Position numbers and translations under genes: made by a program. A DNA stretch of 64,000 nt from Solirubrobacter phytolaccae (GTDB taxonomy: Bacteria > Actinomycetota > Thermoleophilia > Solirubrobacterales > Solirubrobacteraceae), in NCBI RefSeq assembly GCF_027587195.1, contig NZ_JAPDDP010000016.1, positions 1-64,000 on the forward strand, read 5' to 3'. The notes below the pieces were generated by a model. That model was not told where the DNA came from. It saw nothing but the letters and a program-made list of their open reading frames with translations, and did no database searches. Positions 1 to 64,000 of this stretch are shown here, piece by piece (within the stretch, counting starts at the first letter, position 1; each line of letters begins with the position of its first letter).

Positions 1-1
1 A

Positions 2-583
2 CACGGTGCCGCCGGTGGTCGCCGCGGAGGCGAGCGCGGCGGTGTCGGGGAGCGCGGTGCCGCCGGTGGTTGCCGCGGCGAGGGCGGCGGTGTCGGCGAG
101 GGTGGTGCCGCCGGAGGTCGCCGCCGAGGCGGGCGTGGCGCCGTCGACGAGCGCGCTGGCGGTGGGGTGGCCGGCGGCGGCCCGCGCGGCGGCGGCGTGG
201 CGCGCGCCGGCGACGTCCTGCGCGGCGATGGCGCCGCCGGCGCTTCGCGGCTCACCGACGCCGACCGCGAGGCGATGCGCGCCGCCAACGACCGCTTCGC
301 CTACGCGTTGCGCGACGGCGACGTGGACGCCGCGCTCGCCGCCGACGACGCCTTCCACGGCGTGTTCGTCACCGCCGCCGCGAACGCGGAGATCCCGCGC
401 ACGCTGGAGCGGCTGATGCCGCGCATCCGGCGGCTGGAGCGGCTGCGCTTCGGCTCGCTCTCGGGCCGTGCGTCCGTCAAGCAGCACGCCGAGATCCTCC
501 TGGCCGCGCCGGAAGACGTGGCCGACCTCGTCAAGCAGAACTGGCTCTCGCTGGGAGCCCTGATCGACCGGAGCTTCGAATGA
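2..583 (+). CDS. GntR-family regulator, C-terminal FCD domain (5' end missing)
   Basis: The last ~115 residues read as an FCD ligand-binding domain of GntR-type repressors: helix-rich, with the DDAFHGVFV segment and a later QHAEIL segment that usually supply metal/ligand-contact residues, ending in LSLGALIDRSFE. The DNA-binding half lies outside the window. Upstream, the same frame is open to the window edge but is glycine/arginine-rich and built on 48-51 bp direct repeats, so the true frame before about base 240 is uncertain. Its TGA overlaps the ATG of the SHMT-like gene (ATGA at 580-583), so it is probably the local regulator of that operon. FCD assignment is fairly sure; the N-terminal part is not. 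Confidence 0.6.
   Translation, partial: HGAAGGRRGGERGGVGERGAAGGCRGEGGGVGEGGAAGGRRRGGRGAVDERAGGGVAGGGPRGGGVARAGDVLRGDGAAGASRLTDADREAMRAANDRFAYALRDGDVDAALAADDAFHGVFVTAAANAEIPRTLERLMPRIRRLERLRFGSLSGRASVKQHAEILLAAPEDVADLVKQNWLSLGALIDRSFE
5..150 (+). repeat. Degenerate tandem direct repeats, 48-51 bp unit
   Basis: Units begin with GGTGCCGCCGG at 5, 56 and 104, each followed by a GCCGCGG-like and a GGCGGTGTCGG-like block; the third is more diverged. They lie in the 5' part of the regulator gene. A low-complexity linker or a local slippage expansion would both explain them. Confidence 0.6.
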
Positions 584-1914
584 CGGCCATCGCCCCGCCC
601 GACATCCACGACGCCGACACGCTCGGCGCCGCCCGCGCGCTGCTCGACGCGGCCGCGGACCCGGAGGCGATGCAGAAGGAAGTCCTGGCCGCGGTCGCGC
701 GCAACGAGCAGTGGCGTGGCAACGAGTGCGTGAACCTGCTCGCGCCCGAAGCGCTCGTCTCCCCAACCGTGAGGCACCTGCTCAGCGCCGAGATCGGCCA
801 GCGCGCCGCCGAAGGGCATATCGGCCCGGTCAACCGCTGGTTCGCGGGCACGAAGCACATCGACGAGGTCGAGGCGCTGTGCGTCGAGCTGCTCAAGCGC
901 CTGTTCAAGAGCAACTACGCCGAGCACCGGCTCGTGGCGAGCATGATCGGCAACATGGCCGTCTACGCCGCGCTCACCGAGCCCGGCGACACGGTGATGA
1001 CGATCCCGCAGCCCGTCGGCGGCCACAGCTCCAACCGCTACGACGGCCCCGCCGGCATCCGCGGCTTGAACATCCTTGACGTGCCCTACGACACGCACGA
1101 GCTCGAAGCCGACCTCGACGCCTTCGCGACCGAGGCCCGCAAGGCCCGCCCCAAGCTCGTCGCGCTCGGGGCCTCCATGACCCTGTTCCCACTCCCCGTC
1201 CGCGAGATCAACGAGATCGTCAAAGAGTGGGACGGCATCGTCTTCTTCGACGGCGCCCACCAGCTCGGCCTCATCGCCGGCGGCCAGTTCCAGGACCCGC
1301 TGCGCGAGGGCGCCGACATCATCACCGGCAGCGCGGGCAAGACGTTCAGCGGCCCGCAGTCGGGCGTCGCCGTCTGGAACGACCCGAAGCTCACCAAGCC
1401 GCTGCTCGACGCCGTCTTCCCGGCGCTCGCCGCCACGCACCAGGTCAACCGCGTCGCCGCGCTGGCCGCCGCGGCCGCGGAGCTGCTCGCGTTCGGCCCC
1501 GAGTACATGGCCAACATCGTCGCCAACGCGCAGACGCTCGCCCACGCGCTGCACACCCGCGGTGTGCCGGTGCTCGGCGCGCACAAGGGCTACACGCGCA
1601 CGCACCAGGTGATCGGCGACGTGCGCCAGTTCGGCGGCGGCCTGGAGGTCGCGCACCGCCTTGCCAAGGCCAACCTCATCACGAACAAGAACCTGCTTCC
1701 GAACGACACGCCGGAGGACTGGGACCGCCCGTCCGGCCTGCGCATCGGCACCACCGAGGTCACCCGCCTCGGCATGGGCGAGCTGGAGATGCAGGCGATC
1801 GCGGACATGATCGCCGGGGTGCTCGTCGAGGGCCGCGATCCGGAGCACGTCAAGCAGGAGGCGCTCGAGCTGCGCGCCGGGTTCCAGACCGTGAAGTACT
1901 GCTTCGGAACATAA
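580..1914 (+). CDS. SHMT-like PLP-dependent enzyme (fold type I)
   Basis: 444 residues, GlyA/serine hydroxymethyltransferase family. The PLP Asp-His motif DGAHQLGL and the Schiff-base lysine region TGSAGKTFSGPQSG are clear, but canonical SHMT has TTTHKTLRGPR there, so this is a divergent paralogue, possibly an aldolase or hydroxymethyltransferase acting on another amino acid. The N-terminus carries the NLLAPEALVSPTV and EGHIGP segments in the positions of the SHMT substrate/PLP-phosphate loops. The start is the ATG overlapping the upstream regulator stop. The TAA stop is the first three bases of a palindromic repeat (core 1912-1930). It is co-directional with the AceE-like gene 27 bp downstream, suggesting a shared pathway. 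Substrate unknown. Confidence 0.8.
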   Translation: MTAIAPPDIHDADTLGAARALLDAAADPEAMQKEVLAAVARNEQWRGNECVNLLAPEALVSPTVRHLLSAEIGQRAAEGHIGPVNRWFAGTKHIDEVEALCVELLKRLFKSNYAEHRLVASMIGNMAVYAALTEPGDTVMTIPQPVGGHSSNRYDGPAGIRGLNILDVPYDTHELEADLDAFATEARKARPKLVALGASMTLFPLPVREINEIVKEWDGIVFFDGAHQLGLIAGGQFQDPLREGADIITGSAGKTFSGPQSGVAVWNDPKLTKPLLDAVFPALAATHQVNRVAALAAAAAELLAFGPEYMANIVANAQTLAHALHTRGVPVLGAHKGYTRTHQVIGDVRQFGGGLEVAHRLAKANLITNKNLLPNDTPEDWDRPSGLRIGTTEVTRLGMGELEMQAIADMIAGVLVEGRDPEHVKQEALELRAGFQTVKYCFGT

Positions 1915-1937
1915 AGACCCAGGGCCTTTATCTTTCG
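1906..1937 (+). repeat. Palindromic repeat family 1, copy A
   Basis: Core TAAAGACCCAGGGCCTTTA at 1912-1930 pairs in 8 of 9 positions around a central A, with GGAAC before and TTTCG after. Its first TAA is the stop codon of the SHMT-like gene. The tail reads TATCTTT on the plus strand, so a terminator or processing role is possible. Confidence 0.85.
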
Positions 1938-1941
1938 CGCG

Positions 1942-4140
1942 GTGGAGGAGATCGATCTCGAGACGCTCAAGCGCGTCGAGCAGCGGGTGCTGTGGTTGGC
2001 GACGAGCATCGTCCACCACGCCAACCGCGTGCGGCCGAACCGCTCCGGGGTGAAGGTCGGCGGGCACCAGGCGTCCAGCGCGAGCATGGTGAGCCTGATG
2101 ACCGCGCTGTACTTCGCGGTGCTCGAAGCGCCCGACCGGGTGAGCGTGAAGCCGCACGCGAGCCCGGTCCTGCACGCGATCAACCACCTGCTCGGCCGGC
2201 TCGACCGCCGCTACCTGACGACGCTGCGCCAGTACGGCGGGCTGCAGTCGTACCCGAGCCGCACGAAGGACCCGGACCCCGTCGACTACTCCACCGGCAG
2301 CGTCGGCCTCGGTGCGACCGCGCCGATCTGGGGCGCGCTCGCGCACCGCTACGTCGCCGGGCACTTCGACGTCCCGCGCGGCGGTCGCCAGATCGCGCTG
2401 ATCGGTGACGCCGAGCTCGACGAGGGTGCGTGCTGGGAGGCGATCGCCGACCCGATGGTCTCGCGCCTCGGCGAGGTGATGTGGGTCGTCGACCTCAACC
2501 GCCAGTCGCTCGACCGCGTCGTCCCCGACATCGCCGCCGGCCGCCTCGCCGCGATGTTCGAGGCCGCCGGCTGGCACACCGTGATGGTCAAGTACGGCCC
2601 GCGGCTCGCCCAGCGGCACGACCTGCGCGCCCGCATCGACGGGATGCCCAACGAGGAGTACCAGCGGCTCATGCGGGCGCCCGCGCCCCAGCTCCGCGAG
2701 CGCCTCGAGGTCAACACGGACGACCTGAGCGACGAAGACCTCCTCGCCACCTTCCGCGACCTCGGCGGCCACGATCTCGCCGCGCTCATCGACGGCTACC
2801 GCCAGGCCGACGCCGTCACCGACCGCCCGTCCGTCGTCTTCGCGTACACGATCAAGGGCTGGTCGCTGCCGACGGAAGGCCACCCCGCCAACCACTCCGC
2901 GCTGCTCAACCACGAGCAGTACCGGGAGCTGGCGGCCAAGCTCGGCGAGGACGCCGACGATCCGTTCGCCCCGCTCGCGCCCGGCTCGCCCGAGGCCGAC
3001 CTGTGCCGGGAGACCGGCGGCCGGCTGCGCCGCGGGGCGATGCGCGCGGTCAGCGCGCCGCGCGTGCCGGAGTCGCTCGGCCGCACGCACACGGGCAAGG
3101 CCTCCACGCAGCAGGCGTTCGGCCGCTTCTTCGTCGACCTGACCAGAGAAGCGCCGGAAGTGGCCGAGCGCGTCGTCACGGTGAGCCCGGACGTCGGCAC
3201 CTCCACCAACCTCGGCGGCTGGATCAACAAGGCCGGCATCTGGTCCGTCGGCGACCGGATCGACTGGTTCGCCGACGACACGGACACGCTCGTCCGCTGG
3301 CGCGAGCACGACCACGGCCGCCACCTGGAGCTCGGGATCGCCGAGGTCAATCTCGTCGGCCTGCTCGGGGAGCTCGGCGCGACCTGGTCACGCGACGGCC
3401 AGCCGCTCCTCCCGGTGGGCACGATCTACGACCCGTTCGTGAGCCGGGCGCTGGAGCCGTGGTCGTTCGGCATCTACGCGGGCGGCCAGTCGATCCTCGT
3501 CGGCACGCCGTCCGGCGTCACGCTCGGCCCCGAGGGCGGTGCGCACCAGTCCGTGATCACGCCGTCGATCGGCATCGAGCAGCCCGGCTGCATCGCCTAC
3601 GAGCCCGCCTTCGGCCAGGACTTCGAGTGGTGCTTCCTGCACGCGCTCTCCCAGCTCGGCAAGCCCGGCGGCACGTCCGCCTACTTCCGGCTCTCCACTC
3701 GCCCGATCGACCAGTCGCATCACACGGGGACGAGGGAGGCCGCGATCGCCGGCGGCTACCGCCTCAAGCCGCACGACAGCCCGCAGGTGACGATCGCCGT
3801 GATGGGCGCCCTCGTGCCGGAAGCGCTCGAGGCCGCGGAGATCCTCGGCAACGCGGAGGTCGTCTGCATCACGTCCGCCGACCAGCTGTTCCGCTCCTTC
3901 CAGGCCCGCTCCGGTCACGGCGACGGGAACCCGGACACGCTCTCGAGCCTCTTCCGCCCGGGCGTGCCGATCGTCTCGCTCCTCGACGGCCACCCGCACA
4001 CGCTCAGCTTCCTCGGCTCGCCGATCACCTGCCTCGGCGTGCAGCGCTTCGGCCAGGCCGGCGACATCGTCGACCTCTACGAGCACCACGAGATCGACGC
4101 CGAGTCAGTGGTTGGCGCTGCGCTCGACCTCTTGTCCTAG
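1942..4140 (+). CDS. Pyruvate dehydrogenase E1 (AceE)-like transketolase-family enzyme
   Basis: 732 residues, shorter than AceE (about 890). It follows the homodimeric E1 pattern: VKPHASPVLHAINHLLG, YPSRTKDPDPVDYSTGSVGLG, a thiamine diphosphate motif GDAELDEG with a downstream Asn in VVDLNRQSLD, then the pyrimidine-binding domain beginning near KASTQQAFGRFF and containing LELGIAEVNL and TLGPEGGAHQS. It should decarboxylate a 2-oxo acid using ThDP. No E2/E3 subunit is in the window, so it may act alone or with distant partners. GTG 1942 is chosen because the frame is closed by the TAA at 1912; no good ribosome site precedes it. The 3' end overlaps the convergent cyclase gene by 36 bp. Confidence 0.8.
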   Translation: MEEIDLETLKRVEQRVLWLATSIVHHANRVRPNRSGVKVGGHQASSASMVSLMTALYFAVLEAPDRVSVKPHASPVLHAINHLLGRLDRRYLTTLRQYGGLQSYPSRTKDPDPVDYSTGSVGLGATAPIWGALAHRYVAGHFDVPRGGRQIALIGDAELDEGACWEAIADPMVSRLGEVMWVVDLNRQSLDRVVPDIAAGRLAAMFEAAGWHTVMVKYGPRLAQRHDLRARIDGMPNEEYQRLMRAPAPQLRERLEVNTDDLSDEDLLATFRDLGGHDLAALIDGYRQADAVTDRPSVVFAYTIKGWSLPTEGHPANHSALLNHEQYRELAAKLGEDADDPFAPLAPGSPEADLCRETGGRLRRGAMRAVSAPRVPESLGRTHTGKASTQQAFGRFFVDLTREAPEVAERVVTVSPDVGTSTNLGGWINKAGIWSVGDRIDWFADDTDTLVRWREHDHGRHLELGIAEVNLVGLLGELGATWSRDGQPLLPVGTIYDPFVSRALEPWSFGIYAGGQSILVGTPSGVTLGPEGGAHQSVITPSIGIEQPGCIAYEPAFGQDFEWCFLHALSQLGKPGGTSAYFRLSTRPIDQSHHTGTREAAIAGGYRLKPHDSPQVTIAVMGALVPEALEAAEILGNAEVVCITSADQLFRSFQARSGHGDGNPDTLSSLFRPGVPIVSLLDGHPHTLSFLGSPITCLGVQRFGQAGDIVDLYEHHEIDAESVVGAALDLLS

Positions 4141-5420
4141 CCGCTTCGCGTCGTACATCCGCTGGTCGGCGACCTCGAGCAGGTCCTCGACGGCCACGTC
4201 CCCGGTCAATGACGCGATCCCCACGCTCGCGCCGAGCCGGTTGCGCCGGCCCTCCGCGGTCAGCTCCCGCCCGACCTGCTCGACGGCGGCGCGCATCTCC
4301 GCGGCCACGAGCGAGGCCTCGGCGGGGGTGACGTGGAGGATCAGCGCCGCGAACTCGTCGCCGCCGATCCGGCCGAGCACGTCGCTGGAGCGCAGCCGCG
4401 CGCGCAGGGCGCGGTTGACCCGCACGAGCGCCTCGTCGCCCGCGGCGTGGCCCCAGTCGTCGTTGACCTGCTTGAAGCGGTCGAGGTCGACCACGGCGAT
4501 CGCCGCTGGCTCGCCGTAGCGCCGCGTGCGGGCGGCGGCGTGCTCGGCCTGGGCGAGGAAGTGACGCCGGTTGTACGCGCCGGTCAGCGGGTCGCGGATG
4601 GCGAGCTCGGTCAGGCGCCGGTCGTCCTCCGCGAGGCGTCCGGCGGCCATCGCCACCACCAGCGCGAGCCCGCCGACCGCGGTCAGCGTCATCACCCACG
4701 CGGCGACGCTGAAGTCCCACCAGTCGGCACGCGCGGCGGCCGTCGCGAGCGCGCCCGACAAGACCGGGATGCCGATCACCGCCGGCAGCGTCCGGCGCGC
4801 GAACCGGCCCGCGAAGCCCTGCTCGAAGAACGCGCCGGTCGGGTGCGACCACACGATCGCGGCGCGACCAGCAGCGAGCACAGCGCCGCCTGCCACGACA
4901 TCTGGACCGGACGGGAAGCGCCGTAGAAGAGCGGGACGCCGAGCAGGGACCCGATCGCGGCCGCGCCGCCGACCGCGCCCGCGGCCATCGCGAGCTTGCG
5001 CGTGAGGAGCCACTCGCGGCCGTCGACGGCGGTCGCGCCGCCGAGCAGGACGAGCGCGGTCGCGGTCAGGGTCGAGATCGCGACGTCGCCGTCGACGAGC
5101 GCCCGGTTGAGCGTGCGGCCGTCGGCGATCAGCGTGTCGAGCAGGCCCGCGACACCGGCCGCGGCCGCGAGCGTTCCGGCCACCGCGGCCGTCCGGCGGC
5201 GGTCAGGCAGCGCCCAGGTGCCGGCGCCCGCCGCGAGGAACCCGAGGCACGCCAGCGGCGACATCGGCGCGAGCTGGTCCGTGCGGGTGGCGATCTCCAG
5301 CCGGGCGACCCACGCGACGAGCATGCTCCCGGCGATCAGGATCGCCGCCGCTGAGGCGCCACGGCGCACTCGGCTCGCATCGAACCAATGTTCCTCCACC
5401 AAAGCCACGACCCTTCGCAA
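4105..5420 (-). pseudogene. Membrane-bound diguanylate cyclase (GGDEF), broken by one frameshift
   Basis: Two minus-strand frames join into one protein. From about 5420 the first encodes hydrophobic helices ending at MSWQAALCSLLVA; near 4861-4870 the match passes to the other frame (AAIVWSHPTG), which continues with two more membrane segments and a complete GGDEF domain (DPLTGAYNRRHF, RIGGDEFAAL), ending at 4105. A single missing base in the CTGGTCGCGCCGCGATC region would account for it. Without the shift this would be an eight-helix sensor making cyclic di-GMP. The 5' start is unclear: TTG 5420 lies in a hairpin, and GTG codons follow. It is either a real lesion or an assembly error. It overlaps the AceE-like gene tail to tail. 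Confidence 0.75.
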
Positions 5421-5443
5421 AGGGGCATACCCCGGTTGCGAAG
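5413..5443 (-). promoter_or_regulatory. Hairpin at the 5' end of the cyclase gene
   Basis: Arms CTTCGCAA/TTGCGAAG enclose a second stem GGGG-CATA-CCCC. On the minus strand it covers the possible TTG start of the cyclase gene and lies just past the Nudix gene stop (5466), so it could be a terminator or a translation-control hairpin. Confidence 0.6.
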
Positions 5444-5465
5444 CGGCTGACGGTTTGTGGCGCCG

Positions 5466-6092
5466 TTAGAGGTCTTCGTCGTCGTCGAGCACGATCCGCG
5501 CGGTCTCGCCGTGCCCCTCGACGCGCGGCTGGACCGGCCGCACTTCGTGCGTCGAGGCCCACTCGAGCAGCGCTTCGGCACTCGCGAAGCGCGCGATCCG
5601 CTCCAGGTTCTTGATCGTCGGGAACACCATCAGCAGCTCACCCGCCTCGCTGCCCTCCAGGGCCCGGCTCGGCTCGAACCAGCGCGCGTCGACGATCTCG
5701 GAGCCGTCGATCTGCACCTCGGCGCCTTCGGGCGCGACCGCAAGGAAGAAGTACGTGTCGAAGCGGATCGAGACCTCGGGCGGCGTGATCCAGCGCGCGA
5801 ACGGGACGAGCGCGGCGGGGTCGGGCAGCGTGATCCCGACCTCCTCCTCGACCTCGCGCACGGCCGCGGCGCGGTGGGACGCGTCACCCGTGCCCTCGTG
5901 CGCGTCGACAGCACCGCCGGGGAACACCCACGCGCCGCCCATGAACCGCGCCTTGGGGGTGCGCTGGGCCATCAGCAGCTCGAGTCGCTCGGCGCCGCCG
6001 CGGACGACGATCACCGTCGCCGCCTGCCGCGGAGCGGTGGGAACGCCGCTCTCGTTGAGGATCGTGCCGGGCTCTGGACCGTGCTGCGCCAT
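5466..6092 (-). CDS. Nudix hydrolase
   Basis: 208 residues. A Nudix box is visible as FPGGAVDA followed after a short insertion by [14 protein letters not shown] (form G-x5-E-x7-REUxEExGU with extra residues). The inserted box resembles NUDT7/NUDT19-type CoA or acyl-CoA diphosphatases, so a CoA derivative is a plausible substrate, but this is inference. The rest ([23 protein letters not shown]) is typical of the fold, and the C-terminus is acidic. ATG 6092 diverges from the rubredoxin gene across 24 bp. Confidence 0.8.
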
Positions 6093-6102
6093 CCCGCCAG
6101 CC

Positions 6103-6108
6103 TAATAT
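6103..6108 (+). promoter_or_regulatory. -10 box of rubredoxin gene (leaderless)
   Basis: TAATAT ends 8 nt before the ATG at 6117, and no Shine-Dalgarno sequence fits between, so the transcript is probably leaderless. Confidence 0.6.
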
Positions 6109-6116
6109 GCGCGCAC

Positions 6117-6296
6117 ATGAGCACGGACACGGACCGGCAGTGGATCTGCGAATCCTGCGGCTTCATCTATGACCCGGAGGAAGGCGATCCCGACGGCGGG
6201 ATCGACGAAGGCACCGCCTTCGAGGACATTCCGAAGGACTGGTATTGCCCCGTCTGCGGCGCCAGGAAGGCAGACTTCTCGCCGTTCGAGGGCTAG
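6117..6296 (+). CDS. Rubredoxin
   Basis: 59 residues, the normal size. Two CxxC iron ligands pairs are present, CESCG near residue 11 and CPVCG near residue 44, separated by the conserved [22 protein letters not shown] loop region. It should be a cytosolic one-electron carrier with a mononuclear Fe(Cys)4 centre, as used with alkane hydroxylases or for oxygen and superoxide reduction; no partner oxygenase is adjacent. The start is ATG 6117, preceded by a TAATAT box only 8 nt away. The Nudix gene is divergent and the polyamine-synthase-like gene follows after 20 bp. Confidence 0.95.
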
Positions 6297-6316
6297 TCGC
6301 TACTAGCCTCATCTAA

Positions 6317-7849
6317 GTGACAGCGCTCGAGTCCCGAGGCGCCGAGCGCGGCTTGCGCCTGCCGCTCGAGGCGCTCGTCTTCGCCGTCGGCCTCTCCACG
6401 TTGGGGGCCGAGATCGCGGCGACGCGCCTGCTGGCGCCGTTCTTCGGGACCTCGACGGTCATCTGGGCGAACACGATCGCGGTCGTGCTGCTGGCGCTCT
6501 CGGCGGGCTACAAGCTCGGCGGGACGCTGGCCGACCGGCGGCCGGAGCCGCGCGCGCTGTGCGTGTGCGTGCTCGTCGGCTCGGGGCTGCTCGCGGTCGT
6601 GCCGTTCATCGCGCACCCGTTCCTGTCGCTGAGCGTGGACGCGTTCGACGAGGTGTCGGTCGGCGCGTTCGCGGCCTCCCTGTTCGGGACGCTCGTGCTC
6701 GTCGCGGTGCCGCTGCTGCTGCTCGGCACGGTGTCGCCGTGGGCGACGCGGATCAAGCTCGACACGGTCGAGGAGGCGGGGTCGGTGAGCGGCCGGCTCT
6801 ACGCGCTGTCCACCGTCGGCTCGCTGATCGGCGTGTTCTTCGTGGCGCTGTGGGCGATCGAGGCGATCGGCTCCCAGCGCACGTTCCTCGTCCTCGCGCT
6901 GTTCCCGGCCCTGATCGCCGCGCTCTCGCTCTTCGACGTGCGCGCGCTGGTCGTCCCGGTCGTGCTGGGCGGCGCGCTGTTCATCCCCGCCGGCGCGACC
7001 AAGCCCGCCGAGGAAGGTGACCGCGTGCTCTACGAGCGCGAGACGCCCTACCAGTACGCGCGGGTGATCGAGCAGGAGGACGGCGACCGGCTGCTCGAGC
7101 TCAACGAGGGCCAGGCCATCCACTCGCTGTGGCGGCAGGACACGGTGCTCACCGGCGGCTACTGGGACGGCTTCCTGACGATGCCGTTCGCGAACGGCTC
7201 CGGCCGGCCGCCGGCGCGGGTCGCCGCGCTCGGCACGGCGGCCGGAACGGTGCCGCGGGCGTACGCCCAGTACTACCCGGAGACGGTGATCGACGCGGTC
7301 GACATCGACCCGGAGCTGTTCAAGATCGGGCACCGCTACTTCGGGCTGGAGGAGCGCCCGCAGCTGCGCGAGCACACACAGGACGCGCGGCCGTTCCTGC
7401 GCCAGCACGACGGGCCCTACGACGCGATCTTCGTCGACGCCTACCGCCAGCCGTACATCCCCTTCTACCTGACGACGAAGGAGTTCTTCGAGCTTGTGCG
7501 CGACCGGCTCGCTCCCGGCGGATCGGTGATCGTCAACATCGGCCATCCGAACGACTCGCCCGCCCTCGAGGAGGCGATGAGCGCGACCATGGCCGCGGTC
7601 TTCAAGCACGTCGTGCGCGACCCGATCCGCTCGCAGAACTCGCTCGTGATGGCCTCGGACACGCCGCTGAGCGCGAGCGGGATCGCCAACGCGCCGGTGG
7701 CCTCGGACCTGAAGGAGCTCGCGCAGGACAGCGCCGCGCGGCTGGAGCCGCCGTTGCGTGGCGGCAGCGTCTTCACCGACGACCGGGCACCGGTCGAGTG
7801 GCTCATCGACGCGTCGATCGTGTCCTACGCGGCGGAGGAGAACAAGTGA
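6317..7849 (+). CDS. Membrane-anchored spermidine-synthase-like protein
   Basis: 510 residues. The N-terminal ~220 residues form about seven membrane helices (starting GLSTLGAEIAATRLLAPFFG); the C-terminal half is a SpeE-like Rossmann domain with VAALGTAAGTVPRAY, VDIDPELF and the Asp pair in YDAIFVDAYRQPYIPF. It resembles the family of fused MFS-like/spermidine synthase proteins, whose substrates are mostly unknown. GTG 6317 is the first in-frame start. Its stop overlaps the GTG of a shorter paralogue (GTGA), which repeats only the membrane half. Confidence 0.8.
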   Translation: MTALESRGAERGLRLPLEALVFAVGLSTLGAEIAATRLLAPFFGTSTVIWANTIAVVLLALSAGYKLGGTLADRRPEPRALCVCVLVGSGLLAVVPFIAHPFLSLSVDAFDEVSVGAFAASLFGTLVLVAVPLLLLGTVSPWATRIKLDTVEEAGSVSGRLYALSTVGSLIGVFFVALWAIEAIGSQRTFLVLALFPALIAALSLFDVRALVVPVVLGGALFIPAGATKPAEEGDRVLYERETPYQYARVIEQEDGDRLLELNEGQAIHSLWRQDTVLTGGYWDGFLTMPFANGSGRPPARVAALGTAAGTVPRAYAQYYPETVIDAVDIDPELFKIGHRYFGLEERPQLREHTQDARPFLRQHDGPYDAIFVDAYRQPYIPFYLTTKEFFELVRDRLAPGGSVIVNIGHPNDSPALEEAMSATMAAVFKHVVRDPIRSQNSLVMASDTPLSASGIANAPVASDLKELAQDSAARLEPPLRGGSVFTDDRAPVEWLIDASIVSYAAEENK

Positions 7850-8460
7850 GCGCCGCCGCCGTCGCGCCCGCCGCGCCGCGCTGGGGCTTCGTCGAGCTCG
7901 TCAAGTTCGTCTCGGGCGTGACGACCCTCGCGGCCGAGCTCGCGGCGGCGCGGCTGATCGCCCCGGCCTTCGGCGCCTCGACCGTCGTGTGGGCGAATAC
8001 CATTGCCATCGCCTTGGCAGCGCTGGCGATCGGCTACTGGCTCGGCGGCCGCCTGGCGGACCGCCACCCGAACCCGCGCGCGATGGCGCGCGGCGGGCTC
8101 GCCGGTTCGGTGATGGTCGCGCTGATCCCGCTGGTCGCGATCCCGCTGCTGAACCTGACGGAGGACGTCGGCGAGTTCGGCGGCTCCTTCCTGGCGCAGC
8201 TGGTGCTCGTCGCGCCGCCGCTCGTGGTGCTCGGCGCCCTGACGCCGTGGGCGATCCGCCTGCGCGTGGACTCCGTCGCCGGCGCCGGCGACGCGACCGG
8301 ACGGCTCTACGCGCTGTCGACCGCCGGCGGACTTGTCGGCAACTTCGCCGCCGCACTTGCTTTGATCCCACTCGTGGGCACGACCTGGACGTTCATCATC
8401 GCGGCGGCGTTGCTCGCCGGCGTGTGTCTCCCGAAGGCATGGTCCTCCAAGCCTGCCTGA
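7846..8460 (+). CDS. Half-length paralogue: membrane domain of spermidine-synthase-like protein
   Basis: 204 residues, about six membrane helices. It aligns by eye with the first 200 residues of the preceding protein: TTLAAELAAARLIAPAFGAST versus STLGAEIAATRLLAPFFGTST, then VVWANTIAIALAALAIGYWLGG, TPWAIRLRVDSVAGAG and GRLYALSTAGGLVGN. No catalytic domain follows; the frame closes with TGA at 8460 and the next gene starts 22 bp inside it. A tandem duplication followed by loss of the soluble half, or a dedicated membrane partner subunit, would explain it. Confidence 0.75.
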   Translation: MSAAAVAPAAPRWGFVELVKFVSGVTTLAAELAAARLIAPAFGASTVVWANTIAIALAALAIGYWLGGRLADRHPNPRAMARGGLAGSVMVALIPLVAIPLLNLTEDVGEFGGSFLAQLVLVAPPLVVLGALTPWAIRLRVDSVAGAGDATGRLYALSTAGGLVGNFAAALALIPLVGTTWTFIIAAALLAGVCLPKAWSSKPA

Positions 8461-9134
8461 ACGGGGACCGCGAGTCCGGCGTCCCGCGTTCGGCCGAGGA
8501 GCTGGGCGCGGAGGCCGTGGCTTGCGTCGCGGCGGGCGCGGCCTCGATCCACGCGCACCCGCGTGATCCGGACGGCCACGAGACGCTCGAGCCGGACCAC
8601 ATCCTCGAGGCGGTCCGGGCGCTCCGCCCGTGCGGGGTCGAGATCTCGCTGTCGACCGGACTGTGGATCACGGCCGGCGATGTCGAGGCCCGGCTGCGCG
8701 CGGTCTCGAGCTGGACCGAGGTGCCGGACCTCGTGTCGCTCAACCTGAGCGAGGAGGGCTGGCGCGAGCTGGCCGATGTGCTCGCGGGGCACGGGATCGG
8801 GATCGAGGCGGGCGTCTGGACCGCGGCCGACGCCGAGCACCTGCTCTCGACGGGCGTCGGGGTGCGGCGGATCCTGGTGGAGCCGCGCTCGGAGAACGCG
8901 CACGAGGCGATCGCGGTCGCCGACGAGATCGACGCGGTGCTGGACGCCGCCGGCAACGAGGTCCCGCGCCTGCATCACGGCGTGGGCGCCGCGACCTGGG
9001 CGGTCATGGACGCGGCCGTGCCGCGCGGCCACGACATCCGGATCGGGCTGGAAGACGTCACGACCCTGCCCGACGGACGGCGCGCGCCCGACAACGCGGC
9101 GCTCGTCGTCGAAGCGGTCCTGCGCTACGGCTGA
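8439..9134 (+). CDS. Short 3-keto-5-aminohexanoate cleavage (BKACE, DUF849) enzyme
   Basis: 231 residues, shorter than the usual 270-310. BKACE enzymes condense a beta-keto acid with acetyl-CoA on a Zn2+-bearing TIM barrel. The Zn ligands are recognisable: HAH at 38-40 in ASIHAHPRD, and a late Glu in GLEDVTTLPDG, followed by APDNAALV. ATG 8439 overlaps the previous gene by 22 bp in another frame, implying translational coupling. The 3' end overlaps the DUF2188 gene by 10 bp. A full-length paralogue lies at 24625-25482. The substrate cannot be told. Confidence 0.8.
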   Translation: MVLQACLNGDRESGVPRSAEELGAEAVACVAAGAASIHAHPRDPDGHETLEPDHILEAVRALRPCGVEISLSTGLWITAGDVEARLRAVSSWTEVPDLVSLNLSEEGWRELADVLAGHGIGIEAGVWTAADAEHLLSTGVGVRRILVEPRSENAHEAIAVADEIDAVLDAAGNEVPRLHHGVGAATWAVMDAAVPRGHDIRIGLEDVTTLPDGRRAPDNAALVVEAVLRYG

Positions 9135-9343
9135 CCGGGCCGCCGGCCGCCGATCGTGCGGACGCGGTGGTAGCGGTCATGCAGGTAGATCGGGGCGTCC
9201 GCGTGCGAGGCCTGACGGCGCGCGGCCTGCTCGGCCTCGCTCAGGGTCGCGAACCACGCCGGCCCGTGACCGGCGGCGTCGAGGGTCCAACCCCCGGTGG
9301 TGGCATGCGGGAGCACATGAAGCTCGGTGGCGGGAGCGGCCAT
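9125..9343 (-). CDS. DUF2188 domain protein
   Basis: 72 residues. The pattern of a histidine/proline-flanked start (HVLPH), GGWTLDAAGHG, an FATLSEAEQAARR helix and the end strand APIYLHDRYHRVRTI matches DUF2188, a small alpha-beta domain of unknown function with a C-terminal strand bearing basic residues. It converges on the short BKACE gene with a 10 bp overlap. Confidence 0.7.
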   Translation of the reverse strand: MAAPATELHVLPHATTGGWTLDAAGHGPAWFATLSEAEQAARRQASHADAPIYLHDRYHRVRTIGGRRPGQP

Positions 9344-9389
9344 GTCTTCTGATTCAACTCGCGCGAGGGCGTTTTCAGTTTGGACCGCT

Positions 9390-9405
9390 GTCCGAAATGT
9401 CGGAC
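9390..9405. promoter_or_regulatory. Inverted repeat GTCCGA-AATG-TCGGAC
   Basis: Six-base arms and a four-base spacer, located between the end of the BioF-like gene and the start of the DUF2188 gene. It could terminate the former or bind a regulator of the latter; there is no clear U-tract. Confidence 0.4.
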
Positions 9406-9424
9406 CGCGTGGTGTACCGCGTGG

Positions 9425-10630
9425 CTAAGCCGCGAGCTGGGCCGCGGCGACGGGGACGCCGTAGCCCGGCCGGAAGCCGGCCCGGAGCGCCGCGCGGCCC
9501 AGCACCGTCGCCGCCTCGCGCAGCTCTTCCTTGGTGTGGGAGGCCATCACGGACAGGCGCACGCGCGCCGTGCCCTCCGGGACCGCCGGTGGGCGCACGG
9601 CCTCGGCGAAGACGTCCTGCTCGAGCGCGAGGTCGACCATCCGCGCGGCGCGCTCGGAGTCGCCGACGACCAGCGGGATGACGTGGGCGGCGGCGCCGGA
9701 GACGTCGAAGCCCTCGCGGGCCAGCGCGTCGCGCAGCGTCTCCGCGTTGGCGCGCAGCTTCGCCACCCGGCGCGGCTGCTCCTCGAGGAGGTCCAGCGCG
9801 GCCATGGCGGCCGCCGCGGCGACCGGGGGCAGCGCTGTCGAGTGGAGCAACGTGCGCGCCGAGTGGACGAGGAAGCGGGCGGTCACGTGGTCGCAGGCCA
9901 CGAAGCCGCCGTACGAGCCGAGGGCCTTGCCGAGCGTGCCGGTGATGACGTCGACCTCGCCCTGCAGGCCGGCTTCGGCGACGGTGCCGCGACCGTCCGG
10001 GCCGAGCGCGCCCAGCGCGTGGGCCTCGTCGACGAGCACGCGGATGTCGTAACGGCGGGCGAGGGCGACGATTTCGTGCAGCGGGGCGACGTCGCCGTCC
10101 ATGCCGAACATGCCGTCCGTCGCGATCAGGGTCGCGCGGCCGTCGCACTGGCGGAGCGTCCAGGCGAGGTGGTCGGCGTCGGCGTGGCGGTAGGACATCG
10201 CGTCGGCGCCCGAGAGCTTGCAGCCGTCGACGATCGAGGAGTGCGCGAGCTCGTCGTGCAGGACGACCTCACCGCGGCGGGCGAGCGCCGGGATCACACC
10301 GAGGTTGGCCAGAGCGCCGGACCCGAACAGCAGCGCCGCGCGCTGGCCGGTGAAGGTGGCGAGCCGCTCCTCCAGCCGCCGGTGCAACGTCATCGTGCCG
10401 CAGGACACGCGCGCGGCGCCCGCGCCGACACCCCAGCGCATGGCGGCGTCCGCGGCCGCCTGGCGCACCTTCGGATGATCGGCCAACCCGAGCGCGTTGC
10501 CCGAGCACAGCAACAGCACCGGCCGCCCGTCGAGCACCACGCGCGGCCCCTGCGGGCCGGAGACCATCCGCATGCGCTGGTGCAGGCCGAGCTGGTTGAG
10601 CTCGTCCAGGCGGTCCTCGAGATCCAGCAT
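9425..10630 (-). CDS. bioF: 8-amino-7-oxononanoate synthase / alpha-oxoamine synthase
   Basis: 401 residues, PLP enzyme of the BioF/KBL family condensing an acyl-CoA with an amino acid. Visible motifs: SGNALGLADHP near the N-terminus, GAGAARVSCGTMTLHRRLEERLA, HDELAHSSIVDG, VDEAHALGALGPDGRG, and the PLP lysine in ITGTLGKALGSYGG. In biotin synthesis it joins pimeloyl-thioester and alanine, but 2-amino-3-ketobutyrate ligases look alike and no other biotin gene is present. Some relation to the biotin carrier at 11427-11639 is possible but not shown. ATG 10630. Confidence 0.8.
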   Translation of the reverse strand: MLDLEDRLDELNQLGLHQRMRMVSGPQGPRVVLDGRPVLLLCSGNALGLADHPKVRQAAADAAMRWGVGAGAARVSCGTMTLHRRLEERLATFTGQRAALLFGSGALANLGVIPALARRGEVVLHDELAHSSIVDGCKLSGADAMSYRHADADHLAWTLRQCDGRATLIATDGMFGMDGDVAPLHEIVALARRYDIRVLVDEAHALGALGPDGRGTVAEAGLQGEVDVITGTLGKALGSYGGFVACDHVTARFLVHSARTLLHSTALPPVAAAAAMAALDLLEEQPRRVAKLRANAETLRDALAREGFDVSGAAAHVIPLVVGDSERAARMVDLALEQDVFAEAVRPPAVPEGTARVRLSVMASHTKEELREAATVLGRAALRAGFRPGYGVPVAAAQLAA

Positions 10631-10686
10631 CCACGATCCTCAAGTCGAGTGACGTTGCCCGGAAGCTACGGGTCAGCTCGGACGAA

Positions 10687-11426
<740 letters not shown>

Positions 11427-11427
<1 letters not shown>

Positions 11428-11639
11428 TACTCGAGCTCGACCAGCGGGTCGCCCTCTTTGACGGCCTGGCCTTCCTCGACCAGGATCCTCGCCACGGTGC
11501 CGGGATCCTCGGCCTCGACGGGCATCTCCATCTTCATCGACTCGAGGATCGCGACCGTGTCGCCCTCCTCGACGGCGTCGCCGACCGCCACCTCGATCTT
11601 CCACACCGTGCCGGTGATGTGAGCTTCGATTTGCGTCAC
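11427..11639 (-). CDS. Stand-alone biotin carboxyl carrier domain
   Basis: 70 residues: a single biotinyl domain with the biotinylation site ESMKMEMPV near residue 34-42 and flanking GTV and GDPLVELE strands. Such short carriers serve acyl-CoA carboxylases. A carboxyltransferase beta subunit is encoded at 21911-23428, so the two could belong to one complex, but the biotin carboxylase subunit is not in the window. GTG 11639 lies about 10 nt from a TATATC -10 box (minus strand) and leads to an almost leaderless message. The enoyl-CoA hydratase gene follows with a one-base stop/start overlap. Confidence 0.85.
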
Positions 11640-11648
11640 AGGCCGCAC

Positions 11649-11704
11649 GATATAGACACGCGGTCGATTGGGATCCCAGCGATTCCGTACGCGCGGTCGA
11701 TTGG
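11649..11704 (-). promoter_or_regulatory. Promoter of biotin carrier operon with tandem direct repeats
   Basis: On the minus strand a -10 box TATATC (11654-11649) is preceded by two copies of CCAATCGACCGCG (plus-strand 11659-11671 and 11692-11704) spaced 33 bp apart, about three helical turns. The proximal copy covers the -35 region. This layout suits cooperative binding of an activator or repressor. Confidence 0.5.
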
Positions 11705-11838
11705 TGATCACGGGTGCGACCGGCACCATGGTCCTTGCTGTTCGTCGCGATCTCTCCTCCCGCGGCGCATGGCGAACCGGCGAAGGAAGCGGCGGGTGGG
11801 GACTCCTGGACGGTCCCGCCCGCCGCAACCGGCCGCCA

Positions 11839-11844
11839 TAATCT
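11839..11844 (+). promoter_or_regulatory. -10 box of plsC-like gene (leaderless)
   Basis: TAATCT is followed by six bases and then the ATG at 11851. Confidence 0.5.
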
Positions 11845-11850
11845 GCGGCT

Positions 11851-12585
11851 ATGAGCCAGGACGAGCTGGTCGAGCTCAAAGAGCAGCAGTACAAGGACGC
11901 GCGGTCCAAGGAGAGCTTCGACCGCTTCCACGAGCGCACGCGTACGCGCGAGCCCGACTTCATGTACGAGGTCGTCCGGATCCTGATGAGCCTGATGTCC
12001 TGGGGGTTCTTCCGCGTCCGCGGTTCCCATCCCGAGCGCGTCCCGGCCTCCGGCCCCGTGATCCTCGCGCCCAATCACTTCTCGTTCCTGGATCACTTCT
12101 TCCTGGGCGTGGGGCTGCGCCGCAAGGTCCACTTCATGGCCAAGTCGCAGCTGTTCAAGCCGCCGATGTCGTGGATCTACACGCACGGCGGCGTGTTCCC
12201 GGTCCGGCGCGGGTTCGCCGACGAGGACGCGTTCGTGACCGCCGTGACCGTGCTCGACCGCGGCGACACGATGGCGATGTACGCCGAGGGCGGGCGCTCG
12301 CGGACGGGGGAGCCGGCGAAGAAGGCCAAGCGCGGCATCGGGCGCCTGGCGCTGCTGTCCGGCGCGCCGATCGTGCCGATCGCGATCGTCGGCTCGAGCC
12401 ACGTGCGCAACTGGAAGAAGCTCCAGTTCCCGAAGGTGCGCGTGTACTACGGGGAGCCGTTCGCCTACGACCGCGTCGAGGCGCCGACGCGCGACCAGGA
12501 GCAGGCCGTCGCCGACGCCATCTTCGCGGAGGTCCGCAAGCTCTACGACGCGGCGACTACCAAGACGGGCTCGCCCGACTCCTGA
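11851..12585 (+). CDS. 1-acyl-sn-glycerol-3-phosphate acyltransferase (PlsC family)
   Basis: 244 residues. The acyltransferase motif NHFSFLD (HX4D) lies near residue 75, with MAKSQLFKPP, VFPVRRG and the glycerol-phosphate motif EGGRSRTGE near 150, then VPIAIVGSS. It should acylate lysophosphatidate or a related lipid at the membrane surface. The N-terminal 40 residues are charged and helical. The last 43 bp overlap the convergent efflux gene. Its own start follows a TAATCT box by six bases, suggesting independent, leaderless transcription. Confidence 0.85.
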   Translation: MSQDELVELKEQQYKDARSKESFDRFHERTRTREPDFMYEVVRILMSLMSWGFFRVRGSHPERVPASGPVILAPNHFSFLDHFFLGVGLRRKVHFMAKSQLFKPPMSWIYTHGGVFPVRRGFADEDAFVTAVTVLDRGDTMAMYAEGGRSRTGEPAKKAKRGIGRLALLSGAPIVPIAIVGSSHVRNWKKLQFPKVRVYYGEPFAYDRVEAPTRDQEQAVADAIFAEVRKLYDAATTKTGSPDS

Positions 12586-13946
12586 GTGACGCGTCGCTTC
12601 CCGGGCACGAGCAGGGCGAGGAGCGCACCGACGGCCAGCACGGCCGCGCCGACCCACGCCGCGCTCGTCATGCCGTCGACGAACGCCTGCGGGGACGCGT
12701 AGGAGCCGCTCGCCGCGAAGACACTCGCCAGCACGGCGACGCCGAGCGCGCCGCCCACCTCGCGGATCGCGTTCGTGGCGCCACTCGCCTGCCCCGCCTC
12801 CTCCGGCCGCACGGCCGCCAGCACGGCGTTGGCGGTCGGCGCGAACACGAGCGCCATGCCCGTGCCGGCGAGGATGAACGGCGCGACGAAGGTGATGTAC
12901 GCCGCCGTCGGCTCCGACACGGCCGCGATCCAGCCGATCGCGACGGCCTGCAGCGCGAGCCCGGTGAACATCAGCGGCCGCGAGCCGATCTTGTCGCTCA
13001 GCAGACCCGCGATCGGCGCGACGAGCATCGGCATCGCCGTCCACGGCAACGTGCGCAGGCCGGCCTCGAGCGGGGAGAGGTGCTGCGCGACCTGGAAGAA
13101 CTGGGCAAGCAGGAAGATCGAGCCGAAGACGCCGAAGTACATCGCGAGCGAGACGCCGTTGGAGGCCGCGAAGGCGCGCGAGCGGAAGAACCGCATCGGC
13201 AGCATCGGGGCGGGCGCGCGCAGCTCCCAGGCCACGAACGCAACGAGGGCGACGACGCCGAGGGCGATCGAGCCGACCACGGTGGACGACGTCCAGCCGA
13301 GCGTCTCACCGCGCACGATGCCGAACACGACGCCGAGCAGGCCGACGCCGGCGAGCACGAGGCCGGGGAGGTCCAGGCGGTCGGCGGGACCGTGCGACTC
13401 GCTGAGGCGGGCGTGGGCGAGCGGCAGCAGCGCGAGGCCGATCGGCACGTTGATCCAGAAGATCCAGTGCCACGAGATGCCGTCGACGACCGCGCCGCCG
13501 ATCAGCGGCCCGAGCGCGACGCCGAGCCCGGAGATGCCCGACCACAGGCCGATCACGAGCCCGCGCTTGCCGGGCGGGAACGCTTCCGAGAGCAGCGTGA
13601 GCGTGAGCGGCGTGACGATCGCGGCGCCCATGCCTTGCAGCGCGCGGGCGGCGATCAGCGCGCCGGCCGAAGGCGCCAGCGCGGCGAGGGCTGAAGCGAC
13701 CGTGAAGGTGCCGAGCCCGACGAGGAACATGCGGCGGCGACCGAAGCGGTCGCCGAGCGCGGCGCCCGTCATCAGCAGCACCGCGAAGGACAGGGTGTAG
13801 GCGTTCACCGTCCACTGCAGGTCCTCGAGGCTGCCCCCGAGGTCCGTGCGGATGGACGGCAGCGCGGTCGTGACGACGAGGTTGTCGAGCACGACCATGA
13901 AGAGGGCGACCGAGGTGACCGCGAAGGTCCAAGCTGAACGCGACAT
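12543..13946 (-). CDS. MFS efflux transporter, DHA2 (EmrB/QacA-like) family
   Basis: 467 residues, about 14 membrane helices. Motif C-type glycine-rich segments (LGVALGPLIGGAVVDGISW), motif A DRFGRRRM after helix 2, and VVLDNLVVTTALPSI in helix 1 mark a proton-driven drug-efflux pump of the DHA2 class. I chose ATG 13946 (MSRSAWTF), not the longer frame, because it begins just before helix 1. The start codon sits inside a 36 bp palindrome, and a related site lies 51 bp upstream, so it is probably controlled by a TetR-like repressor, not encoded nearby. The 3' end overlaps the plsC-like gene. Confidence 0.85.
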   Translation of the reverse strand: MSRSAWTFAVTSVALFMVVLDNLVVTTALPSIRTDLGGSLEDLQWTVNAYTLSFAVLLMTGAALGDRFGRRRMFLVGLGTFTVASALAALAPSAGALIAARALQGMGAAIVTPLTLTLLSEAFPPGKRGLVIGLWSGISGLGVALGPLIGGAVVDGISWHWIFWINVPIGLALLPLAHARLSESHGPADRLDLPGLVLAGVGLLGVVFGIVRGETLGWTSSTVVGSIALGVVALVAFVAWELRAPAPMLPMRFFRSRAFAASNGVSLAMYFGVFGSIFLLAQFFQVAQHLSPLEAGLRTLPWTAMPMLVAPIAGLLSDKIGSRPLMFTGLALQAVAIGWIAAVSEPTAAYITFVAPFILAGTGMALVFAPTANAVLAAVRPEEAGQASGATNAIREVGGALGVAVLASVFAASGSYASPQAFVDGMTSAAWVGAAVLAVGALLALLVPGKRRVTQESGEPVLVVAAS

Positions 13947-13976
13947 GGAAGTAAGTGTCCACTCACTTCCATGTCG
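13941..13976. promoter_or_regulatory. 36 bp palindromic operator overlapping the efflux-gene start
   Basis: Outer arms CGACATGGAAGT/ACTTCCATGTCG are perfect and the inner part AAGTG-TC-CACT continues the symmetry (16 of 18 pairs). The efflux gene ATG is in the left arm. Confidence 0.7.
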
Positions 13977-14001
13977 TTTCAAGAACGCGAACGCGCCAAG
14001 A

Positions 14002-14017
14002 TAAGTGGCGACTAACT
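14002..14017. promoter_or_regulatory. Second operator-like site upstream of efflux gene
   Basis: TAAGTGGCGACTAACT matches the centre of the 36 bp palindrome (TAAGTGTCCACTCACT) at 13 of 16 bases; centres are 51 bp apart. It overlaps the end of the cupin gene. Confidence 0.5.
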
Positions 14018-14399
14018 AGGTGGGCTGGTCGGCCCAGGGGACCTCGACGGAGTCTTCCGTGGGCGAGTCGCGGGCGACGACGTACTCGGCCGGCTCCGAC
14101 TCGCTCGTGTTCGTGACCGTGTGGGTCTCGCGCGGCGGGACGTAGAGCATGTCGCCGGCCTCGACGATCAGCGAGTCCTGGAGCTGGTCGCCCCAGCGGA
14201 TCTCGATCGAGCCGGAGAGCATGTAGAGCGCGCTCTCGCAGTTGTCGTGGTAGTGCGGGCGGCCGCGGGCGCCGGCCGGCACGCGGAAGATGCCCATGTA
14301 GAGGTTGTGCGCGCCCGTGGTCGCCTGGGAGATCTCGGCGCCGCCGACGACGCCGCGCGGGACGTCGCGCTCCTCGCCGGAGGCCTTGACCAGCTTCAT
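14016..14399 (-). CDS. Cupin-domain protein
   Basis: 127 residues, single beta-barrel. Cupin motif 1 is seen as GRPHYHDNCESALYMLSGSIE (His-His, Glu) and motif 2 as AGDMLYVPPRETHTV (final His), giving a complete 3-His/1-Glu metal site. Cupins of this type can be small dioxygenases, isomerases or sugar/polyketide-related enzymes; no reaction can be assigned. ATG 14399 overlaps the stop of the upstream SDR gene (ATGA), so the two probably act together on an oxidised small molecule. Confidence 0.75.
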   Translation of the reverse strand: MKLVKASGEERDVPRGVVGGAEISQATTGAHNLYMGIFRVPAGARGRPHYHDNCESALYMLSGSIEIRWGDQLQDSLIVEAGDMLYVPPRETHTVTNTSESEPAEYVVARDSPTEDSVEVPWADQPT

Positions 14400-15223
14400 G
14401 ACGTCATCCCCGTGAACTGGCCGCCGGTGAGGTTGAGCACCTGGCCGTGGACGAAGTTCGACCACGGCGAGCAGAGGAAGAACACGCCGCCGGCGGCCTC
14501 CTCCGGCGTGCCCGGCCGACCGATCGGGATGAGCATCGGGGCCATCGTGCGCATCTGCTCGGGGATGCCGAGCTGCACCTTCTGGCCGTCGATCTCCATC
14601 GTGTTGTCGGCGTCCTTGGTCGCGGTCAGGCGCGTCTCGATCCAGCCGAACGCGACCGCGTTGACGTTGATCTTGAACTGGCCCCACTCCTTGGCCAGCG
14701 TCTTCGTGAGGCCGACCACGGCGGACTTGCCCGCGGAGTAGTTGGCCTGCCCCGCGTTGCCCATCGTGCCGCTGATCGAGGACACGTTGACGATCTTGCG
14801 GAAGACCTCGACGCCCTGCTCGCGCTCGGACTTGGCGGGCTCGCGCAGGTGCGGAGCGGCGGCGCGCAGGACGCGGAAGGGCACGACCGTGTGGATGTCC
14901 AGCATGCGCTGGAACGCGTCGTCGGACATCTTGTGGACCGGGGCGTCGATCGTGTAGCCCGCGTTGTTGACGATGATGTCGATCTTGCCGAAGGCGTCGA
15001 TCGCCGTCTTGATCAACGCGTCCGGGGCGCTCTCCTTCGTCAGGTCACCGCCGTAGACCGCCGTCTCGCCCGCGATCTCCGACGCTGCCTGCTCGGCGAG
15101 GTCCGCGTCAAGGTCGTTGATGATCACCTTCGCGCCGTGCTCGGAGAGCAGCTCCGCCGTCGCGCGGCCGATGCCACGCGCCGACCCGGTCACGATCGCG
15201 ACTTTGTCGTCCAGGACTCCCAT
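14396..15223 (-). CDS. Short-chain dehydrogenase/reductase (FabG-like)
   Basis: 275 residues, classical SDR: TGSARGIG cofactor motif near residue 12, NDLDADL acidic residue near 37 (favours NAD(H)), NNAG at ~88, catalytic Ser in VNVSSISG and YSAGK. It has an insertion around ATKDADNTMEIDGQKVQLG compared with FabG. It probably oxidises or reduces a hydroxyl/ketone group on a lipid or CoA substrate. First gene of a two-gene unit with the cupin. A strong hairpin separates it from the carboxypeptidase gene upstream. Confidence 0.85.
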   Translation of the reverse strand: MGVLDDKVAIVTGSARGIGRATAELLSEHGAKVIINDLDADLAEQAASEIAGETAVYGGDLTKESAPDALIKTAIDAFGKIDIIVNNAGYTIDAPVHKMSDDAFQRMLDIHTVVPFRVLRAAAPHLREPAKSEREQGVEVFRKIVNVSSISGTMGNAGQANYSAGKSAVVGLTKTLAKEWGQFKINVNAVAFGWIETRLTATKDADNTMEIDGQKVQLGIPEQMRTMAPMLIPIGRPGTPEEAAGGVFFLCSPWSNFVHGQVLNLTGGQFTGMTS

Positions 15224-15239
15224 AGACCCGGACGATAAC

Positions 15240-15266
15240 GGGGGTCCGCGAATTACGCGGACCCCC
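15240..15266 (-). terminator. Hairpin terminator after the M14 carboxypeptidase gene
   Basis: Perfect 11 bp stem GGGGGTCCGCG/CGCGGACCCCC with loop AATTA; weaker pairing (CGATA/TATCG) extends it outward. It lies 18 bp past the carboxypeptidase stop. No U-tract is seen. Confidence 0.75.
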
Positions 15267-15283
15267 GACTATCGGAAGGGGAA

Positions 15284-18166
15284 CTACGGGTTCGTCGTCG
15301 AAAGCGTGAAGGTCAGCGTCTTCGAGTAGGAACCGGTGCGCAGCGGATCGGTCTTCTTGATCAGCTGCTTGAACGTGATGTCGACCTTCTCGTTGGAGGT
15401 CGGGCCGGTCCACGCGGACTTCGAGAAGGCCACGCGCAGCGGCTCGGCGAGCGTGAACGCGCCGTTGGCCAGGAAGCCCGGCTCGGACACCGTCAGCGCC
15501 GCGTCACCCGCGGTGGAGATGATCGTCGCGTCCGTCTGCGCCGTGTACTCCTTGTCGGCGCCCGGCGTGAACGCGCCGAACGTCGCCGGAGCGCCGAGCG
15601 CCAGCGACAGCGTGGCCGGAACGGTCCCACCGGCGGGGCCGGTGGTCGACGTGTACGGGTTCACGCCGAGGTGCTTCATCGCCTCGAACACGAGCGACTT
15701 GCGCTTGGCCCGGTCCGCCACGTTCTCCAGGCCGAAGCCCCACAGCAGCGTGTCGTCGGTCGAGACGCCGGCGAACTGGGTCGCGCCCGAGATCGTGTGC
15801 GTGCCCTTCGAGGACGCGAACCACGGGAACAGCGCGGGCGCCAGCGTCGACGAGGTCGGCACGAAGCCCGGCAGGTACGACTGGCCCGTCAGCGAGAACG
15901 CCGCCGAGAACGGCGACACGCCCGTGATCGTGCGCGTGAGCACGGCGGCCTCGGTCTGCGCGACGTTGGTCCGCGAGCTGCCCGCGCCCATCCAGTAGGT
16001 CAGGAAGTCGTTGGACACCTGCACGCAGTTCTCGAGCTGGCCGGACGCGTTGCCGGTGTTCGAGCACTGCGGCGCCGCCGGGACGCGCCCGAGCGGGTTG
16101 TAGGAGTACTGCGACCACGCGCCCTGGAGCGCGCGCTGGCCGGCGACGAGCACCTTGCCGCCCTCGTTGAGGTAGTCGCGGACGGCGATGATCTGGTCGT
16201 CGAAGACCTTCGAGACGCCGGTCGTCTGGCCGGGGTCACGCACGTAGTCGTCCGTGCCCGTGTACCAGATGACGGCCTTGTAGTGGCTGAGCACGCCGTC
16301 GACGTCCGCGAGGTTGCGGCTCTGCGCGTCGAAGTCGTAGACGTCGGCCGGGATGCCGGCGTCGGCGAGCGCCTCGAGGTAGGTCGCGAGGTAGCTCGGA
16401 CCCGTGCCCGGGGCCGCGTTGGGCGAGGTCCCGCTGTAGTCCTCGGCGGCCAGCACGAGCACCTGGCTCCCGCGACCGAGCGCGGACGCCATGAACGTGA
16501 ACGCGTCGGCGGTCTTGCCGCCGGCCTCGAACCACACCTTCACGCTGTCGCCGGCCTTGAAGCCGGAGACCGCGCCGCGCATGTGGTGGTAGTAGACGCC
16601 GGACTCGCCGTAGCGCTCGCCGCCGTCGAACTCCGTCGTCGGGCCGCTCTGGACCGCGCCGCCGTTGATCTGCCACTTGACCGTCACGTCACCGAGCGCG
16701 CGGCGCGTGTTGACCTCGACGACCTGCGAGCCGACGCCGTAGGACGTCGAAAAGGGCGCCGGCACGAAGTCCGGGATCTTCGCGTTGATGTGCGAGGACG
16801 GCTGGTCGGGCGTGGGCGCCGACTTCGCGAGGTCGAGCATGAACGGCAGGTTCTTGGCGAACACGGCCTGCACGTCGGACTCGCGGTCCTGGAACACGAA
16901 GCCGCTCGGGTTGTTGCTGCCCGGGGAGCGCGTGCCGCCGACCGCACCGCCGGAGCCGCCGTCGAGCTCGACCGTGTAGCCGAGGACGTTCTCCTGGAGG
17001 TACATCGTGTCGGTGATCTCGCCGTTGGTGGTGTAGAGCTCACCGCCGACGTCGGGGTCGTAGCCGGCCACGGCCGGGACGCGGTCGGTGCCGGCGAGCG
17101 ACTCCATCAGCGGGTTGTCGCCGCCGTAGGTCTCCACCTGCCAGCCGACCGGGTACAGGACGAGCTGCGCGTACGAGTGGTAGTCGATGTAGAACTCGGG
17201 CTTGATCCGCGTCATCAGCTCGTGGAACGACTTGACCTCGGGCTCGGACTCGGGGGTCGGGCCGCGGTAGGTGTCGCTCGACGGCGTGTTGGACGCGCCC
17301 TCGTTGTCGTAGCGCCACTTCTCGGAGAAGTTGCGGTTGGTGTCGATGCCGTCGCCGGACTGGATCGTGCCGTTGCCGTTCGTGTCGCGCAGGTTCTTGC
17401 GCCACAGGCGGGTGGACGAGCTCTGGAACGTGTAGTCGTAGCCGTCCGGGTTCAGGACCGGGATGAACCACGTCTCGGTCGACTGCAGGACCGCCGGGAT
17501 GCCGGAGGCGTCGTCGGTCGCGTGCTCGAGGTAGTACTGGAAGCCGCGACGCACGACCTCGGCCGAGATCCACTCGCGCGCGTGCTGCGCGCCGTGGAAC
17601 ATCACGCCGGGCTTGCCGCCGTCGGCGACCGTGTTGGCGTTGGCCGTGACCTTGTAGGCGACGAGGTCCAGGCCGTTGAGCGACTGGCCGTAGACGACGC
17701 GCTTGACGAGCGTCGGGTTGGCGGACGCGAGCGTGTCGTAGTACGTCTTGAGGTTCACCGGGGCGCCGCTGGCGTCGACCGCCCCCGAGCACGTCGTCTG
17801 GCACGCCGCGGGCTTGAGCGCGTACGGCCGGAAGACGTCGTAGCCCCACGTGGGATCGGCGAGCGGGATGCCCGCCGCGAGCGCGGCCGTGGTCGCCGTG
17901 AGCTCCTTGCCGACCGGGGCGATGTCGTAGCCCTTGGCCTCGAGCCGATCGGCCTGCGCCGGCGTGGCGACGATGCCGGTCCTGCCGGGCGCGTCCGCGC
18001 CCTCTGTCACGTCATAGCCCTCGGCGCCGAGCGTCTTGAGCTCAGCATCCGTGCCGGTGACGATGTATTGGTTCAGCGGTTCCGCGCGATCGGCAGCCAG
18101 CGCAGGCTGCGTGAGACCGAGCGAAACCAGGGCGCCGACCATGGCGCCGAGGTAGACCCTCCGCAT
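15284..18166 (-). CDS. Secreted M14-family zinc carboxypeptidase
   Basis: 960 residues with signal peptide (MRRVYLGAMVGALVSLGL, cleavage near PALAADRAEP). After a propeptide-like region, the M14 domain shows Zn ligands His and Glu in GAQHAREWIS (about residue 195), the substrate-carboxylate Arg in DTNRNF, the third ligand His in IDYHSYAQLVLYPVGW and the general base Glu in YTVELDG. The C-terminal half (from about 450) has beta-rich domains and a ThuA/GATase-like segment (VWYTGTDDYV, LNEGGKVLVAGQ). It should digest peptides outside the cell. It stands alone; the length is well above classical carboxypeptidases because of the C-terminal domains. Confidence 0.9.
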   Translation of the reverse strand: MRRVYLGAMVGALVSLGLTQPALAADRAEPLNQYIVTGTDAELKTLGAEGYDVTEGADAPGRTGIVATPAQADRLEAKGYDIAPVGKELTATTAALAAGIPLADPTWGYDVFRPYALKPAACQTTCSGAVDASGAPVNLKTYYDTLASANPTLVKRVVYGQSLNGLDLVAYKVTANANTVADGGKPGVMFHGAQHAREWISAEVVRRGFQYYLEHATDDASGIPAVLQSTETWFIPVLNPDGYDYTFQSSSTRLWRKNLRDTNGNGTIQSGDGIDTNRNFSEKWRYDNEGASNTPSSDTYRGPTPESEPEVKSFHELMTRIKPEFYIDYHSYAQLVLYPVGWQVETYGGDNPLMESLAGTDRVPAVAGYDPDVGGELYTTNGEITDTMYLQENVLGYTVELDGGSGGAVGGTRSPGSNNPSGFVFQDRESDVQAVFAKNLPFMLDLAKSAPTPDQPSSHINAKIPDFVPAPFSTSYGVGSQVVEVNTRRALGDVTVKWQINGGAVQSGPTTEFDGGERYGESGVYYHHMRGAVSGFKAGDSVKVWFEAGGKTADAFTFMASALGRGSQVLVLAAEDYSGTSPNAAPGTGPSYLATYLEALADAGIPADVYDFDAQSRNLADVDGVLSHYKAVIWYTGTDDYVRDPGQTTGVSKVFDDQIIAVRDYLNEGGKVLVAGQRALQGAWSQYSYNPLGRVPAAPQCSNTGNASGQLENCVQVSNDFLTYWMGAGSSRTNVAQTEAAVLTRTITGVSPFSAAFSLTGQSYLPGFVPTSSTLAPALFPWFASSKGTHTISGATQFAGVSTDDTLLWGFGLENVADRAKRKSLVFEAMKHLGVNPYTSTTGPAGGTVPATLSLALGAPATFGAFTPGADKEYTAQTDATIISTAGDAALTVSEPGFLANGAFTLAEPLRVAFSKSAWTGPTSNEKVDITFKQLIKKTDPLRTGSYSKTLTFTLSTTNP

Positions 18167-18219
18167 TGCGCGAAGCTACAGGAGCTCCGCGCGGCGGTCA
18201 TCGCCCGAACGACCAGGTC

Positions 18220-19404
18220 TCAGAGCCCGTATGAGCGCCCGATGACATCGAGCATGATCTCGTCCGTGCCGGCGCCGATCCGGTTGAGCCGCAGGTCCCG
18301 CCAGGCGCGCTCGATCTGGTACTCCCGCATGTAGCCCGCGCCGCCGAAGATCTGCAGGCACTCGTCGGCGACCTCGTTGCACATCTGCGCGGAGTCCAGC
18401 TTGGCCATCGAGATCTCGCGCACGGGGTACTCGCCGTTCGCGAAGCGCCACGCCGTCGAGTAGACGAGCTGGCGGGAGCGCTCGATCTTGGTCGCCATCG
18501 CCGCGAACTTGTGGCGGATGACCTGGAAGTGGCCGATCTCGCGGCCGAACGCCTTGCGCTCCATCGCGTAGGCGAGCGTGCGGTCGAAGGCGCGCTGGGC
18601 GCCGGCGACGCAGCCCGCGGCGCCGATCAGCCGCTCGCCCTGGAGCTCCCACATGATGTGGTAGAAGCCCTTGCCGACCTGGCCGAGCACGGCGGTGTCG
18701 GGCACGCGCACGTCGTTGAAGGCGAGCAGCGCAGTGTCGCTCGCGTGCATCCCCAGCTTTTCGAGCTTCTTCTCGCGGATGACCCCGGGCGCGTCCATGT
18801 CGACGATGAACAGCGTGAAGCCGTCGTAGCCGGCGTCCACGTCCGTCTTGGTCACGAGCACGATGAAGTCCGCGCGCGACCCGTTCGTGATGTAGGTCTT
18901 GGAGCCGTTGATGACCCACTCGTCGCCATCGCGCACGGCGCGCGTGCGGATGCCCTTGACGTCGCTGCCCGCGTCGGGCTCGGTGATGCCCAGGCAGGCG
19001 ATCTTCTCGCCGCGGATCGCCGGCGCCAGGTAGCTCTGCTTCTGCGCCTCGCTGCCGAACTGCAGGATCGGCGGCGTGGCCATGTCCGTGTGCACCGCGA
19101 TCCCCATCGCGAGCCCGCCGGAGCCCGAGTGCGAGAGCTCCTCGGCCAGCACGAGGTTGCAGAAGTAGTCCCCGCCCTGACCGCCGTAGGCCTCTGGCAT
19201 CGAGAGCCCGAGGAAGCCCAGCTCCCCCATACGGGGGAACACGGAATCCGGGAACGTCGTCTCCTCCCACTCCTCGGCGTGGGGCGCCAGCTCCTTCACG
19301 ACGTAGCTGTGGATGGACTCGCGGAGCGCCTCGTGCTCCTCGGTGAAGATGAAGTGACGCCGCGGCGCGGCGTGGTCGGGCTTCTGGACTTCGGTCGCGG
19401 CCAT
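18220..19404 (-). CDS. Acyl-CoA dehydrogenase
   Basis: 394 residues, the usual length. FAD/substrate signatures CLGITEPDAGSDV and YITNGSRADFIVLV, then KAFGREIGHFQVIRHKFA and the C-terminal FGGAGYMREYQIERAWRD and GAGTDEIM. At the position where medium-chain enzymes have the catalytic Glu (YEGT), this one reads IGAGT, the pattern of isovaleryl-CoA and long-chain dehydrogenases in which the base comes from another helix. It oxidises an acyl-CoA to an enoyl-CoA and passes electrons to ETF. It diverges from an enoyl-CoA hydratase gene, a natural next step. Probably leaderless: TATCGT, six bases, ATG. Confidence 0.9.
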   Translation of the reverse strand: MAATEVQKPDHAAPRRHFIFTEEHEALRESIHSYVVKELAPHAEEWEETTFPDSVFPRMGELGFLGLSMPEAYGGQGGDYFCNLVLAEELSHSGSGGLAMGIAVHTDMATPPILQFGSEAQKQSYLAPAIRGEKIACLGITEPDAGSDVKGIRTRAVRDGDEWVINGSKTYITNGSRADFIVLVTKTDVDAGYDGFTLFIVDMDAPGVIREKKLEKLGMHASDTALLAFNDVRVPDTAVLGQVGKGFYHIMWELQGERLIGAAGCVAGAQRAFDRTLAYAMERKAFGREIGHFQVIRHKFAAMATKIERSRQLVYSTAWRFANGEYPVREISMAKLDSAQMCNEVADECLQIFGGAGYMREYQIERAWRDLRLNRIGAGTDEIMLDVIGRSYGL

Positions 19405-19410
19405 AGCGGC

Positions 19411-19416
19411 ACGATA
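19411..19416 (-). promoter_or_regulatory. -10 box of acyl-CoA dehydrogenase gene (leaderless)
   Basis: TATCGT on the minus strand is followed by exactly six bases and then the ATG at 19404. Confidence 0.6.
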
Positions 19417-19442
19417 CGCGCTGCGGATAGGCTCGACTGCCG

Positions 19443-20225
19443 ATGGGTTTCACCACTCTGCGATACGGCGTCCGGGATCACGTCGCGACCATCGCCATGG
19501 ATCGTCCCGAGGCGCGCAACGCGCTCTCGGACGAGCTGCTCGACGACCTGCTGGGCGCGTTCGCGAACGCCCGCTCCGACGACGACGTGCGCGTGGTCGT
19601 GCTCACCTCCACGCACGAGAAGGTCTTCTCCGCGGGCGGCGACCTCAAGGGCTTCACGGCCGAGGATCCGCTCGTGCACAAGCACTTCGCGAGCGAGCGC
19701 TTCGTCGCGCTCTTCCAGGCGATCGGCGGGCTCGGCAAGCCGACGCTGTGCGCCGCGAACGGCCACGTGCTCGCCGGCGCGCTCGGCGTCGCGCTCGCCT
19801 GCGACCTGATCATCGCCAAGGAGTCCACGCGCTTCGGGACGCCCGAGATCAACGTCGGGGTGTTCCCGTTCATGATCATGGCGCTGATCTACCGCAACGT
19901 CGGGCGCAAGAAGACGAACGAGCTGCTGCTGCTCGGCGAGCAGATCTCCGCCGCCGAAGCCGAGCGGATCGGCATCGTCAACCGGGTCGTGCCGGACGCG
20001 GAGTTCGACGCGGCGGTCGCCGACTGGGCGGGCAAGCTCGCGGCCAAGTCGCCGCTGCTGATGCGCATGGGCAAGGCCGCGATGTACCGCCAGCAGGACA
20101 TGGCGTTCGCCGACGCGCTCGAGTACCTGCACGCGCAGCTCTCGCTCGCCTTCTCGACCGACGACATCAAGGAGGGCGTGACCGCCTTCATGGAGAAGCG
20201 GGAGCCGGTGTGGACCGGCCGCTGA
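19443..20225 (+). CDS. Enoyl-CoA hydratase/isomerase family protein
   Basis: 260 residues. Crotonase motifs: FSAGGDLKGF (first oxyanion Gly) near residue 62, NGHVLAGALGVALACDLIIA near 105, FGTPEINVGVFPF near 135 (Glu in PEINVG is one of the two usual catalytic carboxylates), and C-terminal FSTDDIKEGVTAFMEKREP. Likely hydrates the product of the divergent acyl-CoA dehydrogenase. First gene of a seven-gene tightly packed run; the next gene begins 16 bp inside it. Confidence 0.9.
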   Translation: MGFTTLRYGVRDHVATIAMDRPEARNALSDELLDDLLGAFANARSDDDVRVVVLTSTHEKVFSAGGDLKGFTAEDPLVHKHFASERFVALFQAIGGLGKPTLCAANGHVLAGALGVALACDLIIAKESTRFGTPEINVGVFPFMIMALIYRNVGRKKTNELLLLGEQISAAEAERIGIVNRVVPDAEFDAAVADWAGKLAAKSPLLMRMGKAAMYRQQDMAFADALEYLHAQLSLAFSTDDIKEGVTAFMEKREPVWTGR

Positions 20226-20983
20226 GCGTCACCGCCCTCCGCTGCCGGACCTCGGACCGGACGCCCGGCGGCTCCCGCGGGGCCGAGGCCCTGGCGCTCG
20301 CGCTCGATCCCGACGCGCGCCTCGTGGGGTCATACGGCAAACCTCGCATTGCCAACTGGGACGCGGACCTGAGAGATTCGCACGGCTGCTTGCTCGAGGC
20401 TGGAGGGCAGGTGGACGACATGCTCGCCGATGGCCGCTTCCCCGTGCTCACCTCATCCGACTGCTCGATCTGCATGACGACCTTCCAGGCCGTCACCCGC
20501 CACGAGCCGGATGCGCGCGTGCTGTGGCTGGACGCGCACGGCGACTACAACACGCCGGACACGACCCCGTCGGGCTTCCTCGGCGGCATGTGCCTGTCCG
20601 CGGCGTGCGGCGTGTGGGACGCGGGCTTCGAGAAGTCGATCGACCCCGCGCGCGTGCTCATGTGTGGCGTGCGTGACCTCGACGCGGGCGAGCGCGTGCT
20701 CGTCGACACGACCGGCGTCAAGAACCTGCGGCCGTCGGACGTCGCGAGCCGGCTCGCGGGCCAGAAGGTCTACGTGCACCTGGACCTCGACGTGCTGGAC
20801 CCGGACATCCTGCCTTCGCAGTTCGCGGTGCCGGGTGGGCTGTCGGACACGGGCCTGCGGACGCTGCTCGGCCAGGTCGCCGAGCAGTGCGAGATCGTGG
20901 GCCTCGAGGTGACCGCGTTCGAGTACCCGGAGCCCGCGAACGTGGAGCTCGTCGAGTCGATCGTGCGGGTGGTCCTGCCATGA
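20210..20983 (+). CDS. Arginase/agmatinase-family ureohydrolase
   Basis: 257 residues. Metal motifs 2 and 3 are intact: DAHGDYNT (DAHxD) and DLDVLDP (DxDxxDP). Motif 1, usually GGDHS, reads TSSDCS, so the His ligand of the first Mn is Cys, as in some superfamily members. The C-terminal Glu in LEVTAFEYPEPAN is where substrate-guanidinium contacts occur. The substrate could be a guanidino or formimino compound. GTG 20210 is the only in-frame start before the conserved region and overlaps the upstream gene by 16 bp. Its position inside an acyl-CoA operon is unexpected. Confidence 0.75.
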   Translation: MDRPLSVTALRCRTSDRTPGGSRGAEALALALDPDARLVGSYGKPRIANWDADLRDSHGCLLEAGGQVDDMLADGRFPVLTSSDCSICMTTFQAVTRHEPDARVLWLDAHGDYNTPDTTPSGFLGGMCLSAACGVWDAGFEKSIDPARVLMCGVRDLDAGERVLVDTTGVKNLRPSDVASRLAGQKVYVHLDLDVLDPDILPSQFAVPGGLSDTGLRTLLGQVAEQCEIVGLEVTAFEYPEPANVELVESIVRVVLP

Positions 20984-21933
20984 CCGGCGTCGGCGATCCG
21001 CGCCGCCTCGCGGCCCTGGCCGAGACCGGCCTGCTCGAGAACAACTCCGAGGCCGCGTTCGACCGCGTCACGCGGCTCGTCGCCGAGGTCCTGCACGTCC
21101 CCGTCGCGCTGTTCACGCTGATCACCGAGGATCGCCAGGTGTTCAAGAGCTCGGTCGGGCTCGGGCACGTGCGCGAGACGCCGCTCTCGCACTCGTTCTG
21201 CAAGTACGTCGTGGAGTCCGGCGGCCCGCTCGAGGTCGTCGACGCGCGTGAGCATCCGAAGGTGCGCGACAACCCGGCGATCGAGGACTTCGGCGTCGTC
21301 TCCTACCTCGGCATCCCGCTCACGACCTCCCACGGCGAGCGCCTCGGCGCGCTGTGCGCCGTCGACCACGAGCCGCGCCAGTGGACGGGCCGCGACCAGG
21401 GTGTGCTGGAGGACCTCGCGGGCGCGGCGATGGCCGAGGTGGAGCTGAGGCGTGCGAACCGCGCGGTGGCGGCGGCCGCGGCCGAGCTGCACTTCGCGGC
21501 GACGCACGACACGCTCACCCGCCTCGGCAACCGCCGCGCGCTGCTCGACGACCTCGGGCAGCTGCTCGAGGACGGGCACCCCGCGACGTTCGCGCTCTTC
21601 GACCTGCACGGCATGCGCGGCTACAACGACGCGCACGGGCACGTCGCCGGCGACGCGCTGCTGGCGCGGCTCGGCGCCCGTCTGGAGAGCATCCTCGTCG
21701 GCCACGGCCACGTGTACCGGCTCGGCGGCGTGCAGCTGTGCGCGCTGCTGGACGAGGGCACGGCCGAGGTCGTCGCCGCGGCCTGCACCGGGGTGCGCGA
21801 TCGCGCCAGCGGCGTGCGCTGTCGCGGCGTCACCGTGGACCTGCCGAGGGAAGGCGGCTCCGTCGCCGCCGTGCTGCGCCTCGCCGACGCGCGGCTGGCA
21901 GGCTACGGATATGTTGCGACCGCTGGCCGCTGA
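20980..21933 (+). CDS. GAF domain protein with degenerate GGDEF domain
   Basis: 317 residues. GAF domain at about 10-160 (FDRVTRLVAEVLHVPVALFTLI, ETPLSHSFCKYVVESG, GVVSYLGIPLTT), then a GGDEF-type domain (DTLTRLGNRRALLDDL). The signature loop reads RLGGVQLCAL in place of GGDEF/GGEEF, and the domain is short, so it should not make cyclic di-GMP; it may bind GTP or a partner. The start overlaps the previous stop (ATGA) and the carboxylase gene begins 23 bp before its end, so it is translated as part of the acyl-CoA operon. Confidence 0.8.
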   Translation: MTGVGDPRRLAALAETGLLENNSEAAFDRVTRLVAEVLHVPVALFTLITEDRQVFKSSVGLGHVRETPLSHSFCKYVVESGGPLEVVDAREHPKVRDNPAIEDFGVVSYLGIPLTTSHGERLGALCAVDHEPRQWTGRDQGVLEDLAGAAMAEVELRRANRAVAAAAAELHFAATHDTLTRLGNRRALLDDLGQLLEDGHPATFALFDLHGMRGYNDAHGHVAGDALLARLGARLESILVGHGHVYRLGGVQLCALLDEGTAEVVAAACTGVRDRASGVRCRGVTVDLPREGGSVAAVLRLADARLAGYGYVATAGR

Positions 21934-23428
21934 GCTCGAGGAACGACGTGCCGCCGCCCGATTGGGCGGTGGAGAAGCGAAGATCGCCCGCCAGCACGAA
22001 GCGGGCAAGCTGACCGCACGCGAGCGGATCGCGCTGCTCACCGAAGACTTCACGGAGCTGGGCATCCACGCCCGCCCGCACTTCTCCCAGCGCGCGATGG
22101 ACGGCAAGGACGCGCCCGCCGACGGTGTGATCACGGGCTGGGGCCACGTGGACGGGCGGCCCGTCGCGATCGTCGCCTACGACTTCACGGTCATGGCCGG
22201 GGCGATGGGGATGACGGGCGAGATCAAGGTCGCGCGGGTGCGCGAGCTGGCGCTCAGCAAGCGGATCCCGATCGTGTGGCTGCTGGACTCCGCCGGCGCG
22301 CGGATCCAGGAGGCGGTCGGCGCGCAGTTCGCGCAGACGGGCGCACTGTTTCGCGAGCAGTCGGTGATGAGCGGCGTGGTCCCGCAGGTCGCCGCGGTGA
22401 TGGGGCCGTGCGCGGCGGGCACGGCGTACATCCCGGGGCTCGCCGACTTCGTGCCGATGGTCAGCGGGCGCGGGTCGATGGCGCTCGCCGGGCCGCACCT
22501 GGTGCGCGCCGCGATCGGCGAGGACGTCACGCCGGAGGAGCTCGGCGGGGCGCGCGTGCACTGCCGCAAGTCGGGCGTCGGGGACCTCGAGGTGGCCGAC
22601 GACGAGGAGTGCATCGCGCGCATCAAGGAGTACCTGTCGTACTTCCCTGCGCACTGCGAGCAGGCGCCGCCGCGGCTCCCGGTGTCCGACCCGGTGGACC
22701 GCATGGAGGACGCGCTGCTGGACGTCCTCCCGGAGTCCAATCGTAAGCCCTATGACATGTACGACGTGATCAAGCTGATCGTCGACGACGGCTCGTGGCT
22801 GGACCTGAAGCCCAAGTGGGCGAAGACGATCATCACGGCGTTCGCGCGGATGGGCGGGATGCCGGTCGGGATCGTCGCGTCCCAGCCGCGCCAACTCGGC
22901 GGCATCCTCGACAACGACTCCGCCGACAAGGCCGCGCGCTTCGTCCAGCTGTGCGACGCGTTCGGGATCCCGCTGGTGTTCCTCGTCGACGTGCCCGGCT
23001 TCATGGTCGGCACGAAGGTCGAGCAGGCCGGGATCATCCGCCACGGCGCGAAGATGCTGCACGCGGTGGCGTCCGCCACGGTGCCCAAGATCACGGTCGT
23101 GCTGCGCAAGGCCTACGGCGCCGGCTACTACGTGATGAACGGTCGCGCCTACGAGCCCGACCTCATCGTCGCCTGGCCGTCGGCGGAGATCTCCGTGATG
23201 GGCGCGGAGGGCGCCGCCGAGATCCTGTTCCGCGACGCGCCGAACAAGGCCGACATGGTCGACGCCTACCGCAAGATGATCGACGTCTACATCGCGGCGA
23301 GCAACGGCATGATCGACGACGTCATCGATCCGCGCGAGACGCGTCCCACGATCATCAAGGCGCTGCGACTCGCAGAAGGCAAGAAATTGGAGCGTCCTTA
23401 CCGCAAGCGGGGTGTGATCCCCGTTTGA
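21911..23428 (+). CDS. Acyl-CoA carboxylase, carboxyltransferase (beta) subunit
   Basis: 505 residues, matching PccB/AccD-type subunits. N-terminal and C-terminal crotonase-like halves: LDSAGARIQE with the following GAQFAQTGALF binds acyl-CoA/biotin, GPCAAGTAYIPGLADFV, and in the second half VDVPGFMVGTKVEQAGIIRHGAKML and KAYGAGYYVMNGRA. It transfers CO2 from carboxybiotin to an acyl-CoA such as propionyl-, butyryl- or methylcrotonyl-CoA. A free biotin carrier is at 11427-11639, with no biotin carboxylase in the window. ATG 21911 lies inside the end of the GAF gene. Confidence 0.9.
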   Translation: MLRPLAAELEERRAAARLGGGEAKIARQHEAGKLTARERIALLTEDFTELGIHARPHFSQRAMDGKDAPADGVITGWGHVDGRPVAIVAYDFTVMAGAMGMTGEIKVARVRELALSKRIPIVWLLDSAGARIQEAVGAQFAQTGALFREQSVMSGVVPQVAAVMGPCAAGTAYIPGLADFVPMVSGRGSMALAGPHLVRAAIGEDVTPEELGGARVHCRKSGVGDLEVADDEECIARIKEYLSYFPAHCEQAPPRLPVSDPVDRMEDALLDVLPESNRKPYDMYDVIKLIVDDGSWLDLKPKWAKTIITAFARMGGMPVGIVASQPRQLGGILDNDSADKAARFVQLCDAFGIPLVFLVDVPGFMVGTKVEQAGIIRHGAKMLHAVASATVPKITVVLRKAYGAGYYVMNGRAYEPDLIVAWPSAEISVMGAEGAAEILFRDAPNKADMVDAYRKMIDVYIAASNGMIDDVIDPRETRPTIIKALRLAEGKKLERPYRKRGVIPV

Positions 23429-23441
23429 GTGGGTAAACGAC

Positions 23442-24614
23442 TTGCGCGTGACCGATCGCCATGTGCTTGATCAAGTGCCGGTCGCACTCCAGCTGTGGGA
23501 GCTCAGCCGGGGCATCCTGACCCGCTCCTGGGCGAGCGAGGAGGCGCGCCGGCGGATCGACCTCCCGTGCGAGGCTGATGCGCTCGCTGCGGCGTGCCAG
23601 GCGCAGGAGCCGATGGTGCTCGAGTGGCCCGGCGACCGCGAGCGCTGGTGGCGGGTGCAGATCATCCCGCTCGGCGGCACGTCGGTGCTCGCGGCGCTGG
23701 AGGACATCACCGCACGCCGCGCGCACCTGCGCTCGCTGCGGGCGTCCGAGCAGCTGAACGGCGAGATCCTCTCGCGCCTGCAGGAGGGCGTCGTCGTGAT
23801 CGACATGGAGGCCTGCGTGGTGGTCGTCAACGACGCCGCCGCGGCGCTGTTCGGCGTGACCGTCGAGGAGCTGGCGGACCGGCCGCTGGACGGCGTGCCC
23901 GTCGACCTGCTCGACGAGCGCGGGCACCTGCTGACCGACGAGCAGCTGCCGCTCACCCGCGCGCTGCGCGGCGAGGAGGTCTCCGACCAGGTCGTGCGCT
24001 TCGTGCGTCGCGACGGCTCGCTGCTGTGGGTCGAGATCCACGCGAACCCGCTGCGTGACGAGCACGGGGAGCAGTACGGTGCGGTCGCCTCCTACGACGA
24101 CGTCACCGAGCGGGTGGAGCAGAACCGGCGCACGCGCCACGAGGCCGACCACGACGCGCTGACCGGGCTCGCGAACCGGCGGGCGCTCGAGCGGACGCTG
24201 GAGGCCGCGCTGGGGCGGGCGGGTGCGCGCTCCCGTGCGGTCGGCGTGGTCATGCTCGACCTGGACGGCTTCAAGGCCATCAACGACACCCGCGGGCACG
24301 CGGCGGGCGATCTCGCGTTGCGCGAGGTGGCGGCGCGGCTGCGGCGCTGCGTGCGCGAGCGCGACCTGGTCGCCCGGCTCGGCGGCGACGAGTTCGTGGT
24401 CGTGCTCACGGACCTCGAGCGCGCCGGCGCGGTGGCCGAAGCCGTGGAGCGCGTGCGCGAGGCGCTCGTCCCGGCGTTCGAGGAGATGGAGCTGGGCGCG
24501 GCGATCGGCGTGGCGCTGTACCCGTCCGACGGCGGGACGGCCGAGGACCTGCTCGCGCACGCCGATCGGGCGATGTACGTGGACAAGGGCGCGCGCAACG
24601 GCTCGTTGCGATAA
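23442..24614 (+). CDS. PAS-GGDEF diguanylate cyclase
   Basis: 390 residues. Soluble; a first PAS-like region (about 1-95), a clear PAS domain from ILSRLQEGVVVIDMEACVVVVNDAAA to VASYDDVTERVE with PAC-type end, then a complete GGDEF domain: DHDALTGLANRRAL, LDLDGFKAINDTRGHAAGD and active RLGGDEFVVVL. No RxxD inhibitory site is obvious. It should make cyclic di-GMP in response to a bound ligand. The start could be TTG 23442 or GTG 23448. It lies 13 bp after the carboxylase gene and 10 bp before the BKACE gene. Confidence 0.85.
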   Translation: MRVTDRHVLDQVPVALQLWELSRGILTRSWASEEARRRIDLPCEADALAAACQAQEPMVLEWPGDRERWWRVQIIPLGGTSVLAALEDITARRAHLRSLRASEQLNGEILSRLQEGVVVIDMEACVVVVNDAAAALFGVTVEELADRPLDGVPVDLLDERGHLLTDEQLPLTRALRGEEVSDQVVRFVRRDGSLLWVEIHANPLRDEHGEQYGAVASYDDVTERVEQNRRTRHEADHDALTGLANRRALERTLEAALGRAGARSRAVGVVMLDLDGFKAINDTRGHAAGDLALREVAARLRRCVRERDLVARLGGDEFVVVLTDLERAGAVAEAVERVREALVPAFEEMELGAAIGVALYPSDGGTAEDLLAHADRAMYVDKGARNGSLR

Positions 24615-24624
24615 GCCTTCGCGC

Positions 24625-25482
24625 GTGGACGACCCCGTGATCCTGACGTGCGCCGTCTCCGGCGCGCTCGCCTCGCGCGACCAGTGCCCGGCGATCCCGT
24701 ACACGCCTTTGGAATACGCGGCCGAGGCGCGGCGGATCGCCGACGAGGGCGGCGTGATGATCCACATCCACGCGCGCCGGCCCGACGGCACGCCGTCGCA
24801 CGCGGTGGAGGACTTCGCGGCGATCACGGACGCGATCCGCGCGGAGGTCGGGCGCGGGCTGATCATCAACTACTCGACGGGCGCGCTGGGCGTGCCGCTC
24901 GAGACCAAGCAGGCGTATCTGCGCGAGCTGCGGCCCGAGGTCGGCGCGCTGAACATGGGCTCGATGAACTACGCCAAGTACTCGGCCCGTCGCAAGGACT
25001 TCGTGTTCAAGGCCGTGTTCGAGAACTCGTTCGACGACATCACTGCGCTGCTGGCGACGATGGTCGAAACCGGCATCCGGCCTGAGCACGAGTGCTTCGA
25101 CTCCGGGCACGTGGCGTCCTTGGATCCCCTGCTCGACATGGGCGTGCTGACGCCGCCGCTGCAGGTGTCGTTCGTGATGGGCGTGACCGGCGGCATCCGG
25201 CCGACCGCCCGCAACGTCGCGCACATGGCCGAGCAGGTGCCGGACGTGCCGCACCAGTGGGGCGTGATCGGCATCTCCCGCGCCCAGTGGGGCCTGCTCG
25301 CCGCCGCGCTGTCGCTGGGCGGGAACATCCGCGTCGGGCTCGAGGACAACTTCTACCTGCCCGAGGGCGAGATGGCGCGGTCGAACGGGGACCTCGTGGC
25401 GCGCGGCGCGCGGATGGCGATCGACGCGGGACGCAAGCTGGCGACCGTCGACGAGGCGCGCGCGCTGCTGGGTCTGTCGTGA
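24625..25482 (+). CDS. 3-keto-5-aminohexanoate cleavage (BKACE, DUF849) enzyme
   Basis: 285 residues, full length for the family. It begins ILTCAVSGALASRDQCPAIPYTP, with Zn ligands in MIHIHARRPDG (His 47, His 49) and the late GLEDNFYLPEGEMARSNGDLV containing the third-ligand Glu. GSMNYAK and HECFDSGHVASL are typical substrate-pocket segments. It would convert a beta-keto acid plus acetyl-CoA to acetoacetate and a new acyl-CoA, which fits the CoA-ester operon around it. Start GTG 24625; its stop overlaps the thioesterase start (GTGA). Confidence 0.9.
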   Translation: MDDPVILTCAVSGALASRDQCPAIPYTPLEYAAEARRIADEGGVMIHIHARRPDGTPSHAVEDFAAITDAIRAEVGRGLIINYSTGALGVPLETKQAYLRELRPEVGALNMGSMNYAKYSARRKDFVFKAVFENSFDDITALLATMVETGIRPEHECFDSGHVASLDPLLDMGVLTPPLQVSFVMGVTGGIRPTARNVAHMAEQVPDVPHQWGVIGISRAQWGLLAAALSLGGNIRVGLEDNFYLPEGEMARSNGDLVARGARMAIDAGRKLATVDEARALLGLS

Positions 25483-26252
25483 GCGCGTTCTACGTGCCGT
25501 TGGGCGAGGGCCGGTTCCGCGCGACCGAGCGGACGAGCGGGCCGTGGGACCCACAGCACCAGCACGCCGGGCCGCCGTCGGCCCTGCTGCTGCGCGCGTT
25601 CGAGCAGCTCGACGGCTCGGAGCTCGTGATCGCGCGGATGACGGTCGAGATCCTCGGGCCGGTCCCGATCGGCGAGCTGGAGGTGCGTGCCGAGGTCGAG
25701 CGGCCAGGACGGTCGGTCGAGCTGCTGGCGGGAACGCTGAGCGCGGACGGGCGCGACGTGCTGCGGGCACGGGCGTGGCGGGTACGGGCCTCGCCGGTGG
25801 GGATGCCCGAAGATAAAGCCCCAGGTCCTTTAACTTCGCTGCCCGACGCCGACGACGTGCCGCCCGCGGCGCTCGGCGAGGCGTTCGGGTACGCGCACGC
25901 CGTCGAGTGGCGGTGGGTGCGCGGCGGCTGGCTGGACCGCGGGCCGGCGACCGTGTGGACGCGGATGAAGCTCCCGCTCGTGGAGGGCGAGGAGCCGTCG
26001 CCGCGGCAGCGCGTGGTGGTCGTCGCCGACTCCGGCAACGGCGCGTCGAACGTGCTCGACTGGAGCCGCTACCTGTTCATCAACACCGAGCTGACCGTGC
26101 ACTTCGCGCGCGAGCCGGTCGGCGAGTGGGTGCTGCTGGACGCCGCGACGCAGCTCGCGGAAGGTGGGGCGGGGCTCGCTTCGAGCGTGCTCAGCGACCG
26201 GTCGGGACCGGTTGCGCGCGGCGCGCAGGCGTTGTTCGTCGCGCCACGATGA
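25479..26252 (+). CDS. Acyl-CoA thioesterase-like protein (double hot-dog)
   Basis: 257 residues. N-terminal hot-dog half contains QHQHAGPPSALLLRAFEQ and ARMTVEILGPVPIGELEV; C-terminal half contains GASNVLDWSRYLFINTELTVHFAREPVGEW with the usual hydrolase pattern. TesB-like thioesterases release free acids from CoA. Between the halves, residues 110-120 (PEDKAPGPLTS) are encoded by a copy of palindromic repeat family 1, read in frame. The 3' end overlaps the P450 gene by 62 bp. Last gene of the acyl-CoA operon. Confidence 0.75.
   Translation: MSAFYVPLGEGRFRATERTSGPWDPQHQHAGPPSALLLRAFEQLDGSELVIARMTVEILGPVPIGELEVRAEVERPGRSVELLAGTLSADGRDVLRARAWRVRASPVGMPEDKAPGPLTSLPDADDVPPAALGEAFGYAHAVEWRWVRGGWLDRGPATVWTRMKLPLVEGEEPSPRQRVVVVADSGNGASNVLDWSRYLFINTELTVHFAREPVGEWVLLDAATQLAEGGAGLASSVLSDRSGPVARGAQALFVAPR
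25808..25838 (+). repeat. Palindromic repeat family 1, copy B (inside a coding region)
   Basis: Core TAAAGCCCCAGGTCCTTTA at 25814-25832 with arms CGAAG/CTTCG. It is the most diverged copy (two unpaired positions) and lies in the frame GAT AAA GCC, so its TAA is not read as a stop. Confidence 0.85.
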
Positions 26253-27486
26253 CGCGGCCGTCGGCCTGCGGCGCGAGGGTGATGCTGCGGTGCTTGGTGC
26301 CCTCCGAGCGTGGCGTCGCCGGTTGCAGGTCCACCACCGCGTCGGCGATCGCGCGCAGCACCCAGCGCATCTCGAACAGCGCGAAGGTCGCGCCGAGGCA
26401 GCGGCGCACGCCACCGCCGAACGGGATCCACGTGTAGGTCCCGGCGGGCTGCTCGAGGAACCGCTCGGGGCGGAACACGAGCGGGTCCGGGTAGGTGTCC
26501 TCGCGCGTGTGCACCAGATGGATCGACGGGACGACGGCGACGCCCGCGGGCAGTTCGTAGCCGCCGATCTCGTACGGCGCCTTGAGCATCCGGATCACGG
26601 CCGGGATGACCGGGCGCAGGCGCAGCGTCTCCTTGCACACGGCGTCCAGGTAGTCGTCCTCGCCCTCGCGCAGCCGCGCCCACGCGGCGGGATGGCGGGA
26701 GAGCCGCTCGAGCGCCCAGGCGAGCGCGGTCGCGGTCGTCTCGTGCCCGGCCGCGAGCAGCGTCACGAGCTCGTCGATCAGCGTCGCGTCGTCCATGTCG
26801 GTGCCGGACATCAGCAGCGAGAGGATGTCGTCCTTGTGGTCGAGCTCCGGGTCGGCGCGGCGGGCGGCGATCAGCTCCGCGAGCAGCCGGTCGACCTCGG
26901 CGCGCACGCGGCCGTACACGTAGTGGTTGGCGCGCTTGCCGCCGACCACGGCGAGCACGAGCGAGCTCGGACGGCCGACGAACTCGAGCAGCGTGTTGAT
27001 CGCGTCGCGCAGGCGCTCGTCGCGCGTGCCGAAGATCGCGCGCATGATGATCTCGAGCGTCAACGCCTGCGTTCGCAGGCGGGTGGGGAGCGGCTCGCCC
27101 GTCGGCCAGCTCGCGACCTCCTCACGCGCGATCTCGCGGATCATGTCGCCGTAGGCCTGCATGCGCTCGCCGTGGAAGGGCGGCAGCATCAGCTTGCGCT
27201 GCTGCAGGTGCTCCTTGCCGTCGAGCAGCAGCACGCTGCGCGGGCCGAGCAGCGGCTTGAGGATCGCGTTGCCCTCCCCGGCGTGCAGGACGTTCGGGTC
27301 TCCGGTGAAGACCTGCTTGACGTGGTCTGGGTGGCCGAGCAGCACCCACGGCGCGTGCTGCTCGACGTGCAGCGTGATGACGTCGCCGTAGCGGGCGCGC
27401 AGCCGGCGCGAGTACGGGCCGGGGCGCGAGAGCCAGCCCATCGTCTGCAGGATGTGAGGACCTGACGGGCCGGGCGGGAGGCTCAT
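26191..27486 (-). CDS. Cytochrome P450
   Basis: 431 residues. I-helix oxygen-activation motif AGHETT, K-helix ExxR in KETLRLRP, PERF (FRPERFLE) and the haem-thiolate loop PFGGGVRRCLG, with Cys as axial ligand. It resembles soluble actinobacterial P450s acting on fatty or terpenoid substrates; no ferredoxin or reductase partner is nearby except the distant rubredoxin. ATG 27486 overlaps the stop of the stress-protein gene (ATGA). The 3' 62 bp overlap the thioesterase gene on the other strand. Confidence 0.9.
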   Translation of the reverse strand: MSLPPGPSGPHILQTMGWLSRPGPYSRRLRARYGDVITLHVEQHAPWVLLGHPDHVKQVFTGDPNVLHAGEGNAILKPLLGPRSVLLLDGKEHLQQRKLMLPPFHGERMQAYGDMIREIAREEVASWPTGEPLPTRLRTQALTLEIIMRAIFGTRDERLRDAINTLLEFVGRPSSLVLAVVGGKRANHYVYGRVRAEVDRLLAELIAARRADPELDHKDDILSLLMSGTDMDDATLIDELVTLLAAGHETTATALAWALERLSRHPAAWARLREGEDDYLDAVCKETLRLRPVIPAVIRMLKAPYEIGGYELPAGVAVVPSIHLVHTREDTYPDPLVFRPERFLEQPAGTYTWIPFGGGVRRCLGATFALFEMRWVLRAIADAVVDLQPATPRSEGTKHRSITLAPQADGRVIVARRTTPARRAQPVPTGR

Positions 27487-27983
27487 AGCGGTTTCGGCTT
27501 TGGCTTCGGCTTGGGCTTGCTGTGCGGCGGTTTCGGCTTTGGCTTCGGCGGCTCGTCGCGGGGATCGGGCGCGCCTTCGGGCCAGGCGACGATCACGGTG
27601 CAGGGCGCGTGATCGATCACCCAACGCTGATCATGCCCGATCGAGTGCGGGCCGATGTGACGTCCGTCACGCGCGACCACCAGCACGTCGTGCTCCTGCG
27701 CCAGCGCGTAGACGATCGTCTCGGCGACGCCGGTCTCCGCGCGCTTGGTCGTCGCGTATCCGAGCCGCTCCTCCGCATCCTCGAGCAGCGCGAGCGCGGC
27801 CTCGCCGGCGAGCGCGTGCATCCGCTCCATCACCTCGTGGTGGCGATGCCCGCGGCCGGGCAGGTCGACCGTGTCGACGTGGACGAGCGTGACCTCGGTC
27901 GCGTGCAGTTGCGCGACCGCGTCGATCGCGGCCTCCCAGCCGCCTTCGGTGATCCAGGCGAGGACGTTCACACCGTCAGCCAT
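27483..27983 (-). CDS. Universal stress protein with Lys-Pro tail
   Basis: 166 residues. A UspA-like fold: VNVLAWITEGGWEAAI start, LVHVDTVDLPGRGH, and a C-terminal nucleotide-loop region VVARDGRHIGPHSIGHDQRWVIDHAPCTVIVAW. The ATP-loop glycines are altered, so nucleotide binding is doubtful. The last 25 residues are a PKPKPKP-type tail built from a 22 bp direct repeat, unusual for the family. It overlaps the permease gene by 16 bp and the P450 gene by 4 bp, so all three are one transcript. Confidence 0.8.
   Translation of the reverse strand: MADGVNVLAWITEGGWEAAIDAVAQLHATEVTLVHVDTVDLPGRGHRHHEVMERMHALAGEAALALLEDAEERLGYATTKRAETGVAETIVYALAQEHDVLVVARDGRHIGPHSIGHDQRWVIDHAPCTVIVAWPEGAPDPRDEPPKPKPKPPHSKPKPKPKPKPL
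27489..27549 (-). repeat. 22 bp direct repeat encoding the Lys-Pro tail
   Basis: Identical 22 bp units at 27489-27510 and 27528-27549 (plus-strand reading), 39 bp apart, with further partial TTTGGCTTCGG units between. Slippage in a Lys-Pro coding tract is the simplest cause. Confidence 0.7.
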
Positions 27984-29146
27984 AGGGCGACCGTAGCGCC
28001 GATCAGGATCGGGGGGACCGAGAGCGCGCCGAGGAGGTGGAACTCGCGGTGGCTGACCTCCTCGCCCTGCTCGCGCAGCACGCGGCGCCAGAGGAGCGTC
28101 GCGAGCGAGCCCGTGTACGTGAGGTTCGGCCCGGCGTTGACGCCGATCAGCACCGCGAGCACGATGTGCGGGCCCGCCGCGGCGGCCGCGGGCAGCAGCA
28201 CGAGCAGGGCGGGGACGTTGTTGAGGACGTTCGCGAGTGCCGCAGCGAGGAACGTCGCGCCGAGCAGCGCGAGCAGCCCCGTGCCGTGCGGGAGGATGTC
28301 CTCGACGACGTCGGCGAGCCCGGCGTCGGCCAGGGCGCGGACGATCAGCCCGAGGCCGAGCACGAACGCGATCAGCGGCAGGTCGATCGCCTTCAGCCGC
28401 GGGACCATCGCCAGCGCGCCGAGCACGGCGGGGTACGCCGCGTCGATGCCCAGCGGGCCCGCGGCGACGAACCCCGCGAGCGTGAGCGCGAGGATGATCA
28501 GCGGCCGCTTCGGGAGCGGCGGCAGGTCGGTGCGGGGCGCGCGGCCGGGCGTCTCGAGCGCGTTCCGGAACACGCGGCGGAGCACGAGCCACTCGATCGC
28601 GACTGCGACCGCGGTCGGCAGCGCCATCTTCGCCGCGAAGCCCGCGAACGACAGCTCCGTCGCCTTGAACGCGAGCAGGTTCGTGAGGTTGGAGATGGGC
28701 AGCAGGAGGGAAGCGGAGTTGGCCAGGTGGGAGGTCGCGTAGACGTGCGGCCGGCCGGGCATGCGCGCCTTCGCGGCGGCGGCGAAGGCGGCGGGCGTGA
28801 GCAGCACCACGGTCGCGTCGAGCCCGAGCACGGCGGTCACCGCGACGGCGGCCGCGAACACGTACGCGAGCAGCCGCGGACCCGAGCCGCGCGCGCGGGC
28901 CGCCATCCGCGCGGCGAGCGCGTCGAACAGCCCGGCCCGCCGGCACCCGTCACCGAGCACGAGCAGCGCCGCGAGCACGACGAGCGTGGACGCGAGCGAC
29001 TCGGCCTCGTCCAGCGCGTCGGCCGGCTCGAGCACGCCGATCACGAGCAGCAGTGCCGCGCCCGCCAGCGCGACCAGGGCCTCGGGCGCGCGCCGCGCGA
29101 TCGCGGCGGCGATGGCGGCGACGAGCGCCGCCGCGGCGAAGATCAC
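27968..29146 (-). CDS. ArsB/NhaD-superfamily permease
   Basis: 392 residues, about 11 membrane helices. Family features are two re-entrant-like hairpins: SNLTNLLAFKATELSF and, in the second half, GVNAGPNLTYTGSLATLLWRR. ArsB members export arsenite and relatives carry citrate, Na+ or other anions; no arsR or arsC is near, so substrate is open. GTG 29146. It overlaps the stress-protein gene. A copy of palindromic repeat family 1 lies 13 bp upstream of the start. Confidence 0.8.
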   Translation of the reverse strand: MIFAAAALVAAIAAAIARRAPEALVALAGAALLLVIGVLEPADALDEAESLASTLVVLAALLVLGDGCRRAGLFDALAARMAARARGSGPRLLAYVFAAAVAVTAVLGLDATVVLLTPAAFAAAAKARMPGRPHVYATSHLANSASLLLPISNLTNLLAFKATELSFAGFAAKMALPTAVAVAIEWLVLRRVFRNALETPGRAPRTDLPPLPKRPLIILALTLAGFVAAGPLGIDAAYPAVLGALAMVPRLKAIDLPLIAFVLGLGLIVRALADAGLADVVEDILPHGTGLLALLGATFLAAALANVLNNVPALLVLLPAAAAAGPHIVLAVLIGVNAGPNLTYTGSLATLLWRRVLREQGEEVSHREFHLLGALSVPPILIGATVALWLTV

Positions 29147-29159
29147 GCGCGCCCCGCGC

Positions 29160-29188
29160 GAACATAAAGCCCCAGGGGCTTTATGTTC
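29160..29188. repeat. Palindromic repeat family 1, copy C (perfect)
   Basis: A perfect 29 bp palindrome about one central A, with halves GAACATAAAGCCCC and GGGGCTTTATGTTC. It follows the DUF2804-like stop (29187-29189, overlapping by 2 bp) and precedes the permease gene. Confidence 0.9.
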
Positions 29189-29825
29189 ACCACAGCGCCT
29201 CGTGGCGTTCCATCACGCCGTAGCCCTCGGCGAGCGTCTCGCCCGTCGGCAGGCGTCCCGTGAACGTGCCGAACGGCTGCTCGTAGTCGGAGGCGAGCAC
29301 GAGGTAGTTCTCCTTCTTCGCCCGCGTGGCGGACGCGGTGAAGCGCAGGTCGGCGACGCCGTCGAGGCCGTCGAAGACGACCGCGCCGACCTCGTGCGGG
29401 ACGCCGTCGAGCCAGACGGTGCGCTCGCTCGGCGACCCGTCGTGCAGGCCGTCGACGAGGTTCCAGACGACCGGCGTGCCGTCGACGGTGCGCCCCGCGC
29501 CCGCCGACCACATCCAGGACGTGCGCCGCGCGTGGCGGCCGTGGGACTCGTCGAGCAGGCCGGGCAGGTCGATGTCCTTCCCCAGCACGGTCCCGCGCAC
29601 GCGGAGCGGCGTCTTGCGCGTGAACGCCGGGCCGGTCGTGACCTCGATCGGCTCGCCGTGGTCGACCTGCAGGTCGAACGGCGCACGCGTCCCCTCGTGC
29701 AGCGTCGTCCCGTCCCACACGGCCCACCAGGAGCGGCGGATCACGCCGACGCGGGCGTGCGCGACGCACAGCATCGTGTCGGGGCCGAACGCGCCGATCC
29801 AGCGCCAGGATTTCCGTAGCGGCAT
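29187..29825 (-). CDS. DUF2804-like protein
   Basis: 212 residues, shorter than usual DUF2804 proteins (~330). KSWRWIGAFGPDTMLCVAHARVG, WWAVWD, an internal HARRTSWMWSAG and the C-terminal YEQPFGTFTGRLPTGETLAEGYGVMERHEALW are typical of that family (function unknown, lipocalin-like beta structure suggested). ATG 29825 is preferred over GTG 29834 because TATCGT (29835-29840, minus strand) abuts the GTG and would make a leaderless ATG start. It diverges from the nitrilase operon over a 16 bp palindrome. Confidence 0.6.
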   Translation of the reverse strand: MPLRKSWRWIGAFGPDTMLCVAHARVGVIRRSWWAVWDGTTLHEGTRAPFDLQVDHGEPIEVTTGPAFTRKTPLRVRGTVLGKDIDLPGLLDESHGRHARRTSWMWSAGAGRTVDGTPVVWNLVDGLHDGSPSERTVWLDGVPHEVGAVVFDGLDGVADLRFTASATRAKKENYLVLASDYEQPFGTFTGRLPTGETLAEGYGVMERHEALW

Positions 29826-29834
29826 GCGGTTCAC

Positions 29835-29840
29835 ACGATA
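29835..29840 (-). promoter_or_regulatory. -10 box of DUF2804-like gene
   Basis: TATCGT on the minus strand lies nine bases before the ATG at 29825; the -35 region falls on the TTGACT/AGTCAA palindrome. Confidence 0.45.
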
Positions 29841-29855
29841 TGCTCAGCCACCGGA

Positions 29856-29871
29856 TTGACTCGTTAGTCAA
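29856..29871. promoter_or_regulatory. Operator-like palindrome TTGACT-CGTT-AGTCAA
   Basis: A perfect 6+4+6 inverted repeat between divergent genes. The downstream operon encodes a TetR repressor, so this is the likeliest autoregulatory operator. A strong ribosome site AAGGAGG follows at 29879-29885. Confidence 0.6.
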
Positions 29872-29895
29872 CCCGACGAAGGAGGACACTTCCCC

Positions 29896-30720
29896 GTGCG
29901 CGCCGCCGCCGTTCAGCTGCAGTCAACCCCTGACCGCGACCGCAACCTCGCCACCGCCGACCGCCTGACGCGGGCGGCCGCCAAGGCGGGCGCCGAGCTC
30001 GTGGTCCTGCCGGAGAAGTGGCCCGCGCTGGGCACGCCGGAGCAGACGATCGCCGCGGCCGAGCCGCTGGACGGTCCCGTCGCGCAGTGGGCGCGGAGCC
30101 TCGCGCGCGAGCTGTCGATCGACCTGGTCGCGGGTTCGTTCACCGAGCAGGGCGAGCCGCGGCACAGCAACACGTCGCTGCACGTCTCGCCGGACGGCGA
30201 GATTCGCGCGACCTACCGCAAGATCCACATGTTCGACGTGGAGGTCGGCGGGCGCGTCTACAAGGAGTCCGCCAACGAGGCGCCGGGCGAGGAGATCGTC
30301 GTCTCGGAGACGAGCGACGGCACCGGGCTCGGCCTCTCGATCTGTTACGACGTCCGCTTCCCGGAGCTCTACCGCATCCTCGCGGTCAAGGGCGCGGAGA
30401 TCGTCGCCGTCCCGGCCGCGTTCACGTTCGCGACCACGCGCGACCACTGGGAGATCCTGCTGCGCGCCCGCGCGATCGAGGGGCAGGCGTTCGTCGTCGC
30501 CGCCAACCAGATCGGCGAGCACGCGCCCGGCATCCGCTCCGGAGGCCGGTCGATGGTCGTCGACCCGTGGGGCGTCGTCCTCGCGACCGCGCCGGACACG
30601 GAGACGTTCGTCGTCGCCGAGCTGGACCTCGAGCGCCAGGCCGAGATCCGCCGCACGCTGCCCTCGCTCGCCAACCGGCGCCCGGAGGCGTACGTGTGGC
30701 CGTCCGAGATCCCCGCGTGA
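29896..30720 (+). CDS. Carbon-nitrogen hydrolase (Nit2/omega-amidase-like)
   Basis: 274 residues. Catalytic triad of the nitrilase superfamily: Glu in VVLPEKWPALG (about 41), Lys in YRKIHMFDV (about 112) and Cys in SICYDVRFPEL (about 153). The Nit2/deaminated-glutathione amidase branch has the same IHMFDV and RFPELYR segments, so it likely hydrolyses an amide such as 2-oxoglutaramate. GTG 29896 has the good ribosome site AAGGAGG ten bases upstream. Its stop overlaps the TetR start (GTGA). Confidence 0.9.
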   Translation: MRAAAVQLQSTPDRDRNLATADRLTRAAAKAGAELVVLPEKWPALGTPEQTIAAAEPLDGPVAQWARSLARELSIDLVAGSFTEQGEPRHSNTSLHVSPDGEIRATYRKIHMFDVEVGGRVYKESANEAPGEEIVVSETSDGTGLGLSICYDVRFPELYRILAVKGAEIVAVPAAFTFATTRDHWEILLRARAIEGQAFVVAANQIGEHAPGIRSGGRSMVVDPWGVVLATAPDTETFVVAELDLERQAEIRRTLPSLANRRPEAYVWPSEIPA

Positions 30721-31313
30721 CGAAGGCGGCGCCCGTCGACAAGCGGCGGATCATCCTCGACGCCGCCGTCCGCGTGTTCGCGCGCGACGGGTTCCACAAG
30801 TGCCGCGTGTCGGACATCGCGGATGAGGCGGGCGTGGCCTACGGGCTCGTCTACCACTACTTCAAGTCCAAGGACCAGGTGCTCGACACGCTCTTCCTCG
30901 AGCGCTGGGAGGTCCTGCTCGAGGCGATCCGCCACACGGACGCGACGGACCTGCCCGCCGAGGAGAAGCTGCACGCGATCGCGGGCTTCATCATCGACTC
31001 CTACCGTCACGATCCCGACCTGATGAAGGTCATCATCGTCGAGGTCACGCGGGCCGCGAACTCGTTCGGCGCCGTCCACATCCGCAAGATCGACGAGGCC
31101 TACGCACTCATCCGGGGGGTGGTCGAGAAGGCGCAGCAACGCGGCGAATTCCGGTCCGAGATCCCGGCCGAGTTCGCGGTCATGTCCTTCTACGGCGCGA
31201 TCGAGCAGGTGTTGACGGGATGGATCTTCGGGCTGCTCGACGAGGGTGAGGACGCGTACGACAGCGCCAAGGCCCACATCGTCCAGACCATCTGCGGTGG
31301 CCTGGCCGCATAG
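30717..31313 (+). CDS. TetR-family transcriptional regulator
   Basis: 198 residues. N-terminal HTH: RRIILDAAVRVFARDGFHKCRVSDIADEAGV-AYGLVYHYFKSKDQVL is a textbook TetR DNA-binding domain. The C-terminal ligand domain (FIIDSYRHDPDLMKVIIVEVTR) resembles FadR-like/TetR_C fatty-acyl regulators. Translationally coupled to the nitrilase gene, so it probably represses its own operon through the TTGACT/AGTCAA palindrome at 29856-29871. Its TAG stop lies in the -10 box of the next gene. Confidence 0.9.
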   Translation: MTKAAPVDKRRIILDAAVRVFARDGFHKCRVSDIADEAGVAYGLVYHYFKSKDQVLDTLFLERWEVLLEAIRHTDATDLPAEEKLHAIAGFIIDSYRHDPDLMKVIIVEVTRAANSFGAVHIRKIDEAYALIRGVVEKAQQRGEFRSEIPAEFAVMSFYGAIEQVLTGWIFGLLDEGEDAYDSAKAHIVQTICGGLAA

Positions 31314-31316
31314 ACT
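31311..31316 (+). promoter_or_regulatory. -10 box of the envelope gene set
   Basis: TAGACT, overlapping the TetR stop codon, ends eight bases before the ATG at 31325. Confidence 0.45.
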
Positions 31317-31324
31317 CCGCCGCT

Positions 31325-31459
31325 ATGGACAACGATCTCGTCAAGCGCCTGGCCTGGTCTGGCCTGCTCGCCGGCGTCGGAGCACTGGCCTCGATCGCGA
31401 CGACGCGTCTCGCCGCGGTGGTTTTCCGCCGCATCTTTGGGGAAGATCCGCCGGAGTGA
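31325..31459 (+). CDS. Small membrane protein, DUF4235-like
   Basis: 44 residues with one membrane helix (SGLLAGVGALASIATTRLAAVVF) followed by RRIFGEDPPE, the ending typical of DUF4235 proteins found in actinobacterial envelope clusters. It is shorter than usual DUF4235 (about 80-90). ATG 31325 follows a TAGACT box by eight bases; TGA overlaps the next GTG (GTGA). First gene of a four-gene operon. Confidence 0.65.
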   Translation: MDNDLVKRLAWSGLLAGVGALASIATTRLAAVVFRRIFGEDPPE

Positions 31460-32091
31460 GCACGAACGATCCCGACCGCACCCAGGAGTGGGACGCTCCG
31501 CCGGACCTCGTGCCGCCCGGCACGCCCGCCGAGGCGGGCAGCGCCGCCGCGGGCTCGACGGCCGCTGAAGCCACGGCCGCCGCGGCCGCACGCGAGGCGG
31601 AGGAGCAGGCCGAGCGCCAGAAGGCCGAAGCCCGTGGCGCCGAGCTGCGCGCCGAGCTGCGCGAAACCGACGCGCGCCGCGCCGAGGAGGAGACGGCCAA
31701 GGCGCATGAGCAGGCCGAGGCCGCTCGCCGCGAAGAGGAGAAGCAGACCCGCAAGGAGCGGCGCGCGCGCCAAGAGGCCGAGCGGGCCGAAGCCGAAGCG
31801 CGCCGTGCACGTGAGCAGGCCGGGGCCGCGGAGCGGCTGAAGGTCGAGTCCTCCACGCCCGCCAAGGAAGCGCCCGCGACCGTCTCGGGCGCCAACGTCA
31901 TGAGCCCGGGCCTCGGCTCGGACACCGACCCGGCCGTCGCCGCGTCGGCGGCCGGCGGGGCGGCGTACCGTCCGCCCGTCGCCAAGGAGCCGGGCGAGCC
32001 CGGCCCGCTCGACCGTCCCGAGGTGCTCGCGGGCGCCGTGTTCGTGGGCGCCTTCCTGGCCGCTCGCATCTTCAAGAGGCTGGTCGACTAG
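31456..32091 (+). CDS. Coiled-coil protein with C-terminal membrane anchor
   Basis: 211 residues, family not recognised. A Pro-rich start, then about 100 residues of Ala/Glu/Arg coiled coil (REAEEQAERQKAEARG onward), a flexible linker, and one C-terminal helix LAGAVFVGAFLAARIF with basic end KRLVD. It would be a tail-anchored protein with a long helical arm in the cytosol. The stop shares a base with the next start (TAGTG), so it is coupled to the Holin-X gene. Confidence 0.7.
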   Translation: MSTNDPDRTQEWDAPPDLVPPGTPAEAGSAAAGSTAAEATAAAAAREAEEQAERQKAEARGAELRAELRETDARRAEEETAKAHEQAEAARREEEKQTRKERRARQEAERAEAEARRAREQAGAAERLKVESSTPAKEAPATVSGANVMSPGLGSDTDPAVAASAAGGAAYRPPVAKEPGEPGPLDRPEVLAGAVFVGAFLAARIFKRLVD

Positions 32092-32549
32092 TGCCCCCGG
32101 AACATCAGACATCAGAGCTCGCGAAGGCGATCCAAGAGGTCACCGAGAAGGGGCAGCTGCTGGTGCGCGAGGAGATCGCGCTGGCCAAGGCCGAGGTGAC
32201 CGAGAAGGTCACCGGCCTGGTCAAGGGCATCGCCGTCGGCGCCGCCGCCGGCATCTTCGTGCTCGCGGGGCTCATCTACTTCCTGCACTTCCTCGCGCTG
32301 CTGATCGCGGACGTGCTCGGGTCCAACCCGTGGCTCGGCTACCTGATCCTGTCGGGCGCGCTGTTCCTGTTCGGCGGCATCGCGGGCTTCTTGGCCGCGC
32401 GCTTCTTCAAGAAGGGCACGCCGCCCACCCCGCAGATGGCGATCGAGGAGGCACAGCTCATCAAGGCCACGATTCAGTCGTCGCAGCCGGCCACGCCCCA
32501 GGGCGTCGTGGCGCCGACCACCCCCGGCAAGGTGGAGGCCAAGCGATGA
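32091..32549 (+). CDS. Actinobacterial Holin-X (holin superfamily III) protein
   Basis: 152 residues. N-terminal amphipathic helix (LAKAIQEVTEKGQLLVREEIALAKAEV) followed by two membrane helices (VGAAAGIFVLAGLIYFLHFL and GYLILSGALFLFGGIAGFL) and a polar tail, the layout of the Phage_holin_3_6 family. Despite the name these are chromosomal envelope proteins in actinobacteria, and no prophage genes are near. GTG start overlaps the previous TAG; stop overlaps the DUF3618 start (ATGA). Confidence 0.8.
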   Translation: MPPEHQTSELAKAIQEVTEKGQLLVREEIALAKAEVTEKVTGLVKGIAVGAAAGIFVLAGLIYFLHFLALLIADVLGSNPWLGYLILSGALFLFGGIAGFLAARFFKKGTPPTPQMAIEEAQLIKATIQSSQPATPQGVVAPTTPGKVEAKR

Positions 32550-32791
32550 GTGCTCAGCGCACGCCGGAGGAGATCCGGCGCTCGATCGAGGCCAACCGGG
32601 CCGAGCTCGGCCTCGCCGTGGAGAACCTCCGCGGCGAGATCGTCAAGGCCACGGACTGGCGCTCGCAGCTGAAGGCGCATAAGCGCGAGGTCATCATCGG
32701 CGCGGCCGTCGCGGGCTTCGTCGTCGGCGGCGGGATCGCCGCCATGACCGGTCTGCTGACCGGCCGCCGAAACTCGCGCCGGTACTACTAG
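32546..32791 (+). CDS. DUF3618 protein
   Basis: 81 residues. The RTPEEIRRSIEANRAELGLAVENL helix is the DUF3618 signature, followed by a single membrane helix (VIIGAAVAGFVVGGGIAAMTGLL) and a basic end. DUF3618 genes regularly neighbour Holin-X genes, as here. Function unknown; probably membrane or envelope maintenance. Confidence 0.85.
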   Translation: MSAQRTPEEIRRSIEANRAELGLAVENLRGEIVKATDWRSQLKAHKREVIIGAAVAGFVVGGGIAAMTGLLTGRRNSRRYY

Positions 32792-32795
32792 GTCG

Positions 32796-33956
32796 CTACG
32801 CCGGCGCGGGCTTCGGGGGCGTGATGTCCCCGGGCGGAACCGCGCCGGCCGTCAGCTCGGCCCGGTGGCGTTCGTGCCGGTAGTCCCACCACTCGCGGAT
32901 CGCGATCTGCACGGACGCGGCCACGGGGATCGCGACCAGCGCGCCCAGCACGCCGAGCAGCGTCGAGCCGAACAGCACGGCGACGAGCACGATGAACGGG
33001 TGCACGTTGACCGCGCGTTTCTGGATCTGCGGCTGGATCAGCGTGTTCTCGACCTGCTGGTAGATGATCGAGTAGATCGCCCACACGATCGTCGCCGTCG
33101 GGAAGTCCGCGAAGACCGTGACGACGCCGACGAGCACGGCGCCAATCGTCGCGCCGATAAGCGGCACGAGGTCGGCGAAGAAGATGATGATCGCGAGCGC
33201 CGCCGCGAACGGCACGTCGAGGATGATCAGCACGATGTACGCGCTCACCGCCGCGACCGTGGCCTGCGCGAGCACGCCGCCGACGTACGCGCCGACCGCC
33301 TTGCCCATGTGCCCGAGCGCCTTGCTCATGCGGGCCGAGCGCGCTGGGGGCTGCAGCTCGATCGCGCGTTCCACCCAGCCCCGTCCGCTGCCGAGCAGGA
33401 ACGCCGTCAGCACGAGGATCGTGAACAGCGCGAAGAGCGAGTTGACGACGCCGAGGCCGATGTCGCCGAGCACGTTGGCCGCGTCACCGATGCGCGCGGG
33501 AAGCTTCTCCGCTTCCTCCTGCAGCTTCTCGGTGATGTTGTAGTCCTCTTCCAGGCTGCGCAGGCGCGAGTTGCCCTCGACGAACTCCTGTGCGTCCTGC
33601 GCGTACGTCGGCAGGTTCTGGATCAGGTTGTTGCCCTGGGTGACGAGCGGTGGGACGATGATGCTCGCGATCCCGATCGGGATCAGCAGCAGCGCGAGGT
33701 AGACGATCGTGATCGCGAACCCGCGTTTCATCCACTGGTCGAGCCAGTTGACGGGGCCGCTGAGCGCGACCGCCAGGAACACGGCGATCAGGACCCAGCT
33801 GATCGGCTTGCGCAGAAGGAACACGAGCCAGAGCGCGAGCGCGAAGAAGACGACGATGAAGAGCGTGCGGATGATGATCCGCGGCGAGAACGCGGGCTCG
33901 ACGCGCACGGTCGGCGGCTCTTCGCGGCGTTTCGGAGGATCGAGGGGGACGCCCAC
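32796..33956 (-). CDS. AI-2E family transporter
   Basis: 386 residues, eight or so membrane helices. Family marks are the N-terminal pair (LFIVVFFALALWLVFLL, WVLIAVFLAVALS), a large polar loop with NNLIQNLP, and the C-terminal block VPLIGATIGAVLVG with QQVENTLIQPQIQKRAVNVHP. Members export small molecules or ions; the AI-2 role is shown only for TqsA. A proline/lysine C-terminus. It ends 5 bp after the DUF3618 gene on the other strand. Confidence 0.9.
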   Translation of the reverse strand: MGVPLDPPKRREEPPTVRVEPAFSPRIIIRTLFIVVFFALALWLVFLLRKPISWVLIAVFLAVALSGPVNWLDQWMKRGFAITIVYLALLLIPIGIASIIVPPLVTQGNNLIQNLPTYAQDAQEFVEGNSRLRSLEEDYNITEKLQEEAEKLPARIGDAANVLGDIGLGVVNSLFALFTILVLTAFLLGSGRGWVERAIELQPPARSARMSKALGHMGKAVGAYVGGVLAQATVAAVSAYIVLIILDVPFAAALAIIIFFADLVPLIGATIGAVLVGVVTVFADFPTATIVWAIYSIIYQQVENTLIQPQIQKRAVNVHPFIVLVAVLFGSTLLGVLGALVAIPVAASVQIAIREWWDYRHERHRAELTAGAVPPGDITPPKPAPA

Positions 33957-33995
33957 CGCGCGGAGCTTTCAAGCCCGCGCGGCGAAGTCCTCCAT

Positions 33996-34868
33996 TTACA
34001 TCGGTCCGAGTAGCTCGGTCCGCAGGCCCGCGACGCCGAGGATGCCCGGGCCGGTGTGGGTGCCGATGACGGGGCCGATCTCGGAGATGAGCTCCGGGTC
34101 CCGCCCGTAGATCTCGCGGCCGCGCTCGGCGAGGCGCTGGGCCTGCTCGGACGCCTGGATGTGTTGGATGGCGAACGCGTCGCAGCCGTCCTCGCGGCGC
34201 TGCTCGAGGTGGGCGACGAGGCGCTCGAACGCGCGCCCGGCGGTGCGCACGCGCTCCACGGGCTTCATCTCGCCCTCGATCGTGAGGATGGGCTTGACCT
34301 TGAGCGTCGCGCCGATCCAGGCCGCGGCCGCGCCGATCCGCCCGCCGCGGCGCAGGTACTCGAGCGTGTCCACCATCACGAGGATCTGCAGGTCCTCGCG
34401 GAGCTTGCGGGCGGCCTCGACGGCACCCGCGAGGTCGGCGCCGCGCTCGATCGCGTTGGCGGCGGCGACGGACATGAAGCCGTGGCCGGCCGACCCGGTG
34501 CGCGAGTCCACCACGACCATCTGCTCGGCGGGCATGCCGCGCTCGATCAGCAGCTCGCGCGCCTGCTCGGCCGTGCGCACCGTGCCGGAGATCCCACCGC
34601 TCAGGTGGATCGACAGGACCTTGTCACCCTGCTCGACGAGCGGCTCGTAGACCTCCAGGAAGTCTCCCAGCGACGGCTGCGAGGTGGTGGGCAGCTCGCC
34701 CGCGCCCTTCAGGTAGTCGTAGTAGCCGTCGTAGTCCGGCAGGTCGATCTCGCGATCGGTCTTCCCGTCCCAGTTGACGTAGAGCGAGACACGGTGGATC
34801 CCGTGACGCTCGATCACCTCGGTGGGGAGGTACTGCGTGGTGTCGGTTACGACCGCGATCCTGGACAT
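33996..34868 (-). CDS. DegV family fatty-acid-binding protein
   Basis: 290 residues. IAVVTDTTQYLPTEV start (TDS/TDT motif), LPTTSQPSLGDF, SIHLSGGISGTVRTA (ligand-carboxylate Ser/Thr), VVDSRTGSAGHG, and YLRRGGRIG are the DegV family landmarks. In Firmicutes, members (FakB) bind fatty acids for phosphorylation by FakA; no FakA is here. I chose ATG 34868 (MSRIAVV), which starts at the first beta strand. Confidence 0.9.
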   Translation of the reverse strand: MSRIAVVTDTTQYLPTEVIERHGIHRVSLYVNWDGKTDREIDLPDYDGYYDYLKGAGELPTTSQPSLGDFLEVYEPLVEQGDKVLSIHLSGGISGTVRTAEQARELLIERGMPAEQMVVVDSRTGSAGHGFMSVAAANAIERGADLAGAVEAARKLREDLQILVMVDTLEYLRRGGRIGAAAAWIGATLKVKPILTIEGEMKPVERVRTAGRAFERLVAHLEQRREDGCDAFAIQHIQASEQAQRLAERGREIYGRDPELISEIGPVIGTHTGPGILGVAGLRTELLGPM

Positions 34869-34986
34869 CGCACGCAAACCCTATCCGGTGCCACGGGCGG
34901 ATGAGCGCCTACGCGCCACGAATGTCGATTACCGTCCCGCTGGACGTCGAAGGGTCGACCCACGACGCCCGAGGAGGGTGCAGACC

Positions 34987-35352
34987 ATGAAGTTCCTGGC
35001 GATGCTGTATGCCGACGAGGCCCGGTGGACCAACGCCACCGAGGCCGACATGGCCGCCACGATGGAGGCGCACAACGCGTTCGGCGCGGCGGCCGGGCAG
35101 GCCGGCGTGCTGGTCGGCGGCGAGGCGCTCGAGCTGACCACCTCCGCGACGACGGTGCGCGTGCGCGACGGCGAGCGCATGCTCACCGACGGGCCGTACG
35201 CGGAGACCAAGGAGGCGATCGGCGGCTACTACGTGCTCGAGTGCAAGGACCTCGATGAGGCGCTGCACTGGGCGGCGCAGATCCCGGAGGCCCAGCACGG
35301 CTCGGTCGAGGTGCGGCCGATCATGAGCTTCGAAGGCGCGGACGGGGCCTGA
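34987..35352 (+). CDS. YCII-related (DGPF) protein
   Basis: 121 residues. [14 protein letters not shown] start, the [18 protein letters not shown] block (the DGPF-type motif) and EVRPIM end are characteristic. A good ribosome site GGAGGG lies 9-14 bp before the ATG. It directly precedes an ECF42 sigma factor gene and their coding regions overlap at the stop; this pairing is conserved for the ECF42 group, in which the DGPF protein appears to work with the sigma factor. Biochemical role unknown. Confidence 0.9.
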
Positions 35353-36566
35353 CCGGCGGGCCACAGGTCGCCGTCGTCGACCGCCTGTTCCGGCGCCAGT
35401 CCGGGCAGGCGGTCGCGGTGCTCGCGCGCGTGTTCGGGGACCTCGACCGTGCCGAGGAGGCCGTGCAGGACGCGTTCCTCGTCGCCTTGGAGCGCTGGCC
35501 GCGGGACGGGCTGCCGGACAACCCGGCGGCGTGGATCGTCACGACGGCGCGCAACCGCGCGCTCGACCGGCTGCGCTCCGAGAAGCGCTGGATCGGGCGG
35601 CGCGGGGCGCTCGAGGCGGAGCTGCGGACGGTCGGCGAGCCGGCGGCCGAGGAGGACGACCCCGTGAGCCCGATCGTCGACGACCGGCTGCGGCTGATCT
35701 TCACCGTCTGCCATCCCGCGCTGGCGCCGGAGGCCCGCGTGGCGCTCACCCTGCGCGCGCTCGGCGGGCTCACGACGGCCGAGGTCGCGCGCTCGTTCCT
35801 CGTCGCCGAGCCGGCGATGGCGCAGCGCATCACGCGGGCCAAGCAGAAGATCGCGGGCGCGGGCATCAAGTACGAGGTCCCGCGCGACGCCGACCTTCCC
35901 GAGCGCCTGCGCAGCGTGCTCACGACGCTCTACCTGATCTTCAACGCGGGCTACGGCCCGCCCGTGCGCGCGGCGCTGTGCGCGGAGGCGATCCGGCTCG
36001 CCCGGCTGCTCGCGGCGCTGATGCCCGACGAGAGCGAGGCGACCGGGCTGCTGGCGCTGATGCTGCTCCAGGACTCGCGGCGGGAGGCGCGCGTGGACGC
36101 GGACGGCGCGTTGATCCTGCTCGCCGACCAGGACCGCTCGCGCTGGGACCGCGAGCAGATCGCGGAGGGCGAGCGGCTGGTCGCGCGTGGGTGGGCGCTC
36201 GGGCGGCTGGGCGTCTACCTCATCCAGGCGGCGATCGCCGTCGAGCACGCGCGCGGCTCGGACTGGGCGCGGATCGCGGCCCTGTACGACGAGCTGTGGG
36301 CGGTCTCCCCGACACCGGTCGTGGCCCTCAACCGCGCGGTGGCGATCGCCGAGCGCGACGGGCCGGAGGCCGGGCTCGCCGCGATGGACGCCATCCGCGA
36401 CCTCGACGGCTACCACCTCTTCCACGCCGCGCGGGCCGACCTGCTGCGCCGGCTGGAGCGCCTCGACGAGGCCGAGGCGGCCTACGGCGCTGCGCTCGCG
36501 CTCACCGAGAGCCCGGTGGAACGCGACTTCCTCACCACTCGGCTCGCCGCGTTACGCTCGCCCTAG
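35349..36566 (+). CDS. ECF42-type RNA polymerase sigma factor with C-terminal TPR-like extension
   Basis: 405 residues if it starts at CTG 35349. Sigma region 2: [23 protein letters not shown] and [19 protein letters not shown]; region 4: [22 protein letters not shown] ~200-residue alpha-helical C-terminal extension ([25 protein letters not shown]) is typical of group ECF42. GTG 35418 would remove about 23 residues that match the usual N-terminus ([16 protein letters not shown]). The only upstream codon fitting is CTG, which overlaps the YCII stop as CTGA. No anti-sigma factor is adjacent, as usual for this group. Confidence 0.85.
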
Positions 36567-36962
36567 ATGCGCGTCCGCTGGATGCTCGCGGTGCTGGGCC
36601 TGGCGCTCGCCATCGGCGGGTTGAACGCGGCGCGGGAGGACGGGAGCGACGCGTACGGCTTCGGGCTCATCGTCGCGGCGTTCGCGTTCGTGGTGGCCGT
36701 CGTGATCGCGGCCGTGCTGTGCGGGCTCGTCGCGCTCGTGCTGGGTGAACGGCCGCCCGCGCCCGTGGTCGGTGCGGTGCTCGTGGCCGCCGGCGTGCTC
36801 GTGTTCCCCGTGTACCGCTACTACGCCCGGGAGCGCGACCCGGCGGTGCTGGACGGCGGCGGCCGCTGCGGCGGCATCGTCCCGCTCGCCGAGGCGCTGA
36901 TCGTCGACGGCACCGAGGCGCAGTACGCGCCCGTGATCGTGCACTTCGGATGTGACGACTGA
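36567..36962 (+). CDS. Small integral membrane protein
   Basis: 131 residues, no family recognised. Three hydrophobic stretches (MLAVLGLALAIGGL, GLIVAAFAFVVAVVIAAVLCGLVALV, VVGAVLVAAGVLVFPVY) and a 45-residue C-terminal polar domain with two or three Cys (RCGG, FGCDD). Its ATG follows the sigma factor TAG without any gap, so it belongs to the same transcript. Confidence 0.65.
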   Translation: MRVRWMLAVLGLALAIGGLNAAREDGSDAYGFGLIVAAFAFVVAVVIAAVLCGLVALVLGERPPAPVVGAVLVAAGVLVFPVYRYYARERDPAVLDGGGRCGGIVPLAEALIVDGTEAQYAPVIVHFGCDD

Positions 36963-37009
36963 GTGCAGATTCGGTGCAGAAGGTCGGGTCGCACTGAGAA
37001 TCGGGCAGG

Positions 37010-37851
<842 letters not shown>

Positions 37852-37855
<4 letters not shown>

Positions 37856-38706
37856 GCGGCGTCGGGATCGTCGCGGGCTTCGCGCTGCGCGAGTCGGTGC
37901 GCCGGCGCGTGTTCGTCGTCGTCGCGCTGCTCACCGTCGCCTTCCTCGGCCTGTACGGGCTCGGCGTGTGGCGCGTCTCGCGTGAGGTGACCGAATTCGG
38001 CGACTTCCAGGCGGGCGTCGAACCGGACACCGTCGCGGGCGCGACGCTGCTCGGCCTGGCCATGTTCGCGACGCTCTTCCTGGGCGCGATCCTCGCCGTC
38101 TTCCTGACCTTGAACGCCGTCCGCGGCGACGCCGAGCGCGGCCTGCTGCAACCGATCGTCGTCCGGCCGCTCGGCCGCGCGACGTTCCTGCTCGGCCGCT
38201 ACGTCGCGGCCGCCGGCGTGTGCGTGGCCTACACCGTCTTCGTCTTCCTGGCCTCCGTCGTGATCACGCACCTGTTCATCGACTGGTGGCCGGACCGGTT
38301 GCTCACCCCGGCGCTGCAGATGGGCGTCGCCGTCGCGGTGCTGGCGGCGCTCGCGCTCGGCGGCTCGGTGCTGCTGTCCAGCACGGCGAACGGGATCGCG
38401 ATCTTCATGCTCTTCGGCGCCGGGCTGACGGCGGGGCTGCTCGGGCAGATCGGCGAGGCGCTGGACTCGGACACGCTCCAGGACGTCTCGCAGGTCACGT
38501 CCTGGATCCTGCCGTTCGAGGCGCACTACCAGGACGCCCTGAGTGAGATCACCGCCGACTCGTCCGGCTTCACGCGCTACGCGATCAACCTCGGGCCGTT
38601 CGGCGGCGCGCAGGAGTTCGGCGCGTTCCTGTGGCCGTACACGGTGCTGTACCTGAGCGCCATCGCGCTCGTTTCGCTGTGGGCGTTCCGCCGGCGCGAC
38701 TTGTGA
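37852..38706 (+). CDS. ABC-2 type permease
   Basis: 284 residues with six membrane helices and a large extracellular loop after helix 1 (REVTEFGDFQAGVEPDTVAG). The DAERGLLQPIVVRPLGRATFLLGRYVAA segment is the coupling region common to ABC-2 permeases (NosY-like). Forms the exporter with the preceding ATPase; both are probably transcribed together. Confidence 0.85.
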
Positions 38707-38720
38707 GCGCGGGCGGTGGG

Positions 38721-38726
38721 TAGATC
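38721..38726 (+). promoter_or_regulatory. -10 box of PRC-barrel gene (leaderless)
   Basis: TAGATC is followed by exactly six bases and then the ATG at 38733. Confidence 0.5.
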
Positions 38727-38732
38727 CACCGC

Positions 38733-39086
38733 ATGATCCCCGTCGAGAACATCGCGGACTGGCGCGGCCAGGAGGTCGTGGACCCCAACGGCGAGAAGCT
38801 CGGCAAGCTCGACGAGGTCTACTACGACGGCGAGACCGACGAGCCCGCTTTCGCGGCCGTCAAGACCGGCCTGGTGTCCAAGTCGCTGACGCTGGTGCCG
38901 CTCCTGCGGGCGAGCGTCGGACGCGACTACGTGCGCGTGGACCGCCGCAAGGCCGTCTTCAAGAAGGCGCCGAGCTTCGACACCGACACCGAGCTCACGC
39001 TCGACGACGAGGCCAAGACCTACGAGCACTACTCGCTCGACTACACACCGGCGGGTGCGGGCGCACGCCGGCTCGCCAAGCGTTAG
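38733..39086 (+). CDS. PRC-barrel domain protein
   Basis: 117 residues. DWRGQEVVDPNGEKLGKLDEVYYDGETDEPAFAAV is a PRC-barrel beta domain as in RimM C-terminus and stress-related small proteins; the rest (VDRRKAVFKKAPSF, LTLDDEAKTYEHY) matches actinobacterial PRC-barrel stress proteins. Cytosolic. It ends at TAG, two bases before a two-hairpin repeat shared with the 52 kb junction. Confidence 0.8.
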   Translation: MIPVENIADWRGQEVVDPNGEKLGKLDEVYYDGETDEPAFAAVKTGLVSKSLTLVPLLRASVGRDYVRVDRRKAVFKKAPSFDTDTELTLDDEAKTYEHYSLDYTPAGAGARRLAKR

Positions 39087-39088
39087 TC

Positions 39089-39162
39089 GCATCGCCCAGG
39101 GGGCGATGCTTCGGCGAGTCCGCCGAAGCGGCGTCGCGCCCCGCGGTCGAGCGCGGACTCGC
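39089..39162. repeat. Repeat family 2 (two-hairpin junction element), copy 1
   Basis: Hairpin 1 at 39089-39109 (GCATCGCCC/GGGCGATGC, loop AGG), hairpin 2 at 39110-39127 (TTCGGCG/CGCCGAA, loop AGTC), then a G+C spacer and the box GCGCGGACTCGC ending at the convergent methyltransferase stop. The copy at 52344-52419, read in reverse, shares GGCGAGTCCGCCGA and GCGCGGACTCGC with the same spacing and order. Confidence 0.75.
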
Positions 39163-39755
39163 TAGCGGCGGACAGCGATGAAGCGCGAGCCCGTCGCGGG
39201 GAGCTCACCCGCGGCGATCTTCGCCTCCTCCTCGTCGCGGTGCTGCCAGCCGATCTTGTGGCGATACAGGTAGGCGCCGGGCACGGGCTCGGAGACGTCG
39301 AACCACGGGGCGAGCTGCTCGCGGACGTGGGCGACGGTGTGGATGTGGTCGCGCATGTGGGCGACGAACTCCGCCGGCGTCTTCTCATGCCCGCCGGCGT
39401 GCGCGATCCACCACGCGGCGGCGCGCTCATCCAGGGCGCCGACGTCGTACTCGTCGACGAGCAGCCGGGCACCGGGGCGCAGCAGCTCGGCCAGGTGCGC
39501 GAGCGAGTCGGCGAGCGGCTCGACGTGGTGCAGCGACGTCATCGCCACGGCGGCGTCGAACGGCTCCGCCTCCAGCTCGAGCAGCGGGACGGGCAGCACG
39601 TCGCCCTCCCCGCGTGGGTCGATCGCGGTCACGTCGTACCCGGCGCGGCGCAGCACCTGCGCGAGCGCGCCGTCCCCGGCGCCGATCTCGAGCACGCGGG
39701 CGGGCGCCGGAGGGAGGGCGGCACGGACGAAGGCGATGGCATCAGGAGCAGGCAC
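39162..39755 (-). CDS. Class I SAM-dependent methyltransferase
   Basis: 197 residues. SAM motif I VLEIGAGDGALAQVLRRAG near residue 20, motif II DPRGEGD, and the post-motif segment AVAMTSLHHVEPL identify a Methyltransf_11-type enzyme acting on a small molecule. GTG 39755 (VPAPDAIAFV) is preferred because a TATCGT box ends seven bases upstream; an ATG at 39797 would add 14 residues. Its 3' end touches repeat family 2. Confidence 0.75.
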   Translation of the reverse strand: MPAPDAIAFVRAALPPAPARVLEIGAGDGALAQVLRRAGYDVTAIDPRGEGDVLPVPLLELEAEPFDAAVAMTSLHHVEPLADSLAHLAELLRPGARLLVDEYDVGALDERAAAWWIAHAGGHEKTPAEFVAHMRDHIHTVAHVREQLAPWFDVSEPVPGAYLYRHKIGWQHRDEEEAKIAAGELPATGSRFIAVRR

Positions 39756-39762
39756 GCCGCCG

Positions 39763-39768
39763 ACGATA
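39763..39768 (-). promoter_or_regulatory. -10 box of methyltransferase gene (leaderless)
   Basis: TATCGT (minus strand) is followed by seven bases and the GTG at 39755. Confidence 0.5.
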
Positions 39769-39827
39769 GGCGCACCCACCCGAGCTGCCAACCCCATTTG
39801 CCATCGGGTCAAGAATTCTAAAAGGGG

Positions 39828-39849
39828 ACTGTCCCTCTTTAGGTTGAGG
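39828..39849. repeat. Palindrome AAAAGGGGACTGTCCCTCTTT
   Basis: The AAAGGGGACTGTCCC/TCTTT palindrome recurs in many bacterial genomes as an orphan REP-like unit; only one copy is in this window. It lies between divergent genes at 39755 and 39904. Confidence 0.5.
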
Positions 39850-39891
39850 CGCCGCCGACCTGCGGATGACGACCCGGCTGTGGCGGGCTCG

Positions 39892-39897
39892 TAGCGT
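39892..39897 (+). promoter_or_regulatory. -10 box of membrane-protein gene (leaderless)
   Basis: TAGCGT is followed by exactly six bases and then the ATG at 39904. Confidence 0.5.
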
Positions 39898-39903
39898 CGG
39901 CGC

Positions 39904-40614
39904 ATGCTCTCGGATCCCCGCCGCTTCTCACGCTTGATCGCCGCGTTCTCGTTGATCGCGGCGCCGTTGCTGGTGCTCGCCGGCATGGTCGCGACCCCGT
40001 GGGAGGACGAAGGCACGACCGCCGCCTACCACGACGCGCTCGCCGCTCACCCGGACCAGGCGGAGGTGGCGGCGACGCTGCTGCACTTTGGGTTCCTGCT
40101 GTTGCTGCCGGCGGCGCTCGGGCTCATGCACCTCGCCCGCGGTGCGGCGCCGAAGCTCGCGCACGTCGGTGGGCTGCTCGCCATCTTCGGCCTCGCCACG
40201 CTGCCGGGTTTGCTCGTCACGGACTTCTACGACCTGGCGCTCGCCGAGGCGCTCCCGCGCGAGGAGTCCGTGAAGATCGCCGACGCGGCGACGGAGGGCT
40301 GGGCGCCGATCCTGCTGTTCATGACCGGCGCGTTCCCGGTGATCATCGGCCTGATCGTGCTCGGCGTCGCCGCCTGGCGTGCCGGCGCGGCGCCGGGCTG
40401 GACCGCGCTGCTGATCGCCGCGGGCTGGCTCGTCCCGATGGCGACCGAGGTCAGCCTCGTCCTGGCCGCGATCGGCTCCGTCCTGATGCTGGCCGGGTTC
40501 GGCTGGATCGGTGTGCTGGTCGCGCGGATGAGCGATCAGGCGTGGGCCGACCGCGCGTTCTCCCGGACCAAGCGGGCGAAGGCGCCGAAGATCGCGGTCG
40601 AGAGCGCAGTCTGA
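39904..40614 (+). CDS. Integral membrane protein, unknown
   Basis: 236 residues, about six membrane helices (LIAAFSLIAAPLLVLAGMVA, LHFGFLLLLPAALGLMHLA, VGGLLAIFGLATLPGLLV, ILLFMTGAFPVIIGLIVLG, ALLIAAGWLVPMA, AAIGSVLMLAGFGWIGVLVA), with the soluble segment HPDQAEVAATLL. Resembles small actinobacterial DUF membrane proteins; no function is clear. It overlaps the amidotransferase gene at its 3' end by 79 bp. Confidence 0.65.
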   Translation: MLSDPRRFSRLIAAFSLIAAPLLVLAGMVATPWEDEGTTAAYHDALAAHPDQAEVAATLLHFGFLLLLPAALGLMHLARGAAPKLAHVGGLLAIFGLATLPGLLVTDFYDLALAEALPREESVKIADAATEGWAPILLFMTGAFPVIIGLIVLGVAAWRAGAAPGWTALLIAAGWLVPMATEVSLVLAAIGSVLMLAGFGWIGVLVARMSDQAWADRAFSRTKRAKAPKIAVESAV

Positions 40615-41222
40615 TCCGGCAGGTGGCGGGCGTCCGCGCGGCGGGCGTCCTCCTCGGTCGTCCCTGCCGCGGTCACGGAGTCCGGCCAGCCCGCGTACCA
40701 TCCGTCCAACGCGGGCTGGTCGACTTCCGGGTGGAACTGCACGCCCCACGCGCAGCGCCCGACGCGGAAGCCCTCCGCGCGCCCGCCATCGGGCCGCGCG
40801 TACACCTCGACCGCGTGCGCAGGCGGCTCGAAGCCGTCCTGGTTCCAGTGCAGCGCGTGCGCGCCGTCGGGGATCGCGCCGAGCACCGGGTCGGTCGGGT
40901 CGAGCACGGTCAGCGGCTCCCACGACACGAACCGCTTCGGCAGCCGCAGGTTCTCGCCGCCGGTCGCGCGGGCGAGCAGCTGCGCGCCGAGGCAGACGCC
41001 GAGGAACGGGACCTCGCGCTCGACCGCGGCCGCGATCCACTCCACCTCGGGCGCCAGCGCGGGGTCCCACGCGTCCTGCTCACCGCCGAAGGAGACGATG
41101 CCGTCGAGGCCGTCCAGCGACGGCAGCTCGCCGCGGAAGTGCTCGGAGACCGCACCGAGCGGTGCGGCCGCGTTGCCGAGGAACGGCTGTTGGAGATGGT
41201 GAATGACGGCGATGCGGGTCAT
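40536..41222 (-). CDS. Class I glutamine amidotransferase
   Basis: 228 residues. Catalytic Cys in FLGVCLGAQLLARA (about residue 78), His-Glu in GVQFHPEVDQP (about 166), so the Cys-His-Glu triad is complete. Resembles GMP-synthase-type or PuuD-like stand-alone amidotransferases; the ammonia-accepting partner is unknown. ATG 41222 overlaps the serine hydrolase stop (ATGA). The 3' end overlaps the membrane-protein gene by 79 bp. Confidence 0.85.
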   Translation of the reverse strand: MTRIAVIHHLQQPFLGNAAAPLGAVSEHFRGELPSLDGLDGIVSFGGEQDAWDPALAPEVEWIAAAVEREVPFLGVCLGAQLLARATGGENLRLPKRFVSWEPLTVLDPTDPVLGAIPDGAHALHWNQDGFEPPAHAVEVYARPDGGRAEGFRVGRCAWGVQFHPEVDQPALDGWYAGWPDSVTAAGTTEEDARRADARHLPDQTALSTAIFGAFARLVRENARSAHA

Positions 41223-41944
41223 GGGCGCAGGACGCGGGAGGCGACCCCGGCGAGGGTAGCCTGGCCGTAGGTCTGGTTCGGCTCGTCGCTCGTGAGGACC
41301 GCGAGCGCGACGCGCCGGCCGTCCCGCTCCAGGAGCGCGGACTGGTGGGTGATGCCCCTGCGCCACCCGCCCTTGAAGAAGACGCGGAAGCCGCGGCGCT
41401 CGGCGACGGGCGCGAGGCCCCAGCGCTGCGGCTTGACGATCCCGCCGAGCAGCCCGCGCGCATAGGCGCGATGGCGCTTGGGGACGAGCCGGTCGATGCG
41501 CAGGAAGAAACGGGCCTGGTCGGCCGCGGTGATGCGGGTCTCGAACACGGCGCCGACCGGGAGGAAGTGCGTCATCCGGGCCGCGCGGGCGACGGCTGCG
41601 AGCCCCGCGTCCCCGACCGCGGCGTAGACGGTGTGCGCGGCGTCGTTGTCGGACGCCGTGACCATCGGTGAGAGCAGCGCGGCCTCGTCGGCGGTGACCG
41701 TGCGGGTGGCGGCGCGGCGCAGCACGGCGACCATCAGCATCGCCTTGACCATGCTCGCGGAGCGGAACTGGACGGCGGCGTTGTGGCCGCGCAGCTTGCC
41801 ATCCTCGGTGGCGACGGCCCAGGCGACCGTGCCGGCGCGGGTCTTGGCGAACGTGGTGGCCTGCTCGAGGCCGGAGGAGGACACGAGCGGCTTGGGCTCG
41901 GTCCGGCGGGCGGGCTGCTCGTTGCCGTCGCCGCCCGCGGCCAC
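41219..41944 (-). CDS. Beta-lactamase-fold serine hydrolase
   Basis: 241 residues from GTG 41944. All three active-site motifs of the class A beta-lactamase/PBP fold are present: SMVK in FRSASMVKAM, SDN in ASDNDAAH, KGG in FFKGGWR. The in-frame codons just upstream spell KPLLALAATALVAAGG, an evident signal peptide like a lipobox without its Cys, but no ATG, GTG or TTG starts it. So the real start is unclear (possibly ACG near the glutaredoxin stop). Not assumed to be a resistance gene; amino-acid or peptidoglycan hydrolysis is as likely. Confidence 0.75.
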   Translation of the reverse strand: MAAGGDGNEQPARRTEPKPLVSSSGLEQATTFAKTRAGTVAWAVATEDGKLRGHNAAVQFRSASMVKAMLMVAVLRRAATRTVTADEAALLSPMVTASDNDAAHTVYAAVGDAGLAAVARAARMTHFLPVGAVFETRITAADQARFFLRIDRLVPKRHRAYARGLLGGIVKPQRWGLAPVAERRGFRVFFKGGWRRGITHQSALLERDGRRVALAVLTSDEPNQTYGQATLAGVASRVLRP

Positions 41945-41975
41945 CAGAGCGGTGGCCGCGAGGGCGAGGAGCGGC

Positions 41976-42383
41976 TTAGGAAGCGAGGTCGTTGCGGATC
42001 TGGAGGGGCGGGGCGCCCGGCTCCGAGGCCACGGGGGCCTCCTCGGGCGCGTCGGCCTTCGGCTCGATGCCGAGCGTGGAGGCCAGCTCGCCCGTCTCGT
42101 ACATCTCGGTGACGATGTCGCAGCCGCCGACGAGCTCGCCGTTGACGAACAGCTGGGGGATCGTCGGCCAGTTCGAGATGGCGGACAGCTCCTGGCGGAT
42201 CCGCGGATCGGGCAGGATGTCCACGGCCGCGTAGGAAGCGCCGAGCGCGTCCAGGGCGGCGACCGTGCGGGCGCTGAAGCCGCACATCGGCTGCTCCGGA
42301 CGGCCCTTCATGAAGAGGATGACTTCGTGCGAGGAGATCGCGTTCTGGATCTCGTCGCGCATGGGGTTCTCAGTGGCGCTCAC
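41976..42383 (-). CDS. Monothiol (CGFS) glutaredoxin
   Basis: 135 residues. CGFS at 34-37 in PMCGFSARTVAAL, cis-Pro in TIPQLFVNGELVGGCDIV, and GSH-binding surface as in GrxD. Monothiol CGFS glutaredoxins transfer [2Fe-2S] clusters and form complexes with BolA, whose gene is directly upstream (GTGA overlap), and ErpA is divergent, so the role is Fe-S delivery. The C-terminus after residue 105 is an acidic/Pro-rich extension not typical of GrxD. GTG 42383. Confidence 0.92.
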   Translation of the reverse strand: MSATENPMRDEIQNAISSHEVILFMKGRPEQPMCGFSARTVAALDALGASYAAVDILPDPRIRQELSAISNWPTIPQLFVNGELVGGCDIVTEMYETGELASTLGIEPKADAPEEAPVASEPGAPPLQIRNDLAS

Positions 42384-42610
42384 GCTTCCGCCTTCGTGAC
42401 GAGGGATAGGGCATGGATCGGACCGCCGATGTCGGCTCCGAACACCGCGTAGACGCGGCGATGCTGCTCGATGCGGCTCAGCTCGGCGAACTCCGGCGCG
42501 ACGACGGTGGCGCGGAAGTGATCTCCCGTTCCGGTGAGGTCGGTCACGGCGGCGGAGGAGCCGGGGATCGCGGCCTCGATGCGCAGCTTGAGGTCGTCGG
42601 TGGAGGGCAT
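42380..42610 (-). CDS. BolA family protein
   Basis: 76 residues: LKLRIEAAIPGSSAAVTDLTGTGDHFRATVVAPEF and the signature helix/strand SRIEQHRRVYAVFGADIGG-PIHALSLVTKA. BolA partners CGFS glutaredoxins through a shared [2Fe-2S] cluster, and the two genes overlap. ATG 42610; two palindromes lie in the 72 bp divergent promoter region with erpA. Confidence 0.92.
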   Translation of the reverse strand: MPSTDDLKLRIEAAIPGSSAAVTDLTGTGDHFRATVVAPEFAELSRIEQHRRVYAVFGADIGGPIHALSLVTKAEA

Positions 42611-42621
42611 TCACCGGAAGG

Positions 42622-42647
42622 GTAGCGGTCGCTACACTTCGGGAAGT
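42622..42647. promoter_or_regulatory. Two adjacent palindromes between bolA and erpA
   Basis: GTAGCG-GT-CGCTAC (42622-42635) abuts ACTTC-GG-GAAGT (42636-42647). They lie in the shared divergent control region of the Fe-S genes and could bind a cluster-sensing or iron-responsive regulator. Confidence 0.5.
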
Positions 42648-42681
42648 ATTGGCTGGGAAACCCGCACGGGAGTACTGACAC

Positions 42682-43035
42682 TTGATCACCTTCACCGAAA
42701 AGGGCGCCGAGAAGGTCCAGGAGTTTCTCGCGTCCCAGAGCACCGACGTGCAGACCGCCGGCCTCCGCGTGGGTGTGCGCGGTGGCGGGTGCTCGGGCTT
42801 CCAGTATGCGCTCGCGTTCGACGAGGAGCGCCCGGGTGACGAGGTCTTCACCGACCGCGGCCTGCGGATCCTCGTCGACGGCCCCTCGCTCCCCTACGTC
42901 AAGGGTGCGGTCGTCGACTACGTCGAGTCCATGCAGGGCGCCGGCTTCAAGGTCGACAACCCGAACGTCATCGCGGCCTGCGGCTGCGGCTCCTCTTTCC
43001 GCGTTGAGGAAGAGGAAGAAGTCTCCGCGGTCTAG
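42682..43035 (+). CDS. erpA: Iron-sulfur cluster insertion protein (ErpA/HesB)
   Basis: 117 residues, A-type carrier. Three cluster Cys: Cys37 in VRGGGCSGFQYAL and Cys100/Cys102 in AACGCGSSF. It takes [2Fe-2S]/[4Fe-4S] clusters and delivers them to apoproteins. Start is TTG 42682, in agreement with the ITFTEKGAEKV beginning. Divergent from bolA-grx, forming one Fe-S module. A hairpin follows the stop. Confidence 0.93.
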   Translation: MITFTEKGAEKVQEFLASQSTDVQTAGLRVGVRGGGCSGFQYALAFDEERPGDEVFTDRGLRILVDGPSLPYVKGAVVDYVESMQGAGFKVDNPNVIAACGCGSSFRVEEEEEVSAV

Positions 43036-43050
43036 GCGCCTGTTGCATTG

Positions 43051-43073
43051 AGCGGCGCCCTCCGCGCCGCTTT
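43051..43073 (+). terminator. Hairpin terminator after erpA
   Basis: GCGGCGC-CCTCC-GCGCCGC stem with TTT directly after, 16 bp past the erpA stop. Confidence 0.65.
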
Positions 43074-43083
43074 ACTGCCGCGC

Positions 43084-43869
43084 GTGAAGATTCGTGCGCT
43101 GTGCCTGACCCTGCTCGCTTCCGCGTGCTTCGCCCCGTCGGCGAACGCGGCGGTCGCCGACTCGATCCTGCCGTTCTACGACGCCGCTGACGGCGTCCGC
43201 GCCGTCAAGCGCGCGAGCGGCGAGGACGTGATCCGCTTCGACGCCAAGGCCGCGAAGCTCTACAAGGCGATCGCCGGCAAGACGGCCGAGATCAGCTGCA
43301 ACACCCGGATCGTCAGGAACGACGCTGGGCCGCTCGACGTGGTCGGCGCGGGGTTCAGCTCGACCAGGAAGCTCCCGAAGCGCCGCGGGTCGGTGCGGCT
43401 CGGCACCACGAAGGCCGAGCTGTGCGCGATCGCGACCAAGAAGGTCAAGGGCGAGGAGCTGTGCTTCGCGCCTGAGGTCGGCTCGAAGCTCTGCGTGCGC
43501 GTGGCGGTGGCGCTCACGCCCGCCGGCACGGCGTATCTCGACGAGCGGGCACGGACGATCGAGCTGGCGTTCACCGCGTCGTTGCTCGGTGCGGCGCTCT
43601 CGCCGGACTTCAAGGTCCCGGGCAACACCACGCTCGAGAAGATGCACACGCTGCTCGGGCCGGACGTCGTCGAGCTCGCCACGCCGGATGAGTCCCCGGC
43701 CCTCGGGAAGGTGGGCTTCTGGGCCCCGGACGCCAAGAACTTCGCGATCGTCGCCCTGCTGGCGGACGGGACGCGGCGCTTTCTCAGCATCCGCGACGGC
43801 GTCTTCAGCACGAACGACCTGAGGCTGACCGAGGGGCTCGACAGCGAGGACGTCTTCACACTCGGCTGA
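43084..43869 (+). CDS. Exported protein, unknown
   Basis: 261 residues from GTG 43084, which places a typical signal peptide (KIRALCLTLLASACFAPSANA) at the N-terminus; a frame start at 43048 lies in the terminator. The mature part is mixed alpha/beta with Cys pairs (SCNTRIV, AELCAIA, GEELCF, LCVRVAV) able to form disulfides. No family recognised. Ends 20 bp before the GST gene. Confidence 0.6.
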   Translation: MKIRALCLTLLASACFAPSANAAVADSILPFYDAADGVRAVKRASGEDVIRFDAKAAKLYKAIAGKTAEISCNTRIVRNDAGPLDVVGAGFSSTRKLPKRRGSVRLGTTKAELCAIATKKVKGEELCFAPEVGSKLCVRVAVALTPAGTAYLDERARTIELAFTASLLGAALSPDFKVPGNTTLEKMHTLLGPDVVELATPDESPALGKVGFWAPDAKNFAIVALLADGTRRFLSIRDGVFSTNDLRLTEGLDSEDVFTLG

Positions 43870-43879
43870 GCTCGTGCGT

Positions 43880-43899
43880 TAGAGGCGCATGCGCCTCTA
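43880..43899. promoter_or_regulatory. 20 bp perfect palindrome centred on the GST start codon
   Basis: TAGAGGCGCA/TGCGCCTCTA; the ATG at 43889 is at its exact centre. In RNA it would fold into a hairpin hiding the start. Confidence 0.65.
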
Positions 43900-44509
43900 C
43901 GACTACGCCGCGTCCGGGAACTGCTTCAAGGTCCGGCTCCTGCTCGGAATGCTGGACCTCGACTGCGAGCGGGTGCCGATCGACATCTTCGCCGGGGACA
44001 CGCTCACCTGCGAGTTCGCGATGCTCAACCCGGTGCGCGAGACGCCGGTGCTCGAGCTGGACTCGGGCGAGCGGATCACGCAGTCCAACGCGATCCTCTG
44101 GTACCTCGCGGAGGGGACGGCGTGGCTGCCGGACACGCCGCTCGGGCGGGCGCAGGTCGCGCAGTGGCTGTCGTTCGAGCAGGAGCGGGTGATGGGTGGG
44201 CTCGGCGGACCGCGGTTCCGGCTGCTCACCGGGCGCGCGACGGCGGAGGAGGTCGAGCCGCGGCTGGCGACCGGCCGGGAGGCGCTGGCCATCCTCGGCG
44301 ACCAACTGATGGCGCGCGACTGGGTCGTGGGGGCGGCGCCCTCGATCGCGGACCTGTCGCTGTTCGCGTACGTGAGCGTGGCGCCGGTCGAGGTGCCGGG
44401 CGCGGTGGCCGCGTGGCTGGACCGCGTGCGCGCGCTGCCGGGCTTCCTCGACGACTTCGTGCCCTATCCGGACAACGCTCGTCCCGGGGCGGGGTCGTCG
44501 ATCTACTAG
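43889..44509 (+). CDS. Glutathione S-transferase family protein
   Basis: 206 residues. Thioredoxin-like N-terminus MRLYDYAASGNCFKVRLLLGML, cis-Pro in NPVRETPVLELDSG, E-S type residues ITQSNAILWYL, then an all-helical C-terminal domain with PSIADLSLFAYV (the GST N-capping box). It conjugates or reduces with a thiol; actinobacteria often use mycothiol instead of glutathione, so the cofactor is uncertain. The start codon is embedded in a perfect palindrome. Confidence 0.85.
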   Translation: MRLYDYAASGNCFKVRLLLGMLDLDCERVPIDIFAGDTLTCEFAMLNPVRETPVLELDSGERITQSNAILWYLAEGTAWLPDTPLGRAQVAQWLSFEQERVMGGLGGPRFRLLTGRATAEEVEPRLATGREALAILGDQLMARDWVVGAAPSIADLSLFAYVSVAPVEVPGAVAAWLDRVRALPGFLDDFVPYPDNARPGAGSSIY

Positions 44510-44512
44510 CGT
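44507..44512 (+). promoter_or_regulatory. -10 box of truncated haemoglobin gene (leaderless)
   Basis: TAGCGT, overlapping the GST stop codon, is followed by seven bases and the GTG at 44520. Confidence 0.5.
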
Positions 44513-44519
44513 TCGCCGG

Positions 44520-44987
44520 GTGGCCGACGACACACCGACGATCTACGAGTGGGGCGGCGGGCGTGAGGCGTTCTCGCGCTGGCTGAACGCGTTCTACGAC
44601 CTCGTCGAGGACGACGACGAGCTGGCGCCGCTGTTCGGCGGCACCGTCAGCGAGGAGCACCGCGAGCACGTCACGACCTGGTGGTGCGAGGTGATGGGCG
44701 GTCCGGCCGCCTACACGGAGCACCACGGCGGCTACGCGCACATGCTCTCCAAGCACGTCGGGCTTGGGATCACGCCGGAGCAGCGGCTGACGTTCGTGAC
44801 GCTCCTCTCGCACGCGGCCGACCTCGCCGCCCTCCCTGACGACCCGGAGTTCCGCGCGGCGCTGATGGGCTACGCGGAGTGGGGCACGCGGCTGGCGGTC
44901 CAGAACTCGGCGGACGGCGCGGAGGTCGTGGAGCACGCCCCCGTGCCTCGGTGGGGCTGGGGCGTCGCGCCGCCGTACGTGCCGTAA
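44520..44987 (+). CDS. Group II truncated haemoglobin
   Basis: 155 residues. TrHbII features: FYDLVEDDDELAPLFG, WWCEVMGGPAAYTEHHGG, and the proximal region with HMLSKHVGLGIT, plus a distal-pocket Trp in the WGWGVAP terminus, a mark of the group. It binds O2/NO; likely a protective or redox haem protein. Transcribed from its own leaderless start but directly follows the GST gene. Confidence 0.88.
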   Translation: MADDTPTIYEWGGGREAFSRWLNAFYDLVEDDDELAPLFGGTVSEEHREHVTTWWCEVMGGPAAYTEHHGGYAHMLSKHVGLGITPEQRLTFVTLLSHAADLAALPDDPEFRAALMGYAEWGTRLAVQNSADGAEVVEHAPVPRWGWGVAPPYVP

Positions 44988-45003
44988 CCCGCGCCGGCGC
45001 GGG

Positions 45004-45009
45004 TAGCCT
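45004..45009 (+). promoter_or_regulatory. -10 box of glycoside hydrolase gene
   Basis: TAGCCT ends eight bases before the ATG at 45018, which is therefore preferred over ATG 45012. Confidence 0.45.
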
Positions 45010-45017
45010 CGATGCAG

Positions 45018-46310
45018 ATGCGGTGGCCGGTGATCCTCTATGCCCTCGCGGCCGCTGTGCTGGTCGGTGCGTCCGCGTTCGAGCTGAGCCGCGACGACAC
45101 GGCGGATCTCTCGATCAGCATCAACGTCATCGCGCCACCCGGGGCCACGCCCGTTCCCGCGCCGACGACCTCGCCGCTCGCGCCGGTGCCCGCCGCCGGG
45201 CCGGGCCTCGCGGTCGGCATCACGGAGTTCAACCCGAACCTGGTCGCCGCGGACACGCCCGCGCCGGAGCCGTGGGAGCAGGCGCGTCAGGCGATCGGGG
45301 CGCTCGACCCCACGTTCTTCCGGCTCGTGATCGACTGGCACCACCTGCAGGCGACGGCGGAGGCGCCGGCGGATCTGAACAAGCCGGAGACCGGGTGCAT
45401 GCGCGAGGTCCAGCCGTGCCTGGGATGGGCGGGCGTGCGGCAGCAGCTCGCGGCGCTCGCTTCGCGCCAGAAGGAGGATCCGGACCGCTGGCAGACGCTG
45501 GTCGTCCTGACCGGGACGCCGGAGTGGGCGGCCGCGCCGCCGTCCGGCTGCGAGCGCGAGAAGGCCACCGTGCGAGCCCGGGCGCCCCGGCCCGAGACGC
45601 TGCCCGCGTACCGGCAGCTCGTGCTCGACGTGCTCACGGTCGCGCGGGAGGAGGGGGCGACGCTGCGGTTCTGGAGCCCGTGGAACGAGCCGAACCTGCC
45701 GCCGTTCGTGTCGCCGCAGCGGGCGGAGTGCGACCCTGCCTCGCCGAGCCTCGCGCCCGGCGTCTACACCGAGCTGGCGAAGACCCTGACGAGCGCGCTC
45801 GACGAGGCACCGGGCGAGCAGCAGCTGGTGATCGGCGAGACCGCGGGCCTGCTGAAGGACACCAAGCTCGTGACGAGCGTCGGCGAGTTCATCCGCGGCC
45901 TTCCGGAGGAGCTCGTGTGCTCCTCGACGGTCTATTCCCAGCACGCGTACATCGGCGGCCGCGACCCGGTCGAGCAGGCCGCCACCGCGCTGGCCGCGCG
46001 GGGCTGCCCGGAGCCGCACACGATCTGGATCACCGAGACGGGCGTCGGTCCGGCGCCCGAGGAGTACTCCGCGGTGCCGGACCCCGCGGCCGCGGGCTGC
46101 CGCGACCTGCACGAGCGCCTCGTCCAGTGGTGGAACGACCCGCGCGTGACCGTGGCCTTCCAGTACACGGTCCGCGAGGACGACAAGTTCCCGGTCGGCC
46201 TGTTCTCCACCGACCTCACCGAGACCCGCCCGGCGCTGCGGGAATGGCAGGCCTGGGGCGGGGCACGGCCGGCGACCGCACCCCCTCCCGCAGACGCCTG
46301 CGGAACTTAA
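45018..46310 (+). CDS. Membrane-anchored glycoside hydrolase, clan GH-A type
   Basis: 430 residues. Signal anchor MRWPVILYALAAAVLVGASA, a Pro/Thr linker, then a TIM barrel: acid/base Glu in RFWSPWNEPNLP, and nucleophile Glu in TIWITETGVG. This pattern (NEP...ETG) fits families such as GH5/GH39/GH53; substrate not assignable. The mature domain faces outside. The TAA stop is the start of a palindromic repeat (copy D) and the convergent PD40 gene ends 24 bp further on. Confidence 0.75.
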   Translation: MRWPVILYALAAAVLVGASAFELSRDDTADLSISINVIAPPGATPVPAPTTSPLAPVPAAGPGLAVGITEFNPNLVAADTPAPEPWEQARQAIGALDPTFFRLVIDWHHLQATAEAPADLNKPETGCMREVQPCLGWAGVRQQLAALASRQKEDPDRWQTLVVLTGTPEWAAAPPSGCEREKATVRARAPRPETLPAYRQLVLDVLTVAREEGATLRFWSPWNEPNLPPFVSPQRAECDPASPSLAPGVYTELAKTLTSALDEAPGEQQLVIGETAGLLKDTKLVTSVGEFIRGLPEELVCSSTVYSQHAYIGGRDPVEQAATALAARGCPEPHTIWITETGVGPAPEEYSAVPDPAAAGCRDLHERLVQWWNDPRVTVAFQYTVREDDKFPVGLFSTDLTETRPALREWQAWGGARPATAPPPADACGT

Positions 46311-46331
46311 AGGCCCAGGGCCTTTAGGCTT
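46303..46331. repeat. Palindromic repeat family 1, copy D
   Basis: Core TAAAGGCCCAGGGCCTTTA at 46308-46326, perfectly paired around the central A. Its first TAA is the glycoside hydrolase stop codon. Confidence 0.9.
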
Positions 46332-46334
46332 CCT

Positions 46335-47681
46335 TTAGCGCACGTTTACGTTCAGCGTCTTGCTGATCGTGGCGCCCGAGGACGGCTTGAACGTGACCTT
46401 CACGGACAGCTTGCCCTTGCGTGAGACCTTCAGCTTGAGCTTGGCGGTGCCGGCCTTCTTGACCTTGGCGGAGGCCTTGCCGACCGTCTTGGAGCCGGCC
46501 TTGGCGACCGCGGAGAGCTTGCCCTTGCCCGTGACCTTCACGGAGAGCTTCACGCCGGACTTCTTGCTGGCGCTGGAGACCGTCACCGAGAGCGACTTGC
46601 CGGTCGGCTGCGTCGGCTGGGCGGGCGGCGTCGGCTGAGCCGGAGGCGTGGGCTGGGCGGGGCGGGCCGGCGGGACGTCGGCGGGACCCCAGTCGGGCTC
46701 CGTGGCGCCCGGGATGAGCACTGCGGGGGTCGGCGTGGCGCCGTCGAGCGTGCACTCGGAGGCGAAGTTCGGCACCGCGGCGATCTTCAGCCCCGCGCCG
46801 TCGGTGAACGCCATGTTCGAGCCGTCCGGCGACCAGGTGGGCTGGCTGTAGGAGCCGCCGACCGGCCCTTCGTAGCGGTAGCAACGGACCACGTCCGAGC
46901 CGATCGGGTTGCCGTCCTTCCACCCGCTCGGGAAGCCACGGATGAGGTAGACGCTGAGCGTGCTGTCGTTGGCGCCGGTCTGCGCCGCGAGCTTGCGCTT
47001 GTCGCGCGTGAGCTCGGCGCCGCTCATGTGCGGGTTGTCGCCCGTGTCGCTGAACCAGGCCATGACCATGTTGCCGTGGCCGTTGCCGCCGTCGGAGATG
47101 CGGTCGAGCAGCAGGTCGTGGTTCGGGAGGTGGGTCGGGTTGGCGAGCAGCGTCATGTCGTTGTCGATCCACGACGGGTGGCGCCAGCCCGAGTGGTAGC
47201 CGATCGCGTCGCCGGTCTTCCAGTCGGTCATGCGATCCGACCACGTGTAGCCCGTCCCGCCCTCGTTGAGGGCGACGAGGCACTTGGGCGGGAAGCAGTC
47301 CGGCGTCGTGGTCTGCGAGAGCCAGTAGTAGGTGTAGGCGACCTTCGTGCCGTCGGGCGAGATCGCGGGGTCGTACGGACCCCAGAACGACTTGCCCGGG
47401 CTCGTGCTCGAGACGGGCGTGGCGAAGTCGGCCTGGACGGCGCCGTCGCGCGCCAGCCGGTGGAGGCGGACGCCGTTGAGGGCGACGATCGTGCCGTCGT
47501 CGGACTGGGTCACGTCGGAGTAGCCGCCGGTCGAAGTCACCTGGTACTGGCGCGACCCGTCCGGGGTCGTGAGCCAGACGTTGCCGTCCTTGACATAGGC
47601 GATCGAATCGGCCGAGGCACTCGACGCGCACGCCAGCACGATGAAGGCGGCGGCGAAGCCTGCGAAGAGAGTGCGAATCAT
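46335..47681 (-). CDS. Exported PD40 (TolB-like) beta-propeller protein
   Basis: 448 residues. Signal peptide MIRTLFAGFAAAFIVLACASSASA, then PD40 repeats (AISPDGTKVAY, TWSPDGSNMAF), a Pro/Thr linker PTPPAQPTPPAQP, and a C-terminal beta-sandwich-like region rich in Lys/Ser/Val. Propeller domains of this kind bind proteins or glycans outside the cell. It is bracketed by copies D and E of palindromic repeat family 1, 1.4 kb apart. Confidence 0.75.
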   Translation of the reverse strand: MIRTLFAGFAAAFIVLACASSASADSIAYVKDGNVWLTTPDGSRQYQVTSTGGYSDVTQSDDGTIVALNGVRLHRLARDGAVQADFATPVSSTSPGKSFWGPYDPAISPDGTKVAYTYYWLSQTTTPDCFPPKCLVALNEGGTGYTWSDRMTDWKTGDAIGYHSGWRHPSWIDNDMTLLANPTHLPNHDLLLDRISDGGNGHGNMVMAWFSDTGDNPHMSGAELTRDKRKLAAQTGANDSTLSVYLIRGFPSGWKDGNPIGSDVVRCYRYEGPVGGSYSQPTWSPDGSNMAFTDGAGLKIAAVPNFASECTLDGATPTPAVLIPGATEPDWGPADVPPARPAQPTPPAQPTPPAQPTQPTGKSLSVTVSSASKKSGVKLSVKVTGKGKLSAVAKAGSKTVGKASAKVKKAGTAKLKLKVSRKGKLSVKVTFKPSSGATISKTLNVNVR

Positions 47682-47735
47682 GCGGCCGATGATCGGCGGC
47701 GCCGCTTGCCGTTCGCTTGCCGCGAGGTTGCCCGC

Positions 47736-47765
47736 GAACCTAAAGACCCAGGGCCTTTAAGAACC
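47736..47765. repeat. Palindromic repeat family 1, copy E
   Basis: Core TAAAGACCCAGGGCCTTTA at 47741-47759, identical to copy A. The minus-strand TAA at 47757-47759 is the stop codon of the membrane protein gene that follows. Confidence 0.9.
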
Positions 47766-49145
47766 GGCTTGCGCCAGAAGCCACAGCGCGAGGGAGGTGA
47801 AGCCCACCATCACGCCGAGCATCCAGTACTGCGAGCGGACCGCCAGCTTGGCCTCGCCGTAGAGCGTCAGAGCCCGGTCGTGCGCGAGCGCGAGCGCCGC
47901 GACGTGGCCGATGACGACGACCGCGACCTGGACGTACCAGGTGTTCTCCTGCGGGAAGACCGTGTAGTCGATGCCCCAGTCGACCGTGCCGAAGAGGTTC
48001 CAGCCCTGGGAGAACGGGTCGCTCGCCAGATAGGTGATCGCCTGGCCCTCGAAGACGAGGAACGTGAGGTAGTGCGCGGCGACGTAGACGGCCGCGATGG
48101 GCACGAGCGAGTGCGCGAAGCCGTTCTCGAGCTTGCTGATGCTGAGGTTGCCGCCGACCGAGCGGGCGCCCTCGACGCCGAGGCGGTAGAAGCCCCACAC
48201 GAGCCCGACGCCGAACAGCAGGCCGAGCGTCGACGCGATCTTGGAGGCGGTCAGCGCGCCGATCCCGAGGCTGTCGAGCGTGTCCACCACGCCCGAGGAG
48301 AGATCCAGCCAGAGCGAGCCCTGGCTCAGGCCGTCGAAGGTGACGGTGCCGATCATCACGGTGATGAACGCGACCGTGCCCGGCGGGGTGTCCAGCTTCG
48401 GCAGGCCGCCCAGGGGGCGCCGGAAGCCGAGCGTGCCGTTGCGCGTCTCCAGCACCGACATGCGCGCGAACAGGTTGAAGTAGACCGCGAACGCCTCGCC
48501 GCGCCGCGACCACGTGTCCACGCCGAAGTAGACCTGGGCCGCGAGCGTCACGACCGTGTAGCCGACGACCGCGGTCACGAGCGTCGACGGATGGTCGCCC
48601 CAGCCCGAGACGAGCTCGATCCAGGTGAAGGCGAACAGGAACGCCGCCGCGGGCCAGCGGCCGAACCGCTCCGGGTAGGGCCGGTTCAGCTGCGGGAGCA
48701 GCCGGCCGAGCGCGCGCCAAGGGCTCAAGGCCCGGAAGACGTCGCCGAACAGGATCGACAGGAAGACCAGGCCGACCCAGAACGTGATCAGCAGGAACGT
48801 CGGCGCCCAGTTGTCCAGCGCGGTGCCCGACCCGAGGTAGCCCGCGAGGATCGTGACGACGAGCAGGAACACGCCGAGCGTGCCCCAGAAGATCTGCAGC
48901 GGGACGCTCGCCAGCGCGCGCCCGGCGGGCAGCGGACGCCAGTCGTCCTGCTCGAGCCGCGGCGTCGGCCACAGCACGGCCAGCGCGAAGAAGGAGATGA
49001 CCAGCACCGCGGCGGCGGCCCACGCGAACAGCCACTGCGGGATCGGGAGCGGCGGGCGCTGGACGAGGCCGTGCGCCTCGGCCGCGGCGGGGACGAGGAA
49101 GAGAAGCGCGGCGGCCAGTGCCGCCGCCGGGAGGGCGCGTCTCAC
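47757..49145 (-). CDS. Polytopic membrane protein, family not certain
   Basis: 462 residues with signal peptide-like start (ALPAAALAAALLFLVPAAAEA) then AHGLVQRPPLPIPQWLFAW and about 10-11 membrane helices. From memory, similar actinobacterial proteins are annotated as fenitrothion hydrolase, but I cannot verify this and no hydrolase motif is obvious. GTG 49145 overlaps the stop of the lipoprotein gene (GTGA). It ends in a copy of palindromic repeat family 1, whose TAA is its stop. Confidence 0.55.
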   Translation of the reverse strand: MRRALPAAALAAALLFLVPAAAEAHGLVQRPPLPIPQWLFAWAAAAVLVISFFALAVLWPTPRLEQDDWRPLPAGRALASVPLQIFWGTLGVFLLVVTILAGYLGSGTALDNWAPTFLLITFWVGLVFLSILFGDVFRALSPWRALGRLLPQLNRPYPERFGRWPAAAFLFAFTWIELVSGWGDHPSTLVTAVVGYTVVTLAAQVYFGVDTWSRRGEAFAVYFNLFARMSVLETRNGTLGFRRPLGGLPKLDTPPGTVAFITVMIGTVTFDGLSQGSLWLDLSSGVVDTLDSLGIGALTASKIASTLGLLFGVGLVWGFYRLGVEGARSVGGNLSISKLENGFAHSLVPIAAVYVAAHYLTFLVFEGQAITYLASDPFSQGWNLFGTVDWGIDYTVFPQENTWYVQVAVVVIGHVAALALAHDRALTLYGEAKLAVRSQYWMLGVMVGFTSLALWLLAQAGS

Positions 49146-50158
49146 AGCCCGGTCTTGATGGCGTCCTCGAACTGCTGGACGCCGATCGAACCCTCGAGCC
49201 GGGACGTGATCTTCCCGGACTTGTCGACGACGAACAGCCACGGCTCCGACGGCAGGTTGAACTGCCGCAGCGGCTCGCGCAGGCCCTTGCTGACGTCGTT
49301 GTCGACGTAGACCTCTTGGTGGATGAACTTCATTTGCTTGCCGTACTTGGCCTGCAGCTGCAGCGCGATGTCCGCGACCGGGCCGCACACGCGCGACGCG
49401 CACAGCTGCGGCGTCGCGAACAGCAGCGCCACCGGCTCCTTGCCGGCGACCTCGTCGAAGCTCACCTCGTGCATGTCGCTCGGCGGCACGCGCGTGTCCA
49501 GGATCTCCTGGTTGCCCTTGGTCGTCTCCAGCGTGTCCGTCTTGACCTTCGGGGCCTCGTCGCCGACCGCCGGGATCGGGTCCGCGTCCGCGGTGGACAC
49601 CTGGACCTGGCCGGTCGCACCGGTGAACTTGCCGTTGGGCAGCTTGGTGGCGGAGAGCACGGCGTACTGGCCGCGCTTCGGGAAGTCCACGTTGGCGGCG
49701 TAGATCGCGGCGAACGGGTCCTGCTCGGTGGCGGCCTGCTTGGAGCGGTAGCGCGCGTCGGTGAGCAGCACGTCGGCGGGCGCGACGAAGGGACCCTCGG
49801 CGGGCTCTCCCGGCGTCGGCGCCACGTAGATCGCGGTCGGGCCGTAGACGGGCTTGCCGTCGGCGCCGATGACGCCGAACGCCATCCGGCTGGGCTCGCC
49901 CGTCGTGAAGATCGAGGTCGCCAAGCCGAGCGACGGGCCCGCGGCCATCCCGGAAGCCAGCTCCTCGAGCGTCTTGCCGTCGGCGGGCGGGAACTCGGCC
50001 TCGTCCGGCCCGACGGCCACCTTCACACGCTCGCGGACGCCCGCCTCCTGCGGCACGTTCTCCACCGGATCCTTGGGCGTGTCCGGCGTGTCGCTGCCAC
50101 CGCAGGCGGCGACCAGCAGGGCGAGAACAGCAGCGAGCAGCGCAACGAACCGGGCCAT
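49142..50158 (-). CDS. Lipoprotein with C-terminal thioredoxin-like domain
   Basis: 338 residues. Lipobox LLVAAC at the N-terminus (Cys 19). The C-terminal part PVALLFATPQLCASRVCGPV ... EVYVDNDVSKGLREPLRQFNLPSEPWLFVVDKSGKI has a thioredoxin fold with cis-Pro (SEPWLF), but the active site is Cx4C (CASRVC), not CxxC or Sco1 CxxxC. It may chaperone copper or reduce a membrane partner. It sits between a DsbA-like gene (12 bp upstream) and the membrane protein gene (GTGA overlap). Confidence 0.75.
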   Translation of the reverse strand: MARFVALLAAVLALLVAACGGSDTPDTPKDPVENVPQEAGVRERVKVAVGPDEAEFPPADGKTLEELASGMAAGPSLGLATSIFTTGEPSRMAFGVIGADGKPVYGPTAIYVAPTPGEPAEGPFVAPADVLLTDARYRSKQAATEQDPFAAIYAANVDFPKRGQYAVLSATKLPNGKFTGATGQVQVSTADADPIPAVGDEAPKVKTDTLETTKGNQEILDTRVPPSDMHEVSFDEVAGKEPVALLFATPQLCASRVCGPVADIALQLQAKYGKQMKFIHQEVYVDNDVSKGLREPLRQFNLPSEPWLFVVDKSGKITSRLEGSIGVQQFEDAIKTGL

Positions 50159-50170
50159 GACGGGGCTAGG

Positions 50171-50701
50171 TTAGTCGCCGTCAGGCGAATCGGACGTGAG
50201 GGCCTCGACCAACGAACGGGCGTCGAACGCTTCCTCATGCCTGCGGCCGTTGACGAAGAACGCCGGGGTGGACGCGATCCCGGCCGCGCGTGCGGCTTCG
50301 TTGTCGCGCGCAACCCGCTCGGCCGGCGCGCCCGTCGCGAGGTCGGCGCTGAAACGCTCGGTGTCCAGGCCGATGCGGTCGGCGAGCGCGAGCAGGTCGG
50401 TGTCGGAGAGCTTGCCGCCGCTCGCGTAGAGCGCGTCGTGCATCTCCCAGAACGAGCCCTGCAGGGACGCGGCCTCGGCGGCCTCGGCGGCGCGCTCGGC
50501 GTCCGGGTGGACCTCGGTCAGCGGCAGGTGGCGGAAGACGAAGCGCAGGCGGCCTTCGAGGCGCTCGCGGACGCGGCGCACGATCGACTGGGCGGCGACG
50601 CAGTAGGGGCACTGGAAGTCGCCGTACATGACGAGCTCGAGCGGCGCGTCGAACGGTCCGGCGACGTGATCGTGCTCGTCGATGGGCTGCGGAAGGGGCA
50701 T
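50171..50701 (-). CDS. DsbA-like thioredoxin-fold protein
   Basis: 176 residues. Active site FQCPYC (CPYC near 31-34), helical insertion (EHPDAERAAEAAEAA onward) and cis-Pro in IASTPAFFVNG mark a DsbA-like disulfide enzyme; FDAPLELVMYGDFQCPYC resembles the BdbD/DsbA-like family. No signal peptide is present, so it may be cytosolic. First gene of the three-gene unit. Confidence 0.85.
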   Translation of the reverse strand: MPLPQPIDEHDHVAGPFDAPLELVMYGDFQCPYCVAAQSIVRRVRERLEGRLRFVFRHLPLTEVHPDAERAAEAAEAASLQGSFWEMHDALYASGGKLSDTDLLALADRIGLDTERFSADLATGAPAERVARDNEAARAAGIASTPAFFVNGRRHEEAFDARSLVEALTSDSPDGD

Positions 50702-50716
50702 TGGGCGCGTCGATCC

Positions 50717-50817
50717 TAGAGATCCGCGAAGCGATCTCTTCAGCCGAGATCGCGAAAGCCAGCGGCGAAGCCGCTAGTGGCGCGATATAGCGCCCTAGAC
50801 TGCCCACCCCAGTGGGC
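50717..50817. promoter_or_regulatory. Divergent control region with four hairpins
   Basis: AGAGATC-CGCGAAGC-GATCTCT, AGCGGC-GAA-GCCGCT, GGCGC-GATATA-GCGCC and GCCCAC-CCCA-GTGGGC follow in order; the last one encloses the antiporter GTG start. A TAGACT -10 box precedes the start. Confidence 0.5.
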
Positions 50818-52335
50818 GAACTCGAGCTCCTCTTCGCGCTGCTGTTCCTGGCGGTGCTGCTCGTGCGCGCCGCGGACCGGCTGCACGTCCCGTACCCGAT
50901 CGTGCTCGTGCTGGGCGGGTTGGCGCTCGCCTTCGTGCCCGGCGTGCCGCGCGTGGACCTGGACCCGCACGTCGTGCTGCTGGTCTTCATCCCGCCGCTG
51001 CTGATGAGCGCCGGCTGGGCGTCGTCGGCGCGTGAGCTGCGGGCGGAGAGCCGCGCGCTCGGCCTGCTCGCGCTGGCGCTCGTGCTTGCGACCACGAGCG
51101 TGGTCGCCGTCGCCGCGCACGGCCTGGTCGACGGGCTCTCGTGGCCGGCCGCGTTCATGCTCGGCGCCGTGATCGCGCCGACGGACGCGGTCGCCGCCGT
51201 CGCCACGTTCGCGACCGTGCGCGTCCCGGGCCGCGTGCGCCGGCTGGTGGAGGGCGAGTCCCTGATCAACGACGCGACCGGCCTGACCGGCTTCCGCGTG
51301 GCGGTCGGCGCGGCCACCGCGGGCACGTTCTCGCTCTTCGACGCCACGGTCGAGTTCCTGGTCGCCGCGGTCGGCGGCGTGGCGGTCGGCGCCGTCGTCG
51401 CCATGCTCGGCCTGCGCGCGATCCGCAAGCAGGCCGACGTCACGGTCTCCGTCCTGCTGACGATCCTCGCCGCCTACACGAGCTACATCGCGGCCGAGGA
51501 GATCCACGCGTCGGGCATCCTCGCCGCCGCCACCTGCGGCGTCCTCAGCGGCTGGAAGCAGTCGGACTACTTCGACGCCGACACGCGCCTGACCGCCAAC
51601 TCGTTCTGGAACATCCTCACCTTCGGGCTCGAGGCGCTGCTGTTCGTGCTCCTCGGCCTGCAGCTGGAGAACATCATCGACGAGCTGGGGAGCGACCGCG
51701 CGGCGTCGCTGATCCTCGCCGGCGTCGCGATCTCGGGGATCGTGATCGTCGTGCGGCTCGCGTTCGCGCTGCTCCCGGTGGCGCCCGGGCTCGGCGTGAA
51801 GGAGCGCGTCGTCGTGGGCTGGTGCGGGATGCGCGGTGCGATCTCGCTCGCCGCGGCGCTGTCGATCGCGGCCGACATCCCGGGCCGCGAGGAGGTCATC
51901 TTCCTCACGTTCATCGTGATCCTGGTGACGCTCGTCGGGCAGGGCCTGACACTCCCGGCGGTGGTCAAGGCGCTGCGGATCCCGTCCGAGCGCGAGTGGT
52001 CGCCCGAGGAGGCGATCGCCCGCCTGGAGGCCGCGCAGACGGCGCTGGACCGCCTCGACGAGCTCGAGGAGGACGAGCGCATCAACGAGGAGCCGCTGCG
52101 CCGGCTGCGGGAGCTCTACCGCGCGCGCTTCCAGCAGTGCGTGGCCGTCCTCGGCGGCGAGAAGGCACCCGACGTGCTCCAGGAGCAGCGGATGCGCTTC
52201 TCCGACGTGCGCCGCGACCTGATCAAGTCCGAGCGCGCCGCGGTGCTCGGCCTGCGCAACCAGGGGCGGATCTCCCAGGACGTGCAGCGCCAGATCGAGC
52301 GCGACCTCGATCTCGAAGAAGCCCGGCTCCGTTAG
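50812..52335 (+). CDS. Na+/H+ antiporter, CPA1 family
   Basis: 507 residues, about 12 membrane helices. Signature helices are GAVIAPTDAVAAVATF and GESLINDATGLTGFRVAVG with the paired Asp/Asn exchange site (helix 5), and GMRGAISLAAALSI. A C-terminal cytosolic helical tail of about 120 residues (RLEAAQTALDRLDELEEDERI onwards) resembles NhaP-type regulatory tails. Extrudes Na+ or K+ in exchange for protons. GTG 50812 lies within a hairpin. Confidence 0.9.
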   Translation: MGELELLFALLFLAVLLVRAADRLHVPYPIVLVLGGLALAFVPGVPRVDLDPHVVLLVFIPPLLMSAGWASSARELRAESRALGLLALALVLATTSVVAVAAHGLVDGLSWPAAFMLGAVIAPTDAVAAVATFATVRVPGRVRRLVEGESLINDATGLTGFRVAVGAATAGTFSLFDATVEFLVAAVGGVAVGAVVAMLGLRAIRKQADVTVSVLLTILAAYTSYIAAEEIHASGILAAATCGVLSGWKQSDYFDADTRLTANSFWNILTFGLEALLFVLLGLQLENIIDELGSDRAASLILAGVAISGIVIVVRLAFALLPVAPGLGVKERVVVGWCGMRGAISLAAALSIAADIPGREEVIFLTFIVILVTLVGQGLTLPAVVKALRIPSEREWSPEEAIARLEAAQTALDRLDELEEDERINEEPLRRLRELYRARFQQCVAVLGGEKAPDVLQEQRMRFSDVRRDLIKSERAAVLGLRNQGRISQDVQRQIERDLDLEEARLR

Positions 52336-52343
52336 CCCCGCCC

Positions 52344-52419
52344 GCGAGTCCGCGCGCGGCTTCGCCGCGCCGCGCCGCGTCGGCGGACTCGCCAAGCCAT
52401 TGCCCTCAGGGCAATGGCT
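52344..52419. repeat. Repeat family 2 (two-hairpin junction element), copy 2
   Basis: Hairpin AGCCATTGCCC/GGGCAATGGCT (52395-52419, loop TCA) next to GGCGGACTCGCC, and the GCGAGTCCGCGC box at 52344-52355. It is the reverse of copy 1. The TCA loop is the complement of the AlkA TGA stop. Confidence 0.75.
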
Positions 52420-53032
52420 CGTTGTCGAGCGAGCGCCAGAGGTACAAACAGGCCCGCGTGCGGTGCGGGCGCCACGGCTCGGCGAGCTCGGTCATCGCGT
52501 CGGGCGACGGCACCGCGTCCAGGCCGTAGGCGGTCATGATCGCGTTCTTGATGCCCTGGTCGCCCGTGGGCAGGATGTCCGGCCGGTGCAGGGTGAACAT
52601 CAGGTACATGTGGGCTGTCCACTCGCCGATGCCCTTGACCGCGATCAGCTCGCGCGCGACCTCCTCGTCGGGCAGCGCGTCGAGCTTGTCGAGCTCGAGC
52701 CGGCCCTCGATGACGTGCTCGGCCAGGGAGCGCAGCGAGGCCGTCTTCGCGCGGGACAGCCCGGCGGCGGCGCGCAGCTCCTCCGGGTCGTCGGCGAGGA
52801 TCTCCTCGGGCGTCGGCGCGCGGTCGCCGAAGCGCGCGATCAGCCGGCCGTAGATCGCGGCGGCGGCCTTCACGGACAGCTGCTGGCCCGTGATCGAGCG
52901 CAGGAGCGCTCCGTAGAGATCGGCCGGGCGGCGCGACGAGCCGTCCTCGTCGCGGTCGAGCGGGCCGCCGAAGCGCTCGATCAGCCCCGCCATCACGGGG
53001 TCTTTGGCGAGATGCGCGTCGGCGGCCTCCAT
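52406..53032 (-). CDS. DNA-3-methyladenine glycosylase II family (HhH-GPD)
   Basis: 208 residues. AlkA-like core: LLRSITGQQLSVKAAAAIYGRL, helix-hairpin-helix VKGIGEWTAHMYLMFTL, and catalytic Asp in RPDILPTGDQGIK. Removes alkylated bases in base-excision repair. Ends in repeat family 2: its stop codon is in the hairpin loop. The DHH phosphoesterase gene is 19 bp upstream on the same strand. Confidence 0.92.
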   Translation of the reverse strand: MEAADAHLAKDPVMAGLIERFGGPLDRDEDGSSRRPADLYGALLRSITGQQLSVKAAAAIYGRLIARFGDRAPTPEEILADDPEELRAAAGLSRAKTASLRSLAEHVIEGRLELDKLDALPDEEVARELIAVKGIGEWTAHMYLMFTLHRPDILPTGDQGIKNAIMTAYGLDAVPSPDAMTELAEPWRPHRTRACLYLWRSLDNEPLP

Positions 53033-53051
53033 GGCCGCGGCAGGTTATCCC

Positions 53052-54002
53052 CTAGCCGTCGGCGTTGATCTGGGTGATCAGCTCCTGCAGAACGCGCGGC
53101 GCGTCCTCGTTCTCGACCTGGCAGGTGCCGGCCGCGTGGTGCCCGCCGCCGCCGTAGCTGAGCATCAGCTCGCCGACGTCGGTCTTGGCGCCGCGGTCGA
53201 TGATCGACTTGCCGGTCGCGAACACCGTGTTCTGCTGGCGCAGACCCCAGAGGACGTGGATCGAGATGTTGCACTGCGGGAACAGCGCGTAGAGCGTGAA
53301 GCGGTTGGTCGGGTGGATGACCTCCTCCTCGCGGAGGTCCAGCACCACGAGGTTGCCGTGCACGGTGGTGCAGCGGCGGATCTGCTCCTCCGCGGCCGCG
53401 GCGTGCGCGTTGTAGAGCTCGACGCGCTCCTTGATGTGCGGGTTCTCGAAGATCTCCTCGACCGACATCGCGGTGCAGATGTCGATCAGCTCCATCATCA
53501 GCTGGTAGTTGGAGATCTGGAACTCGCGGAAGCGGCCGAGGCCGGTGCGCGGGTCCATCAGGAAGTTGAGCATGACCCACCCGGTGGGGTGGAGGATCTC
53601 GTCGAGCGTGAACTGGGCGGCGTCGCCCTTGTCCACCGCGTCCATCAGCTCCTCGATGCCGGGGAAGACCTCGGCGCCGCCGTAGTAGTCGTAGACCACG
53701 CGGGCCGCGGACTGGGCGTCGGGGACGATCACGTGGTTGGCGCGCGGGCCACCGACGCGGGTGGCCTCGGAGCTGTGATGGTCGAAGGAGATGGCCGCGT
53801 CGGCGTTGTACGGCAGGTTGGTCGTGACGTCGTTGGGACCGATCTCGACCTTGCCGTCCTGGACGTCCTTCGGATGAACGAACAGGATGTCGTCGAGGAT
53901 GCCGAGGTGCTTGAGCAGCGCCGCGCACACGAGCCCGTCGAAGTCCGACCGGGTGACGAGCCGGTAGCGCTCGGCGTGGGTGGAGGTCATAGTCGGAGTC
54001 AT
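53052..54002 (-). CDS. DHH-family phosphoesterase
   Basis: 316 residues. Metal-binding motifs: RSDFDGLVCAAL (Asp-rich motif I), ISFDHHSSE (DHH), and C-terminal DHHA1 GGGGHHAAGTCQV. The start may be 54002 or ATG 53990. Similar to nano-RNase/exopolyphosphatase-type and pAp phosphatases, so it may hydrolyse short RNA or cyclic dinucleotides. Given several GGDEF genes, that is an attractive but untested link. Confidence 0.88.
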   Translation of the reverse strand: MTPTMTSTHAERYRLVTRSDFDGLVCAALLKHLGILDDILFVHPKDVQDGKVEIGPNDVTTNLPYNADAAISFDHHSSEATRVGGPRANHVIVPDAQSAARVVYDYYGGAEVFPGIEELMDAVDKGDAAQFTLDEILHPTGWVMLNFLMDPRTGLGRFREFQISNYQLMMELIDICTAMSVEEIFENPHIKERVELYNAHAAAAEEQIRRCTTVHGNLVVLDLREEEVIHPTNRFTLYALFPQCNISIHVLWGLRQQNTVFATGKSIIDRGAKTDVGELMLSYGGGGHHAAGTCQVENEDAPRVLQELITQINADG

Positions 54003-54027
54003 TGCCCGGATTAGTCGGCGGTACGCG

Positions 54028-54039
54028 CTGAAAGTTCAG
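54028..54039. promoter_or_regulatory. Palindrome CTGAA-AG-TTCAG in the divergent region
   Basis: Short inverted repeat between the DHH gene and the symporter gene; possibly regulatory. Confidence 0.35.
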
Positions 54040-54061
54040 TGAGCGGGTACTTAGATGAGCC

Positions 54062-55459
54062 ATGAAGGAGAGAGGGCTCTTCAAGCAGCTGTGGTTCTGG
54101 GTGATCGTCGCGATCGCCCTCGGCATCGTGTTCGGCCTGGTGTTCCCAGGCGCGGCGGAGAAGTCCAAATGGCTCGCCGACGCCTTCATCCAGCTCATCA
54201 AGACGGTCACCGGCCCGGTGATCTTCCTGACCGTCGTCATCGGCATCGCGTCGCTCGGGAACCTCGCGCGCGCGGGCGGGCTCGCGCTCCGGGCGCTCGG
54301 CTACTTCTTCGGGATGACGGTCGTCGCGCTCACGCTCGGGCTGCTGGCGGCGAACATCTTCGCGCCGGGGTCGGGCTTCGACGGCGATCCGAGCGAGGCG
54401 GCGCGGGCGAGCGCGCAGGAGTCGATCGACGAAGCGGGCGCGAGCGAGGAAGGCGGCCTCGTCGGCTTCATCACCGACGACCTGCTGCCGACCAGCTTCG
54501 TTCAGCCGTTCGTCGAGAACGAGATCCTGCGCATCCTCGTGCTGGCGATCTTCGTCGCCGCCGCGATCTCGATGCTCGCCGACAAGCAGCGCAAGCAGAT
54601 CGTCAACGTCTTCGAGATCGCCTCGAAGGTCGTCTTCGGCGTGATCCGGCTGATCATGTGGGCCGCGCCGCTCGGCGCGTTCGGCGGCATGGCCTACACC
54701 GTCTCGGTGTTCGGCGCGGAGTCGCTGTCGAACCTGGGCCAGCTGATGGTCGTCTTCTGGGGCACGTGCGCGTTCTTCGTGTTCGTCGTGCTCGGGCTCG
54801 TGGCGCGCGCGTCGGGCTTCTCGATCTTCCGGATGGTGCGGCTGATCCGCGACGAGCTGCTGATCATCGTCGGCACGTCGTCGTCGGAGACGGTGCTGCC
54901 GCGCCTGCTGGCCAAGCTCACGGCCGCGGGCGCCTCCCGCCAGGTGAGCGGCATGGTCCTGCCGACGGGCTACTCGTTCAACCTCGACGGCACCTGCATC
55001 TACCTCACGCTGGGCGCGCTGTTCATCGTCCAGGCGACCGGGCAGGACATGGCGATCGGCGAGCAGATCGCGCTCGCCGGCCTGATGATCCTCACCTCCA
55101 AGGGCGCGGCGGGCATCACGGGTGCGGGCCTCGTGACGCTGACCGCCTCGCTGACGGCCTTCGGCGGCACGTTCTTCTCGGCCGAGTCGATCGCCGTCGG
55201 CATCGCGCTCGTGGTCGGCATCGACCGGATCATGTCCGAGGGCCGTGCGCTCACCAACGCGATCGGCAACTCGGTCGCCGTGATGGTGATCGCCAAGTGG
55301 CAGGGCGAGCTCGACGAGGCGCACTTCCAGAAGGTGTTGCACGACCCGGAGCTGGTCGACCGCGAGGTCGAGGCCGCGATGCGCGGCGAGGACCTCGAGG
55401 ACGCGACCGGGCGCTTCGACCGCGACCGCGCCCGAACGCCCGAGATAATTACGCCGTAA
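54062..55459 (+). CDS. Dicarboxylate/cation symporter (DAACS, DctA/GltP-like)
   Basis: 465 residues, eight helices and two hairpin loops. Substrate loop GTSSSETVLPR, NMDGT-like motif YSFNLDGTCIY, and SKGAAGITGAG-type HP2. It imports C4-dicarboxylates, glutamate or aspartate with H+/Na+. The segment GFDGDPSEAARASAQESIDEAGASEEGG is an extra acidic loop not common in the family. Its 3' end overlaps ChdC by 11 bp. Confidence 0.9.
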   Translation: MKERGLFKQLWFWVIVAIALGIVFGLVFPGAAEKSKWLADAFIQLIKTVTGPVIFLTVVIGIASLGNLARAGGLALRALGYFFGMTVVALTLGLLAANIFAPGSGFDGDPSEAARASAQESIDEAGASEEGGLVGFITDDLLPTSFVQPFVENEILRILVLAIFVAAAISMLADKQRKQIVNVFEIASKVVFGVIRLIMWAAPLGAFGGMAYTVSVFGAESLSNLGQLMVVFWGTCAFFVFVVLGLVARASGFSIFRMVRLIRDELLIIVGTSSSETVLPRLLAKLTAAGASRQVSGMVLPTGYSFNLDGTCIYLTLGALFIVQATGQDMAIGEQIALAGLMILTSKGAAGITGAGLVTLTASLTAFGGTFFSAESIAVGIALVVGIDRIMSEGRALTNAIGNSVAVMVIAKWQGELDEAHFQKVLHDPELVDREVEAAMRGEDLEDATGRFDRDRARTPEIITP

Positions 55460-56135
55460 CGCCGACCGTGGCGCCGTCGAGCGCGTTCAGCGCGCGCTCG
55501 ACGGACATGGCGATGCACGTGAACGTCGGCGTGTCGCGCTTGGTGAAGAGGCTGGACTCGGTCGTGCGCAGGCGCTGCACGAGGTCCAGGAAGACCGCGG
55601 GCTCGTCGCCCTCGAAGGCCACGACGAACTCCTGGTCGTCCAGCCCGAACGAGTAGCTCGTGTTGAGGTCCACGTCCGGGTACTCCTTGCCGACCCGGAT
55701 GTGCTCCTGCATGATCCGCCAGCGCTCCTTCGGATCGACCCCGTACCACTCGCGGGTCTTCACGAAGGGGTAGACGAACAGGTACTTGGAGTGCTGCGGG
55801 CGGACCTCGAGGCGGGACTCGTCGGAGTACTCGCTCGGCTTGGTCATCGCGAGGAAGCTGTACGGCGTCTCCGCCCAGCCCATCAGCCCGCTCTGCGACA
55901 GCACGACGTGGAACTCGTGGATGCGCTCGAGGTTCGTCGCCTGCGTGAGGAGCAGCAGGTCGGCGTCACCGCGCGTACCCACCAGTGAGAAAGCGCGCAG
56001 GAGGCGCTCGGACGAGAAGTCCTCGCAGGCGGCGAGGAACTCGCGCTTGTGGATGGCGCGTTCCTCGGCGTCCAGCCGCCTCCAGGCGGGGTCCACCTTC
56101 AGGAACGTGTACTTGACGAACTGGCGTTCAGGCAT
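55449..56135 (-). CDS. chdC: Coproheme decarboxylase (HemQ/ChdC)
   Basis: 228 residues. Chlorite-dismutase-fold half repeats; catalytic-Tyr region YPFVKTREWYGV and the proximal His in RWRIMQEHIRVGKEY, with NTSYSFGLDDQEFVVAFE near the C-terminus. ChdC converts coproheme III to haem b, the last step of the coproporphyrin-dependent pathway of Gram-positives and actinobacteria. Other haem genes are not in the window. Confidence 0.92.
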   Translation of the reverse strand: MPERQFVKYTFLKVDPAWRRLDAEERAIHKREFLAACEDFSSERLLRAFSLVGTRGDADLLLLTQATNLERIHEFHVVLSQSGLMGWAETPYSFLAMTKPSEYSDESRLEVRPQHSKYLFVYPFVKTREWYGVDPKERWRIMQEHIRVGKEYPDVDLNTSYSFGLDDQEFVVAFEGDEPAVFLDLVQRLRTTESSLFTKRDTPTFTCIAMSVERALNALDGATVGVTA

Positions 56136-56199
56136 CGGCTATGGCCTGCAGGATACGTGAAGAGCGGTTAGCCGCACCCTTTTTCGCCGCCTCGACGAA

Positions 56200-56205
56200 T
56201 AGGAT
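56200..56205 (+). promoter_or_regulatory. -10 box of glycosyltransferase-flippase gene (leaderless)
   Basis: TAGGAT is followed by eight bases and then the ATG at 56214. Confidence 0.45.
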
Positions 56206-56213
56206 CGCCCGCA

Positions 56214-58520
56214 ATGCGGGTCGCGCTGGTCTCCCCGTACTCGTGGACATATCCCGGCGGGGTGACCCGCCACATCGAGGCGTTGCGGGCGGAGCTGGAC
56301 CGTGCCGGCCACGATGTCCGCGTGTTCGCCCCCTTTGATCACGACCGTCGGAAGACGGCGTGGATGCATCGCGGGGCGCGGCCCCAGGCGCGCCCGGTGC
56401 CCGAGTGGCTGACGCCGCTGGGGGCGACGATCGGCTGGCCGTCCAACGGCGCCGTCTCGAACGTCTCGGGCTCGCCGTCGGCGGTCTCCAAGCTGCGACG
56501 GGAGCTGCGCGCGGGCGGCTTCGACGTGATCCACCTGCACGAGCCGGTCGCTCCGGTCGCGGGCTGGGACACGCTCACCAGCGCCGACGCGCCGCTCGTC
56601 GGCACGTTCCACTGCTATTCGGAGTCGGTGGCGCCGCACAAGGTCGCCGCGCTGCTCGGCGCGCGCCGGAAGCTGAACCGGCTGAACGTCTCGATCGCGG
56701 TGTCGGAGGCGGCGGCGTGGACCGGCCGGCGCTTCTACGGCGGCCGCTACCGGATCATCCCGAACGGGGTCGTGCTGCCCGAGGGCGGCGTGCCGTGGCC
56801 GCGAGTACGCCGGGCCGGCGAGCCGCTGCGGGTGGTGTTCGTCGGCCAGGCCGTGGAGCGCAAGGGGCTCCCGGTGCTGCTGCGCGCCTTCGAGGCGCTG
56901 CGCGGGCAGATCCCCGCCGAGCTCACGGTCATCGGGCTGACCCCGGAGGAGCTCGCGCCGCTGCTCGTCGAAGGCGAGGGCGTGACCGCCCTGGGCCGTG
57001 TCGACGACGTCGTGAAGGCCGCCGTCCTGCGCGACGCGGACGTGCTGTGCGCGCCGTCGCTCGGGGGCGAGTCGTTCGGGATGGTGCTGACCGAGGCGTT
57101 CGCGGCGGGAACGCCGGTCGTCGCCTCGGACATCGCGGGCTACCGCGACGTCGTGACCGCCGGCGTGGACGGCGTCCTCGTGCCGCGCGCCGACGCGACC
57201 GCCCTGGCCGAGACGCTGCGCGACCTCGCGCTGGACCCGAAGCGGGTGCAGACGCTCGCCCGCGGCGCGGCCGTGAGCGCCGAGCGCTACGCGTGGCCGC
57301 GGGTCGCCGAGCAGGTCGTCGGCGCCTACGAGGACGCGCAGGTCGTGCCTGCCGTGGAGGGCGGTCGGGTGGCCCGCGCGGCGGTGAAGGTCGGCGCGAC
57401 GCCGCGTGACGGGCGCCCGCGCGTGCCCGCGCAGCGGCTTCCCTCGCTGGAGCCGGCGCCCGAGCGCCGTCGCGGAGCGGCGCTGCGCCGCGGCGCGATC
57501 GGCCTGGCCGGCCTGGCCACGGTGGCGGGCGCGGTCGCGGCGGTCGAGCACATCGGCCCGGCGCGGATCGGCGACGCGCTCGTGCGCTCCAGCCCGCCGT
57601 GGGTGCTCTTCGGCGTGGCGCTGATGTGCGCCTCGATGCTGCTGCGCGCGGTCTCCTGGCACGCGATCTTGAAGGCCGCGCTCCCGGGCGCGCGCCCGAA
57701 GCTGGCGGACGCGGTTCAGGGCACGAACATCGGCGTGCTGATGTCGGCGACGCTCCCGGCGCGCCTCGGCGAGCCCTCCCGCGCGCTCATCGTCTCGCGC
57801 CGGCTGGGCCGCGCCCGTGACCGACTGCCCGTCGTGCTCGGCACGATCGTGTCCCAGACGCTCATCAACGTGCTCGCGCTCGTGATCCTCGGCGCGGTCA
57901 TGTTCTCCACGATCGGCCTGTTCGACGGCAAGCAGCGCGCGCTGCTCTGGTACGCGGTCGCGCCGTTCGCGCTGCTGCTGGTCGTGCTCGTCGCTCCGGC
58001 GCTCATCCGGTCGCGCCGGCCCGCGCGGTCACGCTGGGTCGCGCAGGCCCGGTCGGCGGTGGCACGGGTGCGGAGCGGCCTCGTCGTCTTCAAGCGGCCG
58101 CGCGAGGGCTTCGTCGCCATCAGCATGCAGCTCGGGGCGTGGGCCCTGCAGTGGGTGTCGTGCTACGTGCTGCTGGTCGCGCTGGGCCTCGAGCACCGCG
58201 CCGATCTCGGCGCCGCGGCGGCGATCCTGTTCGCCGTCAACGTCACCGCGGTCCTGCCGGTCACCCCGTCGAACGTCGGCGTCTTCCAGGCGGCGTGCAT
58301 GGCGGTGCTCGTGGGCGCGTACGGCGTCGCCCCGGCGCAGGCGCTGGGCTACGGGATCATCCTGCAGGCCGTCGAGGTCGTGACCGCGCTGGTGATGGGC
58401 GCGCCCGCGCTGGTCAAGGAAGGGCTGAGCTGGCGCGAGGTGCGCCTGCGCGCGATGCACAGCGCGCCGGTCTCGTTATCCGTGCCCGCGCCGAAGAAGC
58501 CCGAGCCGGTCGAGGCCTAG
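56214..58520 (+). CDS. GT4 glycosyltransferase fused to a lysyl/flippase-like (UPF0104) membrane domain
   Basis: 768 residues. Residues 1-380 are a GT-B glycosyltransferase of the PimA type: PYSWTYPGGVTRHIEAL, VGTFHCYSESVAPHK, IPNGV, and the nucleotide-sugar EX7E region SLGGESFGMVLTEAFA. After a Pro-rich linker, residues 440-750 form about eight helices of the LPG_synthase_TM/UPF0104 type (LGVAL, AVLPVTPSNVGVFQAACMAVLVGAYG). One protein could glycosylate a lipid and move it across the membrane. Standalone gene, ends in CTAG shared with the next gene. Confidence 0.85.
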   Translation: MRVALVSPYSWTYPGGVTRHIEALRAELDRAGHDVRVFAPFDHDRRKTAWMHRGARPQARPVPEWLTPLGATIGWPSNGAVSNVSGSPSAVSKLRRELRAGGFDVIHLHEPVAPVAGWDTLTSADAPLVGTFHCYSESVAPHKVAALLGARRKLNRLNVSIAVSEAAAWTGRRFYGGRYRIIPNGVVLPEGGVPWPRVRRAGEPLRVVFVGQAVERKGLPVLLRAFEALRGQIPAELTVIGLTPEELAPLLVEGEGVTALGRVDDVVKAAVLRDADVLCAPSLGGESFGMVLTEAFAAGTPVVASDIAGYRDVVTAGVDGVLVPRADATALAETLRDLALDPKRVQTLARGAAVSAERYAWPRVAEQVVGAYEDAQVVPAVEGGRVARAAVKVGATPRDGRPRVPAQRLPSLEPAPERRRGAALRRGAIGLAGLATVAGAVAAVEHIGPARIGDALVRSSPPWVLFGVALMCASMLLRAVSWHAILKAALPGARPKLADAVQGTNIGVLMSATLPARLGEPSRALIVSRRLGRARDRLPVVLGTIVSQTLINVLALVILGAVMFSTIGLFDGKQRALLWYAVAPFALLLVVLVAPALIRSRRPARSRWVAQARSAVARVRSGLVVFKRPREGFVAISMQLGAWALQWVSCYVLLVALGLEHRADLGAAAAILFAVNVTAVLPVTPSNVGVFQAACMAVLVGAYGVAPAQALGYGIILQAVEVVTALVMGAPALVKEGLSWREVRLRAMHSAPVSLSVPAPKKPEPVEA

Positions 58521-58939
58521 CGCTGCGCGTCGAGCAGCCAGTGACCGTCGACCTTCGCCATTCGCTCGCGGTAGCCGTCTGAGTAGGCGACGACCGCGGC
58601 GTCACCGGTGACGCGAATGCCGGTCGTGCGTATGGGCGACGTGGCGTACGGGTCCTCGGCGGGCGACGTGGAGTCGAAATAGGGGTCGTCCTCCAGGGGT
58701 TCGTACACGGCCGTGAGGGCCTCGGTGCACGTCGCATCGCGCGGGTGGGCGCGGGAGCCCATGTCCTGCCGCTGGCGCGCTTTCGTCATGAGGGCGCACG
58801 CCGCCGCATAGTCGTTCGTCTCCCAGGCGAGGTCCCAGGCGGTGAGCGCGGCCTGGATGTGCTGGGGCTCGGAGGCGCCGCAGCTCGTCGCTGACAGCGC
58901 CAGGGCGACCAGAACGGGGAGATGACGGAGCCTGGGCAC
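58517..58939 (-). CDS. Lipoprotein, NTF2-like
   Basis: 140 residues. Lipobox LSATSC (Cys 20), then about 110 residues of an alpha+beta domain (IQAALTAWDLAWETNDYAAACALMT, AVVAYSDGYRERMAKVDGHWLLD) like NTF2-type domains. A related shorter lipoprotein lies directly upstream. The TAG stop shares CTAG with the convergent glycosyltransferase-flippase gene. Confidence 0.75.
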   Translation of the reverse strand: MPRLRHLPVLVALALSATSCGASEPQHIQAALTAWDLAWETNDYAAACALMTKARQRQDMGSRAHPRDATCTEALTAVYEPLEDDPYFDSTSPAEDPYATSPIRTTGIRVTGDAAVVAYSDGYRERMAKVDGHWLLDAQR

Positions 58940-58946
58940 TGGGTGT

Positions 58947-59288
58947 TCAGTCGATCAGCCAGCGGCCGTCGAGCTTGCGCATGCGGGTCGGGTCGCCGGT
59001 CTCGCGGTGGACCTCGGCGGTGTCGCCGTCCACGTCGATGTCGGTGATCGGCGGGGCCTTGCCGACGAGAAGGACGACGGCCGCTTCCTGCGGTTCCCGC
59101 TCGGTGCACGGCGCTTCGGCGCGCCGGGCCGGCGCGGTCATCAGCGTGCACGCCTTCGTCACGTCCTGAGCGATCCAGGCGCGCTGGCTGGCGTCGAGCG
59201 TCGCGCGGATCTGGCGCTCGTCGGCCGCGCTGTCGCCGCAGGCCACGCAGGCGACGCTCAGGAGGGCGAGCGCGATCAGGCGGCGCAT
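58947..59288 (-). CDS. Lipoprotein, paralogue of the preceding
   Basis: 113 residues. Lipobox VACVAC (Cys 17), domain IRATLDASQRAWIAQDVTKACTLMTAPA and end VHRETGDPTRMRKLDGRWLID match the neighbour at 58517-58939 (ALMT/TLMT; KVDGHWLLD/KLDGRWLID). A tandem duplicate, with the two genes 7 bp apart. Role unknown. Confidence 0.75.
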   Translation of the reverse strand: MRRLIALALLSVACVACGDSAADERQIRATLDASQRAWIAQDVTKACTLMTAPARRAEAPCTEREPQEAAVVLLVGKAPPITDIDVDGDTAEVHRETGDPTRMRKLDGRWLID

Positions 59289-59323
59289 GCCTGGAGACTA
59301 GTCCGCACCTATCGCTTCGGCGC

Positions 59324-59337
59324 GTGTTACGTAACAC
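59324..59337. promoter_or_regulatory. Perfect palindrome GTGTTACGTAACAC
   Basis: 14 bp palindrome between the lipoprotein genes (minus) and the exported protein gene (plus); likely a regulator site. Confidence 0.55.
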
Positions 59338-59365
59338 TGCGGTTGTCACACGCGGGTGGAGCGCG

Positions 59366-59382
59366 GAGCATGCGGCATGCTC
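59366..59382. promoter_or_regulatory. Inverted repeat GAGCATGC-G-GCATGCTC over a start codon
   Basis: 8+1+8 palindrome with the ATG at 59377 in its right arm. It may hide the start in the RNA. Confidence 0.55.
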
Positions 59383-60189
59383 GTTCGCCTCGCCGCCGTC
59401 GCCGTGCTGCTCACGGCGCTGCTCGCCGCTCCCGCGCAGGCCGCCGTCACTGCGACGGTCGCCGTGAGCGGCTCCCGCCTGGTCGTGACCGTCAAGGGCA
59501 CGAAGGCGAAAGCGGTCACGCTCGTCGTGGCCGGGAAGCGCCACACGCTGAGCAAGAGCGGCTCGAAGTGGCGGACGAAGGTACTGACGCCGGTGCCGAG
59601 CATCGCCGGGACGACCGTGAAGGTGAAGGTCCGTCCGGCGCGCGGGGCCACGAAGACGATCAGCGTGAAGGTCCCCGCCGCGCCGACGCCGCCCGCTCCC
59701 GCGCCCACCGCGCCACCGGCCACCGCGCCCGCCCCGACACCGGCCGCGCCGACGACGCTCTTCCCACCGCCGGCGGCGGCCACCACGGGCAACCAGGCGT
59801 TCGAGGAGATCAAGACCTACCTGGCCGACTCGCGGTTCACGGACTGCCCGGCGAGCTGGCCGAACTGCGCGGTCGAGGAGCGCTATTCGCACTTCGCCGA
59901 CGGCTCGCACTACTACTGCCGGCTCACGCCGACGTCGGGCAGCGACATCCGCTCGGTCGGCGAGATCTCGCAGATCAGCGGCGCCGAGCACGGCGCGGAC
60001 GGCTCGTGGGGCGTCGAGTACTACCTGTCCTCGTACGGCAACACGGTCTTCTACTCCTGGAGCGTCTCCAACCAGGGCGTCGCCTACGGGCGCTACTGGG
60101 GGCCGGGCCGCTCGCCGCAGTCCGGGCCGCCGAACCAGCAGTTCGGGCCGCTGCAGTGGGTGCGCGGCGCGAAGGACTGCAGCTACTAG
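59377..60189 (+). CDS. Exported protein, unknown
   Basis: 270 residues from ATG 59377. Signal peptide LVRLAAVAVLLTALLAAPAQA, a lysine-rich beta domain (about 25-100), a Pro/Ala linker, and a C-terminal domain with Cys residues (FTDCPASWPNCAVEE, YYCRL, KDCSY) and many Tyr/Trp/Gly. No family recognised. CTAG at the end is shared with the Mug gene. Confidence 0.6.
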   Translation: MLVRLAAVAVLLTALLAAPAQAAVTATVAVSGSRLVVTVKGTKAKAVTLVVAGKRHTLSKSGSKWRTKVLTPVPSIAGTTVKVKVRPARGATKTISVKVPAAPTPPAPAPTAPPATAPAPTPAAPTTLFPPPAAATTGNQAFEEIKTYLADSRFTDCPASWPNCAVEERYSHFADGSHYYCRLTPTSGSDIRSVGEISQISGAEHGADGSWGVEYYLSSYGNTVFYSWSVSNQGVAYGRYWGPGRSPQSGPPNQQFGPLQWVRGAKDCSY

Positions 60190-60701
60190 AGACCCTCGGC
60201 GTACTCGCGCGCCTCGGCGAAGAGGCGCGCGAAGCTCGCGGGCGTGTGGTGCGCGTTGAGCCCGCTGGTGTTCGGGAGGATCCACACGGGACGGCCGCCG
60301 ATCGTGTCCTCCTGCAGGCCGAGCTGCGCGCGGCGGCGACCGAACGCCGTGCGGTAGGCGGTGACGCCGACGATCGCGACGAGCTTCGGCGTGATGCGCG
60401 CCACGAGGCGCTCGAGCGTCGCCGCCCCTTCGCGCAGTTCATCGGCTGACAGCTCGGCCGCCGCCCGGGTGGGCCGGGGCGCGATGTTGGTGATGCCCAG
60501 CCCGTAGTCGGGCAGCGTGCCGTCCTCCTCGGGCTCGAGGATCCGGGGCGTGAACCCGCTCGCGTGCAGCGCGCCCCAGAAGCGGTTGCCGGGCCGCGCG
60601 AAGTTGTGCCCGACCTCGGCCGAGCGCAGCCCCGGGTTGATGCCGACGAACAGCACCCGCAGGTCCGGGCCGACGATCGGTGGGAGCGCTTCGCGGGGCA
60701 C
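60186..60701 (-). CDS. mug: Mismatch-specific uracil-DNA glycosylase (Mug/TDG type)
   Basis: 171 residues. UDG-superfamily motif 1 GINPGLRSAEVGHNFARPGNRFWGAL and motif 2 LPNTSGLNAHH fit the Mug/TDG family (Asn in GINPG activates water). Excises uracil or 3,N4-ethenocytosine opposite G. GTG 60701 is preferred to longer starts because the catalytic domain begins at LRVLFVGINPG. A TATAGA box lies at 60735-60730 (minus strand). Confidence 0.9.
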   Translation of the reverse strand: MPREALPPIVGPDLRVLFVGINPGLRSAEVGHNFARPGNRFWGALHASGFTPRILEPEEDGTLPDYGLGITNIAPRPTRAAAELSADELREGAATLERLVARITPKLVAIVGVTAYRTAFGRRRAQLGLQEDTIGGRPVWILPNTSGLNAHHTPASFARLFAEAREYAEGL

Positions 60702-60738
60702 GCGGTCACAGCTTGGCGGGTCGTGCGATCTATAGGGC

Positions 60739-61302
60739 GTGGACACCGAGGACCCACGCACCGATGAGGCGCTGCTCGCGGCCACCGCGAGCGACCCCGA
60801 GGCGTTCGCCGTCTTCTACCGGCGGCACCTGCGCGCGGTGCTCGCGTTCCTCGTGCACCGCACCGGGCGGCCCGACCTGGCGTCCGACCTCGCGGCGGAG
60901 ACGTTCGCGGGCGCGCTGCAGTCGCTGTCGCGGTTCGAGCCGACCGGCTCGGCGCGCGGGTGGCTGTTCGCGATCGCCTCGAACAAGCTGAGCGACTCCG
61001 CGCGGCGCGGGGCGGTCGTGGACCGCTCACGGCGCGCGCTCGGGATGCCCGTCCGCGCGGTGACCGATCCCGAGCTCGAACGGGCGGAGGAGCTGATCGA
61101 CGCGCAGCGGATGGCGGGCGACCTCGACGCCCTGCTCGCCGAGCTTCCGGACGAGCAGCGCGCCGCGCTGCAGGCCCGGATCGTCGAGGAGCGCGACTAC
61201 CGCGAGCTCGCGGCCGAGTGGAACTGCTCGGAGGCCGTCGTCCGTCAGCGGGTGGCACGAGGGTTGTCGGCGCTGCGCCGCCGACTGGGGGTGGTGGCAT
61301 GA
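60739..61302 (+). CDS. ECF RNA polymerase sigma factor
   Basis: 187 residues. Region 2 (RHLRAVLAFLVHRTGRPDLASDLAAETFAGALQ, GWLFAIASNKLSDSARR) and region 4 (LPDEQRAALQARIVEERDYRELAAEWNCSEAVVRQRVARGLSALRRRL). Two exported/membrane genes follow at once, and the first is a candidate anti-sigma factor. GTG 60739 lies only two bases after a TATAGG sequence that reads as a -10 box in either direction, so its real promoter may be further upstream. Confidence 0.9.
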   Translation: MDTEDPRTDEALLAATASDPEAFAVFYRRHLRAVLAFLVHRTGRPDLASDLAAETFAGALQSLSRFEPTGSARGWLFAIASNKLSDSARRGAVVDRSRRALGMPVRAVTDPELERAEELIDAQRMAGDLDALLAELPDEQRAALQARIVEERDYRELAAEWNCSEAVVRQRVARGLSALRRRLGVVA

Positions 61303-61355
61303 GCCGCGCGGGTGACGTGCGCGACGGAGCCGGACGAAGCGAGGTGGGGCGATGA
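61299..61355 (+). CDS. Possible 18-residue leader ORF
   Basis: ATG 61299 overlaps the sigma factor stop (ATGA) and its TGA overlaps the ATG of the next gene (61352). Its start resembles the next gene's start (ATGAGCCGCG twice). It may simply be a translational bridge or a duplicated start region; coding status is not proven. Confidence 0.35.
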   Translation: MSRAGDVRDGAGRSEVGR

Positions 61356-62503
61356 GCCGCGGATTCTTCGACGACGTCGAGCGTGATCTCGTGCGCGCGG
61401 CGGCCAAGCGGGTGCGCTCGCCACGGCGGCGGTTCGCCGCGTTCGCGCTGACGGGCACGCTCGCGCTGGGCGTAGCCGGGACCGCGGCCGGCGGCACCTA
61501 TCTCGCGCTGCGGGCGAGCAGCATCGCGCCGTTCGCGGCCGCCGACGTCACGCCCGAGCAGCGGGTCGCGCCCGGGACGAGCCGGGTGCTCGAACCGCGC
61601 GCCGCCGACCCCGAACGCGGACTGGCGCCGTGGGCGGTGCGGGTGAGCCGCTCGGGGACGGGGCTCGTGTGCACGACGGTCGGACAGGTGCGCGACCGCG
61701 AGTTCGGGCTCGTCGGGCTCGACGGGACGTTCCGCGCGCTGCCCGAGGCCAACGCCGATTCCTGCGGTGAGGGGGTGCTGCTGGGCACGCGCGTGTTCGC
61801 CGCCGACCGTCGGGAGGACGTGCGCACGGTGATCAACGGCGTCGCCGGTGAGGGCGTCAAGCGCGTCATGGTCTCCGTGCGCGGCGGCGAGCCGCGCGTC
61901 GTGCCGCACTCGCCCGAGGGCGCGTTCGTGCTCGCGCTGCGCAGCTACCCCGAGGACCTCGCTCCCGTCGTGACGATCACGTACGCGACGGGCGAGCCGC
62001 GGCGCTACGCGTTCGCGGGCGGCAGCGGCTACACGGTCGTCGACCCCGACGGCGGGCCCGCGTGGAGGATCTCCGGGACGGTCTACGGCACCGTCGAACC
62101 CGGCGAGCGGTCGCCGCGGCTGCAGCCGATGTGCGTGACCATCCAGCCGGCGCGGCCCGAGCCCACCGGCCACGAGCCGGGCGGCCGGGTGACGCCCGAG
62201 CCGAACGTCTCCCCGCCGGTCTGCGGGCTCGCCCCGGCCCGGGCGGGCGTGAAGCACGACTCGCTGTTCTTCGCCACGCGCCGGTTCAGCGGGCGCACCG
62301 CCGTGTGGGGCGCCGCGACCGGACGCAAGGCGGTCGTCGTGCGCAGCGGCGCGTTCTCCGCGACCACGAAGCCGCGCCTGAACGGCGGGTTCCTCGTCTT
62401 CCTCCCCGAGGGCACCGACGCGAAGGCCGTCACGGTCACCGTGGACGGCAAGCGCTTCGGGCCCAAGCACGCCACCGTCAAGCCACCGAGGATCGTCCGA
62501 TGA
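61352..62503 (+). CDS. Single-pass membrane protein, candidate anti-sigma factor
   Basis: 383 residues. A short basic cytosolic N-terminus (SRGFFDDVERDLVRAAAKRVRSPRRR), one membrane helix (FAAFALTGTLALGVAGTAAGGTYLAL), and a long extracytoplasmic part of beta-rich domains with Cys. The layout fits an anti-sigma factor or sensor coupled to the adjacent ECF gene, but the cytosolic part is too short to show a known anti-sigma domain. ATGA overlap with the next gene. Confidence 0.6.
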   Translation: MSRGFFDDVERDLVRAAAKRVRSPRRRFAAFALTGTLALGVAGTAAGGTYLALRASSIAPFAAADVTPEQRVAPGTSRVLEPRAADPERGLAPWAVRVSRSGTGLVCTTVGQVRDREFGLVGLDGTFRALPEANADSCGEGVLLGTRVFAADRREDVRTVINGVAGEGVKRVMVSVRGGEPRVVPHSPEGAFVLALRSYPEDLAPVVTITYATGEPRRYAFAGGSGYTVVDPDGGPAWRISGTVYGTVEPGERSPRLQPMCVTIQPARPEPTGHEPGGRVTPEPNVSPPVCGLAPARAGVKHDSLFFATRRFSGRTAVWGAATGRKAVVVRSGAFSATTKPRLNGGFLVFLPEGTDAKAVTVTVDGKRFGPKHATVKPPRIVR

Positions 62504-63780
62504 AGCGCTCCGCACTGATCTCCGCGTTGGTGGCCGGCGCGCTCGCGGGCGCCGCCGGTGCGGCCGTCCAGGCCCAGGAACCGGCCGCGCCGGCACCGGC
62601 CCCGATCGCCGCGGCGACCGCCACGCCCGTGCCCGTCCCGACCGCCGCTCCGCGCGGCCGCACCGCCGACGGCCGCTACGACTCGTCCTACACGCACTAC
62701 CGCGTGCGCAACGTCAGCTACCCGGTGCGGGTCGAGGACCCGGCCGGCGGTCTCCCGTGGGTCGTGAAGGCGTTCGAGGCCGACCGCCTCACGCTCGACG
62801 CTCCGGCCAGGACGCTCAAGGGCGCGCACGTCATCGGGCGCAACCGCTGCGTCCAGCTCGGCCGGCTGGACGGGCAGACGTTCGGCTGGGTCTACGGCGA
62901 CGGCGTCTTCCGGCGCACCGGCATCGAGGACCGGCTGATGCAGTGCACGAGCCGCAAGCGCCCCGCCACGATCGTCAGCTTGCGCAGCACGCTCGCGATC
63001 ACCGACCCGGCGGCGCCGAAGCTCGCCGGCTCGGTCGTGTACGGCCTGCTCCCGGGCGCGTCGTCGGTCACCGTCACGGGCACCGGCGCCGCCGACGGCG
63101 CGGCGGCCACGCGCGACGGCGTCTTCCTGAAGGTCGGTGGACCGAACGCGCGGCCCGGCGGGAGCATCACCGCCGGCGGCAAGACGTACGAGATCAACCC
63201 GATCGCCGAGTTCCCCGTCGGCCGCCGGATCACGTTCCCGACCCTGCTCCCCGGCGCCCAGCTCGCGGAGGCGCCCGCGCCCGACCCCGGTGGCGGCCCC
63301 CGCTGGGCGCTCCCGGTCGCGCGGACGAAGGAGGGAACGCCGTGCGTCGGCCAGCCCGCGCGCGTCGTGGAAGACCGCGCCGGCGACGTCGACCTCGCGC
63401 TCGGCCTGTTCACCGAGTCTCGCCCCAACGGCCAGTACTGCCGCCCGCTGGAGACTCGCCCGGACGCCAAGACGCCGTGCGACATCGGCTGGGGCTACCG
63501 CGCCGACGTCGAGCTCGAGCGCAACGACGCGTTCCTCGCCCAGGCCCGCTCGGAGCGCCGACTGCAGTCCGGGCGGTCCACGGTCAACGGGCAGTGCTCC
63601 GCCGAGGTCGAGCGCGTGACGCTCCAGACCCCGCGCGACGTGCGCACGCTCGTGCCGTCGGAGGTCGGGCGCGCGTTCCTCGCGGTCTACGACGGGGACT
63701 TCATCGACGGCGAGCTCAAGGTCACCGCGCACCTGCGCGGCGGCAAGACCTGGACGCAGGAGTTCCCGCTCGGCTTCTAG
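62500..63780 (+). CDS. Exported protein, unknown
   Basis: 426 residues. Signal peptide KRSALISALVAGALAGAAGAA, Ala/Pro linker, then beta domains containing several Cys (NRCVQL, MQCTSR, TPCVGQP, QYCRPL, TPCDIG, QCSAEV). It shares style with the preceding protein (VYG, VTGTG, FPV repeats), and may be its partner in the cell envelope. CTAG at its stop is shared with the convergent partial gene. Confidence 0.6.
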   Translation: MKRSALISALVAGALAGAAGAAVQAQEPAAPAPAPIAAATATPVPVPTAAPRGRTADGRYDSSYTHYRVRNVSYPVRVEDPAGGLPWVVKAFEADRLTLDAPARTLKGAHVIGRNRCVQLGRLDGQTFGWVYGDGVFRRTGIEDRLMQCTSRKRPATIVSLRSTLAITDPAAPKLAGSVVYGLLPGASSVTVTGTGAADGAAATRDGVFLKVGGPNARPGGSITAGGKTYEINPIAEFPVGRRITFPTLLPGAQLAEAPAPDPGGGPRWALPVARTKEGTPCVGQPARVVEDRAGDVDLALGLFTESRPNGQYCRPLETRPDAKTPCDIGWGYRADVELERNDAFLAQARSERRLQSGRSTVNGQCSAEVERVTLQTPRDVRTLVPSEVGRAFLAVYDGDFIDGELKVTAHLRGGKTWTQEFPLGF

Positions 63781-64000
63781 GAGACGAGCTGCGCGCAGAC
63801 ACGGTCGAGCACCGCGTCGTGCTCGGCGATCATCCGCTCGGCGTCGCGGCGCAGGTTCGCGAGGTTGCCCGCACTCGCGTCGTCGAGGTTGTCGCTCGCG
63901 TGCTGAAGGCGGTTCTGGATCCGGACGTAGGTGTCGCCGGCCAGGGCGGCGAGGTACGTGTCCGCGGCGCCCGCGGAGCCGTCGGAGACGATGTCGACGA
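63777..64000 (-). CDS. Partial coding region at window edge (helical)
   Basis: Minus frame ends with TAG at 63777-63779 and is open to the right edge. About 73 C-terminal residues, helical, with RIQNRLQHASDNLDDASAGNLANLRR and ERMIAEHDAVLDRVCAQLVS. No family recognised. The stop overlaps the plus-strand stop at CTAG. Confidence 0.55.
   Translation of the reverse strand, partial: VDIVSDGSAGAADTYLAALAGDTYVRIQNRLQHASDNLDDASAGNLANLRRDAERMIAEHDAVLDRVCAQLVS

What the first reader, a model, noticed from the sequence alone, without database searches (positions are those of the whole stretch)
25808..25838. Same palindrome read through in the linker of a thioesterase
Copy B lies inside an open reading frame between two hot-dog halves, adding about ten residues (PEDKAPGPLTS) without breaking the frame. 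It is the most diverged copy, consistent with decay after insertion. This shows the element moves or arises within coding sequence.
Basis: partly seen in the sequence, partly recalled or inferred. Interest (0 to 1): 0.7.

Follow-up and report, generated by a model that had tools for sequence, protein, structure and literature searches.

The report
Transposase-linked palindrome inside a thioesterase gene
The palindrome in this thioesterase gene is one of about 74 short repeats in the genome that belong with a resident REP-type transposase gene; it is read in frame as part of a linker loop, and comparing sister species shows that such sites are kept while the palindrome's core is repeatedly overwritten.

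Summary
The palindrome is real: 29 bp at 25809-25837 (31 bp with one more pair), read in frame as EDKAPGPLTS between the two hot-dog domains of an acyl-CoA thioesterase. It is one of 5 copies in the window and 74 in the genome of a Solirubrobacter relative. It is not the most decayed copy: its 19-bp core is identical in 9 copies, including one next to a REP-associated tyrosine transposase (RAYT) gene. The RAYT loci read in the genus carry palindromes of this TAAAG...CTTTA kind; the one congener without a RAYT has essentially none. I conclude these are REP/TIR-type elements dispersed by RAYTs, a known kind in a lineage where I found no report. Sister genome G002 has a palindrome of a different core at the same codons; five other congeners (S. 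deserti- and S. soli-like among them) lack it. So insertion is supported, but it is old, its edges are inexact (net +4 and +1 residues, not about ten), and no target duplication is seen. The unexpected result: dispersed sites are inherited while core class is not (12 of 24 concordant, chance 10.4). One nested and one half-collapsed copy suggest new elements insert into old ones.

The parts
25809..25837 (.). REP/TIR-type palindrome (copy B), GAAGATAAAGCCCCAGGTCCTTTAACTTC; 19-bp core 25814-25832; read in frame as EDKAPGPLTS
25479..26252 (+). acyl-CoA thioesterase gene (GTG start) that carries the element
25536..25781 (+). N-terminal hot-dog domain 4HBT_3 (PF13622)
25857..26240 (+). C-terminal hot-dog domain 4HBT_3C (PF20789)
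1907..1935 (.). copy of the element (core 1912-1930); its TAA is the stop codon of the gene 580-1914
29160..29188 (.). copy of the element (core 29165-29183), perfect palindrome GAACATAAAGCCCCAGGGGCTTTATGTTC between two minus-strand genes
46303..46331 (.). copy of the element (core 46308-46326) between convergent genes; supplies the stop codon of the gene 45012-46310
47736..47764 (.). copy of the element (core 47741-47759) between two minus-strand genes

Best explanation
The palindrome is a non-autonomous REP-like element (of the kind called TIR repeats where the transposase is a TIRYT). It was dispersed by a HUH/Y1 tyrosine transposase (RAYT) encoded in the same genome, whose gene is flanked by the same palindrome. 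Shown: family, copy number, in-frame reading, RAYT flanking, co-occurrence within the genus, presence/absence polymorphism, shared sites with different cores. Inferred: RAYT cuts and joins the element as a single-stranded hairpin and inserts it with some loss of target sequence. An insertion in the linker of the thioesterase was tolerated because one register of the palindrome is free of stops; it occurred before the window species and G002 split. Later, elements of the RAYT's current type inserted into the centres of old copies, and collapse between the shared TAAAG/CTTTA arms replaced the core in place.
For: 74 of the 75 TAAA-N11-TTTA sequences in the genome have the CC[AT]GG centre, control 1. 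Both G000 RAYT genes (PF01797; NF047646 REP_Tyr_transpos is the best NCBIfam model, 76.8 and 57.3 bits, below its cut-off of 80) and those read in G001, G002, G004, G005 and G006 have TAAAG...CTTTA-type palindromes beside or overlapping them. TAAAG-N7-15-CTTTA count is 34-132 in the six congeners with a RAYT, 1 in G003 without. The strict form is confined to this genus among 61 genomes, apart from one hit in G045 below its control count. The thioesterase site is occupied in G002 and not in five congeners. Four species carry four different versions at one coding site (L068), and five species all carry palindromes at another (L030). Core class is independent of site inheritance, while foot bases stay more alike than shuffled pairs even where the class changed (69/110 against 55.9, P about 0.001). 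There is a nested element in an ispE-like gene of G002 with the frame kept, and a half-collapsed one. Five close pairs under 100 bp against 0.03 expected.
Against: No transposition was observed, no target-site duplication found, and no exact empty site. The elements lack the GTAG or CGTC tag of classical REPs. NCBIfam scores are below the curated cut-off. Net length gains in coding sites are +3 to +18 nt, less than the 29 bp of the element, so insertion must be coupled to target loss or later trimming. Within-genus co-occurrence rests on seven genomes, of which two (G001, G006) are near-identical at the loci read. Other family members have RAYTs without TAAAG palindromes; some of those have different flanking palindromes. 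The class table and foot strings were read by hand from alignments.
Confidence: 0.82

Rival explanations
1. The palindromes are binding sites of a host DNA-binding protein (regulator, nucleoid or chromosome-organising factor), possibly a domesticated RAYT, and the sites change sequence because the protein's specificity changes.
For: Near-perfect symmetry and strict conservation of a 19-21 bp core; sites conserved between species for long times; even spread along the G002 contigs; species-specific cores follow the core next to the RAYT.
Against: Sites are mostly at 3' gene ends and inside genes, with only a few in divergent promoter regions. Imperfect cores such as TAAAGCCCCAGGTCCTTTA exist in many identical copies, which is expected of copying rather than of binding-site drift. 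Two core classes coexist in both genomes and swap independently of site. Elements are nested in one another.
Confidence: 0.1
2. Same sites reflect repeated independent insertion of RAYT elements at hotspots (for example gene ends or linker codons), not inheritance followed by overwriting. (A rival to the overwriting step only, not to the RAYT origin.)
For: Core classes are uncorrelated between species at the same site; gene 3' ends are preferred.
Against: Positions agree to the base or nearly so inside coding sequence, and foot bases that would travel with an independent insertion remain more alike than shuffled pairs; the nested and half-collapsed copies show insertion into existing elements.
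Confidence: 0.3
3. Ordinary linker divergence: the palindrome arose locally by mutation or quasi-palindrome correction in a fast-evolving linker and is not a mobile element.
For: The linker is indel-rich in all relatives; net length change is small.
Against: The same 19-bp core is found in 9 unrelated places, which local mutation cannot give.
Confidence: 0.02
4. Compact bidirectional transcription terminators or mRNA 3' ends spread by selection.
For: Many copies overlap stop codons, and several convergent gene pairs share one element that supplies both stops.
Against: No T-run; imperfect cores fold weakly as single strands (-2 to -3 kcal/mol); 13 of 74 called inside coding sequence.
Confidence: 0.05

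Closest known systems
TIRtrons / TIRYTs and their TIR repeats (Di Nocera et al. 2013, PMC3733652)
   Same: Y1 tyrosine transposase gene flanked by inverted, partly self-complementary repeats without a GTAG tag; the repeat also forms a moderately abundant dispersed family of singles and pairs; a GGGG-rich leader motif (GGGGCGA[GA] here, GGGGWSAS there).
   Different: Solirubrobacter (Actinomycetota) host, a phylum whose name does not occur in that paper's text; leader motif differs from GGGGWSAS in one position; site-by-site comparison of core replacement is added here.
REP elements with RAYTs / REPtrons and REPINs (PMC3116915, PMC6006769)
   Same: 20-40 bp palindromes, extragenic bias, stop codons supplied by the element, close pairs, one RAYT per palindrome type, occasional in-frame intragenic copies in linkers.
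   Different: No GTAG/GTGG foot; symmetrical palindrome with similar feet on both sides.
Orthoswitch of RAYT-flanking REPs (Nunvar et al. 2013, PMC3686654)
   Same: Syntenic RAYT genes flanked by different REP classes in related strains; two classes coexisting with one RAYT.
   Different: That model lets old REPs stay and decay while new ones spread; here dispersed old sites carry another core at the same position.
Rickettsia palindromic elements in proteins (cited in PMC3733652)
   Same: Palindromes read through in coding sequence in a stop-free frame.
   Different: Rickettsial elements are a different family; the ones here are tied to a RAYT.

Membership tests
RAYT-associated REP (GTAG superfamily) | 20-40 bp palindrome in many dispersed copies | tested here: met
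   29 bp, 74 copies
RAYT-associated REP (GTAG superfamily) | GTAG/GTGG tetranucleotide at the foot | tested here: not met
   feet are GAAC/GAAG/GTCAA-like; GTAG or CTAC within 17 nt in only 11 of 74 copies
TIR repeat of a TIRtron | transposase gene of the Y1/RAYT kind flanked by the repeat on both sides | tested here: met
   C149 RAYT between copies at 21109 and 21701; syntenic RAYTs in G002 and others likewise
TIR repeat of a TIRtron | HUH motif and Y1_Tnp domain in the transposase | tested here: met
   PF01797 44-46 bits over cut-off 23; CLMGNHVHLL motif
TIR repeat of a TIRtron | GGGGWSAS motif near the TIR | tested here: inconclusive
   GGGGCGA[GA] follows the 5' palindrome in the RAYT loci, one position off the consensus
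TIR repeat of a TIRtron | mobilised by its transposase | not testable with these tools
   co-occurrence and polymorphism only
REPIN | replicating unit is an inverted pair with fixed spacing | tested here: inconclusive
   pairs about 75 bp apart recur in G001/G006; in G000 most copies are single, five pairs at 33-99 bp
CGTC-tagged REP | unpaired CGTC tag at one end and no associated transposase | tested here: not met
   CGTC in the E class is inside the stem; the family is RAYT-associated

The most novel reading that the evidence does not exclude
RAYT palindrome sites act as stable chromosomal landing pads: a site, once made, even inside a protein-coding gene, is kept through several species of a genus while its core is overwritten again and again by insertion of the current RAYT's element into the centre of the old one, so proteins such as this thioesterase, an ispE-like kinase and a phosphotransferase-like protein carry a loop whose peptide follows the resident transposase.
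Probability: 0.4. Interest if true: 0.7.

Novelty: new variant of a known kind. Interest (0 to 1): 0.5.

Why it matters
How REP-like elements move, and why they persist at fixed sites, is unresolved. In this genus the same coding and intergenic sites can be followed through several species with different cores, with an intact nested element and a half-collapsed one. That gives a concrete, testable route (insertion into an existing palindrome followed by collapse) for the 'orthoswitch' inferred in Pseudomonas and Stenotrophomonas, and defined substrates for a RAYT assay.

Tried and rejected
Decay of copy B: rejected, since its core is identical in 9 copies. Simple clean insertion: rejected, since net gain is +12 nt (window species) and +3 nt (G002) over empty relatives for a 29-bp element. 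Conserved RNA/DNA hairpin as the selected feature: imperfect cores fold poorly. GTAG/CGTC tag: absent. Integron attC or Xer/pdif-like sites: considered from memory because of GTT/AAC-like feet; dropped when the RAYT link appeared, not tested. Other palindrome types in the window: none beyond chance. The first dna query to relatives was sent cut at 3681 nt and covers eight sites, not fourteen. Literature searches for Solirubrobacter palindromes or RAYTs in Actinobacteria gave nothing relevant in the open library.

Full report
What is there. At 25809-25837 the sequence GAAGATAAAGCCCCAGGTCCTTTAACTTC is an imperfect palindrome around A25823, lying in frame in an ORF at 25479-26252. The ORF is an acyl-CoA thioesterase with 4HBT_3 and 4HBT_3C domains. 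The element encodes EDKAPGPLTS in the gap between the domains, which a confident AlphaFold2 model (mean pLDDT 90.9) shows as a loop of lower confidence. The core pattern TAAAGNNCCNGGNNCTTTA occurs five times in the window and in no shuffle.

Genome-wide family. The genome (7.74 Mb, 169 contigs) holds 74 copies of TAAANNNCCAGGNNNTTTA and 75 of TAAA-N11-TTTA, with controls of 0 and 1. There are two classes: 49 with TAAAG arms in a few repeated subtypes and 25 identical TAAACGTCCAGGACGTTTA. The core of the thioesterase copy is found in 9 copies, so it is a standard subtype. Beyond the core, feet of the GAANN/NNTTC kind are AT-rich and only partly paired. By a codon-usage gene caller written here, 13 of 74 lie inside coding sequence (one of these only 16 bp from a gene end) and most others abut or overlap 3' gene ends, often supplying the stop codon; in several convergent pairs one element supplies both stops. 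In the ten elements checked that lie well inside genes, the palindrome is always in the register xxK[A/G/D]PGxL, the only stop-free one.

The transposase. One locus with two copies, C149:21109 and 21701, encloses a gene of the IS200-like Y1 transposase family whose best NCBIfam model is REP-associated tyrosine transposase, slightly under its cut-off. The copy at 21109 has exactly the core of the thioesterase copy. The syntenic gene in G002 is flanked by the CGTCCAGGACG class, and those in G001 and G004 by GGGGTCTGACCCC palindromes with the same TAAAG/CTTTA arms. A second RAYT lineage in G000, G001, G004 and G006 goes with AGGGACAGTCCCT palindromes. In the genus, six genomes with RAYTs have 34-132 TAAAG-N7-15-CTTTA palindromes; G003, which has no RAYT, has one. 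Across 61 genomes of the order the strict form CTAAAG-N7-15-CTTTAG is found only in these six, apart from one hit in G045 below its control count. Several RAYTs in other genera of the family have other palindromes beside them. The genus is Solirubrobacter: G001 and G005 match S. deserti and S. soli records at this gene.

The thioesterase site in relatives. G002 has GAACATAAAGGGCCTGGCCCTTTATGTTC ending at the same codon, G001/G006, G004, G005 and G003 have no palindrome, and the residues between the conserved VR and LP are 17, 14 and 13 in G000, G002 and the G001/G004/G005 group. So the element entered before G000 and G002 split, or was lost elsewhere, and part of the old linker is gone.

Sites are inherited, cores are not. 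Comparing G000 and G002 loci, 24 sites are shared. Class agrees in 12, against 10.4 expected if class were shuffled among the sites (P about 0.34). At eleven sites of changed class the ten foot bases remain more alike than in shuffled pairs (69/110 against 55.9). The classes and foot strings were read by hand from the alignments. With more species, one coding site (L030) carries palindromes in five genomes and another (L068) four different versions in four genomes, while other sites are clearly empty in some. In an ispE-like gene of G002 (named from its sequence, not tested) a GGGGTCAGACCCC palindrome sits in the centre of a TAAAGA...GGTCTTTA palindrome with the frame kept; at L147 a left half of one type is joined to a complete centre of another. 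I read these as steps of replacement: insertion into the centre, then collapse between identical arms. This is inference from two examples.

Comparison with what is known. REP elements, RAYTs, REPtrons and TIRtrons are described (PMC3116915, PMC3733652, PMC6006769), including intragenic copies in linkers, stop codons supplied by the element, and, in Xanthomonas recB, different REPs at about the same site. The switching of REP class next to an orthologous RAYT is the orthoswitch of PMC3686654, whose model leaves old dispersed copies to decay. The present elements lack the GTAG and CGTC tags and fit TIR repeats best. I found no report for Solirubrobacter in the open library, which does not exclude one.

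Verdict. The finding is a real, in-frame, RAYT-linked palindromic element, old rather than recent, and of a known kind. What is worth a specialist's attention is the set of shared sites with changing cores.

Noticed in passing
46322-46352: After the 46308 copy the sequence continues CTTTA-N6-CTTTA-N6-GTTTA, 11-bp phased half-sites; roughly a dozen of the 74 genome copies have a similar tail. Origin unknown, perhaps remnants of older elements.
   Followed up: partly
L198 and L202 (G004), at sites orthologous to L028 and L048: G004 has an insertion of about 300 bp with GAGCACACC...GGTGTGCTC ends at two different sites where G000 and G002 have the small palindromes; it looks like a separate miniature element.
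   Followed up: no
L172, L170, L173, L174 upstream of the RAYT start: A GGGGCGA[GA] motif follows the 5' palindrome in the RAYT loci read, also in some of other genera.
   Followed up: no
L034, L046, L048, L053, L059, L074: Several copies share the left flank GTTGNNNNGTCAATAAA (GTAAATAAA in L074), not palindromic with the right side.
   Followed up: no
L172 and L170 RAYT C-termini: The downstream palindrome is read in frame as the last residues of the RAYT itself (LLKGPGPLSF, LVKRPGRLSW).
   Followed up: no
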